From Cytophagaceae bacterium ABcell3 (GTDB taxonomy: Bacteria; Bacteroidota; Bacteroidia; Cytophagales; Cytophagaceae), in assembly GCA_030913385.1 (NCBI GenBank), contig CP133159.1:1014584-1078583 (forward strand): a stretch of 64,000 bases of DNA. Direction: 5' to 3'. The position numbers were made by a program, and so were the translations under genes. Every line of letters starts with the position of its first letter. Positions within the stretch are counted from its first letter, which is position 1. Shown in pieces: positions 1-64,000 of this stretch. Below the pieces are notes generated by a model. The model was not told the origin of the DNA, made no database searches, and saw nothing but the letters and a program-made list of their open reading frames with translations.

Positions 1-1075
1 CGGTTTTTGCATACCTGTAAACAGATACTTCTTCATCAATATACTCTTGGTTGAGGGGATCGTTGAAAAGTTCTTTGCTTTGGAAATGGTTTGTAATGAC
101 CATATAGGTGGTGTCAGAGAAGTGCAAAGCAGTGTTTTGGGGTGATTTTTCAATTAACCCGACCTTCCCGTCGGCTTTAGACCCTATTAAAAACGTTTCT
201 GCTACAAATGACTCATAGTTTGAAGCTATAGTATAAGCTTCTTCAATATTTGAGGCGTACTGCAATATTTGTCTGGCAATAAGGGAAACCGGTGTTTTGC
301 CCTTTGTGGGAATTTCAGACTTGGCCGAGTTTAGGGTTATAGTCAACCCTTTTTCGTTCATGCCAGATACCACCCCACTAAAGCCTGCCCAAGTAACAGA
401 CATAAATTTATATCCGCTATCAGGCTTGTAGAAAGCTACTATTTTATCGCGGGAAAATGGTTCGCCAAAGTAAAAGTCGAAATTTCTGCCGATAAGAAGC
501 TTGTTGTCTTCAGAACTTTCTCCCCAAGTGGCAAAGGACGTACATCCGACCAAGTTCATATTTTGGAGTGCATGTCCAATATCATGGGCGCCATGGTAGC
601 TTAAAGACCGGTGGTATTTAGGGGCAATGTAGTCAAATAGATCATCCATATATGCCGCAGCTCCGTAAATTTCCAACAAAGTTTCTTCAGGCACATATTT
701 GTCTAGATCGCGATTAAACCAAGCAACGAGGTACTTTAAGAAGTTGAGGTATTTTTCAGAGGGTATCCGGTTCTTGATTTCGCCAATAAAAGCACTTTCT
801 TTTTCTTTCATTAAGTGCTGTGCCAACGCTCCAAAGGCCACACCTCTTTGGTACGGCTTTCCTTCCAGATATATCTCCCATAGACCTTGATGGTTCTTAA
901 TCAGTAGATTGTTGCCATATCTATATTGATTGGCATCAATTCTTTCAAGGTCTTCTGATATGTTGTCATCACTTGACGGCAGGGGTGGAACCATTCTTAC
1001 AGAAAAATAAAAAATGGTAAGACACAAAAGAATTGTGGCGCCCAAACCCCAGGCAAGATATTTTAAAATCCTCAT
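1..1075 (-). CDS. C45-family Ntn-hydrolase / acyltransferase-like protein (partial)
   Basis: Reading leftward from an ATG at 1075, the frame stays open for 358 codons and runs off the window, so the C-terminus is missing. An N-terminal membrane or signal segment (residues 5-25) is followed by text typical of acyl-CoA:6-aminopenicillanate acyltransferase-like (peptidase C45) proteins. The candidate nucleophile is Cys178 in LVGCTSFATWG, which autoproteolysis would expose, followed by GRNFDFYF and the SGVVSGMNEKGLT segment. Family knowledge: Ntn amidohydrolases that cleave or transfer acyl groups. It lies upstream of a pigment cluster, where such proteins are often found, so a role in trimming an acyl product is possible but inferred. 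Confidence 0.75.
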   Translation of the reverse strand, partial: MRILKYLAWGLGATILLCLTIFYFSVRMVPPLPSSDDNISEDLERIDANQYRYGNNLLIKNHQGLWEIYLEGKPYQRGVAFGALAQHLMKEKESAFIGEIKNRIPSEKYLNFLKYLVAWFNRDLDKYVPEETLLEIYGAAAYMDDLFDYIAPKYHRSLSYHGAHDIGHALQNMNLVGCTSFATWGESSEDNKLLIGRNFDFYFGEPFSRDKIVAFYKPDSGYKFMSVTWAGFSGVVSGMNEKGLTITLNSAKSEIPTKGKTPVSLIARQILQYASNIEEAYTIASNYESFVAETFLIGSKADGKVGLIEKSPQNTALHFSDTTYMVITNHFQSKELFNDPLNQEYIDEEVSVYRYAKT

Positions 1076-1355
1076 AAACTGCTTGTATACTATAAGTAAA
1101 ATTAGAAAAAGCAGGGGAATATTGTGACTAGAGGCAAGATTATTTCAAAAATATGATTACCAGTTTAAGTCTCTAGGAAGTAATAAGTTTTTATTTGTAT
1201 GATAATATGCTCTTTATACTGCCATCCTTTAAATGGCGGTATGCGCTATTGGTAGATAATAAAGCGGCCATTGATGAAATTGCGTTAAGAACTTTATAAG
1301 CATGAAGCGGCCAAAAAATTTGCTGTTTGAGCCCGACGCCAGGAGGGTGAGTTTC

Positions 1356-1375
1356 ATCCCGATAGCTATCGGGAT
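1356..1375. repeat. 20-bp perfect palindrome
   Basis: ATCCCGATAG followed directly by its reverse complement CTATCGGGAT. It lies in a 525-bp stretch (1076-1600) without a convincing gene. No function can be assigned. Confidence 0.5.
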
Positions 1376-1428
1376 AGCGTAATGGTTATAAAGTTTAGCA
1401 AATTTCATCACAGGCCTTGACTTTTTTG

Positions 1429-1459
1429 CTTACTTTTTTTGTCTAAGAAAAAAAGTAAG
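1429..1459. terminator. A/T-rich hairpin, possible terminator or dispersed repeat
   Basis: CTTACTTTTTTT, a 7-base loop, then AAAAAAAGTAAG form a perfect 12-bp stem. It lies downstream of the leftward gene ending at 1601 and could end its transcripts. The flanking GGCCTTGAC and GAGGCAAAAAG partly pair as well, which suggests a larger structured repeat. Apart from this hairpin and the palindrome at 1356, I see nothing in 1076-1600. Confidence 0.35.
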
Positions 1460-1600
1460 GCCCTGCCGGCGAGGCAAAAAGTTACTAAACGAGCCTATGT
1501 AAGCTAATAAAACATAAGGTATCTAAATGGGTAACCCTAATTTCAAAAATATGCCGTTGTAAACGGAGGATAAGGTTGAAACTACTGCTTTTTTGTAGGT

Positions 1601-2260
1601 TTACTTGTATACGTCAGGGTCTATTTCTTTTCCCATAGTTCCCCGTAGCCGCTCAAAAAAGCTTTCTTTTTCAGTGAGAGGAGTAAAGTCCTTCACAAAT
1701 GCCCGGGAAGGATCGATGTTCGGGGTGTGCATTTGCAGCGTTTCTAGGGTGTCAAAAACTATGGGGAGAAAATCTACCTCAATATCATTTTTTCTTGCAA
1801 AGCGCCGTAATGCAAAGTTTTGAACCGGGTCTGTGGCCAACGCTATCTTTTCAAGTCCATTTTTTCGGGCAAGCCGATGGGAGTAGTATAAGTTTTCTGT
1901 ACTGTGTTCCGCAAGAGTGTCGGTCAGGATATCCTCTTCTGGAATGCCCAGTGCCATAGCATACTCTTTCATTATCTTACTTTCAACGTATGGCGAGTAA
2001 ACTGCTGCCCCAGAGTAAATAACCTTTTTGACAAAGCCATTGCTATGCAGGTAATGGGACCAATGCACCCTCATTTTCATGATAATATGCCACTCCTCGT
2101 CCTCATATGGAAACCCTGGAACAATAATGGCATCGTATGGGAAGTTTGCTTTGTTATTGACAAAAGACTTTCCGGCTGATCTTTTAAGACAAGAGATGCA
2201 TAAAAATCCTAATAGTATGATCAGGACAATCGCCTGGAAAAATCTTTTCAAGAGAATCAT
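1601..2260 (-). CDS. SanA/YdcF/ElyC-like DUF218 family protein
   Basis: This is a 219-residue protein with an N-terminal hydrophobic segment (residues 7-25, ending LCISC), so it is either membrane-anchored or a lipoprotein. The body fits the DUF218 family: DAIIVPGFPY at residues 43-52, VIYSGAAVYSPYVES, the EDILTDTLAEHSTENLYYS segment and IALATDPVQ. E. coli members (SanA, ElyC, YdcF) act in envelope integrity; the biochemical activity is not settled. It stands alone between the C45 hydrolase and the leftward pigment genes, separated from the latter by a 102-bp imperfect palindrome. A link to the pigment cluster is not shown. Confidence 0.75.
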   Translation of the reverse strand: MILLKRFFQAIVLIILLGFLCISCLKRSAGKSFVNNKANFPYDAIIVPGFPYEDEEWHIIMKMRVHWSHYLHSNGFVKKVIYSGAAVYSPYVESKIMKEYAMALGIPEEDILTDTLAEHSTENLYYSHRLARKNGLEKIALATDPVQNFALRRFARKNDIEVDFLPIVFDTLETLQMHTPNIDPSRAFVKDFTPLTEKESFFERLRGTMGKEIDPDVYK

Positions 2261-2314
2261 CAGTGGTAAGGTTTAATATTTAACCTGGATTATGCATTAG
2301 ATTTCGTTATGAGG

Positions 2315-2416
2315 GGCAAAAGAACAAAAAATCAGCGTATTTGGTTTGCAAAGCATAGTGGTTCTATGGTTAAAAACCAAATACGAGCGAAGCGTCTGAT
2401 TTGAAGTTTTTTTGCC
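2315..2416. repeat. 102-bp imperfect palindrome (MITE-like or long hairpin)
   Basis: The ends match as inverted repeats: GGCAAAAGAACAAAAAATCA on the left and, read on the other strand from the right, GGCAAAAAAACTTCAAATCA. An inner pair, CGTATTTGGTTT and AAACCAAATACG, continues the stem. The loop holds AGCATAGTGGTTCT. It fills most of the gap between two leftward genes and could be a small dispersed element or an RNA hairpin. Confidence 0.5.
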
Positions 2417-2476
2417 ACGTAATAGAAAGTTCTAATGTATATTTCAGGTTTAACCAATGAATTAGACTATTGTTTT

Positions 2477-3988
2477 TTAGGCCCTCCTTACCTGGTTTAA
2501 AATATACTCATGACCTAAAAATTCGGAGCAGGTTGTTATTGATCCTATGGTTACCCCTAAAACACCGTGCATGTTTAGGTTTTGGCCTGTCAGGAATAGA
2601 TTGGGAACTTTTGTTCGGGCACTTATAAAAGAACGTAAAGGATCTTTATGGTCTTTCACTATTCCATATAGTGACCCATCTTTGGTGCCGATATAATCTC
2701 TGTAGGTTAAAGGAGTGGAGGTATAGTAGGATACAATATTTTCTCTCAGTCCAGGGAATTTCTTTTCTATCTTATCTAACAGTAACTCTGCTTTTTCTTT
2801 TTTGAAAGCTTCATATCCTGACCCACGGTCGTTTTCTGAAGCGACAGTATTAAAAGTGTCAGCCCAAGGCGCCGTATCCGCATATTGCATATAGGTCATG
2901 GCTATAAGAGAGTCCGTGTATTCCTGCTCTTCTGATGATGCTCCTGTAAATAAAGCATACCCTTTTGGCCAGTCATCACCATACACTGCACCGTCCCATA
3001 CATTTTTGTCAATGTAGTGGTAATAGTTGCAGTTGAAGTATTTCATGGAATTTTTTTTCAATACTATGTATATGATAAACACAGAAACCGAGTTTTCTAA
3101 GCTGCTTATCCTTTTTCTATAGGCTTTGCGTATGCCTACACCTTCTTGTATCATATCTAGCGTTACGGCAGGGTGTACGTTAGATATGAATTGCTTTGCT
3201 TCGAACCTTCTTCCATCTGCGAGTTCAACAAAGCGGATTTTGTCTCCGTCAAAAATAAAGTTCTTAGCTTGGGCATGTTTAATTACTTTTCCTCCATTAT
3301 TGAGAATATTGCGAGTAAGCTGTATGGCAATTTGGGAGCCACCATTGATGCATCTATAGGCGCTTTCTATATAAGAATTGATAACCAGCGCATAAGTGTA
3401 AAGAGGGGTTCTGTCCCCTTCTCCTGCAAAAAGTGGGTTTGTGCCGGCCAGGACTGATCTCAGTTTTTCATCTTTTGTGAATGAGGCAATAAAGTCTCTG
3501 GCATTGATGGTTAAAAATGGAATACTGCTAAAGTCTAAGTTGCTTACCTTAAGGTTGTATAAAGGGAAGCTTTCGCAAACTTCTTTAATTTTGTCACAAA
3601 AGTCGCTTATGGCTTTTCTTTCTTGCGGGAAATAAGATGATAGTATATTTATAAAGTTATCATAGCCTTGTCCGTAACGATAGGCTGTGTCGTCCCCCTC
3701 AAAGGTGATGATGTCAAAGCCATTTTCATCCAACTTTTTTAGCCTAAGGTTGTCCATGATGCCCAAATACTTAAAGTATTGGTTGAGGTTCTGGTTTTCG
3801 TCCAGCCCACCAATGTAGTGTATTCCAGTATCGAAAATTTGTTTGTCCCGTACGAAAGTTTGTAGGTTGCCGCCTAACTGTTTGTTTTTTTCCAGCACAA
3901 GTACATTATACCCTTCCTTGCTAAGGATAGATCCACATTCAAGTCCTCCGAGTCCGCTACCTATTATTATAATATCATACTTTTCCAT
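2477..3988 (-). CDS. CrtI/retinol-saturase-like NAD(P)/FAD-dependent oxidoreductase
   Basis: This is a 503-residue flavoprotein. The N-terminal Rossmann motif GSGLGGLECGSILSKEG with VLVLEKN binds the FAD ADP part. The C-terminus carries NLFLTGQNLNMHGVLGVT, the second FAD contact seen in phytoene-desaturase and all-trans-retinol 13,14-reductase relatives. Such enzymes desaturate, isomerise or saturate polyenes. It overlaps the start-side MMPL fusion gene by 14 bp (3975-3988) and is the last gene of the leftward group, which fits a tailoring step on the polyene or its fatty chain. The substrate is inferred from context only. Confidence 0.8.
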   Translation of the reverse strand: MEKYDIIIIGSGLGGLECGSILSKEGYNVLVLEKNKQLGGNLQTFVRDKQIFDTGIHYIGGLDENQNLNQYFKYLGIMDNLRLKKLDENGFDIITFEGDDTAYRYGQGYDNFINILSSYFPQERKAISDFCDKIKEVCESFPLYNLKVSNLDFSSIPFLTINARDFIASFTKDEKLRSVLAGTNPLFAGEGDRTPLYTYALVINSYIESAYRCINGGSQIAIQLTRNILNNGGKVIKHAQAKNFIFDGDKIRFVELADGRRFEAKQFISNVHPAVTLDMIQEGVGIRKAYRKRISSLENSVSVFIIYIVLKKNSMKYFNCNYYHYIDKNVWDGAVYGDDWPKGYALFTGASSEEQEYTDSLIAMTYMQYADTAPWADTFNTVASENDRGSGYEAFKKEKAELLLDKIEKKFPGLRENIVSYYTSTPLTYRDYIGTKDGSLYGIVKDHKDPLRSFISARTKVPNLFLTGQNLNMHGVLGVTIGSITTCSEFLGHEYILNQVRRA

Positions 3989-6900
3989 TGCCGCTCTTTT
4001 CCAGAATAAATAAAGTGTTTGATGTGTATTTTGTATTGTCTATAGTTTTTAAAGACAGGTTATTGTTTTCTGCAAAACTTTGTACCATTTTATCAGAAAT
4101 ATAGCAAAAGCTATTTTGGGTTTTGTTAAAACCATACCGAGTGGAAAAAACCTCTGTGAGCGCTGTTCTTTTGTGCAGCTTGGTATTGCTACTGTTTCCA
4201 TCACGTATGATTATCATCCCATGGTCAGGTAAGTTGTCTATTATTTTTTTCAATAACTTCATTTGCTCTTCACAAAGCAGGTAATGCAATAGGTCGCTTA
4301 TTATAAAAACGTCAGCTTTTTCAAAAGAAAAACCTGTTACATCGGCATGAATAAACGATAAGCCAGAAGGCTTAACCGGGCAATTGGCTGCTGTTTCTAT
4401 TTTGTCTTGGTCATAGTCAATGCCTATAATATGTCTTTTTGAAGAAGAAAATGCCAAAGAATAAGAGATTAGCCCATATCCGCAACCGATATCGTAAATT
4501 TTTGCTTCTGCTGGAATTAGCTCATGAAGTAATAGGTAATAACCTTCCAGCCGGAATTTAACTTTTAGGTACCATTCTAAGACAGGGCCTTTGTAAAGGT
4601 AATTTTTTAAGATTGTTTCTTTATAATAAAGTGGATTTTCCTGCTCCATCCTGAGGGTTTTGTATTCACTTTTGAAATACCTACTGATCTTTTTTGTCGC
4701 TTCAGAATATCCCGAGCCAAACAGCTCTGAACCATAGGCAATCCGAGGAAGGAATTTTACCGTAATATTCCCACTTTTTAAATAAAAACCATCACTTTTA
4801 GGCATTGTATAGCTTGTGCCATGGAGAATGACAGGCTGGATATCGAGTTTAAAGTGCTGAGCTAAGAAGAGTGCACCTTTGTGAAAACGCCCGATTTCGG
4901 CAGTGTTAGACCTTGTCCCTTCTGGGAAAATAACTATTGAGTACCCTTCTTCAATAAGCTTTTCAATTTTGCCCACCTGCTCTTCTACACCAACGGTGGT
5001 TGAAATAAAATCTGCGTATTTGACTACTGATCCGAAAAATGGAGAATTGTATACCCAGTCGTTAGTTACCATTACCACTTTATGGTGTAACATGAGCATT
5101 AGTAGAATATCTAAAAAAGAGTGGTGGTTGGCAATAATCACAGAGGGCTTAGAAAAGTCAGCAAGCGATTTTCCTACAATGCTGATATTTACGTTTCTCA
5201 TGATATAGACAAGAGAGCTACAGAAGACTCTAATAACATGATGGTAAATGAGCTTTTTGCGCCTGGAAGGCAGAATAGGTAGGTAAAACACCGCTCTTAT
5301 CAATGAGAGTATAAGGCAACCAGTCAGAAAATAAACAAAAGCGAAGGAGGAAAGAAACAATGATTTAAAAGTATAGGGAATAAGCCCTTTCTGTTTCCTC
5401 TTTATTATTAAAAAGTTATAAAGGAGTGGCTGAAGGGTAAATGTAATAAAGGTTACAGAGGTAATCCCGATAATAGCCAGCAGGGCAATAGATTGTAGCG
5501 CTGGATGTCGTGCAAATGCCAATACTCCGATGCTTAATAAGGTTGTTACGGCTGAAAGTATAATTGATTTTTTATACGATAGTATGGTTTTTAGCCCTTT
5601 GGCTGCGTCTTGCAAGTACCCGCGGGTGGTAAATATGCTGTAGTCTACCCCAAGCCCAAAAATGAACGTGCAAACAACAATATTGACTATGTTGAACCGT
5701 AAGTCAAAAAAGCCCATAATGCCTAAAATCCATAACCAGCTTACTAATATTGGAGTGAATATCACAAGGGTTACTTCAATTCTGCCGTATGTTATAAATA
5801 TAATCAGGAAAACAACGATCAGCGATATATTAACTAATTTGTTGAAATCTTCCTGAAGAAGACGGATTAAGCTTGATGTAAGATAGCTTTTGTCAAATGC
5901 CAAAGCGGCGTCCAGCTCCTCTAATACATTTATTACTGAGGCTTTATGCTCTGTGGTGGTTTTTATGGTAGAAATGACTGATACTTTGCCATTTTGGCTA
6001 ACGATATAGTCATCTCCAAATACAGAAAATATTTTCTCGATATGTTCTTGCTCCAATGGTGCATAAGTGTTCTTTAACAGCGTCTCAAAGGTAGAGAATC
6101 CATCTGCTTTAAAGCCAGTTTGAGAGGCTTTAGAAATAAATGAAGTGTATACTGAGTCTGCATTATGCTCCTGCCAATAGCTGTTCCACTGGTGCAACCG
6201 CTCCCGCTGAACAGATGGCGCTGGCACAAGATCATTGACAGAGGTGTAAGAAAAAATATTTCCCTGATCTTTAAGTTTTTCTAGCTTTTCTCGTGTTTTC
6301 AGCTCTTTTTCCAAAGCATCTTCTAAATTCTGCCCGGATGTGATGGCAAAAACGGTATTGGCCGAAAAGGTAGAAATGCGGTTAATGTTCTCTTCGTATG
6401 CAGCTAGCTCTGGTGGCATATAGTGAAGCCGGTTCATGTCATCCTCAAAAGCGTAGTTTTTCCATGTAAACAAACTGGCAACGGAAAGGAACAACAATAA
6501 AAGCAAAGACCATTTAGCTTTAAAAAATGGGTATTCTGCAATAGCAGACACGGTTTTCTCAATAAAGTTTTGAGGGTTTTCTTTTGTTGCTGTTTTATTG
6601 TTTTTCCTTATAATAAAATGAGGGAGCACTGTGAGGGTATAAATAGAACCTGCTAAAACACTAACTCCAGCAAAGATGCCAAAATCGGCAAGGGCTTCTG
6701 AATGTAGAAATATCAGTGACAAAAAAGCCGCTGCAGTGGTAAGGCTGCTAATCAGAAGTGGCGTATTCAGGTCTCTAAACAATGTACTGGCTTCCTTGTG
6801 GTCTTTGTAATGGGTAAATAAGTGCAGGGAATAGTCTATGGTTATGCCCAATAAAATAGATCCTACTCCTAAAGAAATTGTAGAAACTGTTCCTTTTACT

Positions 6901-7841
6901 AAGGCAAGTACTGCTAGAGCAACCAATGCTCCGAATAGTCCAGGGGTAATTCCAATAAAAAAAATGAACATGTTTCTGTAAAAAAATGATATAAACAGAA
7001 ACAGTACAATGAGGGCTAGTGAAATAGTGATGAAAATATCCTCTTTAATTTGGTTGGCGTTGGCAACGGCAATAGCAGTTTGGCCAAAATACTCTATATT
7101 AAAATCAGGACTCGTATCAGAAAAAGCTTCAATCTGACGGTTTATCCCTTTAATAAGTTTACCGTTATTAGAAGTTTCGTTGGGCGGGTTTGCAAGCTCT
7201 ACAAAAAAGATCAAGTGTTTTTGGTCTTGAGATAGCAGATGGTTTTGATAAAGCTTAATGTTTTCATCTGTCTGAAAGGTACTGCTTTTTTGGAGTGGCA
7301 AGTTTACTATGCCCAGCGGATCGTTGATTAGCATTTTTTTGTTCACAATGCTAAGAGGGGAAACAAGGGCTTTGTAGTTTTTCTTTAAAGTATTTTCTAA
7401 CCCTTCAGAAGTGATTTTTTGGTTGATTTGTTCATAATCTTCTGCTGTCAGGTAGATGGGTAGTTTTTCTGAGTATAAGCTGTAAAGGGTTTCCAGGTGT
7501 TGATCTGAAAAGCTTATTTGGATGTTTTGGATAAGTTCGGGATACTTTTGCCTCAGGCTATCGGCGAAAATAGTACTGTGCTCTATTAAATGTTCTGGCG
7601 AGGATAGAGAATCTTTGGTGTATATATGAAATACCAAACGGTTGTTAATCTTAAAACCTTCCAACACCTCACTTATCTTAGTAAGGTTGTCGTCCTTAGG
7701 AATGACATTGATGATATTCTCTTCAAGCTTTAATGTACTTACTAGGTAAAAGCAGCCTGCGATGAACAAGCCGAAAAAAGCCGCAGCAACCCCTTTGTAT
7801 TTTTGAATTAAAAGGTAAAGGTTATGGAAAAGGTTTTTCAT
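3975..7841 (-). CDS. MMPL/RND exporter fused to PlsC-type acyltransferase and SAM methyltransferase
   Basis: A 1288-residue protein with three parts. Residues 1-850 form an MMPL/RND-type transporter: TM1 near 15-37, a large periplasmic loop, a TM bundle at about 265-410 (with GITIDYSLHLFTHYKD), a second loop, and a TM bundle at about 690-850 (with FGLGVDYSIFTT). Residues 880-1070 are a 1-acyl-glycerol-phosphate-type acyltransferase, with the HX4D motif in NHHSFLD near 905 and FPEGTRS near 971. Residues 1100-1288 are a class I methyltransferase, with DIGCGYG near 1117. MMPL exporters are standard in aryl-polyene/flexirubin clusters; acyltransferase and methyltransferase are usually separate genes. 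No frameshift or stop separates the parts, so it appears to be a genuine fusion joining assembly and export at the inner membrane. Confidence 0.88.
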   Translation of the reverse strand: MKNLFHNLYLLIQKYKGVAAAFFGLFIAGCFYLVSTLKLEENIINVIPKDDNLTKISEVLEGFKINNRLVFHIYTKDSLSSPEHLIEHSTIFADSLRQKYPELIQNIQISFSDQHLETLYSLYSEKLPIYLTAEDYEQINQKITSEGLENTLKKNYKALVSPLSIVNKKMLINDPLGIVNLPLQKSSTFQTDENIKLYQNHLLSQDQKHLIFFVELANPPNETSNNGKLIKGINRQIEAFSDTSPDFNIEYFGQTAIAVANANQIKEDIFITISLALIVLFLFISFFYRNMFIFFIGITPGLFGALVALAVLALVKGTVSTISLGVGSILLGITIDYSLHLFTHYKDHKEASTLFRDLNTPLLISSLTTAAAFLSLIFLHSEALADFGIFAGVSVLAGSIYTLTVLPHFIIRKNNKTATKENPQNFIEKTVSAIAEYPFFKAKWSLLLLLFLSVASLFTWKNYAFEDDMNRLHYMPPELAAYEENINRISTFSANTVFAITSGQNLEDALEKELKTREKLEKLKDQGNIFSYTSVNDLVPAPSVQRERLHQWNSYWQEHNADSVYTSFISKASQTGFKADGFSTFETLLKNTYAPLEQEHIEKIFSVFGDDYIVSQNGKVSVISTIKTTTEHKASVINVLEELDAALAFDKSYLTSSLIRLLQEDFNKLVNISLIVVFLIIFITYGRIEVTLVIFTPILVSWLWILGIMGFFDLRFNIVNIVVCTFIFGLGVDYSIFTTRGYLQDAAKGLKTILSYKKSIILSAVTTLLSIGVLAFARHPALQSIALLAIIGITSVTFITFTLQPLLYNFLIIKRKQKGLIPYTFKSLFLSSFAFVYFLTGCLILSLIRAVFYLPILPSRRKKLIYHHVIRVFCSSLVYIMRNVNISIVGKSLADFSKPSVIIANHHSFLDILLMLMLHHKVVMVTNDWVYNSPFFGSVVKYADFISTTVGVEEQVGKIEKLIEEGYSIVIFPEGTRSNTAEIGRFHKGALFLAQHFKLDIQPVILHGTSYTMPKSDGFYLKSGNITVKFLPRIAYGSELFGSGYSEATKKISRYFKSEYKTLRMEQENPLYYKETILKNYLYKGPVLEWYLKVKFRLEGYYLLLHELIPAEAKIYDIGCGYGLISYSLAFSSSKRHIIGIDYDQDKIETAANCPVKPSGLSFIHADVTGFSFEKADVFIISDLLHYLLCEEQMKLLKKIIDNLPDHGMIIIRDGNSSNTKLHKRTALTEVFSTRYGFNKTQNSFCYISDKMVQSFAENNNLSLKTIDNTKYTSNTLFILEKSGNGKV

Positions 7842-7898
7842 TAAGTATAACTTTTTGGGAAAATTATGCCCTTTATTTATACGAAAATGTTTTAATGC

Positions 7899-9149
7899 TT
7901 ATTTCTTTAGGTCTCCTAAAACATTGGCTAATGCAAGTATGGCCCGGTCATGTTTCTTTACAAAAGGGTTGTTTAAATCCCAAACATACCCGGCTAAAAC
8001 AGAGCAAATTTGACTTTTTAGCTCAATGTTCGACTCAGAAGTAAAGAAGATTTTTTGCAGGTTCCCGTCATACCACCTTTTGACGAATGCTCTGAAAACA
8101 TCTACGCCTAGTTTAAGGTAATCTGAATATTCGGTTTCCCAGTCAGGTTTTTCACCTTTTAGTTGCCGTGCTATTAATTTTGCAGCTACTGCACTTGACT
8201 CGCTCGCCAATGTGACACCTGAGGAAAAAATAGGGTCTAAAAATTCGGTGCTATTGCCTGTAAGTACAAAACCATCTCCGTAAAGCTTCTTTACTGCTGC
8301 CGAATAGCCTGTGATTTTTTTGGGGCCTAAAACTATATCTTCTGGCGAGAAGCGTCCTTTCAGATCGGGGACTGCTTCTATCCATTGGGCAAATTGGTTG
8401 ATTTCATCTCCTTCATACCTGTTTATTATGTCAGGATCGCCAACTACTCCTACAGAGGTAGTGCCATCTGAAAATGGAATTACCCATAACCATACGCCAT
8501 CTGTATAGTCAATGATTAGAATTCTGTTCCCATCACTTCCTTTAGGCCTGTTCGGGTCTTTGATATGGCTGAAGAAAGCAGCTCTTACTGGAAAGTCTGA
8601 CGGTTCGTCTAGCTTAAGCAACCTCGGTAGTACACGTCCGTATCCACTTGCGTCTACTATAAATTTTGCTTTTATAGTATAGAAAGTCCCGTCCTCTTTT
8701 TGTATAGTTGTTAAAGATGCGTGGTTTTGGATAAAAGAAACCTTCGTAACAGTTGACTTATAAGATACTTTTACGCCTTTTTTTTCTACTTCTTTTGCAA
8801 GAATAGTATCAAAATCAGCTCTTTTTACTTGCCAAGTCCAGCTCCACCCCTTGGTAAACTGGGTAGAAAAATCAAAATCAGTAATATGCCCGTTTCTGAC
8901 ATGGGAAAACTTAGCACCGAATTTTTTTTGGAACCCTGCTTTGTCAACAGCATCTAGCAGGCCAGCATATTCCAAGTTTTCCATACATCTTGGTAGTAGG
9001 CTTTCTCCTATAACAAACCTGGGGAATTCTTCTTTTTCTACTATTTTGACCTCAAAACCTTCATTTTTTAATATTGAGGCGGCAATACTTCCCGCAGGCC
9101 CCGCTCCGATTACGAGGACGTCTGTTTCCTCGGTGTAACTAACTGACAT
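7899..9149 (-). CDS. Flavin-dependent halogenase-like oxidoreductase
   Basis: A 416-residue FAD enzyme. GAGPAGSIAASIL at 15-27 binds FAD. WLWVIP at 220-225 matches the WxWxIP motif of flavin-dependent halogenases, and the FxxKxG pattern (F73 to G78, candidate catalytic K76) matches the lysine that carries chloramine/HOCl in that family. Flexirubins of some Bacteroidota are chlorinated on the aryl ring, so ring halogenation is plausible. WxWxIP also occurs in related monooxygenases and reductases, so activity is not proven. It is the first leftward gene from the divergent control region. Confidence 0.72.
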   Translation of the reverse strand: MSVSYTEETDVLVIGAGPAGSIAASILKNEGFEVKIVEKEEFPRFVIGESLLPRCMENLEYAGLLDAVDKAGFQKKFGAKFSHVRNGHITDFDFSTQFTKGWSWTWQVKRADFDTILAKEVEKKGVKVSYKSTVTKVSFIQNHASLTTIQKEDGTFYTIKAKFIVDASGYGRVLPRLLKLDEPSDFPVRAAFFSHIKDPNRPKGSDGNRILIIDYTDGVWLWVIPFSDGTTSVGVVGDPDIINRYEGDEINQFAQWIEAVPDLKGRFSPEDIVLGPKKITGYSAAVKKLYGDGFVLTGNSTEFLDPIFSSGVTLASESSAVAAKLIARQLKGEKPDWETEYSDYLKLGVDVFRAFVKRWYDGNLQKIFFTSESNIELKSQICSVLAGYVWDLNNPFVKKHDRAILALANVLGDLKK

Positions 9150-9270
9150 TTATCTTTACTAATATTTATTTTAGGTATGGGAACTCTTCAAACTAACTCA
9201 AGGTATTACAAATAAACGGAAATAAATAATTGCCGCTTTGATCATGTAAGTATTGAAGGTAAAACGACGA

Positions 9271-9302
9271 AACTATATTTTGTTTATACTACCAATATAG
9301 TT
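9271..9302. promoter_or_regulatory. Inverted repeat in the divergent control region
   Basis: AACTATATT and AATATAGTT form a perfect 9-bp inverted repeat with a 14-bp spacer, followed by eight T. It is the only clear structure in the 214 bp between the leftward halogenase-like gene and the rightward ammonia lyase. It could be a regulator-binding site or an attenuator-like hairpin before the 17-gene run. I could not place a confident TAnnTTTG promoter here. Confidence 0.4.
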
Positions 9303-9363
9303 TTTTTTGTAAAATTTCTACATGCTATATGTAGACGAACACGTATTAGTATTAAAAATTATA

Positions 9364-10899
9364 ATGATAGAACTTGGTTCTTCTTCGTTGGCGCTTCCCG
9401 ACTTGCTCAATGCGCTGCATGGGCAAAAGGTAACAATCTCAGAGTATTCCAGAAAACGGGTAGAGGAAAGCTATAGTTTTTTGAAAGAGTTTTCTGAGAA
9501 TAAGATTATTTACGGTATAAATACTGGTTTTGGCCCAATGGCACAGTATCGTATTAAGGAAGAAGAGCAAGAGCAACTTCAGTATAACCTCATTCGAAGC
9601 CATGCATCAGGATCTGGCAATATCCTTGATCCTGAATATGTAAAAGTTTCTATGCTGGCCAGGTTGAATACCCTTTCTTTAGGTTATTCAGGTGTTCACT
9701 CTTCAGCTCTTGATGTATTGGCTCAATTAATTAATAATGACATTACCCCACTTATCTTTGAGCATGGAGGTGTAGGGGCCAGTGGCGATTTGGTACAACT
9801 TGCCCATCTTGCCCTTGTTATGATAGGAGAGGGGGAGGTTTTTTATAAAGGTGAGCGCAAACCCACTGCGCAAGTTTTTAAGAGTCTTGGCATAGAGCCA
9901 ATGAAGGTAAAGCTAAGAGAGGGACTTGCCGTCATGAACGGTACCAGTATAATGACGGGTATTGGCCTTGTAAATACCATTTATGCAAAAAGGGCTATAG
10001 AATGGGGTCTTGTTGCGTCCATTATGATCAGTGAGCTGGTCGATACGTATGATGACTACTTTTCTGAAGAACTCAACAATGCAAAGATGCATATTGGCCA
10101 GCAGAAAGTGGCAGCAACAATAAGGGAAGCCCTTGACAAAAGCCAATATGTCAAAAAAAGATCATCGTACTCTTATAGTAAAGTTACAGAAGAGAAGTTT
10201 TTTTTGGAGAAAGTTCAGGAGTACTATTCCATTAGGTGTGTGCCACAGATTGTAGGCGCAATTCTTGAAACTACGGAACACTGTCAAAAAGTACTGCTTG
10301 AGGAGGCAAATTCGGCAAATGACAATCCTATAGTGGACGTAAAAGCTCAAAATGTTTTTCACGGAGGTAATTTTCATGGCGACTACGTAGCACTGGAAAT
10401 GGATAAGCTAAAGATTGCCATTACAAAGTTATCTATGCTTGCAGAGAGACAGTTGAATTTTTTAATGAATCCTAAGTTGAATGATTTACTTCCGCCTTTT
10501 GTTAATATGGGGAAGCTAGGCTTTAATTTCGGTATGCAAGGTGTGCAGTTTACGGCCACTTCTACCACAGCCGAAAACCAGATGCTTTCGAACCCAATGT
10601 ATGTGCATAGTATCCCGAACAACAATGACAACCAAGATATCGTAAGTATGGGAACGAATGCGGCAATATGTTCAAAAAAAGTTATAGATAACACTTTTGA
10701 GGTATTGTCTATAGGACTTATTTCCATTGTACAAGCCCTAAGTGCTTTAGAGAAAACGGAGGGGCTGTCTCCTTTATCTGCCAAAACTTTTGGGGATATC
10801 CGAGAAATAGTCCCAGCATTTGTAGAAGATTATCCTATTTATAAGGATTTGAAAAAGGTTAAAAATCATCTGATGAATATAAACCCAATAGGTATTTAA
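9364..10899 (+). CDS. Tyrosine (histidine-family) ammonia lyase
   Basis: About 511 residues of the aromatic amino acid lyase family. The MIO-forming Ala-Ser-Gly lies in GGVGASGDLVQL (Ala139 from this start). NTGFGPMAQYRI and YNLIRSHASG closely resemble the lyase of Flavobacterium johnsoniae, which is known to act on tyrosine although it looks like a HAL. The expected reaction is L-tyrosine to 4-coumarate plus ammonia, giving the aryl starter of the polyene. The frame opens at 9322 (an ATG adding 14 residues, MLYVDEHV...), but the second ATG at 9364 aligns better with family N-termini and clears the inverted repeat. First gene of the long rightward operon. Confidence 0.85.
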   Translation: MIELGSSSLALPDLLNALHGQKVTISEYSRKRVEESYSFLKEFSENKIIYGINTGFGPMAQYRIKEEEQEQLQYNLIRSHASGSGNILDPEYVKVSMLARLNTLSLGYSGVHSSALDVLAQLINNDITPLIFEHGGVGASGDLVQLAHLALVMIGEGEVFYKGERKPTAQVFKSLGIEPMKVKLREGLAVMNGTSIMTGIGLVNTIYAKRAIEWGLVASIMISELVDTYDDYFSEELNNAKMHIGQQKVAATIREALDKSQYVKKRSSYSYSKVTEEKFFLEKVQEYYSIRCVPQIVGAILETTEHCQKVLLEEANSANDNPIVDVKAQNVFHGGNFHGDYVALEMDKLKIAITKLSMLAERQLNFLMNPKLNDLLPPFVNMGKLGFNFGMQGVQFTATSTTAENQMLSNPMYVHSIPNNNDNQDIVSMGTNAAICSKKVIDNTFEVLSIGLISIVQALSALEKTEGLSPLSAKTFGDIREIVPAFVEDYPIYKDLKKVKNHLMNINPIGI

Positions 10900-10963
10900 A
10901 TTTTTTGAGGTGAATGCATTGTGTTAGTGAATTAATATTTAGTCATAAAAAAAGTTTTTTTTA

Positions 10964-11689
10964 ATGAAATATGCATTGGTGACCGGCGGGTCTAGGGGGA
11001 TAGGTAGGGCTATTTGCCTAAAACTTGCCGAACAAGGTTACAATATTTTAATAAACTACCTGTCTAATCAGTCGGCGGCTGAAGAAACATTGAAACTGGT
11101 TAAGGAAAAAGGCGTAGAAGCTACATTAATGAAGTTTGATGTTTCTGATAGAGAAGAGGTACGGAAAGTAATAGAAGGGTGGTATAATGAACACAAAGAT
11201 GACTCCATAGAAGTTTTGATAAACAACTCCGGTATTAAAAAAGACAATCTCATGGTGTGGATGAAAGATGAGGAATGGGATGATGTTTTGAATATTAGTT
11301 TGGGAGGTTTTTACAATGTTACCAAGCCGGTGCTTCAGGAAATGATTAAAGGCAAATATGGAAGGATTGTCAATGTTGTTTCTTTGTCAGGTGTAAAAGG
11401 TTTGCCCGGCCAAACTAATTACTCAGCTTCTAAAGCGGCTGTCATTGGTGCTACGAAGGCTTTGAGCCAAGAAGTTGGCAGACGAAATATTACCGTTAAC
11501 GCAGTAGCCCCTGGTTTTATCAAAACTGAAATGATAGAAGGAATTGATGAAGCTCAGTATAAGTCTCATATTCCTCTAAAGCGATTTGGAACTGCAGAAG
11601 AAGTAGCTGACCTTGTGGGCTTTTTAAGTTCTCCGAACGCTTCATATATCACAGGCGAGGTAATATGCATAACGGGAGGGCTTTATTGA
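10964..11689 (+). CDS. fabG: 3-oxoacyl-ACP reductase (FabG-like SDR)
   Basis: A 241-residue short-chain dehydrogenase. The N-terminal TGGSRGIGRAI binds NADPH, NNSGI is the structural motif near 87, the catalytic YSASK has Tyr and Lys near residue 152, and the tail VICITGGLY is typical of FabG. It would reduce the 3-oxo group made by the cluster ketosynthases, equivalent to the ketoreductase of aryl-polyene clusters. It follows the ammonia lyase by 64 bp and precedes the first ketosynthase. Its position argues for a dedicated role rather than housekeeping fatty acid synthesis. Confidence 0.9.
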   Translation: MKYALVTGGSRGIGRAICLKLAEQGYNILINYLSNQSAAEETLKLVKEKGVEATLMKFDVSDREEVRKVIEGWYNEHKDDSIEVLINNSGIKKDNLMVWMKDEEWDDVLNISLGGFYNVTKPVLQEMIKGKYGRIVNVVSLSGVKGLPGQTNYSASKAAVIGATKALSQEVGRRNITVNAVAPGFIKTEMIEGIDEAQYKSHIPLKRFGTAEEVADLVGFLSSPNASYITGEVICITGGLY

Positions 11690-11762
11690 TGGGTTTAACA
11701 TCCATGTTTTTAACTATGGATAGACCTCTAGATCCTAATAATATAAAATAAGAATAAAATTG

Positions 11763-12983
11763 ATGAAAAGGGTTGTAATTACCGGAATGGGGATTTATTC
11801 CTGCATCGGACTTGATCTGGACTCTGTAAGAGATTCGTTGTATTATGGAAAGTCCGGTATTGGAACAGAGCCTTTGAGAAAAGAGCTTGGTTTCCGGTCT
11901 TCTCTTACCGGAATAGTTCCAAAACCTGACTTAAAGAAACACCTTAACCGGAGGCAGCGGGTTGGTATGTCAGAGCAAGCTGAGTATGCTTACGTTGCAA
12001 CATTAGAAGCATTGAAAAATGCTAACATTGACGAAGATTTTCTTGCCCAAAAGGATGTTGGAATAATTTATGGAAATGACAGCTCGGCAAAACCATGCAT
12101 TGAGGCATATCAATTATTGGAGAAAAAGAAAGATACCGCATTGATAGGTAGCGGATCCACTTTTCAATCGATGACCTCTACCATTACCATGAACCTTTCT
12201 ACTATTTTTAAGCTGCGAGGTATTAACATGACCATAAGTGCAGCTTGTGCGAGTGGCTCTCATGCGCTTGGGCTTGGGTACATGATGATTCAATCAGGTA
12301 TGCAAGACATTGTGATTTGTGGCGGTGCTCAAGAAGTAAACTATCACTCCATGGGAAGTTTTGATGGCTTAAGTGCTTTTTCTATTAAAGAAGATGAGCC
12401 TGCCAAGGCTTCTAGGCCATTTGATAAAAGCAGAGATGGCTTGATCCCTAGTGGTGGCGGCGCTACTCTGGTCATCGAGAGTTATGAATCGGCCAAACAA
12501 CGTGGTGCAAAAATTCTAGCGGAAGTTATTGGTTATGGGTTTTCTTCTAATGGAGATCATATTTCTGCCCCAAATGTAGAGGGCCCAATTTCCTCATTGC
12601 AAATGGCACTAAAAAATTCCGGTGTTAAAGCATCTGATATTCAGTATATAAATGCACACGCTACATCTACTCCAGTCGGAGATTTAAAAGAAGGAATAGC
12701 CATTAAAAATGTTTTTGGGGAAAGCAATCCTTTAATTAGTTCTACTAAGTCTATGACTGGGCACGAAATGTGGATGGCAGGGGCTAGTGAGATTATTTAT
12801 TCTATGCTTATGATGGAAAATAACTTCATTGCTCCTAATGTTAACTTGGAAGAGCCTGAAGATGAAATTAAAGACCTTAACTTTGCTTTTTCTACTATAG
12901 AGAAAAACTTTGATACTTTCTTGTCCAACTCTTTTGGATTTGGAGGTACAAATTCTTCCATTATTATTAAAAAATTTAAATAG
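11763..12983 (+). CDS. Beta-ketoacyl-ACP synthase (KAS I/II type) 1
   Basis: About 406 residues with a complete thiolase-fold triad: nucleophile Cys162 in SAACASG, His in NAHATSTPVGD, and His in TGHEMWMAGASE. The last motif departs from the usual GHTLGAAG, a divergence that may mark a specialised polyene ketosynthase. The frame can be opened one codon earlier with TTG (11760), but the ATG at 11763 is the natural start. The ACP gene begins 12 bp downstream. It should catalyse Claisen condensation of malonyl-ACP with the growing aryl-polyenoyl chain. Confidence 0.88.
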   Translation: MKRVVITGMGIYSCIGLDLDSVRDSLYYGKSGIGTEPLRKELGFRSSLTGIVPKPDLKKHLNRRQRVGMSEQAEYAYVATLEALKNANIDEDFLAQKDVGIIYGNDSSAKPCIEAYQLLEKKKDTALIGSGSTFQSMTSTITMNLSTIFKLRGINMTISAACASGSHALGLGYMMIQSGMQDIVICGGAQEVNYHSMGSFDGLSAFSIKEDEPAKASRPFDKSRDGLIPSGGGATLVIESYESAKQRGAKILAEVIGYGFSSNGDHISAPNVEGPISSLQMALKNSGVKASDIQYINAHATSTPVGDLKEGIAIKNVFGESNPLISSTKSMTGHEMWMAGASEIIYSMLMMENNFIAPNVNLEEPEDEIKDLNFAFSTIEKNFDTFLSNSFGFGGTNSSIIIKKFK

Positions 12984-12995
12984 AAATACCTTTTT

Positions 12996-13244
12996 ATGAC
13001 TAAGCAGGAAATAATCGAAAAAATCAACGGTTTTTTGGTTGATGAATTTGAAGTTGAACCGGAAGCCATTAAACCTGAGGCAAACTTAAGAGAAACATTG
13101 CAGCTCGACAGCTTGGATTACTTAGATCTCGTTATTGAAATAGAAAGTAATTTTGGTTTTAAAGTTCAGCAGGAAGACTTTCAGAATATTCATGTTTTTC
13201 AGGACTTTTATGATTATATAGCTCAAAAAGTTGAAAACAAGTAG
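12996..13244 (+). CDS. Acyl carrier protein 1
   Basis: An 82-residue acidic protein with the phosphopantetheine attachment Ser in QLDSLDYLDL and the helix IEIESNFGF, as in type II ACPs. It probably carries the growing polyene. The downstream acyltransferase frame overlaps its end by 14 bp, so the two are likely translationally coupled. A second, different ACP lies at 16774. Confidence 0.9.
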   Translation: MTKQEIIEKINGFLVDEFEVEPEAIKPEANLRETLQLDSLDYLDLVIEIESNFGFKVQQEDFQNIHVFQDFYDYIAQKVENK

Positions 13245-14151
13245 TACTACATGGAAAGGCAAAACCCGTGGAGGTGTACTGGGGTATAAAATATTTATTT
13301 TTATACTCAAAAAACTTGGGCTTCGATCTGCTTATGTCCTTTTAAGATTTGTAGCGGTTTATTTCGTGTTTTCTGCACCTGGTGCTACCTATAGCATGTT
13401 CAAATACTTTAGGGATAGACATGGCTATAGTCGCATAAAGTCTTTCATATCTGTGTATCAAAACTACTATGTTTTTGGACAGACGCTTTTGGACAAGATA
13501 GCTATTCTTTCTGGCATGGAGCATAAGTTTTCATATACTTGCCATGGGCTTGAACACCTGAAAGGTTTAAAAGAAACAGGAGGGATTCTCATTAGCGGTC
13601 ATGTAGGGAGCTGGGATATTGCAGGTTTTATGCTTCAGGAGGCTGACATCAAAATTAATATTCTGATGTTTGAAGCAGAAGAGCAAAAGGTTAAAGGATA
13701 TCTTGAAAAGGTAGTGAAAAGCGAACACGTAAACATTATTCCTATAAAACAGGATTTCTCCCATCTCTTTTTGATTAACAATGCTTTAAAGAGAAAGGAG
13801 ATTATCTGCATGCATGGCGATAGGTTTGTTGCCGGGGCTCGTGTGGAGAAGGTAAACTTTCTTGGCAAAGATGCTTTCTTCCCATTAGGACCTTTTGTTA
13901 TGGCTTCAAAATTAAAGGTGCCGTTTAATTTTGTGTATGCAGTACGGGGTAAAAACTTTAAGTATCATCTTTCATCAACCCCAGCTGTACTTGACCCCAG
14001 CCTAAAACCGAAAGACGTATTATATAAGTATGTTCATTCTCTTGAAGAGAAAGTAAAGCAGTATCCGCTTCAATGGTTTAATTACTACGACTTTTGGAGT
14101 GAAGATGTTAAAGGAGGTATTTATGAAAGCAATGAAAATGCAAATAATTAA
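13231..14151 (+). CDS. LpxL/HtrB-type acyltransferase
   Basis: A 306-residue protein of the lysophospholipid/lipid A acyltransferase family. The catalytic HX4D motif is in SGHVGSWDIAG near residue 115, and MHGDRFVAGARVEKVNFLG supplies the second conserved block. A hydrophobic segment lies near residues 18-45. No in-frame ATG fits; the start appears to be TTG at 13231, inside the ACP gene. It may transfer the ACP-bound polyene (or a fatty acyl group) onto a lipid or resorcinol partner at the inner membrane; the acceptor is unknown. E. coli aryl-polyene clusters also hold a member of this family. Confidence 0.82.
   Translation: MKTSSTTWKGKTRGGVLGYKIFIFILKKLGLRSAYVLLRFVAVYFVFSAPGATYSMFKYFRDRHGYSRIKSFISVYQNYYVFGQTLLDKIAILSGMEHKFSYTCHGLEHLKGLKETGGILISGHVGSWDIAGFMLQEADIKINILMFEAEEQKVKGYLEKVVKSEHVNIIPIKQDFSHLFLINNALKRKEIICMHGDRFVAGARVEKVNFLGKDAFFPLGPFVMASKLKVPFNFVYAVRGKNFKYHLSSTPAVLDPSLKPKDVLYKYVHSLEEKVKQYPLQWFNYYDFWSEDVKGGIYESNENANN
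14111..14118 (+). promoter_or_regulatory. Strong Shine-Dalgarno sequence
   Basis: AAGGAGGT lies 4 bases before the ATG at 14123 and inside the end of the acyltransferase gene. Such sequences are uncommon in Bacteroidota, and this one decides the start of the dehydratase over the upstream GTG at 14099. Confidence 0.5.
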
Positions 14152-14572
14152 GAAAGACGAAGAGTTATATCAGTATTTACCCCAAAGGCCTCCTTTTGTA
14201 ATGGTTGACAAGCTTTATGAAAAAGGGGCATCTTATGTAGTTTCAGGCTTAGAAGTAAAGGACAGCAATATACTTGTAGAAAATGGGGTTTTTAATGAAG
14301 GCGGATTAGTAGAAAACATAGCTCAAACCGCTGCTTTATATGCAGGTACAAAATTTATTGATGCTGGGCAAGAAGTGCCTGTTGGTTACATTGCTGGCAT
14401 TAAGAAATTAAAGATTAAAGCACAGCCTTTGGTGGGTGAAGAAATTTATACCAGGACAACTTTGACACATGATTTCTCAAATATTCAGGTGGTAGAAGGT
14501 GCGGTCTTTAATATGAAAGATGAATGCATAGCAGAATGTGAATTAAGAATCTTTATCAAACAAGAAAGTTAA
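14123..14572 (+). CDS. 3-hydroxyacyl-ACP dehydratase-like hotdog protein (ApeP type)
   Basis: About 149 residues with a hotdog fold: LPQRPPFVMVDKLYEKG resembles the FabZ/FabA N-terminal block, and GGLVENIAQTAALYAG carries the acidic residue on the central helix. It should dehydrate 3-hydroxyacyl-ACP to the trans-2-enoyl form; with no enoyl reductase in the cluster, the double bonds accumulate as a polyene. The start follows the Shine-Dalgarno at 14111; an upstream GTG would add eight residues. The stop overlaps the ATG of the thioesterase by one base. Confidence 0.8.
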   Translation: MKAMKMQIIKKDEELYQYLPQRPPFVMVDKLYEKGASYVVSGLEVKDSNILVENGVFNEGGLVENIAQTAALYAGTKFIDAGQEVPVGYIAGIKKLKIKAQPLVGEEIYTRTTLTHDFSNIQVVEGAVFNMKDECIAECELRIFIKQES

Positions 14573-14982
14573 TGCTGGTAAATACCATAGAATTAAAACC
14601 TAGGTTTAGTGAAATAGACAGCATGGGAATTGTCTGGCATGGACATTATGTTAGGTATTTCGAAGATGGTAGAGAGGCATTTGGGAAAGAATATGGACTT
14701 CACTATTTGGAGGTATACAAGAATGGCTTTCTTATACCTATAGTTAAACTGGACTGCAACTATAAAAAACCTATTTTTTATACAGACACTTGCATTGTAG
14801 AAACATCATACATTGATACTGCGGCTGCTAAGATTGTTTTTAGCTATAAAATTATTAATCAAGAAAGTGGCGACTTATGTGCTACAGGTTGTTCAGAGCA
14901 GGTGTTTATCAATAATGAAAGAGAGCTTCAGCTTATAGCCCCAGATTTTTACATCGATTGGAAAAGGAAAAATAATATTTAA
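14572..14982 (+). CDS. 4-hydroxybenzoyl-CoA thioesterase (YbgC)-like hotdog protein
   Basis: A 136-residue acyl-ACP/acyl-CoA thioesterase. EIDSMGIVWHGHYVRYFEDG matches the YbgC/4HBT signature: the Asp near residue 17 takes part in hydrolysis, and the WHGHY segment shapes the acyl pocket. In aryl-polyene clusters this family is thought to release or edit the ACP-bound chain. One-base overlap with the preceding dehydratase indicates translational coupling. Confidence 0.85.
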   Translation: MLVNTIELKPRFSEIDSMGIVWHGHYVRYFEDGREAFGKEYGLHYLEVYKNGFLIPIVKLDCNYKKPIFYTDTCIVETSYIDTAAAKIVFSYKIINQESGDLCATGCSEQVFINNERELQLIAPDFYIDWKRKNNI

Positions 14983-15002
14983 ACCATATAAGTTTTTACT
15001 GC

Positions 15003-16139
15003 TTGAAAGTTTACTCAGTTGCCGATAATATTATTTCGCCTCTAGGTTTTACCACTGAGGAGAATTTTTCTGCTATAAGCAATGAGGAAACTGCTATTAA
15101 AGAAATATTGCCTGGCAAGCTGTCTGCAAGCAGTTTTCATGGTGCGTTGATTGAAAATGATAGTTTAATTAACAGCATTGAAGATAAAGTGACTCGGCTG
15201 GAGGGAATGCTTATTCTTTCAATAAGCAGTGCTCTTAAGAAAATTAGTAAGCTTAATAAGGACAAGACCTTATTAATTCTTTCAAGTACAAAAGGAAACA
15301 TAGACCTGCTCAATCCGCAACAAAACCCTGATATACCTAGAGAGCGTCTCAGGCTTGGAGCGCTTGCTAATTATTTAGCAGGGTATTTTGGACTGACCTG
15401 TACGCCGTTGGTTGTTTCTAATGCGTGTATTTCAGGTGTTTCAGCAATACTTGTGGGGAAGAAGATGATTAACACCGGAGCTTATGATCACGTAATAGTG
15501 GCAGGAGGTGACATTCTTGATGAGTTTGTTGTTTCTGGGTTCCAGTCATTAATGGCTATTAGCGATAAGCCTTGTAAGCCCTATGATAAATCAAGAGACG
15601 GGGTAAGTCTGGGAGAAGCTTGTGGAACTATGGTCCTGAGCAATGACCCTGGTTTAAGTAATGATCGTGATTCACTTGCCCTTATAGCAGGAGGAGGACA
15701 AGCCAATGACGCCAATCATATTTCTGGCCCATCACGGACTGGTGAAGGGCTGAAACTTGCCATATCAAAAGCTTTGCGCCAGTCCCAGCTGGAAGCAAAA
15801 GATGTGGGCTATATCAATGCACATGGTACCGCCACAGTATATAATGATGAAATGGAAGCCATTGCCTTTGATGCACTTGGTTTGAACCATGTCCCATTAA
15901 ATAGCCTAAAAGGTTTTTGGGGGCATACGCTGGGTGCTGCTGGGGTGATCGAGTCTATTATGAGCATACGGCAATTGACCGCTGGCAAACTATTTAAATC
16001 TTTGGGACTGGAAAATAAAGGGGTCTCCAAGGACATTGCTGTTATTGAAATGAACAAAGAACTTTCATGTCAAATTGCCTTGAAAACAGCCTCTGGTTTC
16101 GGAGGGTGTAATGCTGCTGTAATTTTTGAAAAGATATGA
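15003..16139 (+). CDS. Beta-ketoacyl-ACP synthase 2
   Basis: A 378-residue KAS I/II-type enzyme with an intact triad: Cys142 in SNACISG, His in NAHGTATVYNDE, and His in FWGHTLGAAG. The start is TTG at 15003: no ATG lies near the conserved N-terminus (VYSVADNIISPLG). It is shorter than usual FabF (about 410), with a short N-terminal half. The stop overlaps the next ATG (ATGA at 16136). Probably a second condensing enzyme, for initiation or a particular chain length. Confidence 0.85.
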   Translation: MKVYSVADNIISPLGFTTEENFSAISNEETAIKEILPGKLSASSFHGALIENDSLINSIEDKVTRLEGMLILSISSALKKISKLNKDKTLLILSSTKGNIDLLNPQQNPDIPRERLRLGALANYLAGYFGLTCTPLVVSNACISGVSAILVGKKMINTGAYDHVIVAGGDILDEFVVSGFQSLMAISDKPCKPYDKSRDGVSLGEACGTMVLSNDPGLSNDRDSLALIAGGGQANDANHISGPSRTGEGLKLAISKALRQSQLEAKDVGYINAHGTATVYNDEMEAIAFDALGLNHVPLNSLKGFWGHTLGAAGVIESIMSIRQLTAGKLFKSLGLENKGVSKDIAVIEMNKELSCQIALKTASGFGGCNAAVIFEKI

Positions 16140-16762
16140 ACATTGGAGTTTCTTCATATTGCCAGATAAGTCCTACAGGGGTATTTAAAAACGGAGTTCG
16201 CTTGATGAAAAACGAGTGGCCTTCAAACTCATTTAATGAGTATGCAAGAGGTATTTATGATTTCTTGAATATTGCTTACCCCAAATATTTTAAGATGGAC
16301 GAGTTGTGCAAGTTGGCTTTTTTGGCAACAGAAGTCCTTTTGTCTAACTGTAAGCTTAGAGATAGTGCAGAAACAGCTATTGTCATTGGCAATAAACATT
16401 CTTCATTGGCTTCAGATGAAAAGCATTTTGAGTCTTATAAAAACAGGGGACACTATTATCCCTCACCTGCTGTTTTTGTATATACTTTGCCCAACATTAT
16501 GTTAGGTGAAATCTGTATACGAAATAGAATTTTTGGAGAGAACTCTTGTTTTATTATGGAGGACTATGATGCCGGGTTTTTGTATGATTATGTAAATAAT
16601 CTTATTGCAAACGAAGGTTATACTTCCTGTATCACAGGATATATTGATTATATTTCAGAAAACTATTCAGCATCTTTATATTTGGTAGAGAAAGATGCCG
16701 AAGATAGGCAAGTATGCAAGTTTAACAGGGAGGCTTTGCTTCTCCCTAACTCAGGTAGATAA
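16136..16762 (+). CDS. Half-length ketosynthase-like protein, probably inactive
   Basis: A 208-residue protein with weak similarity to the N-terminal half of ketosynthases: SSYCQISPTGVFKNG at the start, FLATEVLLSNCKL, AIVIGNKHSSLASDE, and SPAVFVYTLPNIMLGEICIR, which resembles the region before the nucleophile. Where the active-site Cys would lie the sequence reads NSCFIMEDYDAGF, and the C-terminal half with both histidines is absent. It may pair with one of the full ketosynthases as a chain-length or scaffold subunit. The call rests on motif spacing, not on a database search. Confidence 0.55.
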   Translation: MNIGVSSYCQISPTGVFKNGVRLMKNEWPSNSFNEYARGIYDFLNIAYPKYFKMDELCKLAFLATEVLLSNCKLRDSAETAIVIGNKHSSLASDEKHFESYKNRGHYYPSPAVFVYTLPNIMLGEICIRNRIFGENSCFIMEDYDAGFLYDYVNNLIANEGYTSCITGYIDYISENYSASLYLVEKDAEDRQVCKFNREALLLPNSGR

Positions 16763-16773
16763 AAGGTAAGAAA

Positions 16774-17028
16774 ATGGATAATTTAATTGAGAAATTAAAA
16801 CAAGAAATTGTAGAGCATCTTAATCTTGAACATCTTAAAGCCGAAGAAATAGATGCGGAAGCACCATTGTTTGGTGATGGTGTGGGACTGGACTCTATTG
16901 ATGCGCTTGAGCTAATTGTTCTTTTGGAGAAAAATTATGGTATTAAAATTACCAGTGCTGAAGAAGGTAAAGAGGTATTTCAGTCGGTATCTGCCATGGC
17001 TAGCTATATTGAAAGCAAGAAAAGCTAA
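16774..17028 (+). CDS. Acyl carrier protein 2
   Basis: An 84-residue ACP with the phosphopantetheine Ser in VGLDSIDALELIVLLEKNYG, the DSID variant found in aryl-polyene and related type II systems. It is separated by 2 bp from the following ketosynthase. Two distinct ACPs may divide work between polyene extension and a starter or transfer step. Confidence 0.9.
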   Translation: MDNLIEKLKQEIVEHLNLEHLKAEEIDAEAPLFGDGVGLDSIDALELIVLLEKNYGIKITSAEEGKEVFQSVSAMASYIESKKS

Positions 17029-17030
17029 TA

Positions 17031-18233
17031 ATGTCTACTAAAGTATATATAACAGGGTTTGGGATAATTTCGTCTTTAGGAAATGGCTCTAAGGAGAACT
17101 TGAGGATGCTGTGCAAAGGCAGCTCAGGAATTGCTTTGCCTCAATATTTGCCTACAGCCTATAAAGATGAAATGGTGGTTGGTGAGGTTAAGTATTCTAA
17201 TGAAGAATTGAAGGAGTTAGCAGGCTTATCTAACGGAAAAACTTCAAGAACTAACATGCTAGGGTTGGTAGCTGTGAAAGAAGCACTTGTGATGGCCGGT
17301 TTGACCCAGACGCAGTGCCGTGAAGCAGGGTTGATAAACGGAACCTCTGTGGCAGGGATGGATATTTCAGAGCAATATTATAGCAGTGCTCGAAAAGGTG
17401 AAAATTTAGACTATACTGCCGCTTTTGGAGGACACGATTGTGGTGCTGGAACGGAGCTTATTGCAGACCGATGTCACCTGGAAGGTTTTATAAGTACCAT
17501 TAGTACGGCGTGTTCTTCTTCTGCCAATTCAATTATGCTTGCTGCAAGGAAGATCAAGGCTGGTACCCATGACTGCATTGTTGCTGGTGGTTCTGATGCT
17601 TTGTCTATTTTTACGTTAAATGGCTTTAACGCTTTAAAGATTTTGGACCGTGAACTGTGCCGGCCTTTTGATGTAAGCCGGGCAGGCTTAAACCTTGGTG
17701 AAGGTGCTGCCTATCTCGTTTTAGAGTCTGAAAAAAGCGTAGAGCGTAGAAAAGCAAAAGTGTTTGCAGAACTTTGCGGGTATGGCAATGCCAACGATGC
17801 TTACCATCAAACCGCTTCTTCTCCAGAAGGAAGAGGGGCAGCACTGGCCATCAAAAAAGCATTGGAGGTATCAGGTATTAAAATAGGAGCCATTGACTAT
17901 ATTAATGCACATGGTACAGGCACTTCAAACAATGATATGTCAGAAAGCATGGCTTTAAAAGACATCTTTGTAGATAACGTTCCTGCCTATAGTTCTACCA
18001 AGTCGTTCACGGGGCATACATTAGGAGCCGCAGGTGCTATTGAAGCTGTTTTTTCCGTTATGGCAATTCATTATAACTTGAAATTTCAAAACCTGAACCT
18101 TACCACTCCTATGGACGTCCTTCCTCAAGCACCGTTATATGCATTGGAGGAAAATCAGCAAGTAAACTGTGTATTGTCAAATTCGTTTGGCTTTGGAGGG
18201 AATTGCACATCTTTAATTTTTTCAGGCCTATGA
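17031..18233 (+). CDS. Beta-ketoacyl-ACP synthase 3
   Basis: A 400-residue KAS I/II-type enzyme with all catalytic residues: Cys161 in STACSSSAN, His in NAHGTGTSNND, and His in FTGHTLGAAGA. The C-terminal NSFGFGGNCTSLIF is the usual glycine-rich end. It is the most canonical of the three full ketosynthases. Its TGA overlaps the ATG of the next gene (ATGA at 18230), which encodes a ketosynthase-like partner without Cys; the pair is arranged like KS-alpha/KS-beta of type II polyketide synthases. Confidence 0.88.
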   Translation: MSTKVYITGFGIISSLGNGSKENLRMLCKGSSGIALPQYLPTAYKDEMVVGEVKYSNEELKELAGLSNGKTSRTNMLGLVAVKEALVMAGLTQTQCREAGLINGTSVAGMDISEQYYSSARKGENLDYTAAFGGHDCGAGTELIADRCHLEGFISTISTACSSSANSIMLAARKIKAGTHDCIVAGGSDALSIFTLNGFNALKILDRELCRPFDVSRAGLNLGEGAAYLVLESEKSVERRKAKVFAELCGYGNANDAYHQTASSPEGRGAALAIKKALEVSGIKIGAIDYINAHGTGTSNNDMSESMALKDIFVDNVPAYSSTKSFTGHTLGAAGAIEAVFSVMAIHYNLKFQNLNLTTPMDVLPQAPLYALEENQQVNCVLSNSFGFGGNCTSLIFSGL

Positions 18234-19267
18234 AAGTTTATATTACCGGCGTTTCTGCTATTTCTCCTCAGCATACTTTCGATGAAGATAATTACTTGAG
18301 CGAATTCGTAGCCCCTAAGGATTATTTTCAGGTTTTAGAACCCAGCTACAACGACTTTATTCCTCCTATGCAAGCCAGAAGGATGTCTAAAGTTGTTAAG
18401 ATGAGCATTGCTACGGCTAAAAAATCCTTGGTAAGTGCAGGTGTAGAACAACCAGAAGCAATTATCGTTGGAACAGGTTTGGGTTGTCTTAATGATACGG
18501 AGAAGTTTCTGAACAACATTATCGACCATGGAGAAACCTTGCTTTCTCCAACCTCCTTTATACAATCTACGCATAATACCATTGCAGGGCAGGTTGCTCT
18601 TTTATTGACGTGCCCTAGTTATAACTTTACATATTCCCAGCGTATACATTCTTTTGAAAATGCTTTACAAGATGCTGTTATGCAGTTGGAAGAAGGGTGC
18701 AGTAATGTTCTGGTAGGTGGTGCAGACGAGCTGATTCCAGGGGTTGCCAATATTCTCACGCAAATAGGTTGCTTTTCAAAAGCTTCCTCTAAAGAAAAAT
18801 TCTTGCCTGTACCAGGAGAAGGCGCTGCTTTTTTTGTACTATCAAAACATAAAACACCGTCTGCTTTTGCTTGCATTGATGGTGTAAAAACGGCTTATGG
18901 ACGTAAGTCTAAGCCTGAGGTACAAGAAGAAATTTTAGAATTCCTGAAGAATAACAACTCCTCAATCCAAGATGTTGATGTGGTGATGCTTGGGTATAAT
19001 GGTAACACCAAGGAAGATGAAACGTACCATAAGCTAGTCGCTGACTTGTTTAGTGATAAAGCAATTATACATTATAAAAACTTATGTGGTGAGTATTTTA
19101 CCGCTCCCTCTTTCGGTTATCACCTTGCTGCTAAAATGCTTCAAAGGCAAGAAGTGTTTAAGGAAACTTTAGTGAAAGGTTCAAGCCCAAAAAAGCTCAA
19201 TAAGGTGTTGTTTTATAATGTTTATAAAGATAAGTATCATTCTTTGGGACTAATATCAAAATGCTGA
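18230..19267 (+). CDS. Ketosynthase-like protein lacking the nucleophile (chain-length-factor-like)
   Basis: About 345 residues. VYITGVSAISPQHTFDED at the start and VLVGGADELIPG in the middle show the ketosynthase fold, but the position of the active Cys reads TYSQRIHSFENAL and no Cys is present. The normal C-terminal NAHGT and GHTLGAAG motifs are replaced (MLGYNGNTKEDETYHK, FTAPSFGYHLAAKML). This resembles KS-beta/CLF subunits, which set chain length in heterodimers. The ATGA overlap with the full ketosynthase supports pairing. The frame can open at 18203, but the start at 18230 matches family N-termini. Confidence 0.72.
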   Translation: MKVYITGVSAISPQHTFDEDNYLSEFVAPKDYFQVLEPSYNDFIPPMQARRMSKVVKMSIATAKKSLVSAGVEQPEAIIVGTGLGCLNDTEKFLNNIIDHGETLLSPTSFIQSTHNTIAGQVALLLTCPSYNFTYSQRIHSFENALQDAVMQLEEGCSNVLVGGADELIPGVANILTQIGCFSKASSKEKFLPVPGEGAAFFVLSKHKTPSAFACIDGVKTAYGRKSKPEVQEEILEFLKNNNSSIQDVDVVMLGYNGNTKEDETYHKLVADLFSDKAIIHYKNLCGEYFTAPSFGYHLAAKMLQRQEVFKETLVKGSSPKKLNKVLFYNVYKDKYHSLGLISKC

Positions 19268-20022
19268 ATTTTAGGGTTATATCTATATTGCTTTTTAGCA
19301 TTGCTATTTTAGTTACTATTCTCGATATTTTCTTTGTTGATATCCACTATTCAGTCTATATTTTGATTCTTGTCTTTTATTCAGGGCTTGTGATAGGAGG
19401 GGCTTTTCTTATTGGCATGAATTTTTTTGTTAGGGCAGTTAATTCTTTTGTGACAGATAAAAAGGAAATTGCACTGACCTTTGATGATGGGCCTTCTGCT
19501 TTATATACACCTAAAGTGCTGGATTTGCTCAATAAGTACGATGCAAAAGGAACTTTTTTTTGTATAGGTAAAAGCTTGGAAAGCGAAAGGGTACTTGCAG
19601 AAAGGATCTTAAAGGAAGGTCATTTGATTGGGAACCATACGTATGGACACAGCCCTTTTTTCCCGTTTTACAGGAAGAAAAGGGTAGTGGAGGAAATATC
19701 TCGAACCAATAATATCATTCAAGAAATATCTGGTAAAGCGCCTCTCGCCTTTAGACCGCCGTATGGAATAACAAATCCATCTATTGCAGGAGCAATAAAT
19801 CACTTGGGAATGAAAGTTTTTGGCTGGAATATTCGTTCTTTTGATACTACAGCAAAGGATTTTCGGAAAGTTGTAAAGAGGGTTACTGCTCAAATTAAGC
19901 CTGGCGCTATTATTTTACTGCATGACAATAGACCTGATATAGCCAAAATTCTGGAAGAGGTTTTATTGTTTGCTGAAAAAAATAACTATAGATGTACACT
20001 GATTCCCCATATGCAAGAATGA
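19261..20022 (+). CDS. Polysaccharide deacetylase (NodB domain, CE4)
   Basis: A 253-residue protein: two hydrophobic segments (residues 5-28 and 32-52), then a NodB domain with TFDDGPSALYTP (metal Asp and catalytic base), the metal-binding HLIGNHTYGHS, and RPPYGI. CE4 enzymes remove N- or O-acetyl groups from glycans using a divalent metal. Members of this family recur in flexirubin clusters, where the substrate is unknown. Its start overlaps the previous gene by 7 bp and its stop overlaps the LolA-like start (ATGA at 20019). Confidence 0.85.
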   Translation: MLNFRVISILLFSIAILVTILDIFFVDIHYSVYILILVFYSGLVIGGAFLIGMNFFVRAVNSFVTDKKEIALTFDDGPSALYTPKVLDLLNKYDAKGTFFCIGKSLESERVLAERILKEGHLIGNHTYGHSPFFPFYRKKRVVEEISRTNNIIQEISGKAPLAFRPPYGITNPSIAGAINHLGMKVFGWNIRSFDTTAKDFRKVVKRVTAQIKPGAIILLHDNRPDIAKILEEVLLFAEKNNYRCTLIPHMQE

Positions 20023-20660
20023 AAAAGACAGGATTATTAACCTTATTTCTATGCTTTACGGTTTGGCTATCAGCTTTTGCCCAAGAACGGGGTTTTTCAC
20101 CAATGCAAGATGTTGATTCCTTTAAGAAAGGCCTTGAAGCAGTGGCTACATCTACAAAAACAATAAAAGCTTCTTTTCAACAAGAAAAGTATCTTGCTAT
20201 CCTTTCTGATAAAATTCAATCAGAGGGACTTATTCGATTTAAGCAACCAGGTTTTTTGCGGTGGGAGTACAATGAGCCGTTTGAATATTCTATTGTATTA
20301 AATGGGAAAGAAGTTATTGTCAAGGATCAGGGAAAGTCCAATACGATGGATCTAAGCGGTAGCAAATCCTTTAAAGAGATAAATGAGCTAATTGTCAATA
20401 GCATTCAAGGAAATGTGCTTGATGATGAAAAGTTTGATATCGAGTTTTTACAATCTGAAGACTTTTACCTCACCAAGCTTGTTCCAAAAGAAGCGCAGAT
20501 GGCAAAGTTTGTCGCAGGAATAAATGTATACTTTGACAAAAAAGACTACGCTGTATCTAAGGTGAAACTGAAAGAAGATGGAGGAGATTACACTTTGATT
20601 TCTTTTTTTGATAAGAAAATGAATGAAGCTATTGCAGATGAAGTTTTTTCTAACCAATAA
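20019..20660 (+). CDS. LolA-like periplasmic carrier protein
   Basis: About 213 residues with a signal peptide (LLTLFLCFTVWLSAFA, cut before QERGF). The body fits the LolA/LolB fold: IKASFQQEKYLAILSDKIQS, GLIRFKQPGFLRWEY and YSIVLNGKEVIVKD. LolA shuttles lipoproteins; cluster-specific homologues are thought to carry the lipid-linked pigment to the outer membrane. An upstream ATG (19992) would add nine residues within the preceding gene; the ATGA overlap and the signal peptide favour 20019. Confidence 0.85.
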   Translation: MKKTGLLTLFLCFTVWLSAFAQERGFSPMQDVDSFKKGLEAVATSTKTIKASFQQEKYLAILSDKIQSEGLIRFKQPGFLRWEYNEPFEYSIVLNGKEVIVKDQGKSNTMDLSGSKSFKEINELIVNSIQGNVLDDEKFDIEFLQSEDFYLTKLVPKEAQMAKFVAGINVYFDKKDYAVSKVKLKEDGGDYTLISFFDKKMNEAIADEVFSNQ

Positions 20661-21249
20661 GATATGTTCGATTATAGTAATTTTTTGCTTATTTTTCGGA
20701 TGCAAGACTTCGAAGCACTACAGTTTGCCTGATCCTTATATTACACTTCTGAATAAAGGGCTGGTTTATAATGCGACATTTAATTACAAAGAGAGTCAAG
20801 TCAGTGGGCTTCTGGTATTGAAGAGGACCGGAGTTTCTTCTTATCATGTGGTTATGCTTTCAAAACCTGGGCCTACGCTCATGGAGTTTACCTTAGATCA
20901 GGATGGGCTGACATGGATCAAAACTTTTGAGAGGCTGGAAGAAAAGAAGTTGACGAAATTGATTGAAAATGACTTTAGGATGCTTTTGCTGGATGTGTTG
21001 GAAAATCCTTCTAAAGTAAAAAAGGTCAAGACGGAAAATGACAAAACTATATTCAAAATGGCCGACGGTACCAGGCTGAAAGTCGATAATACAGCCAATA
21101 GGGTATTAACAGCTCAAAATAAATCTTTTCTTAATTTCATTTCTACCAAAGCCACCTTTAGCTATAGAGAAAATGAAATACCTCAAACGATTTTTTTAGC
21201 GCATAATATTATGAATTTAAGTCTTGAATTAGAACTTTTACCAAAATGA
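20638..21249 (+). CDS. Outer-membrane lipoprotein of the pigment cluster (LolB/DUF3261-like)
   Basis: About 203 residues with a lipoprotein signal: hydrophobic segment then LFFGCKTSK. The mature part (VSGLLVLKRTGVSSYHVVML, followed by TLMEFTLDQDGLTWIKTFERL) is beta-rich and of the kind expected for a LolB-like acceptor. It directly follows the LolA-like gene with 23 bp overlap. Aryl-polyene clusters commonly hold a small lipoprotein at this place (DUF3261). I infer that it receives the product at the outer membrane. The first possible ATG is at 20623; 20638 places the signal peptide best. Confidence 0.65.
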   Translation: MKFFLTNKICSIIVIFCLFFGCKTSKHYSLPDPYITLLNKGLVYNATFNYKESQVSGLLVLKRTGVSSYHVVMLSKPGPTLMEFTLDQDGLTWIKTFERLEEKKLTKLIENDFRMLLLDVLENPSKVKKVKTENDKTIFKMADGTRLKVDNTANRVLTAQNKSFLNFISTKATFSYRENEIPQTIFLAHNIMNLSLELELLPK

Positions 21250-21611
21250 TACTTAAAGATAATTTATATAAAATTTCTTCTATAGATGTAGAAGATGAAA
21301 ACTACAAGATAGAAGTTCTTTTAGATGCGGGGCATGAAATTTTTAAAGGACACTTTCCCGAACAGCCTGTGTTGCCTGGCGTTTGCTTGTTGGAGATGCT
21401 TAAGGAGCTGATTTCAGAGGTAAAGGGCAAAGCTTATCGGCTAAAAGAAGCAGGTAATATCAAATACTTGAAACTTGTTGACCCGCGTAATGATCCGAAA
21501 TTAACCTTGCTTATACATGCAAAAGAAGGGGAGGCGGGGCTTACAGTCAATGCCAGTTCCCTGCTTTCTGGAGGTGATACTAATTTTAAAATAAAAGCCA
21601 CTTTTTCCTGA
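21246..21611 (+). CDS. FabZ-like 3-hydroxyacyl-ACP dehydratase (ApeI type)
   Basis: A 121-residue hotdog protein with the FabZ signature GHFPEQPVLPGVCLLEML: the His near residue 36 and the Glu on the helix are the expected catalytic pair. It is shorter than typical FabZ (about 145). With the ApeP-type enzyme at 14123, this gives the cluster two dehydratases, as in E. coli aryl-polyene clusters. It overlaps both neighbours by 1-4 bp. Confidence 0.85.
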   Translation: MILKDNLYKISSIDVEDENYKIEVLLDAGHEIFKGHFPEQPVLPGVCLLEMLKELISEVKGKAYRLKEAGNIKYLKLVDPRNDPKLTLLIHAKEGEAGLTVNASSLLSGGDTNFKIKATFS

Positions 21612-22798
21612 TGGAGTTTAGCAAAAGGTTTGCCCAGCTAAAGTGTTGTGTCATTATACCTACCTATAATAATGAAAAAACGCTAAAAGGGGTTATTGAT
21701 GATGTGCTGGAGTATACGGGTGATGTAATTGTGGTGAATGATGGGGCAACCGACCGGACTTCCGAAATTTTAAATAATTATTCAGGCAGATTTGACCTGG
21801 TTTGTCATGATAAAAACCTGGGAAAGGGAATGGCATTGCGCAATGGTTTTAAGCATGCACTTGAAAAGGGATATCGTTATGCGATAACCATTGATAGCGA
21901 TGGCCAGCATTTTGCTTCAGACCTGCCAAGTTTTTTGGATGAAATAGAAAAAGAGCCTGAGTGCCTGTTGATAGGTGCGCGAAATATGAACCAAGAGCAT
22001 GTTCCTGGAAAAAGCTCTTTTGGGAATAAGTTTTCTAATTTTTGGTTTAAAGTGGAAACGGGCATAAGTCTAGAAGATACACAATCAGGGTTCCGTCTGT
22101 ACCCCATTTATCAGCTTAAGGATTTAAAGTACCTTACCCGTAAATTTGAATTCGAGGTCGAAGTTATTGTTAAAGCTGCATGGAAAGGTGTTAAGGTTAA
22201 AAACATACCTATCAAGGTGCATTATGAAGCAGAAAGGGTCACGCATTTCCGTCCTTTTAAAGATTTTACAAGGATCAGCATTCTTAATACTTGGCTCGTT
22301 ACATTGGCTTTGTTATATTATATCCCACGTAGGTTCATCAAGTCTCTCACGAAGAAGAACATAAACCATTTCATAAAAAAAAACTTCTTTGACAAAAATG
22401 AATCTTTGCATAGGAAGGCTTTGTCAATAGGCTTTGGCGTTTTTATGGGAATATTTCCTATTTGGGGTTATCAGATAATAGTTGGCCTTGCTGTTGCCCA
22501 TTTCTTAAAATTAAATAAGGCTCTTGTTGTAGTTGCTTCTCATATTAGCATTCCTCCTGCTATTCCATTGATTATATACGCTAGTTATTACACTGGCAGT
22601 TTTTTAGTTAAAAACCCTCAGAATGATATCTTTTTTGTACAGGGTTTTTCTTATGAGAATGTTTCGGGCAACCTTTTACAGTATATTACAGGGGCAGTTG
22701 CCTTATCACTAATTGCCGGAGCTTTGAGTGCACTGTTGGTTTACTTCGCTTTATCTTTTAAAAGAAACATAAGCAAATCAGGAAGTAAGGTTGTATAG
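21611..22798 (+). CDS. GT2 glycosyltransferase fused to DUF2062
   Basis: A 395-residue protein. Residues 10-240 are a family 2 (DPM/Alg5-like) glycosyltransferase: CCVIIPTYNNEKTL, VVNDGATDRT, the DXD-like TIDSDGQH, and EDTQSGFRLYP. Residues 270-380 form a DUF2062 membrane domain (GFGVFMGIFPIWGYQIIVGL, SHISIPPAIPLII). Such GT2-DUF2062 proteins are usual members of flexirubin clusters; they may glycosylate a lipid-linked intermediate. It is the last gene of the rightward operon. Its TAG stop (22796-22798) abuts the MITE-like element exactly. Confidence 0.85.
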   Translation: MEFSKRFAQLKCCVIIPTYNNEKTLKGVIDDVLEYTGDVIVVNDGATDRTSEILNNYSGRFDLVCHDKNLGKGMALRNGFKHALEKGYRYAITIDSDGQHFASDLPSFLDEIEKEPECLLIGARNMNQEHVPGKSSFGNKFSNFWFKVETGISLEDTQSGFRLYPIYQLKDLKYLTRKFEFEVEVIVKAAWKGVKVKNIPIKVHYEAERVTHFRPFKDFTRISILNTWLVTLALLYYIPRRFIKSLTKKNINHFIKKNFFDKNESLHRKALSIGFGVFMGIFPIWGYQIIVGLAVAHFLKLNKALVVVASHISIPPAIPLIIYASYYTGSFLVKNPQNDIFFVQGFSYENVSGNLLQYITGAVALSLIAGALSALLVYFALSFKRNISKSGSKVV

Positions 22799-23046
22799 GG
22801 CGCACTGAAAAACGCCCAAAAGATTAATCTGTTTATATTTGTTTAAAAAAGACGTATAGGTGCAAGTTTTTTTAGTTATTTCTTATTTCCCGTGTACCGT
22901 AAATCGAGAAACTTTTAATCTAATACTTTTTTTGGGCTAGCCACAAGCGCACAATCTACTTTATGGTCTTACATTCGAAGTATTCCAATACGTCTTCATG
23001 TAAGGCCATGTTTATCTTGCACACTTGTGACTTTTTCAGCAGGCCC
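22798..23046 (-). mobile_element. MITE-like element, copy 1
   Basis: About 249 bp with imperfect terminal inverted repeats (GGGCGCACTGAAAAAC on the left; GGGCCTGCTGAAAAAGTC read from the right). It is related along its whole length to copy 2 at 41729, in opposite orientation. Flanking TGTATA and TATATA may be a degraded 6-bp target duplication. It contains an internal hairpin around CTTACATTCGAAG/CATGTAAGGCC. No transposase is encoded. It lies between two convergent genes: the UbiA reading frame ends inside the right terminus (last codons and TGA), and the GT2 stop overlaps the left end. Confidence 0.75.
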
Positions 23047-23908
23047 TATATAATATCAAGGACGCAAAGAATATTATAAAACCCATGGAAGAAAGCAGGT
23101 TAAGGCGCATGGCAAATTCATAGGTTACGGGCTTACCTTTCATTGCGGTAAGGTAAAACCATTTAAAAAAGTATGTCATGACTGGTAACATAGCCACTAT
23201 AAAAAGGGCGGTGGTCAACAGTCCATAGTATCGGTTAAAAAAATAAGCAAAGCCGATCATGCAGAGTCCAAATACTGCGGCAGTCCAGGAAAAAGTGCCT
23301 GTAATACCTAGCAAACGGCTAAATGTCATGTCTCCACGGCGTGCATCTTCGCTATGTTGGTAAATTTGCGTCATAGGATACGAGCCGAAGAGCATTAAAC
23401 TGCACAAAGTACCAGCCCAGAGATTCCTTTCAGTCATTAGTCCTTCTAAACTACAATCACTTATAGCAAGAAAGCTCATCATGTAAGTATAGCTGCCTTG
23501 GAACAGGGCAACAACTATCAATCCCGTTATAGGCAGTTTTTTTAACCTAATAGACGGATGGCTGTAGGCTTTTGATGCTAATCCAAGCACAAGTACCATA
23601 GCAGCAAAGGCAGTGTTTATAAATAGCCCAAGTATTAGCGAAAAAGCAAAAAGCAACAGCGATACAATAAGAAGTTCTTTTTTTACAGGAGGTGGCTTTT
23701 TCAACCCTCCTATGCTATCTTCGTCTTTGTCATAGTAACTGTTAAAGCCGTTGCTGGACGGGTAGAACAAAAAATGGATGATGATAAAAGCCAGCACTAG
23801 GTTAGTTATATGAATGGCCTCGGCCTGACTTGCTGCAAACAAAAAGAAAGGTAACAAGAAGAGAGAAAAAGGAATTCTCAGGTGTAAAAATGTGGATCTG
23901 CTGATCAT
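23036..23908 (-). CDS. UbiA-family prenyltransferase
   Basis: A 290-residue integral membrane protein with about nine TM helices. The first Asp-rich motif NxxxDxxxD is NSYYDKDED near residue 56, followed by SIGGLKKP; the second is SEDARRGDMTFSRLLG near 190. UbiA enzymes transfer prenyl groups from polyprenyl diphosphate to an aromatic acceptor. It is divergent from the type III PKS gene (94-bp gap), so its acceptor may be that enzyme's product. The last codons and stop come from the end of the MITE-like element, so the C-terminus may be slightly altered compared with relatives. Confidence 0.85.
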   Translation of the reverse strand: MISRSTFLHLRIPFSLFLLPFFLFAASQAEAIHITNLVLAFIIIHFLFYPSSNGFNSYYDKDEDSIGGLKKPPPVKKELLIVSLLLFAFSLILGLFINTAFAAMVLVLGLASKAYSHPSIRLKKLPITGLIVVALFQGSYTYMMSFLAISDCSLEGLMTERNLWAGTLCSLMLFGSYPMTQIYQHSEDARRGDMTFSRLLGITGTFSWTAAVFGLCMIGFAYFFNRYYGLLTTALFIVAMLPVMTYFFKWFYLTAMKGKPVTYEFAMRLNLLSSMGFIIFFASLILYRAC

Positions 23909-24002
23909 TGATTTAAAAAATATTTCAACTAAATAAACTAAAAAGTCCTTTTCCTGTTTTTACCGAATCCAATATAATACTTTATGATTTGAAAATAAAA
24001 AT

Positions 24003-25163
24003 ATGTCAGGATATATAACCTCTGTCGGAATTTCTTGTCCGCCATACCGTTTCCGGCAGGGAGCTTTGGCGGAGTTTATGGCTGAGTCTGCTGGTATGAA
24101 CCCGCAAGAAAAGCAACGCCTAATGGCCTTATACAGAACATCTGGCATAAAGTACAGGCATAGTGTGCTCGCTGATTTTGGCAAACAGTACCGTTTTTTT
24201 TCACAATCATCTGAAAAACAGTGCCAGCCTGACGTATCCGACAGAATGAAGGTATACCGGCAGTATGCACCCCTGCTTAGTGTTCAAGCAATTAAAGAGT
24301 GCCTTCATGAACATGAAAACATAAACGAGAAAGATATTACCCATTTAATCACTGTCAGTTGTACTGGCATGTATGCTCCTGGTCTTGATATAGATATTGT
24401 TCGTGAACTTGGACTGTCATTTTCGGTACAGCGTACGAGTGTAAATTTTATGGGTTGCTATGCAGCTTTCAATGGATTAAAGCTTGCTAGTTCTATTGTT
24501 GCGGCCAATCCTGAGGCTAATGTCATGGTCGTGTGTGTAGAGCTGTGCACGCTTCACTACTTACCCGGGACTGAGGAAGAACAGATGTTGGCTAATGCAC
24601 TTTTCGCTGATGGTGCTGCCGCGGCTTTGGTACAGTCTCATGCAGATGGACAGCCGGCTTTAGAAATACAAAGTAGTTTTTGCGATCTTTTGCCTGATGG
24701 CTCTGGAGATATGTCGTGGGAAATCCAAAACCAAGCATTTGCTATGAGGCTTTCGGCTTATGTGCCAGAATTGTTACGAAAAGGTGTTGGCAAGCTCTCT
24801 GCCTTAATGGTCAATAAACTCTCTTGTCATATTAAAGAGATTGGTCTTTTTGCCATCCACCCAGGAGGAAAACGTATTCTTGAAGTGACTGAAGAAGAGT
24901 TTGGTATAGATAGAAATGACAATCGTTATGCGTGGGAGGTTATGCGGAATTATGGCAATATGTCTTCTGCAACCATTTTATTTATTTTGCACCGTATTTT
25001 GCAAGAGCAGCAAGATTGTTCTTCCCCTCAAAAGATTTTGGCTATGGCCTTTGGTCCTGGCCTCACCTTGGAAAGCATGGTTATGAACTTTGTGCCTAAC
25101 TATAATAGTAATATAAACCATAAAAAAGGCAAACTACATGGGTATATTCAATCAAAGGTCTGA
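24003..25163 (+). CDS. Type III polyketide synthase (chalcone/stilbene synthase family)
   Basis: A 386-residue homodimer-type enzyme with the complete triad: Cys152 in NFMGCYAAFNG, His286 in FAIHPGGKRILE and Asn319 in RNYGNMSSAT. GPGLTLESMVM at the C-terminus is the family's GFGPG-like loop. It would condense an acyl-CoA starter with malonyl-CoA units to give a pyrone, resorcinol or phloroglucinol. The starter is unknown. It is followed, with 26 bp overlap, by a methyltransferase and preceded divergently by UbiA: a small tailoring cluster next to the aryl-polyene genes. Confidence 0.92.
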   Translation: MSGYITSVGISCPPYRFRQGALAEFMAESAGMNPQEKQRLMALYRTSGIKYRHSVLADFGKQYRFFSQSSEKQCQPDVSDRMKVYRQYAPLLSVQAIKECLHEHENINEKDITHLITVSCTGMYAPGLDIDIVRELGLSFSVQRTSVNFMGCYAAFNGLKLASSIVAANPEANVMVVCVELCTLHYLPGTEEEQMLANALFADGAAAALVQSHADGQPALEIQSSFCDLLPDGSGDMSWEIQNQAFAMRLSAYVPELLRKGVGKLSALMVNKLSCHIKEIGLFAIHPGGKRILEVTEEEFGIDRNDNRYAWEVMRNYGNMSSATILFILHRILQEQQDCSSPQKILAMAFGPGLTLESMVMNFVPNYNSNINHKKGKLHGYIQSKV

Positions 25164-25845
25164 TAAGAAGGAGATAATGGACGATCTTTCTTCTAGTGGA
25201 GAGGTAATTGACCAGACATTAAAAGAACTTCAAAAAATTAATTACTGGTTGGGTGGTGACAATGTGACCATACGAGGCTTAAAGAAACTGTTGAAGAGGG
25301 TCGATAAATTGCAGGAGGTTACCATTGCAGATATTGGTTGCGGTGGTGGAGATACCTTAAAACTTGTATTTCAATGGGCGCAAAAGCATGGACTGAACGT
25401 GAAGCTTTATGGTGTAGACGCCAACCATGATATTATCCGCTATGCTAAAGCCAATACAGCCGATATGCCACAAATAGAATATATTTGTGCGGATATTTTT
25501 TCAGAAGAGTTCCGTCAAAGGAAGTTTGACATCATTATGTCCACACTTTTTTGCCACCATTTTAATGATAAACAATTGGTTTCTATGTTGCGGCAGCTAG
25601 GGTCGCAGTCCAGGTTAGGTTTGCTGATCAATGATCTACACCGGCATTGGTTTGCTTATCATTCCATCAACGTACTTACCTCTGTTTTGTCCCGCTCTCC
25701 GATGGTCCGGCACGATGCAGGGGTTTCTGTTTTGCGGGCGTTCAGAAAAAACGAGCTAAGCAGCATTATACATGCCGCTGGCTATAAAGATTTTTCCATT
25801 AGCTGGAAATGGGCTTTTAGATATGAAGTGGTTGTGCCAATGTAG
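25138..25845 (+). CDS. Class I SAM-dependent methyltransferase
   Basis: A 235-residue methyltransferase with motif I in IADIGCGGGDTLKLV near residue 63, acidic residue in YGVDANHD, and FDIIMSTLFCHHF as motif IV. It overlaps the type III PKS by 26 bp, which implies co-translation, so it probably methylates the PKS product (O- or C-methylation not decidable). UbiG-like fold without obvious membrane segments. Confidence 0.85.
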   Translation: MGIFNQRSDKKEIMDDLSSSGEVIDQTLKELQKINYWLGGDNVTIRGLKKLLKRVDKLQEVTIADIGCGGGDTLKLVFQWAQKHGLNVKLYGVDANHDIIRYAKANTADMPQIEYICADIFSEEFRQRKFDIIMSTLFCHHFNDKQLVSMLRQLGSQSRLGLLINDLHRHWFAYHSINVLTSVLSRSPMVRHDAGVSVLRAFRKNELSSIIHAAGYKDFSISWKWAFRYEVVVPM

Positions 25846-25880
25846 CTTTTATTAATTTATGGCATTAAAATAAGCGGCCA

Positions 25881-26024
25881 CTACTTCACTTTGTACTTTT
25901 CCATTACATTGTTTTTGTTTTTGTCCCAAGGTTTTACCGTTCGGTTGGCCATATCTATGGTCAGGTATATCATTAAGCCGGTAAAGAGCAGTGCAATGAT
26001 CAGTAGTGCCTTATTTTTTTTCAT
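25881..26024 (-). CDS. Small single-pass membrane protein (47 aa)
   Basis: An ATG at 26024 opens a 47-codon frame on the minus strand: MKKNKALLIIALLFTGLMIY, then LTIDMANRTVKPWDKNK and a basic tail ending MEKYKVK. One TM helix with a positively charged N-terminus. It starts 10 bp after the stop of the Nudix regulator on the same strand, so the two may be co-transcribed. Function unknown; coding is supported by composition and start/stop placement only. Confidence 0.65.
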   Translation of the reverse strand: MKKNKALLIIALLFTGLMIYLTIDMANRTVKPWDKNKNNVMEKYKVK

Positions 26025-26033
26025 AGCAATTGT

Positions 26034-26732
26034 CTAGTCCAGTGTAAGGTGGTATCCTTCCTCAAGCAACTTATTGTATAGTTCTGTATTGAATTTGAGA
26101 ATAGGATTTCTGGTTACATTTTCCTCAGTTTTAAGCAAATGTCCCATCCTGTCGATTTTGTTCTTGAACAAGATTCTGTTAAGCTTTCTGTTTAGGATTG
26201 CTTCATACATTTTATGGACATCATTGAAACGAAAATATTCTGTCAATAGTTGTAAGCCTACTGGTCCTGTTCGTGTTTTTTCCCTCAAATATGCTGCGGC
26301 ATGTTCAATGATTTTCTTATGGTCAAAAGCTATTTTTTCAGGTAGGTTGTATACCGGAAACCAGTCTACCTCTTCAGCGTCGTCGCCTGCAACAATATCT
26401 ACTTCCTTCATACTGACCTCACCATAGTAGGTTACAGAAATAGTTCTTTCCCTTGGGTCGCGGTGTACGTCACTAAAAGTATGCAGTTGGGTAAGCGATG
26501 TTTCCAGTCCAGTTTCTTCTTTCAGTTCTCTGGCTGCGGCAGCTTCGCATGTTTCTGTTAAGTCAAGATATCCTCCAGGAAGCGCCAGGTGACTTCTGTA
26601 TGGCTCTCCTTTTCTTTTTATTAACAGTACATTTAATTTATTCCCTGCATAACCAAAAATAACACAATCAACAGTTACTGCAGGGTGGGGGTATTCGTAG
26701 GTATACATTTTGCTGTAATAATCAGATAACAA
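26034..26732 (-). CDS. Nudix hydrolase-winged-helix regulator (NrtR-like)
   Basis: A 232-residue protein. Residues 15-145 are a Nudix domain; the box Gx5Ex7REUxEExGU is intact (GYLDLTE then RELKEETGL). Residues 150-225 (VGLQLLTEYFRFNDVH, NRKLNRILFKNKIDRMGHLL) form a winged helix as in NrtR-type regulators, which bind ADP-ribose-like ligands and control NAD or sugar genes. Its target is not evident here; no NAD or pentose genes are adjacent. The start could also be the ATG at 26708 (MYTYEYPHPAV), which matches family N-termini better. Confidence 0.82.
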   Translation of the reverse strand: MLSDYYSKMYTYEYPHPAVTVDCVIFGYAGNKLNVLLIKRKGEPYRSHLALPGGYLDLTETCEAAAARELKEETGLETSLTQLHTFSDVHRDPRERTISVTYYGEVSMKEVDIVAGDDAEEVDWFPVYNLPEKIAFDHKKIIEHAAAYLREKTRTGPVGLQLLTEYFRFNDVHKMYEAILNRKLNRILFKNKIDRMGHLLKTEENVTRNPILKFNTELYNKLLEEGYHLTLD

Positions 26733-26882
26733 ACAGTTTTGACATGCAAATTAATCTTTTTTTTAAGCTAGACAATATTAAACGATGAACTACATTAAAT
26801 TATAGAGGAACCTGAAAGGAGGGAGGAAGTGTTTATGCTAATGGTTTTTTGTTAATTTTACTTTTAAATATTTATAAAAACG

Positions 26883-27464
26883 ATGGAAAGATATCTTATA
26901 AATCTAATAGTTTTGTTTACTGCTGTTTTTATGACCTCGTGTGGTTATAATTCTATGGTAGATAAGCAAGAAGATGTGAATGCCAAGTGGGCTCAAGTAG
27001 AAAATGTTTATCAACGTAGAGCCGATTTAATCCCTAACCTTGTAGAAGTTGTGAAAGGGTATGCCGCCCATGAAAAGGATGTCTTGACTGGTGTAGTTGA
27101 AGCAAGGGCAAAGGCTACTGCTGTCAACCTGAATGTTGAGAATCTGTCGGAGGAAAACTTGAAAAAGTTTGAACAGGCACAGTCGGGTCTTTCTTCCGCA
27201 CTTAACCGCTTGATGGCCATATCAGAAAATTACCCCGAACTCAAAGCGAACCAAAATTTCTTAGAGTTGCAGTCTCAGTTGGAAGGTACGGAAAACCGTA
27301 TAACAGTAGAACGCATGAAATTTAATGAGGCTGTTAAAAATTATAACAGTCATATACGTAAATTCCCAAACGTTATTTATGCAGGGTGGTTTAATTTTGA
27401 AGCCCGTGCTTATTTTCAGGCAATCAAAGAGGGTGCTGAGCATGCCCCTGATGTAAAATTCTGA
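26883..27464 (+). CDS. lemA: LemA family lipoprotein
   Basis: A 193-residue protein with a lipobox-like FMTSCGYN and the LemA core: VDKQEDVNAKWAQVENVYQR, RADLIPNLVEVVKGYAAHE, and a long helical region ending NVIYAGWFNF. LemA proteins are helical, membrane-anchored proteins of unsettled role; in Bacteroidota they are commonly followed by TPM-domain proteins, as here (7 bp to the next gene). Confidence 0.9.
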   Translation: MERYLINLIVLFTAVFMTSCGYNSMVDKQEDVNAKWAQVENVYQRRADLIPNLVEVVKGYAAHEKDVLTGVVEARAKATAVNLNVENLSEENLKKFEQAQSGLSSALNRLMAISENYPELKANQNFLELQSQLEGTENRITVERMKFNEAVKNYNSHIRKFPNVIYAGWFNFEARAYFQAIKEGAEHAPDVKF

Positions 27465-27471
27465 TCGTATT

Positions 27472-27906
27472 ATGGCCAAGGATTTTTTTACAGAAGAACA
27501 GAAAGTCGCAATTGTTAACTCTATCAAGACGGCAGAAAATAAAACCTCAGGTGAGGTGCAGGTACATATAGAGAACTATTGCAATGGTGAAGTTTTAGAT
27601 CGTGCTGCAGAGGTTTTCTCGGCGCTAAACATGCAAAACACCAAGCTTCGCAATGGGGTGCTCTTTTATCTCGCTGTCGAAGATCATAAGTTTGCTATTC
27701 TCGGAGACGAGGGTATCAATAATGTCGTACCTGACGACTTCTGGGAGAAGATTATAGATATGATGACTGGTTACTTCATAAAGGGACTGCTTGCCGAGGG
27801 ACTTTGTGCTGGAATAGAGGCTTCTGGCAAACAACTTAAAGAACATTTTCCAGTACAGGAAGATGATATTAACGAACTCCCCGATGATATTTCTTTCGGG
27901 CATTAA
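27472..27906 (+). CDS. TPM-domain protein without signal peptide
   Basis: A 144-residue protein: AKDFFTEEQKVAIVNSIKTA, the TPM entry segment KTSGEVQVHIENY, and FAILGDEGINNVVPDDFWEK, the core of the TPM (Psb32/YgcG-like) fold. No signal peptide or membrane segment is seen. It is sandwiched between lemA and a second TPM protein at 6-7 bp spacing, so the three probably act together at the membrane. Confidence 0.85.
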   Translation: MAKDFFTEEQKVAIVNSIKTAENKTSGEVQVHIENYCNGEVLDRAAEVFSALNMQNTKLRNGVLFYLAVEDHKFAILGDEGINNVVPDDFWEKIIDMMTGYFIKGLLAEGLCAGIEASGKQLKEHFPVQEDDINELPDDISFGH

Positions 27907-27912
27907 TAAAGG

Positions 27913-28713
27913 TTGATGAAACATATTAAAAACATAACTTTACTTTCCTTGCTTTTGCTTTCCGTCGTGGTTTGCTTGGCCGATAACAGCCGTTTTCCCA
28001 AGCCTGAAAACCCGCCACGATTGGTGAACGACTATGCTAAATTGTTGCAGCCTGGCGAACGCGAAGTTTTGGAAAAGAAGTTGCGGACTTATCATGACTC
28101 TACGTCTACTCAAATTGCTGTGGTAATTATGAATGACCTAGGTGGAGAGCCTGCTTCTTCATTTGCTCCTGCACTTGGTGAGTACTGGAAGGTGGGTCAA
28201 AAAGGAAAGAATAATGGCCTGCTGATCCTTGTGTCTAAGGAGTCTCGTGAAGTCTTTATTGCTACGGGTTATGGTATGGAAGCAACTATTACCGATGCTC
28301 GGTCTAAAAACATTGTTGAAAATATTATTAAGCCAGCATTTAAGAAAAATAAATACTATGAGGGTATTGACCAGGCCACCACGGCCATTATTCAATATGC
28401 TTTTGGGGAACATTATGCAGAAAGGGGTAGTAAAGATAAAGCAACTAACAATAGTAATAATACCCTTTTGATAGTAATAATATTGGTTGTAATTATTTTG
28501 GTTTTGAAAAGCAAGGGTGGCAATAATGGCCGTGGGCGAAATACGGGGCCTACTACTTTCTCACGCCGAGGGGCTTATATGGGGCCTGTTATTGGAGGAG
28601 GAGCTTTTGGAGGTGGTGGTTTTAACGGAGGTGGATTCGGAACTTCTGGTGGTGGTTTTGGTGGCTTTGGAGGCGGTAGCTTTGGAGGTGGAGGTGCCGG
28701 AGGGAAATGGTGA
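27913..28713 (+). CDS. YgcG-like TPM-domain membrane protein with Gly-rich tail
   Basis: A 266-residue protein with signal peptide (LLSLLLLSVVVCLA), the TPM domain (PRLVNDYAKLLQPGE, STQIAVVIMNDLGG, VFIATGYGMEATITD), one TM helix (residues 178-194, LLIVIILVVIILVL) and a strongly Gly/Ser/Phe-rich C-terminus (FGGGGFNGGGFG and repeats). TPM proteins have been tied to membrane-protein turnover and photosystem repair in plants; the bacterial role is open. Last gene of the lemA operon, ended by the terminator at 28734. Confidence 0.88.
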   Translation: MMKHIKNITLLSLLLLSVVVCLADNSRFPKPENPPRLVNDYAKLLQPGEREVLEKKLRTYHDSTSTQIAVVIMNDLGGEPASSFAPALGEYWKVGQKGKNNGLLILVSKESREVFIATGYGMEATITDARSKNIVENIIKPAFKKNKYYEGIDQATTAIIQYAFGEHYAERGSKDKATNNSNNTLLIVIILVVIILVLKSKGGNNGRGRNTGPTTFSRRGAYMGPVIGGGAFGGGGFNGGGFGTSGGGFGGFGGGSFGGGGAGGKW

Positions 28714-28733
28714 CCGAGGTATTTGAAAATTAC

Positions 28734-28777
28734 AAAATAAAAAGCCGGATACTTAGTGTAGACCGGCTTTTTATTTT
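28734..28777. terminator. Bidirectional terminator
   Basis: AAAATAAAAAGCCGG, a 14-base loop, then CCGGCTTTTTATTTT form a perfect stem with A and T tracts. It lies between convergent genes (the lemA operon and ndk) and can serve both. Confidence 0.85.
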
Positions 28778-28786
28778 AAAAAAAAA

Positions 28787-29206
28787 TTAATATTGCTCCA
28801 TTGCAGAGAAAAAGAACGAAGACTCTATTGCCGCATTTTCGTCAGAGTCAGAACCGTGAATGGCATTAGCCTCTAATGATTTTGCAAACTTCTTTCTTAT
28901 TGTTCCTTCTTCAGCTTCTGCTGGATTGGTAGCACCAATAAGTTTTCTGAAGTCAGCTACGGCATTTTCTTTTTCCAAGATCATAGCTAAAATGTGGCCA
29001 GAAGACATATATTTCTTTAAGTCGTTGTAAAAAGGCCTTTCTTTATGAACAGCATAAAACTGCCCTGCACGTTCATCGGAAAGTTTGGTCATTTTTGCAG
29101 CCACCAATCTAAAGCCTGCTTCTTCGATCATTTTAATAATTGCTCCGGAATGCCCTTCTGCTACTGCATCAGGCTTGATCATTGTAAAAGTTCTGTTTGT
29201 TGCCAT
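28787..29206 (-). CDS. ndk: Nucleoside-diphosphate kinase
   Basis: A 139-residue [22 protein letters not shown] at the N-terminus, the phosphohistidine in [10 protein letters not shown] near residue 115, and the usual end [15 protein letters not shown]. It transfers the terminal phosphate among NTPs and NDPs. The gene is divergent from nrnA. A -7-like box TATTTTTG (minus strand, 29239-29246) sits 33 bp upstream of the ATG, without a clear -33 partner. Confidence 0.95.
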
Positions 29207-29545
29207 AGTTCTTGGTATTCTTTTTGGTTTATTTCCCGCAAAAATAGGGACTTTGGTAAATTATAAAATTGATAAAGGTTTTATTATGTGAATTTTCTGC
29301 ACTTTTTCAACTCTTAAAGGAAAATAAAGTTTAATTGACAGGAGGCAAGTTACGCTAAACCAGTTTATTTATATAGAAAACCATACATTTTCAAAAGATA
29401 CATTTAATGAGTACTGAGAGAGTGGTAGAGACAAAGTAATTAAGTACCTTACATAAGGATGTTTTTCTGCTTTGTTTTTTAATCAAAATCTTTCCACTTT
29501 TGTTAAAGATATATTACTAAAAATTCCTTTTCCGAGGTTTTTACA
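29207..29545. other. Intergenic region between ndk and nrnA
   Basis: 339 bp, AT-rich, between divergent genes; must hold both promoters. Apart from the TATTTTTG box for ndk noted there, I see no convincing promoter, repeat or small gene. Confidence 0.4.
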
Positions 29546-30583
29546 ATGCAAATGATCAAGGACCTGAAAGAACTTCTGCAGTCTCCCAAAAATATTGTTA
29601 TCACGACACATCATAAGCCGGATGCTGATGCTTTGGGTTCGTCTTTAGCTTTGTGGAACTATTTGATCAAGAAAGGTCATAAAGCCACAGTTATTAGCCC
29701 AACAGATTATCCTAAATTTTTGCACTGGATGGAGGGCAATGAGCATGTTGTTGTATACAATGAAGGAAATGAGGCTTATTCGGCACGGTTGGTGGCACAG
29801 GCCGATATAATTTTCTGCCTGGACTTTTCCGCTCTTTCCAGAATTAATGAACTGGGAGAACTTATTGGTAAGGCCAAAGGGGTTAAGGTTTTGATCGATC
29901 ATCACTTAGAACCAGAAGATTTTGCGGATTATGCTTATTGGGACGTTAATGCGGCTGCTACAGCAGTGTTGATCTTTAAGTTTATAATGCGGATGGATGA
30001 GAAAAACCTGATGGACATTCCTATGGGAGAATGTATTTACGCAGGTATTATGACCGATACAGGCTCTTTCCGGCATCCTACAACTACCAAAGAGGTACAC
30101 TTAATTATTGCTGACCTTATTAATATGGGCGTAGATATTTCTAAGGTACACCGACTAATTTATGAAAACAATTCAGAGCAAAGGTTGAGGTTTTTGGGGC
30201 ATATGTTGTTGAACAAGTTGGAAGTCCTCCCTGAGTACTGTACGGCTTATATTTATGTAAGCCAGCAAGAGCTTATTGATTTTGGGTCTCAAACTGGCGA
30301 TACGGAGGGTTTGGTAAATTATGCACTTTCATTGGAAAATGTCGTTTTCGCAGCCGTTATCATAGAACGCGAAGATGCTGTGAAACTTTCTTTTCGCTCT
30401 AAAGGCGAGTTTTCTGTTAATGATTTTGCCCGTAAGCACTTCGAAGGCGGGGGGCATAAAAATGCGGCTGGCGGAAAATCTAATGTTGGATTGAATGAAA
30501 CCGTAGAAAAATTTGTTTCCCTTCTACCAGAATACAAGGGTACGCTCGTTTCTGGAAATAAACATGAAAATCAGTTATGTTAA
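29546..30583 (+). CDS. nrnA: DHH/DHHA1 phosphoesterase (NrnA-like nanoRNase / pAp phosphatase)
   Basis: A 345-residue two-domain protein. The DHH domain shows HHKPDADALGSSLAL near residue 22, CLDFSALSRI, and the DHH motif in LIDHHLEPEDF near 116; the DHHA1 domain ends with FEGGGHKNAAGGKS, which binds substrate. NrnA degrades 2-5-mer RNA and dephosphorylates pAp. It overlaps the following FKBP gene by 7 bp, an arrangement resembling the nrnA-gldI order of flavobacteria. Confidence 0.9.
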   Translation: MQMIKDLKELLQSPKNIVITTHHKPDADALGSSLALWNYLIKKGHKATVISPTDYPKFLHWMEGNEHVVVYNEGNEAYSARLVAQADIIFCLDFSALSRINELGELIGKAKGVKVLIDHHLEPEDFADYAYWDVNAAATAVLIFKFIMRMDEKNLMDIPMGECIYAGIMTDTGSFRHPTTTKEVHLIIADLINMGVDISKVHRLIYENNSEQRLRFLGHMLLNKLEVLPEYCTAYIYVSQQELIDFGSQTGDTEGLVNYALSLENVVFAAVIIEREDAVKLSFRSKGEFSVNDFARKHFEGGGHKNAAGGKSNVGLNETVEKFVSLLPEYKGTLVSGNKHENQLC

Positions 30584-31521
30584 AAAAGTTAAGTGTTCTC
30601 GCGCTCCTGCCGCTCTTTTTTTATGCCTGTAAAAATGAAAATGGCTATCAAGCAACAGAGACTGGTCTGAAGTATAAGTTTTTTGTAGATTCTGCTGGCG
30701 CACCTGCTACATTGGGTGAAGCTGTCAAAATGGATGTTAAAATATGGGATGAGAGAGACTCTTTGCTAGAGCACTCTGTTAAGACCAGTGCCAAAGTTAC
30801 AACTCCCAAATTTAAAGGAGGCCTTGAAGAAGGGTTTATGATGATGTCGCCAGGGGACAGTGCTTCTTTTAAAATTAATGCAGACTCCTTCTTTTTGGTA
30901 AACCTTAATCGCGAAAGGCCTGACTTCTTATCCGAAGGTAGTGAACTGACTTTTAACCTAAAGCTTCATAAGATATATTCTCGCGAAGAAGTGGCTGCCG
31001 AAATGGAAAAATACCATCAGCAATTAGAGGCAGAGAAACAAAACAAGATTTTGCAGGTTGAAAACTTTATGGATGCGCTTTTAGATTCGGCTTCTATACA
31101 AAAACAGATGAAGGTCGATGAGCGGATTATGAAAGAGTTCATGAAAGATAACAACCTGGACATGGAGAAGTCTAAGCATGGTGTGTACTATACTATATCA
31201 GAACGCGCCGGAAATGCTAAAGCTGAGCCGGGTGATACTTTGGTAGTCCACTATACAGGAAGGCTTCTTGATGGAAAAGTTTTTGATACTTCAGAAGGAC
31301 GTGCTCCTTTTGACTTTGTATTGGGAATAGGCGAGGTTATCCCTGGCTGGGATGATGTGATTACTTATTTTGGCGAAGGTGACAAAGGGCAAATTCTTAT
31401 CCCTTCTTCATTGGCATATATGGACATTGGAATACCTGACCCATCTGACCATGATAAATTTCTAATCCCTAAAAACGCTCCTTTAATTTTTGATGTAGAA
31501 ATTTTAGAGGTTAGAAAATGA
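30577..31521 (+). CDS. FKBP-type peptidyl-prolyl isomerase lipoprotein (GldI-like)
   Basis: A 314-residue lipoprotein (lipobox LFFYACKNENG). Residues 25-130 look like a degenerate FKBP-like domain (GLKYKFFVDSAGAPATLGEA), a helical linker follows, and residues 200-314 are a full FKBP domain (DTLVVHYTGRLLDGKVFDTS, FVLGIGEVIPGWDDVITYF). The neighbours ndk and nrnA match the neighbourhood I recall for GldI, the gliding-associated FKBP lipoprotein of Bacteroidota. Whether this cell glides cannot be told from the window. Confidence 0.82.
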   Translation: MLKKLSVLALLPLFFYACKNENGYQATETGLKYKFFVDSAGAPATLGEAVKMDVKIWDERDSLLEHSVKTSAKVTTPKFKGGLEEGFMMMSPGDSASFKINADSFFLVNLNRERPDFLSEGSELTFNLKLHKIYSREEVAAEMEKYHQQLEAEKQNKILQVENFMDALLDSASIQKQMKVDERIMKEFMKDNNLDMEKSKHGVYYTISERAGNAKAEPGDTLVVHYTGRLLDGKVFDTSEGRAPFDFVLGIGEVIPGWDDVITYFGEGDKGQILIPSSLAYMDIGIPDPSDHDKFLIPKNAPLIFDVEILEVRK

Positions 31522-32396
31522 GAAAGAAAGCTAAGTTTTTATTTCCGGTAGTTATTGGTATGTTAGTATCATGCCAGTCCTCTATGGTAGGGAATGGGGG
31601 AGACGATGATTTTGCCCGTACAGCTTCGGGGCTGGAATATAAAGTGCATAAACAGGGAACTCGTAAAAACATAGCTTTGAACGATGCTGTTGTCTTTCAT
31701 ATGCGCTTAAAGGCTGGAGATGAAGTGCTGCGGGATACCTGGAAAGAAGGTGTTGCTCTTAACATGGTTCTGGATGAAATTCCTTTTGAAGGTAGTTTTG
31801 AAGAAGGTCTTACTTATCTGGCCGAAGGAGATAGTGCTTCTTTTCATGTAGATGCCGATTCGTTATATGAAAAATCTTTTGGTGCGCCCAAGCCAAGTGG
31901 TTTAGAGAATAATAAGGTGGTTTTTGATGTGAAGGTTGATAAAGTGGTTTCTGAAGATGAGCTGGAAAGGGATAAAGAAGTCGAAGAGCTTCGGGTAAAA
32001 CTTGAAAATGAAGAGCAAATAAATACTTACCTTAGGAACAATAAAATATTTGAGGTAGAGAAAGATCTTTCTGGACTTTACATGGTAAGGAAAAAGAAAG
32101 GTAATGGCGAAAAAGTTGAGGAAGGTCAACGTGTAGCTGTTCACTACATAGGCAAACTTGTGAACGGACAAGTGTTTGACAACTCCTATGAGAAGGAAGA
32201 GCCTATGGTTTTCACATTAGGCAAAGGAGAGGTTATTTCTGGATGGGATATCGGGATCGCTAAGCTTGAGCAAGGCGAAAAGGCCATTTTGGTAGTGCCT
32301 TCTTATTTGGGATACGGTGCTGAAGGCGCCGGTACTACTATACCTCCTGATAGCCCGCTCGTCTTTGAAGTCGAGTTGGTCGCCGTTCAAGAGTAG
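31518..32396 (+). CDS. FKBP-type peptidyl-prolyl isomerase lipoprotein
   Basis: A 292-residue paralogue of the preceding gene with the same plan: lipobox GMLVSCQSS, an N-terminal degenerate FKBP-like domain (ASGLEYKVHKQGTRK), a charged helical linker, and a C-terminal canonical FKBP domain (VAVHYIGKLVNGQVFDNS, VISGWDIGIAKLEQGEKA, YGAEGAGTTIPPDSPLVFEV). Overlap of 4 bp with the upstream gene (ATGA) indicates coupling. Probably folds periplasmic or outer-membrane proteins together with its neighbour. Confidence 0.85.
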   Translation: MRKKAKFLFPVVIGMLVSCQSSMVGNGGDDDFARTASGLEYKVHKQGTRKNIALNDAVVFHMRLKAGDEVLRDTWKEGVALNMVLDEIPFEGSFEEGLTYLAEGDSASFHVDADSLYEKSFGAPKPSGLENNKVVFDVKVDKVVSEDELERDKEVEELRVKLENEEQINTYLRNNKIFEVEKDLSGLYMVRKKKGNGEKVEEGQRVAVHYIGKLVNGQVFDNSYEKEEPMVFTLGKGEVISGWDIGIAKLEQGEKAILVVPSYLGYGAEGAGTTIPPDSPLVFEVELVAVQE

Positions 32397-32434
32397 CGCT
32401 TAACTTTCCAAAATCTACTAATCTAACATTTCAC

Positions 32435-32475
32435 AAAAGCACTTTAGGCGAACACATGTCCTAAAAGTGCTTTTT
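32435..32475 (+). terminator. Rho-independent terminator
   Basis: AAAAGCACTTTAGG, an 11-base loop, CCTAAAAGTGC and then TTTTT. It closes the nrnA-FKBP-FKBP operon and separates the third FKBP gene. Confidence 0.75.
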
Positions 32476-32537
32476 CTTATAAGATTTCTTATCTTTATAA
32501 TGTAGAGTCCTTCTACTGAATTAACAGATATCATAAA

Positions 32538-32987
32538 ATGAAAATACCAATTGTGAAAAATTACACTATCATTTTCGCATTCCTTTTTTTCTCTTACTCC
32601 ACGTATGCTACAGATGGAACCTTTACTGATACCATTGTGACATCTACTGGCTTGAAATATGTCGTGCTTAAAAAAGGGGATGGGGAAAAACCTAAAAAGG
32701 GAGACAAGGTTACCGTGCATTACCGAGGTGAGCTTCCCAGCGGGAAAGTGTTTGATACCAGCAGAAACGGTAGACCTTTTAAGTTTAAAATCGGGAAACA
32801 GCAGGTGATTCCGGGTTGGGAAGAAGGTGTCACTCTAATGAGGAGGGGTGAAATTGGTGTATTAATTGTTCCGGCACATTTGGCTTATGGAAAGCGTGGT
32901 GTAAGAGATGAATTTGATGACTCAAATTATGAAATTCCTCCTGATAGTGAGCTTATTTTTGAGATGGAACTACTTCATTTTAAATAA
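32538..32987 (+). CDS. Short secreted FKBP-type peptidyl-prolyl isomerase
   Basis: A 149-residue single-domain FKBP with a signal peptide (IIFAFLFFSYSTYA). The domain is complete: KVTVHYRGELPSGKVFDTS, QVIPGWEEGVTLMRRGE, HLAYGKRGVRDEF and IPPDSELIFEMELL. Unlike the two upstream proteins it has no lipobox Cys and no extra domain. It is behind a terminator and so is likely transcribed on its own; a -7-like TATCTTTA at 32490 lies 41 bp before the ATG. Confidence 0.88.
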   Translation: MKIPIVKNYTIIFAFLFFSYSTYATDGTFTDTIVTSTGLKYVVLKKGDGEKPKKGDKVTVHYRGELPSGKVFDTSRNGRPFKFKIGKQQVIPGWEEGVTLMRRGEIGVLIVPAHLAYGKRGVRDEFDDSNYEIPPDSELIFEMELLHFK

Positions 32988-33003
32988 AAGTTAAACCTTT
33001 ACC

Positions 33004-33702
33004 GTAGTGCCGATTTTTTATCGGCATGGTACTTCGGCGATTAGGATTGTCTTTCAACTTAGGCCACTAAAAGAGGTTTTCCTGAACCGATAGGAAATCG
33101 GATCTACGGTAAGGATAGCTGCTTTGGCGATTAACTCTGTCTTTCAGCTTATCTCAATGAATGGACTAATTGTTGGTTCGAAAGGAGTTCATGTTTATTG
33201 TAGTGCCGATTTTTTATCGGCATGGTTACTTCGGCGATTAGGGCTATCTTTACTTAGGTCAGTAAAAGTGGTTTTCCTGATCCGATAGGAAATCGGATCT
33301 ACGGTAGGGTATAGTTGCCTTTGGCGATTAACTCTGTCTTTCAGCTCATCTCAATGAATGTCCTGATCGTTGGTCCGAAAAGGTTCATGTTTACTGTAGT
33401 GCCGATTTTTTATCGGCATGGTTACTTCGGCGGTTAGGACTATCTTTCAACTTAGGTCAGTAAAAGAGGTTTTCCTGATCCGATAGGAAATCGGATCTAC
33501 GGTAGGGCATGGTTGCCTTTGGCGATTAGCTCTGTCTTTCAGCTCATCTCAATGAATGTACTAATCGTTGATCCGAAAGAAGTTCATGTTTATTGTAGTG
33601 CCGATTTTTTATCGGCATGGTTACTTCGGCGATTAGGGCTATCTTTACTTAGGCCAGTAAAATAGGACTTCCTGATCCGATAAGAAATCGGATCTACGGT
33701 AA
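33004..33702. repeat. REP array, left arm (4 pairs)
   Basis: Four forward REP units, GTAGTGCCGATT...ATCGGCA (feet at 33004, 33200, 33396 and 33595), alternate with inverted units of the form GATCCGATAGGAAATCGGATC-TAC. Read on the minus strand the latter are GTAG-ATCCGAT...ATCGGATC, so both kinds share a GTAG foot and a CCGAT/ATCGG hairpin. The period is 196-199 bp and the spacer DNA between hairpins is also repeated. This is the organisation of BIMEs mobilised by RAYT transposases. Confidence 0.88.
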
Positions 33703-33776
33703 GGGTAATTTCTTATCGGTATGACTTTTTACCATGGAATAGTTACTTTCTGCTTTATCGCATGGTAACGCAAATG

Positions 33777-34376
33777 TTATAAGTATTTCAAAAATATTGG
33801 ATTGCAATACGAAAACTCATAATCCTCTCTACATTTTACATAACCAGCTTTAACAGGGTTGTCTAGTGTGTAGTTTATTTTGTTCGCAAGATCCTCCATG
33901 TTTTTTATCAAATTGTCATAACTTTCCTTTTGCCAAAAAACGCCTTCCCTTCTAAGCATTGCATTGCATTTAATAGCTGTGTGTCTTTTCAATGATTGTA
34001 AAATTTTATATAACGGGCGTTGGCATTTGTCTATGATAAGATGGACGTGGTTTGCCATAACTGTATAACAGATAAGCCTGTAGTCTTTACTATCTAGGTA
34101 GTGGAACGAATTTGCAACAATTTTTGCTATGTCTTTTTGTTTTAGCCATACAGGGCCATATGTTGCCTTGTCTAAAAAGGTTTCATATTTCTCAAATAAG
34201 TTATCATGATGTGGCTTGCTATGTTTTGCTTTAATTTTTTTTAGAAGCTCTATTTCTTGTTTCAGTGAATCATGAACTTGTTTTGGTAAAGACCCATATA
34301 GCCTGTAAGTGATGAAAAATATACCATCTTTTGGTTGAATGTGAGGAAGGTTACGTCTGTAAAAAGGTTTATACAT
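33777..34376 (-). CDS. REP-associated tyrosine transposase (RAYT, Y1 family)
   Basis: A 199-residue Y1/HUH transposase. GIFFITYRLYGSLP starts the domain, the metal-binding HUH motif is in TVMANHVHLIID near residue 110, and the candidate catalytic Tyr lies in NKINYTLDNPVKAGYV near 167. RAYTs bind the GTAG foot of REP hairpins and cut single-stranded DNA. This one is embedded between two REP arrays, which makes it the likely handler of these repeats. The gene looks intact. Confidence 0.9.
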   Translation of the reverse strand: MYKPFYRRNLPHIQPKDGIFFITYRLYGSLPKQVHDSLKQEIELLKKIKAKHSKPHHDNLFEKYETFLDKATYGPVWLKQKDIAKIVANSFHYLDSKDYRLICYTVMANHVHLIIDKCQRPLYKILQSLKRHTAIKCNAMLRREGVFWQKESYDNLIKNMEDLANKINYTLDNPVKAGYVKCREDYEFSYCNPIFLKYL

Positions 34377-34475
34377 GGAAAAAAATATTTAAAAATTAAT
34401 TCATGGGGGAAATTTACTTCTAAATGATTTAATTTTAAAGAGTTAATATCAGTTGGAGTCTAATTAGCTCTATAT

Positions 34476-35958
34476 GTAGTGCCGATTTTTTATCGGCATT
34501 GGTATCTTTGGCGGTTAGGACTGTCTTTCAACTTAGTCAGTAAAAGAGGTTTTCCTGATCCGATAGGAAATCGGATCTACGGTAGAGGCATGGTTGCTTC
34601 GGCGATTAAGGCTATCTTTGCTTAGGCCACTAAAAGAGGTTTTCCTGATTCGATAGGAAATCGGATCTACGGTAGGAGTAGTTACTTCAATGATTAGCTC
34701 TTCCTTTTAGCTTAGCTCAAAAATTTATTGATCATTGATCGGAAAGAAATTGATTTTATTGTAGTGCCGATTTATCGGCATGGTACTTCGGCGATTAGGC
34801 CTGTCCTATAACTTAGGTCAGTAAAAGTGGTTTTCCTGATCCGATAGGAAATCGGATCTACGGTAGGAGTAGTTACTTCAATGATTAGCTCTTCCTTTTA
34901 GCTCAACTCACTAAATTTACTGATCGTTGGTTCGAAAAGGAGCTCATGTTTATTGTAGTGCCGATTTTTATCGGCATGGTACTTCAGCGATTAGGAGTGT
35001 CCTTCAACTTAGCTCAGTGAAAGTGGTTTTCCTGATCCGATAAGAAATCGGATCTACGGTAGGGCATAGTTGCCTTTGGCGATTAGCTCTGTCTTTCAGC
35101 TTATCTCAATATATGTACAGATCGTTGGTCCGAAAGGAGTTCATGATTATTGTAGTGCCGATTTTTTATCGGCATGGTACTTCGGCGATTAGGCCTGTCC
35201 TATAACTTAGGTCAGTAAAAGTGGTTTTCCTGATCCGATAGGAAATCGGATCTACGGTAGGAGTAGTTACTTCAATGATTAGCTCTTCCTTTTAGCTCAA
35301 CTCACTAAATTTACTGATCGTTGATTCGAAAAGGAGCTCATGTTTATTGTAGTGCCGATTTTTATCGGCATGGTACTTCAGCGATTAGGAGTGTCCTTCA
35401 ACTTAGCTCAGTGAAAGTGGTTTTCCTGATCCGATAAGAAATCGGATCTACGGTAGGGCATAGTTGCCTTTGGCGGTTAGCTCTTTCTTTTAGCTCAACT
35501 CACTAAATGTACTGCTCACTGATCCGAAAGGAATTGGTTTTATTGTAGTGCCGATTTTTTATCGACATGGTTACTTCGGCGATTAGGAGTGTCCTTCAAC
35601 TTAGCTCAGTGAAAGTGGTTTTCCTGATCTGATAAAGGGTTCGGACTTAAAGTAGTGCCGATTTCTTATCGGCATAGCTACTTTCAGTGACTAAGACTAT
35701 CTTTACTTTAGTCGGTAAAAGAGGTTTTCCTGATCCGATAGGAAATCGGATCTACTGGAGGGCATGGTTGCTTCGGCGGTTAGCTCTTTCTTTTAGCTCA
35801 TCTCAATAATTATTGTGTTCATTGCCCCGACAAGAAATCGTATTTACTGTAGTGCCGATTTTTTATCGGCATAGCTGTTTCACTGATCAAGGCTGTCTTT
35901 CAGCTTAGGTCGGTAAAAGAGGTTTTCCTGACCCGATAGGAAATCGGATTTACGGTAG
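34476..35958. repeat. REP array, right arm (8 forward, about 9 inverted units)
   Basis: Forward units have GTAG feet at 34476, 34761, 34955, 35152, 35349, 35545, 35652 and 35849. Inverted CCGAT-AGGAA-ATCGG units lie between them, including an extra one near 34646 and a degenerate one near 35627. The spacing is 194-197 bp except where a unit is added or lost. A block of about 390 bp (34761-35152) recurs almost unchanged at 35152-35545, which suggests recent unequal exchange. The array ends 6 bp before the corA stop codon. Confidence 0.88.
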
Positions 35959-35963
35959 GGTAG

Positions 35964-37040
35964 TCACATCCACCCTTTTTTCTTGAAAAAAGCAATCATT
36001 CCTATGGAAATCAGGAACATGACGCCTAAGACAAAAAAATACCCGTGTTGCCAATGCAGTTCAGGCATGTTGTCGAAGTTCATTCCATAAATTCCAACAA
36101 TAAACGTTAGTGGGATGAAGATGGTGGAGATAATGGTCAGCACCTTCATGATAGCATTTGTCTTATTGCTTATACCAGAGAGGTAAAGGTCCATGAGGCT
36201 GGAAAGTGTCTCCCGGTTAGACTCTATAGTTTCTATGACCTGTATCGTATGGTCGTAAATATCTCTTATATAAACTATGAGAAAAGGGTTGTTAAAAAAG
36301 CCATCTTCCCTTTCCATGCGACCAATCACCTCTCTTAATGGCCACACAGATTTTCGGAGGTAGTTCATTTCCCGTTTTAAACTGTACAGTTTCCGCAGCT
36401 TTCGGGTATCAGGGCTACTGATGATATCCTCCTCTAACTGTAGAATACTTTCTCCCGTATTTTCAAGAATGACGAAATAATGATCTACAATAATGTCAAG
36501 CAATGAATAAAGTAGGTAATCTGCCCCATTGCGCACGGTTCGCCCTTTTCCTTTCCTAATCCTTTCCCGAATGGGGTCAAATAAGTCACCTTCTTTTTCC
36601 TGAAAAGTAAGCACGAAATTTTTGCCTAATATCATGCTTACCTGTTCAGACTGAATTAATTGTAGGGCTTTGTTATAGCTTAGCATTCGTACTACTACAA
36701 AAAAGTAGTTTTCATGCTCCTCTGCCTTTGGCCGTTGATCCGTGGTCACGATGTCTTCCATGAGCAGGGAGTGAAGTCCAAAGACTTTACTAGTTTTTTC
36801 TAACACCTCTGGGTCCGCCAATCCATCGATATTGAGCCATACGGTTTGTTCTAATGACAGCGCCTCTGCTGCTTGTGCAGGGTCTTCTATCTCTTGTTCT
36901 TTATGCTCGTCAGCATTATAGGTAAATAGTGTCAGACGTGACTTCTCACGCTTATTTTCAGCAGTGACCATAGACCCAGGGGGAAGTCCTGCTTTGTATG
37001 AACGTTTTGTATAATGACTGGCCGTTTTAAAGTTTTTCAC
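35964..37040 (-). CDS. corA: CorA-type magnesium/divalent cation transporter
   Basis: A 358-residue CorA protein. The large N-terminal cytoplasmic domain (LNIDGLADPEVLEKTSKVFG, LLMEDIVTTDQRPKAEEHEN) is followed by a long stalk helix and two C-terminal TM helices. The signature YGMNF lies at the end of TM1, next to the periplasmic loop FDNMPELHWQHG. Pentamers conduct Mg2+ into the cell. The start overlaps uvrA by 14 bp on the same strand. Confidence 0.93.
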   Translation of the reverse strand: MKNFKTASHYTKRSYKAGLPPGSMVTAENKREKSRLTLFTYNADEHKEQEIEDPAQAAEALSLEQTVWLNIDGLADPEVLEKTSKVFGLHSLLMEDIVTTDQRPKAEEHENYFFVVVRMLSYNKALQLIQSEQVSMILGKNFVLTFQEKEGDLFDPIRERIRKGKGRTVRNGADYLLYSLLDIIVDHYFVILENTGESILQLEEDIISSPDTRKLRKLYSLKREMNYLRKSVWPLREVIGRMEREDGFFNNPFLIVYIRDIYDHTIQVIETIESNRETLSSLMDLYLSGISNKTNAIMKVLTIISTIFIPLTFIVGIYGMNFDNMPELHWQHGYFFVLGVMFLISIGMIAFFKKKGWM

Positions 37041-39834
37041 GAAGGTATCTTGCTGTATGGTTGTTTTCTAATTTTACAAAGTCCTCAGGCACTCCTGCAA
37101 AATTTATATGACCTCCCTTATCTCCTCCTTCTGGACCAAGATCTATAATCCAATCAGCACACTTGATCATCTCCATGTTATGCTCAATAATTACAGCAGA
37201 GTTTCCTTGATCTACTAAAGCGTTAATGGCCCCTAATAGTTTTTTGATGTCGTGGAAATGCAATCCGGTAGTAGGTTCGTCAAATATAAACAAGATCTTT
37301 TCTGCCGATGCTGCGCCTTTGCTAAGGAAGCTAGCAAGTTTTACCCGCTGTGCTTCTCCACCACTAAGCGTGTTGGATGACTGGCCAAGTCTGATATATC
37401 CTAAACCAACGTCCGAAAGCGGTTGTAGCTTCTCTATCAATTTAGGCTGTTCTTTGAAGAATTCCAGGCTATCATCTACGGTCATCTCTAATACTTCGTA
37501 GATGTTTTTGTCTTTATAGGTAACTTCCAGCACCTCTTGTTTGAATCTTTGCCCATTGCAGCCTTCGCATTTGAGGAATATGTCAGCCATAAACTGCATT
37601 TCTACCTTCACAGTCCCTTCGCCCTGGCAAATCTCACACCTTCCGCCGTCAACATTGAACGAAAAGAAACCTGGTTTATAGCCACGCATTTTCGCTAGTG
37701 GTTGTTCTGCATACAAGCTTCTGATTACGTCGTAAGCTTTAATATATGTTACAGGGTTAGACCTTGAGGATTTACCAATGGGGTTTTGGTCTACAAATTC
37801 AATTTGGGCCACCTGACTTATAGACCCTTCCAAACGATCAAATTTTCCATTGGCATCGCTCACTTGTCCCAGCATTTTCTTCATGGCAGGAAACAAGATT
37901 TTTTTGATCAGCGTAGATTTTCCTGATCCACTTACCCCGGTTATAAAAGTAAGCGCGTTTAGTGGTATTTTTACATCAACGTTTTTAAGATTGTTTTCCC
38001 TTGCGCCTTTTATTTCAATAAAATTTGTCCATGACCTACGGAAAGAGGGCGTTTCAATTTTTTCTTCGCCTTTTAAATACTTAGCCGTGTGACTAGGGGT
38101 ATCAGAATTAAGCATTTCTTCTAAGGTGCCTTGGAAAACCAGTTCACCGCCGTGACTTCCAGCGTCAGGGCCAATGTCGATGATTTCATCAGCAATCCGC
38201 ATTACCTCCTCTTCGTGCTCTACTACAATCACTGAATTGCCCATCGCTTTTAGGGAACGTAGCACCTCTGCCATTTTGCCTGTATCTCTTGGGTGTAGAC
38301 CAATGCTCGGTTCATCCAATATGTACATAGAACCCACCAAAGCGCTACCTAAGGAAGTTGCAAGTTTTATGCGTTGGAACTCTCCACCAGACAATGTATT
38401 GGTAAGTCTGTTTAGGGTCAAATATTCAAGGCCTACTTTGGTAAGGAATTCCAGCCTGCTTGAAATTTCTGTGATAATCCTATCCGCTACTTTATGTTCG
38501 TAATCCGTAAGTTTTAAGTTGTCAAAAAAAGGTACTACTTCTGAAATTGGTTTAAGGACAATATCCGCAATGGAAGTATTATCAATTTTAACATAGAGTG
38601 CATCTTTTCTGAGCCTTGTACCACGGCAGTCTGGGCAAACTGTTCTGCCACGATAGCGGGAAAGCAGTACACGGTATTGTATTTTGTGTGTTTGTGATTC
38701 TAGGTGTTTGAAAAAATCATTTAGCCCTTGGAAATATTCATTGCCGGTCCATATCAATTTTTGGTGGTGCGGATCAAGGTCTTGCCATGCCCGATGAATC
38801 GGGAAGTCGAACAATACGCCTTTTTTCAATAAAGGCGCGGCCCATTCGCTCATTTTTTCACTTCGCCATGGCGCAATTGCGCCTTCATATACAGAAAGGC
38901 TTTTGTCAGGTATCACCAAATCCTCGTCTATGCCAAGTACACTGCCAAAGCCTTCACATGTGCGACAGGCACCATAAGGATTGTTAAAACTGAAAAAGTT
39001 GACATTGGGTTCTTCGAAAACAATGCCGTCAAGTTCAAATTTATCCGAAAAGTCTTTATCCGCTTTGCCTGGGATAATGACCCTGCAGCTGCCTTCACCT
39101 TCAAAAAATGCCGTTTGTATAGAGTCTGCTAACCTAAACTGGGTTTCTTCATCGTCTTTTCTGACCACATTTCGGTCTATAAGAATATAAATATTTTCTT
39201 TTTCTAAATTGCTTGCATCCGTTTCTTCAATATAATGTAAGGTGTCCCCTGCGTATATTCTCGAAAAGCCTTTTTGAAGAAGGAGGGCAAGTTCTTCTTT
39301 TAATTCACGATCTTCTTTTAGGTTTAGGGGACAGAGGATCATAACTTTTTCACCTTCCTCGAAAGAGTGTATAAAATCAATTACGTCAGAGACAGTATTT
39401 CTTTTTACCTCTTCGCCCGACACAGGGGAGTACGTGCGGCCTACTCTAGAAAATAGAAGTTTTAGATAATCATAAATTTCGGTGGTAGTACCTACTGTAG
39501 ATCTAGGATTTCTGGTATTTACTTTTTGTTCAATGGCAATGGCAGGGGCTATACCTTTTATGTATTCCACCTCTGGCTTCTCCATTCGTCCTAGAAACTG
39601 CCTTGCATAAGAGCTGAGGCTTTCAACGTACATACGCTGTCCTTCAGCAAAGAGTGTATCAAATGCTAAAGATGATTTCCCAGACCCCGAGAGGCCTGTA
39701 ACCACGACAAGCTTGTTTCTAGGAATGGCGACAGTAATATTTTTAAGGTTGTTAACTTTGGCACCTTTTATGATAATAAATTGCTTCGGATCGGCCTTTT
39801 CTGGAACTATTTTCTCTGATATGTTATTTTGCAC
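37027..39834 (-). CDS. uvrA: Excinuclease ABC subunit UvrA
   Basis: A 935-residue protein of normal length. Two ABC modules: Walker [16 protein letters not shown] near residue 46 and [15 protein letters not shown] near 643, signatures [12 protein letters not shown] and [12 protein letters not shown]. Zinc-binding CxxC pairs are visible ([25 protein letters not shown] and CEGCNGQRF). It recognises bulky DNA lesions and loads UvrB in nucleotide excision repair. It is upstream of corA in one transcript and divergent from the sigma-factor gene. Confidence 0.97.
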
Positions 39835-39925
39835 GGTATATCTTTCTTTTCACTTAATAGTGTAACAACATAATAACATCAAATTAAAATGAAATGAAAA
39901 TTTTTTTTAATTTTTTTTAAACATA

Positions 39926-39957
39926 TTTGGATTGTACAATATATATGTATATATTTG
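39926..39957 (+). promoter_or_regulatory. Bacteroidota-type promoter for the sigma-factor gene
   Basis: TTTG at 39926-39929 and TATATTTG at 39950-39957 (TAnnTTTG) with a 20-bp spacer match the primary promoter consensus of Bacteroidota. It implies a 5' leader of about 120 bases before the sigma-factor ATG at 40088. Confidence 0.6.
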
Positions 39958-40087
39958 TAGAAATTAAGATAAAATGCAGCCATATATTAAAAGTTTATTA
40001 AAGCTTTTAAGGCTATTTTAAATAATTTTCTCACCTAAACAGAACAATATGATATAAAGCTCTACGTTAACCAAATGCGATATATTA

Positions 40088-40687
40088 ATGAAAGAAAATG
40101 TTATAAGTGATGCAAAACTTGTGTCGCTATATATCCAGGGTAACGAAGATGCTTTTGCTGTGCTCCTAAAGCGTCACAAGACAAAAGTTTATTCAACCAT
40201 CTATCTTATAGTTAAGGATCAGTACGTCGCCGAAGATCTTATGCAGGAAGCTTTTATAAAAGCAATAAACAAATTAAGATCTGGTAGTTATAATGAAGAG
40301 GGCAAGTTCCTGCCATGGATTGTACGTATTGCGCACAACCTGGCCATTGACTACTTCCGCAGAGAAAAGAGGTATCCTACCATTGTCATGGAGGATGGTA
40401 GTAATATCTTTAACTCGCTGAGTTTTTCGGAGGGTTCTATGGAAACTGTGAAAATTAAGAATGAAACACATTCTATTCTCAGGGAAATGATACAAACTTT
40501 ACCCGAGGCTCAGAAAGAAGTGTTGCTCATGAGGCATTATGCTGATATGAGTTTTCAGGAAATTGCCGAAGCCACTGGTGTGAGCATTAATACCGCTCTC
40601 GGAAGAATGAGGTATGCGCTCATCAACCTTCGGAAGAAACTTGAGAAACACAATATAGCCTATGACAAAAACTTTTACCACGACTGA
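40088..40687 (+). CDS. RNA polymerase sigma-70 family (ECF-type) factor
   Basis: A 199-residue sigma factor. Region 2 is EDAFAVLLKRHKTKVYSTIY, then VAEDLMQEAFIKAI and PWIVRIAHNLAIDYFRREK; region 4 is LPEAQKEVLLMRHYADMSFQ, then EIAEATGVSINTALGRMRYA. There is no region 1.1 or 3, which fits group 4 (ECF) factors. The 77-residue gene downstream overlaps by 26 bp and may encode its partner. The target regulon cannot be inferred. Confidence 0.92.
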   Translation: MKENVISDAKLVSLYIQGNEDAFAVLLKRHKTKVYSTIYLIVKDQYVAEDLMQEAFIKAINKLRSGSYNEEGKFLPWIVRIAHNLAIDYFRREKRYPTIVMEDGSNIFNSLSFSEGSMETVKIKNETHSILREMIQTLPEAQKEVLLMRHYADMSFQEIAEATGVSINTALGRMRYALINLRKKLEKHNIAYDKNFYHD

Positions 40688-40895
40688 CGTAATCAGATTT
40701 GTTTATGACGATGTAGAAAACTCAGAAAAACACGAAATAAACAGCGCTATTCTGATGAATGATGAGCTGCTGGAATTCTACCATGAGGTAGAAGCGCTCA
40801 GAGAAAGTATTGCAGGACTTAGACTGGGCCCCTCCGACAGGTGTACTGACCGGATTCTCAGTTATTCAAGAAACTTCCGGGTTCATACATCTTGA
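40662..40895 (+). CDS. Small soluble protein coupled to the sigma factor
   Basis: A 77-residue protein whose ATG lies 26 bp inside the sigma-factor gene. It is helical and acidic in the first half (DVIRFVYDDVENSEKHEINS, LMNDELLEFYHEVEALRES) and has no TM segment and no Cys/His zinc motif. The first part resembles the short N-terminal domain by which anti-sigma factors hold their sigma, so a cytoplasmic anti-sigma or modulator role is possible (inference). Followed by a terminator at 40945. Confidence 0.7.
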   Translation: MTKTFTTTDVIRFVYDDVENSEKHEINSAILMNDELLEFYHEVEALRESIAGLRLGPSDRCTDRILSYSRNFRVHTS

Positions 40896-40944
40896 CATTA
40901 CCTGCTTATGACTGGTTTGAAATATAACCTTTAAGTATTAATTT

Positions 40945-40985
40945 AGGCGATACATGCTTTTTCTATGGCATGTATCGCCTTTTTG
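40945..40985 (+). terminator. Rho-independent terminator
   Basis: AGGCGATACATGC, a 10-base loop, GCATGTATCGCCT, then TTTTT: a perfect 13-bp stem. It ends the sigma-factor operon. It also covers the first possible nth start (40970), which argues for the ATG at 40994. Confidence 0.88.
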
Positions 40986-40993
40986 CTTTAACT

Positions 40994-41656
40994 ATGAGAA
41001 AAAAAGAACGGTACGGTAAATTCCTTAGCTATTTTACTGAAAACTTTCCTGAACCGGAAACGGAACTTAATTATACCAATCCTTATGAGCTTTTAGTGGC
41101 TGTTATTTTGAGTGCTCAGTGTACTGACAAAAGAGTCAATATTGTCACTCCTCCTTTGTTCGAGAGGTTTCCCGAACCTGAAGCTATGGCCAAATCTTCT
41201 GTGGCGGAAATCTTTGAATATATTAAAAGCATATCTTTCCCCAATAACAAAGCAAAACATCTGTTGGGCATGGCGCAATTGCTGGTTGGGGAATTTAACA
41301 GCCAAGTACCTGCTTCTGTTTCTGATCTTCAAAAGCTGCCTGGGGTCGGTAGAAAAACGGCAAATGTTATAGCTTCTGTGATTTTTAATCAGCCTACCAT
41401 GGCAGTGGATACGCATGTGTTTCGTGTAGCAAAAAGAATAGGTTTAGTTGACGCCAAAGCTAAAACCCCTTTGGAAGTAGAAAAACAATTGGTCGCACAC
41501 ATTCCTGAAGAACTTATCCATAAAAGCCATCATTGGCTTATCCTGCACGGGCGCTATATCTGCAAGGCACGTAAACCTGAATGTGAAAAATGCCCCCTGA
41601 CAGATTTTTGTGCCTATTATAAAAAGGAAGCAGGTAAAGTAGTGAAAGCTGGGTAA
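40994..41656 (+). CDS. nth: Endonuclease III (DNA glycosylase/AP lyase)
   Basis: About 220 residues. Helix-hairpin-helix LPGVGRKTANVIASV with the catalytic Lys, VDTHVFRVAKRIGL with the catalytic Asp, and a C-terminal [4Fe-4S] site with spacing C-x6-C-x2-C-x5-C (CKARKPECEKCPLTDFC). Removes oxidised pyrimidines in base excision repair. An upstream ATG at 40970 falls in a terminator stem, so 40994 is preferred. Confidence 0.95.
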   Translation: MRKKERYGKFLSYFTENFPEPETELNYTNPYELLVAVILSAQCTDKRVNIVTPPLFERFPEPEAMAKSSVAEIFEYIKSISFPNNKAKHLLGMAQLLVGEFNSQVPASVSDLQKLPGVGRKTANVIASVIFNQPTMAVDTHVFRVAKRIGLVDAKAKTPLEVEKQLVAHIPEELIHKSHHWLILHGRYICKARKPECEKCPLTDFCAYYKKEAGKVVKAG

Positions 41657-41728
41657 ATAAGGAGTAGAGACATTCTGTACAACATCTCTACATAAGCGTA
41701 ATGCTAGTTTAGCTTGGTAGCTTAGTTA

Positions 41729-41984
41729 GGGCTTGCTGAAAAAGTCACAAGTGTGCAAGATACGCATAGCCTTACATGAAGACGTATTGTAGTACTTCGA
41801 ATGTAAGGCCATAAAGTAGATTGTGCGCTTGTGGCTAGTCCAAAAAAGTGTTGATTAAAAACTTCTCAATTTACTGTACACACGGAAAAAGTAAGAAATT
41901 ACCGATAAACGCTTGCGCCTGTACCTTATAATAATATATACAGATAGTAATAGATCAATGTTTTGGACGTTTTTCAGTGCGCCC
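41729..41984 (+). mobile_element. MITE-like element, copy 2
   Basis: 256 bp with terminal inverted repeats GGGCTTGCTGAAAAAGTC (left) and GGGCGCACTGAAAAACGTCC (read from the right), flanked by a perfect 6-bp direct repeat TAGTTA (41723-41728 and 41985-41990), as expected for a target-site duplication. Similar along its length to copy 1. An internal hairpin is formed by GGCCTTACAT-like arms. No coding capacity. It lies between convergent nth and the Kazal lipoprotein gene, whose stop codon sits in the right duplication. Confidence 0.82.
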
Positions 41985-41987
41985 TAG

Positions 41988-42299
41988 TTAATGAGCAGCT
42001 CCATGTGCCTCTGCTTCTGGGCATGGCCCTTTCTCATATTTTAATACACCAGCTTTTTCCGCATGACACGCATTAGGGTAAGTCCTTCTGTCGCATCCAC
42101 ATACTGGATCATGTTCTTGTGTACATACCGCATCATGGTCTACTTGCATGGGGTCTAAACAATCTTTGTAGAACTGGTATCTGTCGCTTGTGATATACGT
42201 AGGGTCTTGAATCGATCCTATGGTATCTTTATGATGTGACTGACATGCTGAAATAACCAAGATTGTCAATATTAGTCCAAAAATCTTTTGCATAATCAA
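41988..42299 (-). CDS. Kazal-type protease-inhibitor-like lipoprotein
   Basis: A 103-residue lipoprotein: signal LILTILVISACQSHH, a linker, then a small Cys-rich domain (CTQEHDPVCGCDRRTYPNAC, then HAEKAGVLKYEKGPC) matching the Kazal pattern: PVCG, TY-N-C, and a final G-C. Kazal domains inhibit serine proteases; bacterial lipoprotein forms are thought to protect the envelope. The C-terminus is His/Ala-rich (EAHGAAH). Start could be the second ATG at 42293. Confidence 0.78.
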   Translation of the reverse strand: MIMQKIFGLILTILVISACQSHHKDTIGSIQDPTYITSDRYQFYKDCLDPMQVDHDAVCTQEHDPVCGCDRRTYPNACHAEKAGVLKYEKGPCPEAEAHGAAH

Positions 42300-42586
42300 A
42301 AAGGGTATTAGGTGAAAAATTTTCTTTTATTTAAACTGTTATAGGCATTTTTTGTTCATGGGAAAGGTTGTGATTCATGACATTTTTTTAGTTCAGTTTA
42401 TGAGCTTGGGTTTCTGTTATAATTTTTCGAAGCAAGGTTTTCAAATTTGTTAAAAAATGATTTTTTAATGCTTGAATATTAATATTATAAGAAGTTTCCA
42501 TCCTAAGAGAAGAAAAACTGTAAGACTGAATGTTAGGAGCAAAAAATCACTTAATTTTATTATTAGGAAATAATGTTTAAAGGATA

Positions 42587-43741
42587 ATGAAAAAAAGGTT
42601 TTTATGTTTTGTGCTCATGGCTGGACTAGTTGTGGGTACTGCTTGTAAAAAAGACAAAGATGAAAATGGCAACGGTAATGGCAATGGCAACGGAGGAGAC
42701 CTTCCTGCTGAGCAAAGCCAAAACTTGCTTGAACGTACCAGTCGTGAAATGCAGGCTGACCTTTCTGAACTATTAAACTCAGAAGGTGCAGATGCAATTG
42801 TTACCCTTGCCAACAATATTGGGGAAGATGATTTTTCTGAGTTTAGCAAAAGGACAGTTAGTAATACTGACTTTAGAGCAAAGGCAAAAACAAAGGCCAA
42901 AGCTTTTAAGCAGTATTTTACACCAAACCAGAAATCTTTTGCAGATGAACCTGTAACAAGCTTGGAAGATATGTCAGGAGAGTGGGAGTTGGTAAATGGG
43001 GAATGGGAAAAAATTAGAGACCATGAAAGGTTGATCCTTCACTTTCCAGCACCTGCCGATAATCCTATCAATAATGCGACATTTACTTGGACTGCATATG
43101 AAACACAGTCTGTACAGGGAGATGACTGGCCATCAAAAATTGGCTTTAGCTTAAAACTTGATGGTACCCGTTATGCTTCTGTAGACTTTGATGCTACTTA
43201 CAACAGCGATGGAGAGCCGGTTAATGTTGATTATACTTTATACTTAAAGCCTTTCACAAGTACTTTTGAGTTTAAAAACCAAAACAATAAAGTTGAAATG
43301 AATACATCTTTCTCAAAAGATGGTTCTGGTGAGTTCTTTACTACCTCAAATAAAGCAACCTTCGATAATGGTGGTATTGATGAGGGTGACGTTCTAAATG
43401 CCTCTACATCTATCAGGTATAATGAACTTGTTTTTAAAGCAGATATGGATGTACAAGGTATGGATAGCGATCATGAAGGAAGTGAAGTTGAAAGGATGAA
43501 TAAATATGTAAATGCTAAGTTCAAGCAGCATCCTTCCAATAGCTTAGTTGGGGAGTTGTTTTTTGAAGAGGGGGACTATGAAGGCTCTATAGACGTGTTC
43601 ATTAAATATAATGATGGTACCTCTGAACCACTAATAAAGTATCTTGACCCGATTTTAGATGATATGGAAGGTTTCTTTACAGATGCTGAACAGGCTAGGA
43701 TGAAATCTAAAGTTAGGAAGAAGCTTAAATTAAAGAAATAA
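42587..43741 (+). CDS. Uncharacterised lipoprotein, paralogue A
   Basis: A 384-residue lipoprotein: signal FVLMAGLVVGTACKKDKD, a short Asn-Gly repeat (GNGNGNGNGG), then a domain shared with the next gene: LLERTSREMQADLSELLNSE, RLILHFPAPADNPINNATFT, YLKPFTSTFEFKNQ and YLDPILDDMEGFFTDAE. A Lys-rich end (KSKVRKKLKLKK). No known family was recognised. The mature domain alternates short strands and looks all-beta. The gene has its own terminator at 43764. Confidence 0.8.
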   Translation: MKKRFLCFVLMAGLVVGTACKKDKDENGNGNGNGNGGDLPAEQSQNLLERTSREMQADLSELLNSEGADAIVTLANNIGEDDFSEFSKRTVSNTDFRAKAKTKAKAFKQYFTPNQKSFADEPVTSLEDMSGEWELVNGEWEKIRDHERLILHFPAPADNPINNATFTWTAYETQSVQGDDWPSKIGFSLKLDGTRYASVDFDATYNSDGEPVNVDYTLYLKPFTSTFEFKNQNNKVEMNTSFSKDGSGEFFTTSNKATFDNGGIDEGDVLNASTSIRYNELVFKADMDVQGMDSDHEGSEVERMNKYVNAKFKQHPSNSLVGELFFEEGDYEGSIDVFIKYNDGTSEPLIKYLDPILDDMEGFFTDAEQARMKSKVRKKLKLKK

Positions 43742-43763
43742 GGTTGTTTTACTAATTCTTGTT

Positions 43764-43806
43764 AAGGCTCTAAGTATATTTATATTTAGAGCCTTTCTTT
43801 TTTATA
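43764..43806 (+). terminator. Rho-independent terminator
   Basis: AAGGCTCTAA, loop, TTTAGAGCCTT followed by a T-rich run. Ends the first of the paired lipoprotein genes, so the second needs its own promoter (see 43840). Confidence 0.75.
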
Positions 43807-43839
43807 GATTTAACGAGATGTTCTATTTACTTGCCTTTA

Positions 43840-43871
43840 TTTGGGACATATAGGGGAAAGTTCTATCTTTA
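43840..43871 (+). promoter_or_regulatory. Bacteroidota-type promoter for lipoprotein B
   Basis: TTTG at 43840-43843, a 20-bp spacer, and TATCTTTA at 43864-43871 (one mismatch to TAnnTTTG), 49 bp before the ATG at 43921. Same spacing as the sigma-factor promoter at 39926. Confidence 0.5.
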
Positions 43872-43920
43872 CTTTTTTATAATGGTATGAAAGTGTTTTA
43901 ATAATTTTATAATTTTTATC

Positions 43921-45066
43921 ATGAAAACCAAGTTGCTAATCTTTGCCATTGTTCCGCTGCTTTTGTTCAATGCTTCTTGCAAAAAAAAGGAGAGGGTTGG
44001 AGGGCCAGGAGGTTCTGAAGAATCGCATAGTGATATTCTTGCTCGTACTAGCCAGTCTATGCAGACTGATTTGAGTGAACTGGTTAGTTCTGAGGGTGCC
44101 GAGGCTTTAATTACGCTTATTAATTATTTTGAGTTTGGCGTCGATGATTTTGAAGGTGCGAATTTGAGGACTTTGAAAAGTGCAGATTTTAGAAAGCGTG
44201 CTAAAAGGAAGGCTAATGCATTTAAAACTTTTTTTACCCCTCATAATAAGTCCACTGCTGAAAACGAACCAATGATTAGCCTAGAAGAGTTTTCTGGTGA
44301 ATACAGGTGGAACAGTACACAGGAGACTTGGGACAGGGTAAGGGATACAGATAAGCTTATACTGCATTTCCCGGCTTCAGAAGGAAGTACTCGAAATAAC
44401 GCAACATTGTCATGGACCGCCTTTGAGACGCAGAAAGTACCAGACGCTATGCATGGGGTAACTGATGTTCCTGTTAGAATTGTGGCTCAGTTGACTATAG
44501 ATGGGAAAAAGTATGTGGAAGTGGATTATCTAGCATTGTATAGCCCAAGTGGAGTTCCTTTGTCTTTAAAATATAGTATGTACCTAAAGCCGTTCAGAAC
44601 TACTTTTGAGTTCAATGATAAAGGTCGCGAAGTTTCTTTTGTTACTGGAATGGAGAAAGATGGATATGGGTCAATTTGGGAAGTGAAAGGTTCTTCTACA
44701 TTTAAAGATAATGAACAAAGTGTAGTAGACGATGTGCATTTATCTGCAAGATACGGTGAGCTAAAAATGAATGTAAGTGTAGACGCTTCTGGTGCTATGG
44801 ATGATCCAAACCAAGAAGATGAACTGCATCTGCTAGAAACATATTTTAATCTTGACTTTAGGTACTATCCATCTAATAGACTGATTGGAGAACTGTTCTG
44901 GTCTGATGATGACGGAGTTCTTAATCCTCATATTAGGTATGCCAATGGTGAAACAGAGCCATTGCTTCACTACATGGATCCTATTTTTGATGATATGGAA
45001 GGTGTTATTACAGAAAATGAAGTGGCAAGGGTGAGAGAGAAGGTTAATAAGAAGATAAAAAGATAA
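43921..45066 (+). CDS. Uncharacterised lipoprotein, paralogue B
   Basis: A 381-residue lipoprotein (signal FAIVPLLLFNASCKKKERV) clearly paralogous to the gene before it: ILARTSQSMQTDLSELVSSE, KLILHFPASEGSTRNNATLS, MYLKPFRTTFEFNDKGREV and YMDPIFDDMEGVITENE align with the same blocks in order. It lacks the Asn-Gly repeat. Tandem duplication followed by divergence, each copy with separate transcription signals. No function is known to me. Confidence 0.8.
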   Translation: MKTKLLIFAIVPLLLFNASCKKKERVGGPGGSEESHSDILARTSQSMQTDLSELVSSEGAEALITLINYFEFGVDDFEGANLRTLKSADFRKRAKRKANAFKTFFTPHNKSTAENEPMISLEEFSGEYRWNSTQETWDRVRDTDKLILHFPASEGSTRNNATLSWTAFETQKVPDAMHGVTDVPVRIVAQLTIDGKKYVEVDYLALYSPSGVPLSLKYSMYLKPFRTTFEFNDKGREVSFVTGMEKDGYGSIWEVKGSSTFKDNEQSVVDDVHLSARYGELKMNVSVDASGAMDDPNQEDELHLLETYFNLDFRYYPSNRLIGELFWSDDDGVLNPHIRYANGETEPLLHYMDPIFDDMEGVITENEVARVREKVNKKIKR

Positions 45067-45070
45067 AACA

Positions 45071-45096
45071 AAAAGCCCCGGGAAACTGGGGCTTTT
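45071..45096. terminator. Bidirectional terminator
   Basis: AAAAGCCCC, GGGAAACT loop, GGGGCTTTT. It lies at the ends of convergent genes and overlaps the stop codon of the leftward lipoprotein gene by 2 bp. Confidence 0.85.
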
Positions 45097-45502
45097 AATT
45101 TCTGCTCAAAAACATAATATGATAGTAGGTCGGAATAGTTATTTCTTCTTGGTAGAGACGTTCTTTCACCTTGCTCATCACTCGTAGTTTTATTAGTTTG
45201 TCAGTGTAGTCTGTAAAGCTGTGGTTTGCAGGGTCTCTTTTTGCTAGAAATACCTCACAAATGATTTTTTCATGGTCTGTAGAGTCTTTTGCTGGCACCA
45301 GGCGCATGCTCCGGTCTATCAGCATAACCTCTGGGAGTTCTTTAACACATTCGTCAATAGCCTCATGCACTAATAACTTTAGGGCATCTTGGTCGTTATC
45401 TTTGTTGTTTATGTCAGTTTCCTTACAAGCGGTTAACAAAAACAAAAAAGCTGATATACATGACAGTAGTATGGTCGGGGTCTTGAAAAGAGTTTTTGAC
45501 AT
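45095..45502 (-). CDS. Uncharacterised small lipoprotein
   Basis: A 135-residue protein with signal CISAFLFLLTACKETDINN (lipobox LTAC). The mature part (LLVHEAIDECVKELPEVMLI, RSMRLVPAKDSTDHEK) is charged and mixed helix/strand; the end reads EEITIPTYYHIMFLSRN. No family recognised. Convergent with paralogue B and divergent from lnt. Confidence 0.72.
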   Translation of the reverse strand: MSKTLFKTPTILLSCISAFLFLLTACKETDINNKDNDQDALKLLVHEAIDECVKELPEVMLIDRSMRLVPAKDSTDHEKIICEVFLAKRDPANHSFTDYTDKLIKLRVMSKVKERLYQEEITIPTYYHIMFLSRN

Positions 45503-45615
45503 CAGAATTAAAAGTTTAAAGCTTGTGTTATAAATGCTGAAGGAATGTTTTCAGTTTTTTAAACCCTTTTTCCTTCTTGAATAGTTCATATAAATATTAC
45601 ATTTAAAATAAAAAA

Positions 45616-47253
45616 GTGCGAACGCTTAACAATAGACAATATTTACTGCTTTCCTCGCTCTCTGGTATTTTACTAAGCATTGCATGGCCACCATTGCCTT
45701 TAGGCTTGGTGTTGCTTTTTGCCTTCGTCCCTTTGTTGGTGGTCAATGAAAGCTTAATCCAATCCGGTGCGCGTAAGTCTGGGAGCCGTTTTTTCCTTTA
45801 TAGTTATTTGACACTTATTATCTGGAATGTTTTAACTACATGGTGGATTTGGAATGCCACTTCCGTAGGTAGCTTATTTGCCATGGCTGCAAATGCACTG
45901 CTCATGTCTATTCCTATGATTGGTTTTCACCATACCAGAAAAAGACTTGGCATATTAGTTGGCTATTTGTCCTTGCCTATTTATTGGTTAGCTTTTGAAT
46001 ATATTCATTTGAACTGGGACTTGTCTTGGCCTTGGTTGACCTTGGGGAATGCTTTTGCTTCTACACCTTCACTGGTTCAATGGTATGAATTTTCGGGAGC
46101 ACTGGGTGGTTCTTTATGGATTTTAATGTCAAATGTACTAGTACTTGTTTTACTGTTGGGTTTGCATAAAGTCTATAAAAAGCAGCTCGTGGTCGCAACG
46201 GTGGCTTGGATTGTATTACCTATAGCCTTATCGGTTTTTATGTATGTATCTTATGAAGATGTTGGAAAACCTGCCGAGGTAGTGGTTGTGCAGCCTAATA
46301 TAGATCCGTACGAAGAGAAATTTTCTGGTAGCCCACGGTTTATACCTTATAAAGAACAGTTGGCTCGGATGCTTGCACTAACGGATTCTTTAACTACTGA
46401 TAAAACACATTTTGTCCTTTGGCCTGAAACCGCTCTTCCTTCGGGGTATGATGAGGAAGAAATCCTGTCCTATGCAACTATAGATAAGTTAATGGATAAG
46501 GTTGCAGCCTTTCCGAATCTTTCATTGATTACGGGAATGGATTCTCATGTACGGTATAGCGAAGCAGCCACCCCTACGGTGAGGTATGTTGAGGGGTTTG
46601 GATATTATGATTCATATAATACCGCTATGCATATCAATGGTAGGGGAGACAACCCTGAGTTTTACCATAAATCTAAGCTTGTGCCAGGGGTTGAAACCAT
46701 CCCTGCATTTTTAGGTAGGTTTGCCATTGATTTGGGTGGGACAATGGGTAGTTTAGGAGTGCAAGAGGAACGGTCGGTGTTTTTTGGCGCTACTGGCAAA
46801 GGTGCCGCTCCTGTGATTTGCTACGAATCTATTTTTGGAGATTTTGTGGGAGACTATGTCCGAAACGGTGCTGGTTTTATTGCCATCATTACCAATGACG
46901 CTTGGTGGGGGAATACACCTGGACATAAACAACACATGCAGTATGCGTCTTTAAGGGCTATTGAAACTAGAAAAGGCATAGCGAGATCTGCCAATACTGG
47001 CATTTCCGGATTTATCAATCAGCGAGGTGATATTGTTTCAGCTTCTGAATATGATGTTATGGCCGTGATGAAAGGGGAAGTGCTGGTAAATGATGTTGTT
47101 ACTTTTTATACCCTTTATGGAGATTTTATCGGTCAATGGGCTGTGTATTTGTCCGCAATGCTGGTGATTTATTATTATATAAAAAAGTTTATGGGCAGAA
47201 AGGGAAAAAAGGTTTCCTCTGCTGATTTTGCTTCTCCAAAAGTTAAAATTTAA
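45616..47253 (+). CDS. lnt: Apolipoprotein N-acyltransferase
   Basis: A 545-residue inner-membrane enzyme: about six N-terminal TM helices, then a periplasmic nitrilase-type domain from about residue 225 (VVVQPNIDPYEEKF) and a final TM helix (residues 515-532). The catalytic triad is visible: Glu271 in LWPETALP, Lys in HKSKLVPGVE, and Cys402 in VICYESIFG. It adds the third acyl chain to lipoproteins, which fits the many lipoproteins in this window. The start is GTG at 45616; no ATG fits the TM1 start. Confidence 0.93.
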   Translation: MRTLNNRQYLLLSSLSGILLSIAWPPLPLGLVLLFAFVPLLVVNESLIQSGARKSGSRFFLYSYLTLIIWNVLTTWWIWNATSVGSLFAMAANALLMSIPMIGFHHTRKRLGILVGYLSLPIYWLAFEYIHLNWDLSWPWLTLGNAFASTPSLVQWYEFSGALGGSLWILMSNVLVLVLLLGLHKVYKKQLVVATVAWIVLPIALSVFMYVSYEDVGKPAEVVVVQPNIDPYEEKFSGSPRFIPYKEQLARMLALTDSLTTDKTHFVLWPETALPSGYDEEEILSYATIDKLMDKVAAFPNLSLITGMDSHVRYSEAATPTVRYVEGFGYYDSYNTAMHINGRGDNPEFYHKSKLVPGVETIPAFLGRFAIDLGGTMGSLGVQEERSVFFGATGKGAAPVICYESIFGDFVGDYVRNGAGFIAIITNDAWWGNTPGHKQHMQYASLRAIETRKGIARSANTGISGFINQRGDIVSASEYDVMAVMKGEVLVNDVVTFYTLYGDFIGQWAVYLSAMLVIYYYIKKFMGRKGKKVSSADFASPKVKI

Positions 47254-47258
47254 GGTAT

Positions 47259-48053
47259 ATGGATCAACAGAGATTAGAGAAATTAACTTTCGAAGTTATA
47301 GAAGTAGTTAAAAGAGCTGGTGGTTTTATCAAGCAAGAAGCTCAAGGTTTTGATTTGTCCCATATTGAATACAAGGGTGCTAAAGATATGGTGTCTTATG
47401 TAGACAAAGAGACTGAGAAGATTCTTGTCCAGAAGCTTGAACCCTTAGTGCAAGGAGCTTCTTTTATTACAGAAGAAGGTACAGTGGAGCAGGCAAAGAG
47501 CGAATATAAATGGGTCATAGATCCATTAGATGGAACTACTAATTTTTTGCATGGCTTACCTTCATATTCTATAAGTGTAGCGCTTATCCGTGAAGAAGAG
47601 GTTCTGCTGGGTGTTGTTTATGATATACAGCAACAGGAGTGCTTTTATGCCTGGAAAGGTGGTGGCGCATGGCTTAATGATAAGGGGATAAAGGTCTCTG
47701 CTATTGATGCCGTGGAGCAAAGTTTGATCGCAACAGGATTCCCTTATGATCTTTTAGATAAAACGGATGATTATTTTAAGATCCTCAAAGAACTGGTAGA
47801 GCATTCTCACGGAATACGTAGGCTTGGCTCTGCTGCTATAGACCTGTGTTATGTGGCTTGTGGGCGGTTTGAATGCTACTTTGAGTTTAACCTGAAAATG
47901 TGGGATATAATGGCCGGTGTTTTAATTGTGAAAGAGGCGGGTGGCAAAGTGTGCGATTTCAAGGGTGGTGACGGATATTTCTATGGAAAAGAAGTGCTCG
48001 CCACTGGGAATATCCAAGACGAAATGTTAAATCTGATCCAGAAGCATTGGTGA
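47259..48053 (+). CDS. suhB: Inositol monophosphatase family protein
   Basis: A 264-residue phosphatase: metal ligands in FITEEG, DPLDGTTNFLHGLPSYSISV and WDIMAGVLIVKEAGG, the three signature blocks of the IMPase family. It hydrolyses inositol-1-phosphate or related sugar phosphates using Mg2+. It starts 5 bp after lnt, so the two are probably co-transcribed. Confidence 0.92.
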   Translation: MDQQRLEKLTFEVIEVVKRAGGFIKQEAQGFDLSHIEYKGAKDMVSYVDKETEKILVQKLEPLVQGASFITEEGTVEQAKSEYKWVIDPLDGTTNFLHGLPSYSISVALIREEEVLLGVVYDIQQQECFYAWKGGGAWLNDKGIKVSAIDAVEQSLIATGFPYDLLDKTDDYFKILKELVEHSHGIRRLGSAAIDLCYVACGRFECYFEFNLKMWDIMAGVLIVKEAGGKVCDFKGGDGYFYGKEVLATGNIQDEMLNLIQKHW

Positions 48054-48079
48054 ATAAATGCTAACCTTTTTTACATTTA

Positions 48080-48211
48080 GGGCGTGCTGTAATACGCCCA
48101 AACTTTCGAATCCGATAGGTTATTTTTCAATCATAAGTGTTTTTAGCGTATCATTTTCAAGTATTGTATCACGTACGTATCTTAAACCTCCGTGGCTTTT
48201 TCAGAATGCCC
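48080..48211. mobile_element. Probable MITE-like remnant, copy 3
   Basis: 132 bp bounded by GGGCGTGCTGTAATA and, read from the right, GGGCATTCTGAAAAAGCCAC, which resemble the ends of copies 1 and 2. The interior is shorter and shows little similarity to them. The left end also forms its own hairpin (GGGCGT...ACGCCC). No clear target duplication. Probably a deleted or distantly related element. Confidence 0.45.
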
Positions 48212-48379
48212 TTAGTCGGGCAAGGTGCTTATCATGTTAACGCAATTTACACATGCGTTTTTTAATTTTTTCTAACAGCCTTGCATGTCCGTTTTAAACT
48301 AGTTATTATTTGATTAACTTGTATATAGGTGTAAGTGATGGGCACCTATTAGGTTTCTGTCTTAAATATATATTATCCC

Positions 48380-48409
48380 TTTGCTTTTCCTACTTTCCTT
48401 GTAAATTTG
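48380..48409 (+). promoter_or_regulatory. Bacteroidota-type promoter for the outer-membrane barrel gene
   Basis: TTTG at 48380-48383, an 18-bp spacer, and TAAATTTG at 48402-48409 (a full TAnnTTTG match), 35 bp before the ATG at 48445. It also shows that the frame extension upstream to 48310 is not translated. Confidence 0.55.
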
Positions 48410-48444
48410 CTGCATGTTTTACTAACCTTTTCAAAATTAATACT

Positions 48445-49194
48445 ATGAAAAAATTTTTACTAGCACTATCATTTTTGGCCTTTAGTGCAACAAGCGTATT
48501 TGCTCAAGAAGAAGAAGTGGAAGTTCAGGAAAGCTTTAGACCTGTAGCCGGTACCATGGGCTTTACCTTTGGGTTGAACAATGTTCTGTCTGGTGGTACT
48601 GCGGGATGGTTCAACACAGAGTTAGGCGTTAACACTCCTACCCTTCTTTTCCGTTATTATGTAACAGACCAAATAGCTGCGAGGGCATCAGTGTCTTACG
48701 ATATGCTTCGTTCTACAGAAACAGATCTAGAGGATGGTGTGGAAACAACTGAGAGAAGCGCTGCAAGTACTATACAACTTGCTTTGGGTGGGCAATATGC
48801 CTTAGGTAACCACCATAGACTAGAGCCTTATGTAGGAGCAGATCTTATCTTTTCCAGATTGGGTGCAAGTGAATTTACCCGGTCAGAGGTTGTTCATGAA
48901 GATGGTGGTAATGTTGGCGATTATATGGAATCAGACGTAAGCCTTGGCTCAGAATATGGAGTAGGTTTAGTGCCATTTGTTGGTTTGAACTATTTTATTA
49001 CTAGAAACATCGCTGTTGGTGCTGAGTTTGGATGGGGTTATAGAGCTACTTTTGCTGGCGGACCATCTGGAACTACTACTACTAGAGTAGATAACCAAAC
49101 CACTACAAGCGATATTGAGTCTGATGAAAGAACTAGGTCTGGATCTTTTGGTACCTTTGGTACTGGTGCTTTAGCTATTTCTATTTTCTTCTAA
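48445..49194 (+). CDS. Outer-membrane beta-barrel protein
   Basis: About 249 residues: signal peptide FLLALSFLAFSATSVFAQEE, then alternating strands typical of an eight-stranded barrel (GTMGFTFGLNNVLSGGTAGW, ATIQLALGGQYALG-like blocks) with a C-terminal aromatic residue (ALAISIFF). Polar Thr/Glu-rich loops. OmpA-N/OmpW-like porin or structural barrel; no specific ligand can be named. The upstream frame to 48310 is excluded because the ATG at 48445 starts an ideal signal peptide below a promoter. Confidence 0.82.
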   Translation: MKKFLLALSFLAFSATSVFAQEEEVEVQESFRPVAGTMGFTFGLNNVLSGGTAGWFNTELGVNTPTLLFRYYVTDQIAARASVSYDMLRSTETDLEDGVETTERSAASTIQLALGGQYALGNHHRLEPYVGADLIFSRLGASEFTRSEVVHEDGGNVGDYMESDVSLGSEYGVGLVPFVGLNYFITRNIAVGAEFGWGYRATFAGGPSGTTTTRVDNQTTTSDIESDERTRSGSFGTFGTGALAISIFF

Positions 49195-49213
49195 GTAATG
49201 TCAGAACTTTAAG

Positions 49214-49248
49214 AAAAGCTTTCCTTCTAATTAGAGGGAGGGCTTTTT
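49214..49248 (+). terminator. Terminator after the outer-membrane barrel gene
   Basis: AAAGCTTTCCTTC, short loop, GAGGGAGGGCTTTTTT; the stem needs G-U pairs. Between convergent genes. Confidence 0.6.
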
Positions 49249-50270
49249 TATCCCCAAATCTTAGTTCCTTCTGTACAGTTTCTGCAAATTTCTATTTGGC
49301 TTCTTGATTGAAATAAGCTTTTTCGGAATTTGTGATAAGGGGTACTGTTCCAGATTTCTTGAAAAGTCTTTTCTTGAACTGACCCCATAGTGTGGTGCGC
49401 GTCTTTGTCAAAGCAGCATGGCACCACTGCTCCGTCCCAAGTGATGACACATGATTCCCACATCTTCCAGCAATGGTTCAAAAGCTTGTTTTTAATCGTA
49501 TAGGTGCCATTTGGCAACTGTTTATACCTTGAATATTGTTCTTGCTCGGGTATTAATGGAGAGCCGTTTTTATAATCATAAATTTGGGCAGTTTTAAAGG
49601 CTGCTTTGTCTACACCTAGCTCTTTGGCCATTTTCTTCAGGTCTTCTATTTCATGTTCATTGGGTTTTACGACCAAAAATTGGAATACAATATATGGTTT
49701 CTTTGTTTTAAGCTTCTTTTTCCACTTGATAATATTTTTCGTGCCTTCGATCACCTTACTTAATTTCCCGCCCACACGGTAAGATTGATATGTTTCTTGT
49801 GTGGCTCCATCAATGCTTATGATCAAGCGGTCCAGGCCAGAGGCTACGGTTTTTTTAGCATTCTCATCATTGAGGTAATGAGCGTTGGTAGATGTGGTGG
49901 TGTATATTTTTTTACTGGACGCTTTTTCTACCATTTTCAAAAATCCGGGGTTTAGGTACGGTTCTCCCTGAAAATAGAAAGTAAGATAGAGTAGGGTGGG
50001 GTGGAGCTCTTCAATGACTTTGTCAAAGACGTGTTCTGTAAGCATTCCTGTGGGCCTAGAAAATGACCTTAAACCGCTGGGGCACTCAGGACAGCGCAAG
50101 TTACAAGATGTGGTAGGCTCTATGGAAATGCTAATTGGTAACGCTGGATGATGGGTTCTGCTTGTAACACGCGAATAGTAAAAGCCTACAGTCGCTTTTA
50201 ATGCATTTGCGATACGCCTTGGTGTTAGTTTGGACAGTAGATTTATGTAATCAGAAATATTTGTGTACAT
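49248..50270 (-). CDS. Radical SAM/SPASM domain protein
   Basis: A 340-residue enzyme. The radical SAM [4Fe-4S] motif CxxxCxxC is CNLRCPEC near residue 57; FYFQGEPYLNPGFLKMVE is the GxP region; the SPASM domain at the C-terminus carries CVITWDGAVVPCCFDKDAH and EICRNCTEG. The family includes peptide maturases and nucleotide- or sugar-modifying enzymes. No precursor peptide or other obvious substrate gene is adjacent, so its target is unknown. Confidence 0.88.
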   Translation of the reverse strand: MYTNISDYINLLSKLTPRRIANALKATVGFYYSRVTSRTHHPALPISISIEPTTSCNLRCPECPSGLRSFSRPTGMLTEHVFDKVIEELHPTLLYLTFYFQGEPYLNPGFLKMVEKASSKKIYTTTSTNAHYLNDENAKKTVASGLDRLIISIDGATQETYQSYRVGGKLSKVIEGTKNIIKWKKKLKTKKPYIVFQFLVVKPNEHEIEDLKKMAKELGVDKAAFKTAQIYDYKNGSPLIPEQEQYSRYKQLPNGTYTIKNKLLNHCWKMWESCVITWDGAVVPCCFDKDAHHTMGSVQEKTFQEIWNSTPYHKFRKSLFQSRSQIEICRNCTEGTKIWG

Positions 50271-50418
50271 CGGCAGCAGGCTTTTTTCTGAGTTTTACAG
50301 CATTTTTTTAGCTAAAGGTAAGTAGCACAAGTGGGGCATGGGTAGCATAGGTGTAAAAAGCATGTTTATTGTATTTATATGCTATAATTAAAGAGTTGTT
50401 ATTTATGACCAAATACAA

Positions 50419-50447
50419 AAGCCCCTGCATGAAACATACAGGGGCTT
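50419..50447 (-). terminator. Terminator after the PpiD/SurA-like gene
   Basis: AAGCCCCTGCATG, AAA loop, CATACAGGGGCTT, one mismatch. Lies just downstream of the leftward PpiD-like gene. Confidence 0.75.
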
Positions 50448-50466
50448 ATTTTTACATATTCTAGGC

Positions 50467-52578
50467 TTAGTAGAACATGAACCTATTGTCTTTTACACCA
50501 GCATATTTTTTAATGCTTTCGTCAATATTGGTTTCTTTGCGGCTTTCACGCTTTTGTCTGATTTTGTTTCCATATTCTGTATGGTCAGCAATCTCAGGCG
50601 CAGGTGTTTTTCCTGTTACTTTCAATATAGCTACTCCATTTTCTCCTTTAAATGGTTGGCTTCTTTTTCCTTCACTTAAACCAGCTAGGACGCCTGTTGC
50701 TATTGGATCATAACCAATACCTTTAATTGTGTTTGAGTTTATCAATACACCCTCTGCGCTACCAAAACGTGCATCCTTTCCATATTTCTCTGCAATTTGC
50801 TTCAGCTCTCCATCCATTTCTTTCAATTTGTTGATGATGTATTCTGCTTTTTTCTCATTCTTAACTTTAGCAGTTACCTCATCATGTACATCTTCTAGGT
50901 CAGCAATACCTTCTTCTCTTTTTTCCTTAAGCACAGCCACCACAAACTTATCATCTAGGTGAAACACCTCAGAAACCTTGTTGACTTTTGCATCGGCAAA
51001 TGCCCATCTGATTATTTCACGAGCATTCATTAACGTGTTGACATTTCTGTCTGTTGTTTTAAGGTTGTCGTGTGAGTAGATAGTCATACCCATTTCTTCT
51101 TTGGCAACCTTTCTGAAAGATGCAGTGTCAGACACACTCATGGCAAAGTTTGCAGCTTTTTGGTAAAACGCCTCTCTGGTGTTTTCTGAAAAAGCGGTTT
51201 CTCTTTCTACAGTAGCCACTTTGAAGTTCCTGTTAGTTTTCGTTGCAGTTACATCTATAATATGGTAACCAAATTCTGTTTCTACTATTGGCAACAAGCC
51301 AGTTGAATTAGCTCTGAAAACTGCGTCAGCAAAAGGTTTTACCATTTTCTTTTGGTGGAACCATCCTAGGTCACCGCCACGGGTGGCAGTAGCATCTGTG
51401 CCGTGCATTCTAGCCATTTCAGTAAAGTCTGCTCCATTCTTTAGTTCTGCCAATACCTTCTGAGCGGCTTGAAGAGCTTTTCTTTTGTCTTCGGCAGATT
51501 CTCCTTCAGGCTTGAAAAGTATGTGGCTTGCACGTGCATAAGACACTGTGTCTTTGCCTATCTCTACTACTTTATGAAGGAAGAAGTTTCCGTCTTTGCT
51601 AAAAGGGCCATATACTTTGCCTACTTCCAATGTATTGGCAAGGTTCTGAAGGTCTTCTGGCAATTGCTCAATACTCAAGAATTTTGGTTGGCTTGGATTG
51701 TCTGAGTTTGCAAATACAAATACAGAGTCTTTAGATGCTTGTCCAAAATCTTCAGCTAGGTCAGCCAATTCTCTGCTTATAGCGATGCTATCTTCTTCTG
51801 AAGCTTTAATAGCGAAGGTAACATAGTCTATTGCACGAGAGTCTTCAACTTTGTATTTTGCCTGATTTCTGTTTATATACCCTTTTAAATCTGCATCAGT
51901 TATTGTGACAAGTGAATCTGCTACTGAATGAAGCGGGATATACAAGTAATCTGTATTGAACTTAGCAGTTTGGTCAATGTACGATCTTTTGGCTTCTGCA
52001 GAAGTTACGTACAATGAGTTTTTCATTAAGTTGTTATATTTCTCCCTGATACGAATTTGTGGGAGGCTTTTGTCTACATAAGACCAGATTTCTTTATAGT
52101 AAGCCTGTGCATCAGGTTCCATGTTTCCAAGGTTTGCGTGGAACTCATGAACCATGTTCGGCTCAAAATCTTCAGGATTACCGAATAGTGATTTTACCAT
52201 TGGGTGAATGTTTTCACCAATAGTCATATCTTCCCATTCAGCATCTGTTACTGTTAGGCCAAGCTTGTCAAACTGCTTTTGGTATGCATGGCGGAAGACC
52301 AATTGATTCCATGCTTGGTCTTGTATGAAAGGCCTTTCATTTTCAGAAGCACTTTTTCCTGTGCGTATTTGAAAATCATACTCTTGACGTTGCAGTTCAA
52401 ACTGGTATTCTTGGAGAGGAATTGACTTTCCGTCAATTTCACCTACTTCCTGCTTATTGCCATTGAAAAGCGTGTCTGAACTCATTAGAGCTTCTCCTAA
52501 AAGGAATAAAGCTAACGCTACTACTACTACACCTACTACTAGGCCTGAGTTTTTATTAATCCTGTTGAATATTGCCAT
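50467..52578 (-). CDS. PpiD/SurA-like peptidyl-prolyl isomerase (membrane-anchored parvulin)
   Basis: A 703-residue protein: one N-terminal TM helix (SGLVVGVVVVALALFLLGEA, residues 12-31), a SurA_N-like helical domain (GKSIPLQEYQFELQRQEYDF), and a parvulin domain near residues 345-450 (ARASHILFKPEGESAEDKRK, GGDLGWFHQKKMVKPFADAV, EFGYHIIDVT). A further region resembles a second, degenerate parvulin repeat. Helps outer-membrane proteins fold in the periplasm. The neighbours CorC, LptC and the outer-membrane protein support an envelope role. Confidence 0.88.
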   Translation of the reverse strand: MAIFNRINKNSGLVVGVVVVALALFLLGEALMSSDTLFNGNKQEVGEIDGKSIPLQEYQFELQRQEYDFQIRTGKSASENERPFIQDQAWNQLVFRHAYQKQFDKLGLTVTDAEWEDMTIGENIHPMVKSLFGNPEDFEPNMVHEFHANLGNMEPDAQAYYKEIWSYVDKSLPQIRIREKYNNLMKNSLYVTSAEAKRSYIDQTAKFNTDYLYIPLHSVADSLVTITDADLKGYINRNQAKYKVEDSRAIDYVTFAIKASEEDSIAISRELADLAEDFGQASKDSVFVFANSDNPSQPKFLSIEQLPEDLQNLANTLEVGKVYGPFSKDGNFFLHKVVEIGKDTVSYARASHILFKPEGESAEDKRKALQAAQKVLAELKNGADFTEMARMHGTDATATRGGDLGWFHQKKMVKPFADAVFRANSTGLLPIVETEFGYHIIDVTATKTNRNFKVATVERETAFSENTREAFYQKAANFAMSVSDTASFRKVAKEEMGMTIYSHDNLKTTDRNVNTLMNAREIIRWAFADAKVNKVSEVFHLDDKFVVAVLKEKREEGIADLEDVHDEVTAKVKNEKKAEYIINKLKEMDGELKQIAEKYGKDARFGSAEGVLINSNTIKGIGYDPIATGVLAGLSEGKRSQPFKGENGVAILKVTGKTPAPEIADHTEYGNKIRQKRESRKETNIDESIKKYAGVKDNRFMFY

Positions 52579-52655
52579 TTTATTTTAAAGAAAATTTTTC
52601 AGGGATTGCAAAATAATATTTTTACGGGATAAAAAACAAACTTATTATTACAGAC

Positions 52656-53954
52656 TTATAAAGTACTTTTTTTTGTTTCTGGTTCCTTATTTAAAGTAAG
52701 TTTTACTTTATCTATTCTAGCTCCACTTAATGATATAATAGTAAAGGTATATGGAGGTACGTGAATAATTTCATTTTCCTGCGGGAAATCTTCATTTACG
52801 CTTAAAATAAAGCCCCCAAGGGTGTCATAATCACCTTCAGGGATTTTGAATTTATACTTTTCATTTAAATAATCTATTTCATGTCGGGCACTTAACAAAT
52901 AATTATAAGGGTCTAATTGGAGGTCTGCCAAATCTTCTTCATCATGTTCATCACGAATCTCTCCAAATATTTCCTCTATAATATCTTCTATACTCACCAG
53001 ACCTGATGTGCCGCCGAACTCGTCAACGACTAGAACCAGACTTTTATGCTCTTCTATAAGTTGTACCATAAGGTTGTAAGCCAACATTGTTTCCGGAACT
53101 ATTGAAATTGGATTTATAATCTCCGAAATTTCTTTTGGCTTTTTAAATAGCTCTACCTGATGACAGTATCCGGTTATATTATCTATGGTTTTTTTGTAAA
53201 CAAGAATTTTAGAGTGTTGAGTTTCACAAAATGCTTTTTTTATTCCTTCAATTCCGTCTTCAATGTCTATTGCTACGATCTCTGTCCTTGGAATCATGCA
53301 ATCTCTTACTCTTAAGTTTTTGAATTTCAGCGCCCTGTTAAATATTTTAGTGTCTACCTCCGGCTCGTTGTTTTCATCTTTTACCACTACATTTTTTTTT
53401 ATGTAGTTGTTCAGATCAGTCAACCCAAACACTGGTTGGGCTTCTGTATACTCTAATTTTAATATTTTGGTAATAATAAATTTTGACACAGAAACGATCA
53501 CATATACCAAAGGATACAGTAGGTAGTACACTAGAAGTATTGGTAGTGCCAGTATTTCTATCCACCTGTCGGGGTTTATTAAAAAAAAGCTTTTGGGCAT
53601 GAACTCGGCTGTGGCCAAAACAATAATGGTCGAAATAATTGTTTGCGAAATTACGATGGTTGTATACGTGTTGAGTGCAGCGGGAAGAACATTCTCCAAA
53701 AAAGGTTCGAGTAGTGCTGCCATAAATATACCATACATGACCAGTGCTATGGTATTGCCTATAAGGGTAGCACCAAGAAACATTGAAGGTTTGTTCGTAA
53801 ACCTTGCTATTAATTTTCCTGTTACATGCCCCTGCTTGTTCAGTAACTCAAAATGTAGCTTGTTAGATGTTATATAAGCTATTTCTACTCCTGAGAAAAA
53901 TGCAGAAAAGAAAAGTGTGATAATGATGATCAGTATATGCGACCCAAGGTCCAT
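52656..53954 (-). CDS. CorC/HlyC hemolysin-family protein (GldE-like)
   Basis: A 432-residue membrane protein: DUF21 domain with about four TM helices (residues 1-165), a pair of CBS domains (MIPRTEIVAIDIEDGIEGIK; SLVLVVDEFGGTSGLVSIED) and a C-terminal CorC_HlyC domain (YNLLSARHEIDYLNEKY-like block). The family is tied to Mg2+ efflux, and its Bacteroidota member GldE is linked to gliding. No gldD lies next to it, so I do not assign GldE. Confidence 0.87.
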   Translation of the reverse strand: MDLGSHILIIIITLFFSAFFSGVEIAYITSNKLHFELLNKQGHVTGKLIARFTNKPSMFLGATLIGNTIALVMYGIFMAALLEPFLENVLPAALNTYTTIVISQTIISTIIVLATAEFMPKSFFLINPDRWIEILALPILLVYYLLYPLVYVIVSVSKFIITKILKLEYTEAQPVFGLTDLNNYIKKNVVVKDENNEPEVDTKIFNRALKFKNLRVRDCMIPRTEIVAIDIEDGIEGIKKAFCETQHSKILVYKKTIDNITGYCHQVELFKKPKEISEIINPISIVPETMLAYNLMVQLIEEHKSLVLVVDEFGGTSGLVSIEDIIEEIFGEIRDEHDEEDLADLQLDPYNYLLSARHEIDYLNEKYKFKIPEGDYDTLGGFILSVNEDFPQENEIIHVPPYTFTIISLSGARIDKVKLTLNKEPETKKSTL

Positions 53955-53957
53955 AAG

Positions 53958-54176
53958 TTACTTTTTTCGTTTTTTGTGCTTCTTAACAGCTTTGACTGAC
54001 TTTTTTTCGTGCTTATTTTCGTTATCTATTCTTACATAATGAAATAGTCCATAAAAAACCAGCATGAGCATAAAAATCCAATAGCTGGACGCAAAGCTGT
54101 GTATCCAGGATTGGTGAAGGCCAATTACAAGAAAAACAACAGATAAAGCAAGTAATATTGTTTCTGTTAGTCTCAT
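53958..54176 (-). CDS. Small membrane protein between lptC and corC-like genes
   Basis: A 72-residue protein with two TM helices (ILLALSVVFLVIGLHQSW and YWIFMLMLVFYGLFHYV) and a very basic tail (KHEKKSVKAVKKHKKRKK). Its ATG overlaps the lptC stop by 4 bp, and its stop is 3 bp before the next gene, so it is part of the operon. Function unknown. Confidence 0.8.
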   Translation of the reverse strand: MRLTETILLALSVVFLVIGLHQSWIHSFASSYWIFMLMLVFYGLFHYVRIDNENKHEKKSVKAVKKHKKRKK

Positions 54177-54748
54177 TCGTCTTTTAAATAAAAATTACCC
54201 GAAGGTTTAAGAATCTTATATTTTGAAAAATCTTCATTTGATTCCAAGCCATGCCCTGTTAAGATCTCATCTTCTGTTTCAATTCGGACAAACTTGTCTG
54301 TAAAAACCTTTTTCTCTTCAGGTTTCCACTTTAGCTCTTCTGTGTTTAAGCGTTCTCCTTTCTCAAAATTCATTATGACCACATTGCCAGTTACAGTATA
54401 AAGCTTTTTTTCTTTATCATAATGACCGTAATTGGAAACGAGGTTGGAAGATTTGGTTCCTTTGTCATCAAAAAAATCCATATCTACCCCTTTGGGAAAC
54501 TCGCGGTTCCCGCTTTTAAGCTCATATTGCAGAGGTGCGGTTAACATCACCCTCATTATAGTTGAGTCGGAATAAATAGTTTCTATGTCTTCCATTTCCA
54601 ACACTGGCCCATCGTATGGCTGGTGTTTGACAACTTTTTCTGACTTGCAGGCTGGTAGCAAAACAGAAAGGGCTCCTGCAATTATCGCTAGCAATAATAC
54701 AGGAACCTTGACATATCTTTTTAATTTATTCGTCTTCTTTTGAACCAT
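54173..54748 (-). CDS. lptC: LPS export ABC transporter periplasmic protein LptC
   Basis: A 191-residue protein: N-terminal TM or lipobox segment (VPVLLLAIIAGALSVLLPAC), then an OstA-like beta-jellyroll: MRVMLTAPLQYELKSGNREF, SNYGHYDKEKKLYTVTGNVV, and KVFTDKFVRIETEDEILTGH. LptC links the inner-membrane LptB2FG transporter to the LptA bridge. The C-terminus (YKILKPSGNFYLKDE) matches Bacteroidota LptC proteins. Confidence 0.85.
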   Translation of the reverse strand: MVQKKTNKLKRYVKVPVLLLAIIAGALSVLLPACKSEKVVKHQPYDGPVLEMEDIETIYSDSTIMRVMLTAPLQYELKSGNREFPKGVDMDFFDDKGTKSSNLVSNYGHYDKEKKLYTVTGNVVIMNFEKGERLNTEELKWKPEEKKVFTDKFVRIETEDEILTGHGLESNEDFSKYKILKPSGNFYLKDE

Positions 54749-56046
54749 TTATCGTTAATAAGTATTCCGGCAAATAAGTTTACATACCTTTCTCTAAGAC
54801 CATCGCCTGCAAAAGTGCTTCTGTGTCCACCAACAAGGGCTAGGTTGATTTGGGACAAAGGGCGAACTTTATCTACTGGGTCAGGTCTGCCAACCGGAAT
54901 AGAAGTACCTAGACTTAACGAAATGTCGTGCAGGTCAGTTCCATTGTATTCTAAGTGCCCTCTTGAATATGAAGCACCTGCGCGAATAGGGATATTACGA
55001 AGATCTCCTCTTCTGGAGGTGGTATAGTATTCTCCACCTACCGACATTTTAACCTGATCGGTCAAGATACCGTTTTGACCTGGCGCAAAAAATTCGCTCC
55101 AAGGTGTATAGGCGACATCTGCGGCCACACTCCATCGGCCCAGCTTGTCAAAGCTAATTCCACCTCTTAAAGCAGATGGGAAGTTTGCTATGCCTGTGGA
55201 TGTGCCAATGATGGAATCTGAATGTATGTTCTCAAGTGGAGATCTAGTTTGCATGTGGGTCTCTGTCTGAACGTTGATAGAAGAGAAGAACTCATAAGTT
55301 ACACCCATGTTAAAGTAGATACTGTCTCTTGCTTCTCCGCTTTTATATCTGATTTTTCCCCTGTAAGATAAACCTGGCTTGAACATGAACCCTCTATAGT
55401 GGTTGTTTTCTACCGTCCCGAACTTGTCCAAAATAGCTTGTGATGTTGAACCTACAAATCTTTCATGACGGATCCGTCCGAAAATATAGCTTGTCTGAAA
55501 TCCTGCTGAAAAGTTTCTTGTCAGGTTAAAAGAGTTCATAAAGCTGGCCTGGTATAATCCACCGTGCCCTCTTTCGTTCAACTGCAATTCATTTGCATCT
55601 CCTTCAGATGTTGTGGAGTGAATATTGTAGTTGACGTGGCTAAAAGGGTTTAAGCTAATGGCCGTTGCCCACCTGTGTCCAATAGGAAAAAGGTAAGAAA
55701 ACTGGTTGAAGTTAATGGTGTTTCCTGAAGCATCAAGCTCTGGGCTACGGTATTGATTGTTAAAATTATATAAAGACGCTTCCCACTTAGTGTACTTTGT
55801 TGACCTATCCCTCAGTAACCCTCTTCTTGTACCCAATAGAGCAGGGTTTTGAAAGTTTATATAATCTTGATGACCGTTGGCAATACCAGTACCTCCCATA
55901 CCTATATTCCTTACAGGCTGGTTGTCGTGTAGTTGTCCGATACCGTCTCTGCTTATAGGAGAGTTAATGTCGAAGCGTGCCTGAGAAAAAACTGGCGAAA
56001 CCAATAGGCAGGCCAGTATGGATAATAGAAAATATTTTTTAAGCAT
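54721..56046 (-). CDS. Outer-membrane protein of the FadL/PorV type
   Basis: A 441-residue protein with signal peptide (LLSILACLLVSPVFSQ) and many amphipathic strands; conserved-looking starts RNIGMGGTGIANGHQDYINF and NPALLGTRRG resemble the N-terminal hatch of FadL/PorV-like barrels. The end is NLFAGILINDKWFKRRRIN. It overlaps both coaX (8 bp) and lptC (28 bp). Bacteroidota often keep this gene between coaX and lptC; the substrate is unknown. Confidence 0.8.
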   Translation of the reverse strand: MLKKYFLLSILACLLVSPVFSQARFDINSPISRDGIGQLHDNQPVRNIGMGGTGIANGHQDYINFQNPALLGTRRGLLRDRSTKYTKWEASLYNFNNQYRSPELDASGNTINFNQFSYLFPIGHRWATAISLNPFSHVNYNIHSTTSEGDANELQLNERGHGGLYQASFMNSFNLTRNFSAGFQTSYIFGRIRHERFVGSTSQAILDKFGTVENNHYRGFMFKPGLSYRGKIRYKSGEARDSIYFNMGVTYEFFSSINVQTETHMQTRSPLENIHSDSIIGTSTGIANFPSALRGGISFDKLGRWSVAADVAYTPWSEFFAPGQNGILTDQVKMSVGGEYYTTSRRGDLRNIPIRAGASYSRGHLEYNGTDLHDISLSLGTSIPVGRPDPVDKVRPLSQINLALVGGHRSTFAGDGLRERYVNLFAGILINDKWFKRRRIN

Positions 56047-56743
56047 TATATTTCAGAATACTGTTCAGTCCGGATAGCAATAAATCCGGGACTGCAAAGA
56101 TGGTTTCTTTTAATTTGTTTTCAAAAAAATGCGCGTCTCCTCCTGTCATTATTATCTGCACATCATGAAATTTACTATGATATTCATTAATAATTCCAGC
56201 TACTTCAAAGATTGTCCCGTTAAGGACACCGCCTGAAATGGCTTCTTCTGTAGTTTGTCCAATGAGTAACGCATTTTCATTATTAGATAACAACGGTAAT
56301 CCATCCGTAAAATTATGAAGTGCCTTAAATCTCATGTTTATTCCAGGAGAAATATTTCCTCCTAAATAATTCCTGTCAGCATCAATAAAGTCGTAGGTAA
56401 TACAAGTCCCTGCATCTATTACTAAAATATTACGGTTTGGGGCATACGCCAAAGCCCCGGCGACTGCCGCAATACGATCTGTGCCAAGTGTTTCAGGAGT
56501 TTTGTAATGTATTTTAAAAGGAAACTTTAATTGGTGGCTTAAGTATATATGTTGTATACTTTGCGGAAGGTTTATAGATGCTGACTTTCTTACAGAAGCA
56601 CTAATTGCTTTTTTTATGTTAAACTTATTGATCAGAAACCCTATTTTTTGAATATCTTCAAACGTTTCTTTATGAAGCAGATGTCCTTCATTGAAAACAC
56701 CTGCTTTTATTTTTGTATTACCAATGTCGATGGCAAGATTCAT
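56039..56743 (-). CDS. coaX: Type III pantothenate kinase
   Basis: A 234-residue ASKHA-fold kinase: NLAIDIGNTKIKAGVF (phosphate 1), TLGTDRIAAVAGA with the catalytic Asp near 103, and ILVIDAGTCITYDFID (phosphate 2). First committed step of coenzyme A synthesis, needed for ACP phosphopantetheinylation too. Divergent from anmK by 16 bp. Confidence 0.92.
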   Translation of the reverse strand: MNLAIDIGNTKIKAGVFNEGHLLHKETFEDIQKIGFLINKFNIKKAISASVRKSASINLPQSIQHIYLSHQLKFPFKIHYKTPETLGTDRIAAVAGALAYAPNRNILVIDAGTCITYDFIDADRNYLGGNISPGINMRFKALHNFTDGLPLLSNNENALLIGQTTEEAISGGVLNGTIFEVAGIINEYHSKFHDVQIIMTGGDAHFFENKLKETIFAVPDLLLSGLNSILKYNA

Positions 56744-56759
56744 AGACCAAAACTAAAAA

Positions 56760-57860
56760 ATGTTTATGGAAAAATATAACGTATTAGGGATTATGTCTGG
56801 AACCTCTTTGGATGGTCTGGACCTTGCGTTTTGTAGGTTCGAGAAGGAAGATGGCAAGTGGAAGTATATAGTTGAAGCCGCAGATGTTTTTGAATATACT
56901 GAAGAATGGAAAAAACGGTTAGAGGGACTTTTTCATGCATCTGCTTTAGAGTTAGCCCAGACGGATGCCGATTTTGCCAAATTTACTGCGATTTGTGTAC
57001 ATGATTTTATCAAAAAATATCAAGTTTCTCCTATTCTTATTTCCAGTCACGGGCATACCATTTTTCATCAGCCTGAGAATGGGTTTACCACACAAATTGG
57101 AAGTGGTGCTATAATAAGTGCGCATACAGGACTACCGGTGGTGTCAGATTTACGGTCTGTGGATGTTGCATTAGGTGGCCAAGGTGCCCCTTTAGTCCCT
57201 ATAGGCGATGCATTGCTGTTTGGGGGATATGAGTATTGCCTTAATCTTGGGGGCATTGCTAATATTTCCTATGATAATAGGGCTGGTAATCGTATGGCAG
57301 GTGATATCTGCCCAATCAATTTGGTGTTGAACTTACTTGCCCAGAAGAAGGGACTAAAGTATGACGAAGGAGGCGCTATCGGAAAATCTGGGCAACGGAA
57401 TGATATTTTATTGCATGACTTGAAGAATTTTGAATTTTACCAGAAGCCTTTTCCTAAATCATTGGGAAGGGAATGGGTGGAAAGCCACTTCTTGAAAAAA
57501 TTATTCTCTTACAAGCTTCCCTTAGAAGATTTAGTTGCTACATGTTGTCACCATTTTGCAGAGATGATTTTCGAAACAGTAAAGGCTGGTGGGGGGAATG
57601 GCAGAGAGAAAATGTTGGTAACAGGCGGTGGAGCCTTTAACTCATTCTTGATAGATTTGATTAGAGAAAAATGTCAAGATAGTGTGGAGGTAGTTGTGCC
57701 AGATAAACTTACAGTGGCATATAAAGAAGCCGTGATATTTGCTTTTCTTGGCTTGCTGAGGGCAATGAACTTGAATAACTGTCTTAGTTCTGTAACAGGA
57801 GCCTTCACCGACAGTATCGGCGGGGCTTTATATGGTAAGTCTATTTCTTTCGGAGACTGA
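56760..57860 (+). CDS. anmK: Anhydro-N-acetylmuramic acid kinase
   Basis: A 366-residue kinase: VLGIMSGTSLDGLDLAFCRF at the N-terminus, VSDLRSVDVALGGQGAPLVP, and LVTGGGAFNSFL. Phosphorylates and opens 1,6-anhydroMurNAc in peptidoglycan recycling. Convergent with plsY (20 bp overlap at 57841-57860). Confidence 0.93.
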   Translation: MFMEKYNVLGIMSGTSLDGLDLAFCRFEKEDGKWKYIVEAADVFEYTEEWKKRLEGLFHASALELAQTDADFAKFTAICVHDFIKKYQVSPILISSHGHTIFHQPENGFTTQIGSGAIISAHTGLPVVSDLRSVDVALGGQGAPLVPIGDALLFGGYEYCLNLGGIANISYDNRAGNRMAGDICPINLVLNLLAQKKGLKYDEGGAIGKSGQRNDILLHDLKNFEFYQKPFPKSLGREWVESHFLKKLFSYKLPLEDLVATCCHHFAEMIFETVKAGGGNGREKMLVTGGGAFNSFLIDLIREKCQDSVEVVVPDKLTVAYKEAVIFAFLGLLRAMNLNNCLSSVTGAFTDSIGGALYGKSISFGD

Positions 57861-58482
57861 TTTTTATTTTTGATTCGTCCCCGTTGATTAGACGTTTAAT
57901 GTTTTTCTTATGGGTATATAGTACAATGCAGGTACTTGCAATGCCCAAAACAATCAACACGGGGTCATGATCGCTAAACCTTGGCATCATCATTAATACT
58001 GAAAATGTAATGGCCGCCGCAATAGAACTAAGAGAAACATATTTAGATGCGATAAATACTATAAAGAATACAGCCATGCATACCAGCGAGGCTTCTATAT
58101 GTATGGCAAGTATCATCCCAAACAAAGTGGCCACCGCTTTTCCTCCTCTAAAACCTGCAAATATTGGGAAGATATGTCCAATAGCAGCAGATATTCCTAA
58201 CAATAGTTGGAACAATATGAGGCTTTCTATAGAAATAGCTCCTGCTATCTTTAGAGGAATGACAAACATAGAGGCTATGTATCCTTTGATGATATCAACA
58301 AGCATTACAATAATACCTGCTTTTTTGCCCAGTACTCTGAAAGTGTTGGTAGCCCCGGCATTACCGCTGCCATAGTCTCTGACATCTATTCCATTAAATG
58401 CTTTTCCGTACCAAACAGCTGAAGGAATAGAGCCTGTAATATAGGCTGCTACCACAGCTAAAATTATATAATATAAATCCAT
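57841..58482 (-). CDS. plsY: Glycerol-3-phosphate acyltransferase PlsY
   Basis: A 213-residue protein with about five TM helices and the PlsY signatures GSIPSAVWYGKAFNGIDVRD, SGNAGATNTFRVLGKKAG and GHIFPIFAGFRGGKAVAT. Uses acyl phosphate to acylate glycerol-3-phosphate, the first step of phospholipid synthesis. Confidence 0.94.
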   Translation of the reverse strand: MDLYYIILAVVAAYITGSIPSAVWYGKAFNGIDVRDYGSGNAGATNTFRVLGKKAGIIVMLVDIIKGYIASMFVIPLKIAGAISIESLILFQLLLGISAAIGHIFPIFAGFRGGKAVATLFGMILAIHIEASLVCMAVFFIVFIASKYVSLSSIAAAITFSVLMMMPRFSDHDPVLIVLGIASTCIVLYTHKKNIKRLINGDESKIKISLRKK

Positions 58483-58572
58483 TTTTTCAAATGCTTAGTT
58501 TTGACCGTTTAATATGTACGGCAAATTAGTCGTTAATGTTTTCAAAACCTATTAGAAAATCATTATAATGTC

Positions 58573-61500
58573 TTAACGTAACATGTCTCTAAGCCTTTGT
58601 TGTTCCTTTTGGAGTTGCCTACGTTCTTCCTGACTTTGTTGTGGTTTAGCTTTTCTTGGAGCAGTTTTCCATTCTTCTTCAGGAAGCCCTTTTTTTACTT
58701 TTTTCTTTTTTGGTTCTGGCAAGTCCATTTCTTTAAACTCGTACTCTGTTTTTTCAGATCTTTCTTCTTCTCCTTTTTGAACATTGGCCACTCTCTTTAT
58801 TACTTTTCTTACCTCACTTAAGTCCATTTCTTCCAGTTCCATTTGTTCTAAAGCTATATATAAGGAATCCTCTTCAGTCTCCTCAGTCTCAGGTTGCATA
58901 TATTTTTCTTCAAAGTCTGTCACGAACTTAGCTTTTTCCATGGCTGTTGCTTCTGTAAAGAAGAACTTCTTTCTATCTGGCAAGTCACCTTTAGACTTGC
59001 CATTGATTACGTCGTTGACTTCATGGTCTGATGTTAGAATCGCTAGCCTATTGTCGTCATAGCTGAAATAATACCAGCTATATTCTGAAGGTTCTAAATA
59101 AATACTAACAACATCGCCTCTTGGTGTTTTTTTAATTTCCATGAAGCCGTTCATTTCTTTGCTAATGTCTTCTTTGTAGAAGTTCGAAACATTGAGTTTC
59201 CCTTTGCTGTACCATGCATTATACTCAGCAGACCATTCCATGTTAACCTCTTTAAACACCAGTGCTTTCTTAAAGTCTTTAGAAACTTCTGTAAGAGATA
59301 CGGGTTCGTATAGCGCCTTTTCGATATATTTGTCCGCTTTCTTCTCTCCGGCAAGAACTTTTAAGTTAAAGTCTCGCTGGTCTTGCTTCAGTTGTGCCTT
59401 TTCTGAGTCGAAATCTCCAAAACGTGAAGAGTCTACGATGGCTTTACTGCTAAATGCTAAATCAGTGCCCAAAGCCTGAGCTACTTTTTTGTGCATTTTC
59501 ATATTAAAGATCATCATCGTATTGAATTTATATTTTTCTTCTTCCATTGAAGCAGAGCCATAGCCTGCTGCCGCAAGGCTAAATTTCTTCATTGGGTAAA
59601 GGAAGTTAAAGGCTCCCTCATATTTGATGGTTGAGTTGTGGTCAAAATACCTCAATACATTGTTCTTATAAAAAGACTTTTTTACCTCATCGTTAGGGAC
59701 GATCCTAAACTCTCCACTGTCTGGGAATACTTCAAGGTCACCTAAGGAAACAAAAAGCTCATGGTCGTCTTCTTCTTTTTTTTGCGATATAAAAGACGTA
59801 TAGAGCTCATCACTGCCTTTCTTGAGGAAAAGTCCTGAAGTAATTGGGAGGCCATTATCTGCTTTTGCACCGACTAATGATATTTTTACGGCACTCGTGT
59901 CCCCATCATTTTTATACTTTAGCCACTGGGAGTAACTTAAAGCTCCCGACAAGTTTAGCTTTACATAGCCGTCCCAGTATAATGGCTTTATTTTGGAGTA
60001 CATGGTAGCCTTGCCTTTATAGAGAAGTTTGTCTGATACTTCTATAGAGTCTTCAGGCATTACCATTCCGGTGGATACTGTTTGGTGTTCTTCTTCTTTC
60101 TTTGAAGTATCGTCAAATCGGAAATCTTTAAACTCAAGCACCTGTCGTTGACCAGATGGATTTTTATAATTATATAATGCATCTCCCGCCATTTTATATC
60201 TTGAGAGTACGTCTATCCTTCCGTTATAGAGTCTATGGTATTCCTTAATAGTGTCCATGACAATTTCTGTATTGAATAGAGTTTCCATAACCGCATTTTC
60301 AAGAATGGTAACTCTATTGCTGTCAGGGTATACTTTTGCGTCGGCTACCACAATATGCGGAACACCGGTAATATTTAGCTTTAACTTTTCAATATCATAT
60401 ACTGCTTTAGTTGCATTAAACACCAAAGAGTCTTGTTCGGGGTTAGTTGAGTAGAAATAAGATTGGCTAATGTCTTCTTCTTCAGGTTTTTCCATCACAA
60501 TGATCTGCTCATTCATGTCCCAAGTACCATTGGCAATGGAACTTTTGTATTGTGAATAAGGGAATTCATTACTTGCAAAGCCTTTAATTTCAGGGCTAAA
60601 GAAAGCTTTCTTGTCTTCAAAACTAAAGTCGAGCTTTACATTGACACAGCGTACAGCAGGTTTGGATGGGTTGTCTGATTTAATGGAGAAGTTGGCGTTT
60701 CGTGCTTCATATCGGGTTTTTTCAAAGTGAAAATTCCCGGATGCCGTTTCTGACCCTTCCATTTCAAGAACACCAGAACCGAAATTGCCTTTTTCTGTAA
60801 TAATGTTTGTTCCAGTTAAAATTGCTGCTTTGTTATAAATATGAAAAGGAGCAGAGGTGTTGGTAATATGCATACTGTCCCTCTTTGCGAGCCAACGCAT
60901 ATCGTAAGAGCCTATATTCCATTGTGGAAAATTGACAGAGGGGTCTAGTTCAGGGTTTGTCCCTTCTTCTGTTACAGCCGATGTTCCTATTGTAAGTACC
61001 GAATCGGGGTAGAAGTGAAAGGCCTCTGAATTACAGGTGGTATTTAAATAGTGGATAATGCCGTCTCCTGTAAGACCTTTATTGTCCATTCTCAGGGTAT
61101 TTAAAAACTTGCCTTTGCCTTCGTAAAGTTGATAGCCGTCTTCAGGTGCTTGGTGTACAAACCCTAGGGAGAAGTCTGGCATTACTACCAGTTTTTCGTC
61201 AAAATCAGGAAAAATACCACCAGAAGTAAAGGTACCGTCAAATGCAATGGCGTGTGGGTCGTCACTACTTAAACTGTCGACTGTAAATGGTGGAATTTTA
61301 AATTGTAGTGTGGTGTCATAGGCGCCACCGGCTATTTCGGATTTATCAAAAAACACCGATGCTCCTTTGTCTGCTTCAAATATCGGGTATTCTGGATGCT
61401 TTTTTCGGGCTGATTTGTTGTCAGGTTTATTGATGTATAGCGTTCCTGATGAATACCTAAGCTCGTTGCCCAGTACTTTGGCACCCTTGCTGGCTTCTTT

Positions 61501-63624
61501 ATCTACAGAGCTTGCATCTACAGCAAGTTTGATCTGGTCGATATTAGGCATGTGTACCAAGAAACTGTCATAGTTAAATTGGAAATTTTCACCAACAAAC
61601 TGGAAGTTTGCAGTATTGATTTTTCCGTTGAAGTTAAAGTTTCTTCCTTTTAAGATGGTAATCTCATGATTGTCAGGTACAATGTATACACTTAAGGAGT
61701 CACTTACATAAATTTTGTCAACACCTCTTACTTTCAGTTCATAAGTTTCGAGGTCCATTGTAGCATTGGATCCTGCCTCATAAAGAGAAATAAAAGTTAG
61801 GTTGTCATAATCTGATTTATCTCTTCGGGAGTGCACATAATGTGTGGCTTTGTCACGGAGTTTAATATGTCCCGTTTTGATATTATATTCAATGAAACCA
61901 TATTTCATCATGGCTTTCATTGCCCCTTTTAAAGTAGTTTCATCGATTTTAAACTTATCAGCCAACTCTATTACATACATTTCATTAACATTCTTTAACT
62001 CTGCATACCCTACAATGAGCTGGAGTGGGTGAAACCGGTACATACCTTGTAGCAGTGAATACTTGTTGTACTCATAATATTCCTCAGATTCGAAAACCGC
62101 TGGAATATGGTTTTTGGCATTTAGAATGGTAAAGTCAATGTTTTTGGTATTCAGGTCCCAAATAATTGCATCCGCTGTAATGCCCATTTTGTGATACGTA
62201 TCAATAAATGGCGCATTCCTAAATCCGTCAGTTTTGGTGATCCTTAAAATAGAGCTGCTTCGGTTGTACTTGAAAGCAGTACCAGGGTGTGTAATAGAGT
62301 CAGATCCTGTATAAACTGTAACTTTCGAATAATCTGCTGTAATTAAAGAGTCGCCTAGGCCGAACCTAACCGATTTGGCTTTAAACTTGGTTTCTCCGTT
62401 TTTCTTAACTTCTATAGAGGAGGTACCTTCGTCTATAGAAGAGCTGTACATGCGCTGGCCTGCAAGAGATAAACCTCCTTTGTAAACAATGTCATTGCCA
62501 AGCCCCTTGATGTTAATGTTACTGTTATAGCTTCGGAACCTTGGGTATTCCTTATCTTCATCTCTGGGAGCCTTTTTATGGACATATTCAAATACGCCTT
62601 CTACCTCTTTCTCTGTTTTGTCAGGATAAAAAAGTGTTACGCCTTCTGCTGTAAGCTTGGTTTTTTTTACATTAAAGTTGTACTCCTTAAATTCAACATA
62701 GCAGTCTTCAGGGTTATATCCTACAGACGACCAATCGAACCTTCCGCCATTGCCAACAAAAATGTTTTCGTTAAATGAAAATGTTCCATCGGTGTTGTTA
62801 ATGGCCACAGTGTCATCACGCATGATAAAGACAAGGTTTACATCAGAAAACTCGATTACTGGCCCGTCAACAGTAGGTTGTGGGGGTGCAGCATATCCAA
62901 CATCATATTTGTTAACTTCTTCTTGAGAATCTTCCTCTTGCGCTGGCTCATTGTCCCAGTCATCGCCCCAATCGTTACCCCATTCTTCTTCGTAATCTGT
63001 ATCCCAATCGCTGAAGTAATCATCCCAGTTATCGTCGCCTGAGGAAGAATCTGTTTGTCCCCAAGGGTCTTCTTCTTCTTCCTCATCTTCTTCTCCATAG
63101 TTGGCATACGGGTCGTACTCAGGCTCAGCGTCTTTCCACTTAAAGCTAAAAGTTCCCCCTTCTACTTTTAAGCTATTATAATTACTGCTAAACAGTTTTC
63201 TTTCGCCAAGAAAAGTTCTTAATGTAGTTAGGTAAATATTTATTTGCTTATTGTCCAGCTCATCCATTGCCTTTCCGGTGACAATGAGAAAGGTGTCTAT
63301 GTCGGCAGTGGCCATACCCATGGCTACTGCTCCGTTTACAGCAGAGAAAAAATCATTAAACTGAGGAAAAGTTCTGTGTCTTCTTTTGGCCATTTGTTTG
63401 GCAACTTTGACCACTTCTTTTTTATTAGAAGCACTCAATGCAGACCAAGTGGTATCGGCGAATTCTTTGCCGGTTACTGAACATTTTTCGTTATTAGAGG
63501 ACTTCATTAGGGTTTTCGCCTCTTTTACAAATGCTTCAGGGTCATCCGAAAATTTGATCTGAGCATTTGCTGAAAATGAAAAAAAAGCAAATAACAGGAT
63601 TAATCCAGTTAAATATTTAAACAT
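58573..63624 (-). CDS. Giant secreted protein of unknown function (1683 aa)
   Basis: Signal peptide (LLFAFFSFSANAQIKF), an N-terminal helical domain to about residue 165, an extreme acidic Trp/Asp/Glu-rich tract at about 175-235 (GDDNWDDYFSDWDTDYEEEW and similar), then about 1200 residues of beta-rich repeats rich in phrases such as KFKAKSVRFGLGDSLI and NFNFNGKINTANFQFVGENF. A helical insert at about 525-610 (VIELADKFKIDETTLKGAMK, AMMKYGFIEYN) reads like a winged helix. The end is Lys/Glu/Gln-rich coiled coil (QSQEERRQLQKEQQRLRDML). The beta part may form an OstA/LptD-like or beta-helical scaffold in the periplasm. Not assigned to a known family. Confidence 0.85.
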   Translation of the reverse strand: MFKYLTGLILLFAFFSFSANAQIKFSDDPEAFVKEAKTLMKSSNNEKCSVTGKEFADTTWSALSASNKKEVVKVAKQMAKRRHRTFPQFNDFFSAVNGAVAMGMATADIDTFLIVTGKAMDELDNKQINIYLTTLRTFLGERKLFSSNYNSLKVEGGTFSFKWKDAEPEYDPYANYGEEDEEEEEDPWGQTDSSSGDDNWDDYFSDWDTDYEEEWGNDWGDDWDNEPAQEEDSQEEVNKYDVGYAAPPQPTVDGPVIEFSDVNLVFIMRDDTVAINNTDGTFSFNENIFVGNGGRFDWSSVGYNPEDCYVEFKEYNFNVKKTKLTAEGVTLFYPDKTEKEVEGVFEYVHKKAPRDEDKEYPRFRSYNSNINIKGLGNDIVYKGGLSLAGQRMYSSSIDEGTSSIEVKKNGETKFKAKSVRFGLGDSLITADYSKVTVYTGSDSITHPGTAFKYNRSSSILRITKTDGFRNAPFIDTYHKMGITADAIIWDLNTKNIDFTILNAKNHIPAVFESEEYYEYNKYSLLQGMYRFHPLQLIVGYAELKNVNEMYVIELADKFKIDETTLKGAMKAMMKYGFIEYNIKTGHIKLRDKATHYVHSRRDKSDYDNLTFISLYEAGSNATMDLETYELKVRGVDKIYVSDSLSVYIVPDNHEITILKGRNFNFNGKINTANFQFVGENFQFNYDSFLVHMPNIDQIKLAVDASSVDKEASKGAKVLGNELRYSSGTLYINKPDNKSARKKHPEYPIFEADKGASVFFDKSEIAGGAYDTTLQFKIPPFTVDSLSSDDPHAIAFDGTFTSGGIFPDFDEKLVVMPDFSLGFVHQAPEDGYQLYEGKGKFLNTLRMDNKGLTGDGIIHYLNTTCNSEAFHFYPDSVLTIGTSAVTEEGTNPELDPSVNFPQWNIGSYDMRWLAKRDSMHITNTSAPFHIYNKAAILTGTNIITEKGNFGSGVLEMEGSETASGNFHFEKTRYEARNANFSIKSDNPSKPAVRCVNVKLDFSFEDKKAFFSPEIKGFASNEFPYSQYKSSIANGTWDMNEQIIVMEKPEEEDISQSYFYSTNPEQDSLVFNATKAVYDIEKLKLNITGVPHIVVADAKVYPDSNRVTILENAVMETLFNTEIVMDTIKEYHRLYNGRIDVLSRYKMAGDALYNYKNPSGQRQVLEFKDFRFDDTSKKEEEHQTVSTGMVMPEDSIEVSDKLLYKGKATMYSKIKPLYWDGYVKLNLSGALSYSQWLKYKNDGDTSAVKISLVGAKADNGLPITSGLFLKKGSDELYTSFISQKKEEDDHELFVSLGDLEVFPDSGEFRIVPNDEVKKSFYKNNVLRYFDHNSTIKYEGAFNFLYPMKKFSLAAAGYGSASMEEEKYKFNTMMIFNMKMHKKVAQALGTDLAFSSKAIVDSSRFGDFDSEKAQLKQDQRDFNLKVLAGEKKADKYIEKALYEPVSLTEVSKDFKKALVFKEVNMEWSAEYNAWYSKGKLNVSNFYKEDISKEMNGFMEIKKTPRGDVVSIYLEPSEYSWYYFSYDDNRLAILTSDHEVNDVINGKSKGDLPDRKKFFFTEATAMEKAKFVTDFEEKYMQPETEETEEDSLYIALEQMELEEMDLSEVRKVIKRVANVQKGEEERSEKTEYEFKEMDLPEPKKKKVKKGLPEEEWKTAPRKAKPQQSQEERRQLQKEQQRLRDMLR

Positions 63625-63637
63625 AATCAGTAATTTT

Positions 63638-64000
63638 TTATTGGTTGTGATATACCACAGAACCCCAGTTGTTGTTTGAAGTATAGCTGATTTTTTTTAA
63701 TCCTAAAGCAATGGCCTTATTTTCTATTTTTTCTAGGTCCTCTTCTAGGAACCCGCTCATTACCAGATGGCCATCTTTAGCCAAAAGCTTATGGTAAGCA
63801 GACATATCCTGTAAGAGGATATTGGTATTTATGTTAGCAAGAATGATATCATACGCTCTATCATGTATTTGGTTTATATTAACGTCGCCTTGATATACTC
63901 TTACATTTTCTGTGCAATTGTTTATCCTCAGGTTTTCGAAAATATTGTCATAGGCCCATTCGTCAATGTCGAAAGCTGTTGTTTCTTTTGCACCTCGTAG
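63638..64000 (-). CDS. prmA: Ribosomal protein L11 methyltransferase (C-terminal part)
   Basis: A 120-codon frame enters from the right edge and ends at TAA 63638-63640. It includes TTAFDIDEWAYDNIFENLRI (after motif I), then ILANINTNIL, the NPxI-like substrate motif, and MSGFLEEDLEKIENKA. This matches the C-terminal half of PrmA, which trimethylates lysines of ribosomal protein L11. The start lies outside the window. It precedes the giant secreted protein gene by 13 bp on the same strand. Confidence 0.85.
   Translation of the reverse strand, partial: LRGAKETTAFDIDEWAYDNIFENLRINNCTENVRVYQGDVNINQIHDRAYDIILANINTNILLQDMSAYHKLLAKDGHLVMSGFLEEDLEKIENKAIALGLKKISYTSNNNWGSVVYHNQ

Follow-up and report, generated by a model that had tools for sequence, protein, structure and literature searches.

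How did an array of 25 small hairpins in alternating orientation come to surround a single transposase gene in Cytophagaceae bacterium ABcell3? The window analysed is a stretch of 64,000 nt (assembly GCA_030913385.1, contig CP133159.1, positions 1,014,584-1,078,583 of the forward strand), and positions below are those of the window unless another locus is named. The hairpin array and the RAYT gene occupy positions 33004-35953, roughly 3 kb; the preliminary description set the end at 35958, about 5 bp too far. Together they take up the 2,976-bp intergenic gap between two convergent genes. One encodes an FKBP-type peptidyl-prolyl isomerase (32538..32987, plus strand; Pfam FKBP_C, E 1.3e-30), its stop lying 16 bp ahead of the array start, and the other a CorA-like Mg2+ transporter (35964..37040, minus strand; Pfam CorA, E 2.3e-76), its stop lying 10 bp beyond the array end. 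The locus is a REPtron, that is, a RAYT plus REPs. Probably, this Cytophagales REPtron arose as a concatemer of REPINs in which alternate units decayed, followed by amplification of blocks around the RAYT gene in the fkbp-corA gap.

Two types of hairpins are present. The F hairpin (23 nt) has the form GTAG-TGCCGAT-T(n)-ATCGGCA and occurs 12 times, at positions 33004, 33200, 33396, 33595, 34476, 34761, 34955, 35152, 35349, 35545, 35652 and 35849. The R hairpin, read on the minus strand, is GTAG ATCCGAT-TTCCT-ATCGGAT. It has 11 good copies, at 33085, 33280, 33478, 33675, 34558, 34839, 35035, 35233, 35429, 35733 and 35931, and two degenerate ones at about 34648 and 35825, 13 in all. These counts agree with the about 12 forward and 13 inverted hairpins reported earlier, and the outer stem bases differ between F and R (TG/CA versus AT/AT) as was then stated. 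The GTAG foot, said to be kept in both orientations, is indeed retained in all 12 F hairpins and in most R hairpins, but the R hairpin at 35931 has TTAC instead of CTAC.

These hairpins are not chance structures, since the F motif with up to three mismatches is found at 68 places in the genome against 0 for a reversed-pattern control, and the hairpins fold far below shuffled sequences. The five hairpin pairs tested have fold z-scores from -4.3 to -4.9 relative to dinucleotide shuffles, none of 200 shuffles being as stable. Two stretches between the pairs (z -0.6 and -0.8) show no excess folding. With its GTAG foot, multiple copies and extragenic location, the F hairpin is a REP as usually defined (a palindrome of 20-40 bp). 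A search of the array against Rfam found no family.

The RAYT gene (33777..34376, minus strand) lies between the fourth and the fifth F/R pair. It encodes an uninterrupted frame of 199 aa with the HUH motif H110-V-H112, the pair W148-Q149, the catalytic Y169 and N173, in agreement with the intact Y1 transposase of the preliminary description: HUH plus one catalytic tyrosine is the signature of Y1 HUH enzymes. Residues H110, H112, W148, Y169 and N173 are unchanged in all 14 aligned sequences. The protein matches Pfam Y1_Tnp (E 3.5e-5) and NCBIfam REP_Tyr_transpos (E 1.8e-20, 73.3 bits; 72.4 bits by genome search), the NCBIfam IS200 model being far worse (0.0033). At about 73 bits it misses the curated cut-off of 80 bits for REP_Tyr_transpos. 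This shortfall is borderline and not decisive, as it concerns a scoring threshold and no biological feature, and the match spans most of the model.

The nearest solved relative by sequence is E. coli TnpA_REP (4er8). The same structure, TnpA_REP with a REP hairpin, is the top PDB match of the AlphaFold model (pLDDT 85) in Foldseek (E 3.3e-7), ahead of ISDra2 (4e-4) and IS608. Thus both the NCBIfam score and Foldseek favour TnpA_REP over the IS200 transposases as the nearer kin of this RAYT. In the alignment with 4er8 the Trp-Gln of the GTAG-reading segment is retained; at the positions named in PMC6006769 we read E100 as D, H101 as N and R104 as K, the 4er8 numbering being our reading. The gene is flanked by inverted palindromes with GT(A/G)G feet. 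The earlier designation of the locus as REP/RAYT stands, and so does that of its hairpins as GTAG-footed in either orientation. In other REPtrons the role of GTAG in binding and in the choice of the cleavage site is experimental (PMC8266576). By analogy, this RAYT probably recognises and cleaves the array hairpins surrounding its own gene.

In Tandem Repeats Finder the array has periods of 197-198 bp, close to the 196 bp noted before, and a higher-order period of 394 bp. The left array (33004..33697) has four F and four R hairpins with a period of about 197 bp. The right array (34476..35953) has eight F and nine R hairpins, two of the latter degenerate, with the same period and the 394-bp higher-order repeat. 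Within these arrays the F...R pairs span 103-105 bp, which corresponds to the layout of a REPIN (two inverted REPs about 70-110 bp apart), and each pair may act as one unit. 'REPIN' here names the layout and not a dispersed population. Tandem alternating REPs with conserved spacers are also the arrangement of BIME-2 elements. Intact REPINs adjoin the RAYT gene on the left (33595..33697; hairpin listing and fold test) and on the right (34476..34580), giving a REPIN-RAYT-REPIN layout as in several related loci.

The array was cut at a conserved spacer motif into 20 monomers of about 90 and 107 bp. All 20 have the same direct orientation and form two alternating subfamilies, alpha and beta, with identity of mostly 74-100% within and 53-74% between subfamilies, one hybrid monomer being left out. 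In both subfamilies the order of parts is the spacer, the R box, a CTAC-N-GTAG or related foot junction, and the F box. Alpha monomers have an intact R and no F; beta monomers have an eroded R and an intact F; the hybrid monomer at 35578 retains both an R-like box and F. Spacers of the two subfamilies are homologous (z 8.4, 0 of 1000 dinucleotide shuffles). Thus the alternation does not come from inverted copies, as every monomer is direct and has both R and F positions, of which as a rule one survives, and the earlier term 'inverted units' does not apply.

The reading that suits the array best is a REPIN concatemer, with units of about 103 bp (GTAG-hairpin...hairpin-CTAC) and alternate REPINs decayed. 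An intact unit at 33200..33302 (GTAG-F hairpin, alpha spacer, R hairpin-CTAC; 103 bp) has a fold z-score of -4.67 (0 of 200 shuffles). The decayed unit at 33303..33395, between two intact ones, still has GTAG, but its F hairpin is deleted and its R box degenerate; it has an alpha-homologous spacer and a z-score of -0.78. The alternating orientation is then the remnant of head-to-tail REPINs with abutting feet, left after the loss of hairpins in every second unit. The likely order of events is concatemer first, decay second. A strict scan of the window for abutting GTAG junctions found none, because at each junction one hairpin has decayed.

A second array in the same genome (L121, positions 3906-4340, at 1.331 Mb) still has abutting R and F, CCGATAGGAAATCGG-atttact-GTAG-CGCCGATTTTTTATCGGCG. 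Two copies of this pair are 206 bp apart, the second with one change in F, and a decayed pair lies between them. The outer stem of the R-like box differs from that of the window R hairpin. Spacers of L121 are related to each other and unrelated to those of the window array, and therefore the two arrays share only the hairpins and the layout.

The mode of growth can be read from the right array. The block 34771..35081 (plus strand) recurs at 35165-35475, shifted by 394 bp, with one mismatch in 311 bp; spacers are duplicated along with the hairpins, as had been noted. These near-identical copies show that growth proceeded by block duplication. The remaining units differ from one another by 5-25%, and therefore growth was both old and recent. 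Of the earlier statement that the array is actively expanding, at least one recent expansion is supported; the word 'actively' rests on this single duplication in one strain.

The earlier note asked for a genome-wide count. The exact F hairpin is found at 40 places, 29 of them outside the array, and 41 of the 45 scored F-family members outside the window are extragenic. Among the 390 other genomes of the order there is one match, with a different loop. On the other hand, the exact R hairpin occurs at nine places, all within the array, and the spacer unit was not found elsewhere in the genome. The dispersed F copies are single hairpins with no R partner. Most are in large intergenic mosaics, which reach 4-5 kb, and many have CGTC-type repeats beside them there. 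Thus it is not the REPIN itself that was dispersed in this genome. The suggestion that the locus is a nursery was only partly right, because the 23-nt F hairpin is dispersed and whole units are not.

A match to the RAYT is present in 70 of the 391 genomes of the order, this genome counted, and homologues were seen in Hymenobacter, Arcicella, Emticicia, Saprospiraceae, Ignavibacteria, Anaerolineales and others. Homologues from Bacteroidota, Ignavibacteria and Chloroflexi have GTAG or GTAA hairpins at their borders. Of 104 loci, 46 have GTAG-footed hairpins no farther than 300 bp from the RAYT, where the density of such hairpins is 45 times that of DNA over 1.2 kb away; for GTAA the figures are 31 of 104 and 35-fold, although this count alone does not resolve the foot to the base, because nested stems lift shifted neighbouring tetranucleotides as well. 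That GTAA is nearly as common as GTAG at the borders of the relatives (L057-L086, L137-L216) suggests a switch of the foot within the family.

Short tandem arrays with such hairpins stand beside several RAYTs, e.g. in L162 (107 bp, 3.9 copies), L169, L140 and L170; none of those seen exceeds about five copies. In L170 (590-752, Candidatus Tenebribacter) the array has a period of 53 and REPIN-like units abut directly, TTAC being followed at once by GTAA. A strict scan found perfectly abutting intact junctions in 3 of 110 related loci, all GTAA-footed and none GTAG-footed.

The scheme favoured here is the following. Firstly, by analogy with characterised TnpA_REP proteins, a domesticated IS200/IS605-like Y1 transposase would bind GTAG-footed single-stranded hairpins and nick beside them, the mobile unit being a REPIN of about 103 bp (GTAG-hairpin-spacer-hairpin-CTAC). 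Secondly, REPINs would come to follow one another head to tail, their feet abutting (R-CTAC-N-GTAG-F), and so form a concatemer. Alternate REPINs would then decay, F being lost cleanly and R eroded. Finally, recombination or slippage would multiply the resulting 197-bp dimer of an intact and a decayed unit, to the left and right of the RAYT gene, into blocks of 394 bp and more, and these blocks would fill a formerly minimal fkbp-corA gap.

One could also assume that the array grew purely by slippage or unequal crossover, with the RAYT a passive neighbour or retained for another, domesticated role. Direct repeats with conserved spacers, the 394-bp block duplication and the confinement of the spacer and the exact R hairpin to the locus all agree with this. 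However, it leaves unexplained both the dispersed 23-nt F hairpins and the 35-45-fold higher density of GTAR hairpins beside the RAYTs of other genomes, and we consider it somewhat unlikely.

The idea of a formerly minimal gap comes from relatives. The FKBP and CorA genes are adjacent and convergent in four genomes of the same family, and the stop-to-stop distance is 8 bp in two of the four, the two in which both stops were located; these relatives belong to another genus. The insert may owe its origin to REPtron insertion or to growth in place. Read by eye, the fkbp/corA junction of the relatives (L105, L109, L111, L112) has a short hairpin and a T-run overlapping the end of corA, in two of them GGCTC-TTTCA-GAGCC-ATTTTTT, and looks like a shared terminator.

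The array, too, lies between two convergent 3' ends, at the very spot where the relatives have this hairpin, and for the BIME-2 elements of E. coli gyrase binding is reported (PMC2817692). One possibility is therefore a BIME-2-like regulatory or structural array kept by selection for binding of gyrase or another factor, transcription termination or 3'-end protection. However, most F and R hairpins do not look like terminators (five terminator-like sites in the array against 2.7 expected, four of them in spacers), so that a terminator reading of them is weak. Besides, no Rfam family was found and the hairpins are decayed in half of the units. Such a role appears unlikely.

A variant of the concatemer scheme gives the transposase a larger part. 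The abutting junctions of L121 and L170 resemble the joined ends of a circular REPIN, and thus point to a specific testable intermediate: a circle with the junction R-CTAC-N-GTAG-F, copied or inserted repeatedly, would let the transposase itself produce a true concatemer. If so, RAYTs would build tandem arrays directly, and decay of alternate units would be a recurrent stabilising route. At present this is quite unlikely. Finally, near-identical 394-bp copies commonly cause mis-assembly, but the genome is one 5.115-Mb contig with completeness 100 and most units differ by 5-25%, a divergence that artefacts would not create, so an array length produced by assembly is highly improbable.

The REPIN concatemer with decayed alternates belongs to an already known kind of locus, as ordered REPIN arrays and TnpAREP classes have been published (PMC3116915, PMC6006769). 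In P. fluorescens SBW25, RAYTs are accompanied by ordered REPIN clusters, and REPs of the GI-GIII types form tandem arrays (Bertels and Rainey 2011, PMC3116915). As here, the arrays are ordered and tandem, spacers are duplicated and a REPIN cluster stands beside each RAYT; there two alternating types of REPs lie 112 and 72 bp apart, with a period of about 184 and up to 12 REPs. Unlike SBW25, the present locus is a single array of 25 hairpins around the RAYT, in Bacteroidota, with a period of 197 and every second REPIN decayed. The E. coli BIME-2/TnpA_REP system (REPtron Ec) also has tandem units of opposed REPs with a GTAG foot, and its protein is homologous to this RAYT in sequence and fold (4er8). 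Unlike E. coli REPs, the hairpins here have perfect 7-bp stems with no conserved bulge and A/T-rich loops, and the protein identity is low.

E. coli and Pseudomonas thus already provide examples of such a partnership of hairpins and transposase; the present locus is an unusually long one from Bacteroidota, with an unusual pattern of decayed alternates. The locus brings the RAYT/REP system into a phylum with no GTAG repeats listed in a survey of 2013 (Di Nocera et al. 2013, PMC3733652). A 2018 survey did place TnpAREP subclasses 2.4 and 2.6 in Bacteroidetes (Quentin et al. 2018, PMC6006769), and the earlier remark that such systems are much less studied there is fair. By description only, the locus resembles subclass 2.4, which is rich in Bacteroidetes and has flanking REPs with GT[AG]G feet; neither the double-foot REPs nor the insertions of REPs into the gene that are described for that subclass were seen at this locus. 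A long array with a readable history of duplications, a single intact RAYT and a site near-empty in relatives make a good natural record of array formation, which bears on how RAYTs move or multiply hairpins.

The CGTC-tagged repeats of the 2013 survey, which have no known dedicated transposase (PMC3733652), are absent from the window array; CGTCATTGCGAGG-like repeats adjoin dispersed F hairpins in this genome. Intergenic tandem mosaics of 4-5 kb with periods of about 387-400 bp (L045, 4200-8060, at 2.32 Mb; L047, 8350-12400, at 4.04 Mb) combine the GTAG F hairpin with CGTCATTGCGAGG-type and CTGTCAGG...CTGACAGG repeats. Four hairpins of the F type lie at 4.095 Mb (L048, 2267-6250), in repeats with a spacing of about 0.9 and 1.8 kb, each hairpin within a putative reading frame of about 110-140 codons.

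The same genome contains at least three more RAYT-like genes with hairpins of other sequences on their flanks. At 2.503 Mb (L123), 1.525 Mb (L122) and 1.824 Mb (L124) the nearby hairpins differ from those described here and have no GTAG foot. One of these three genes is accompanied by inverted repeats flanked by GGGGAGGGG, similar to published TIRYTs.
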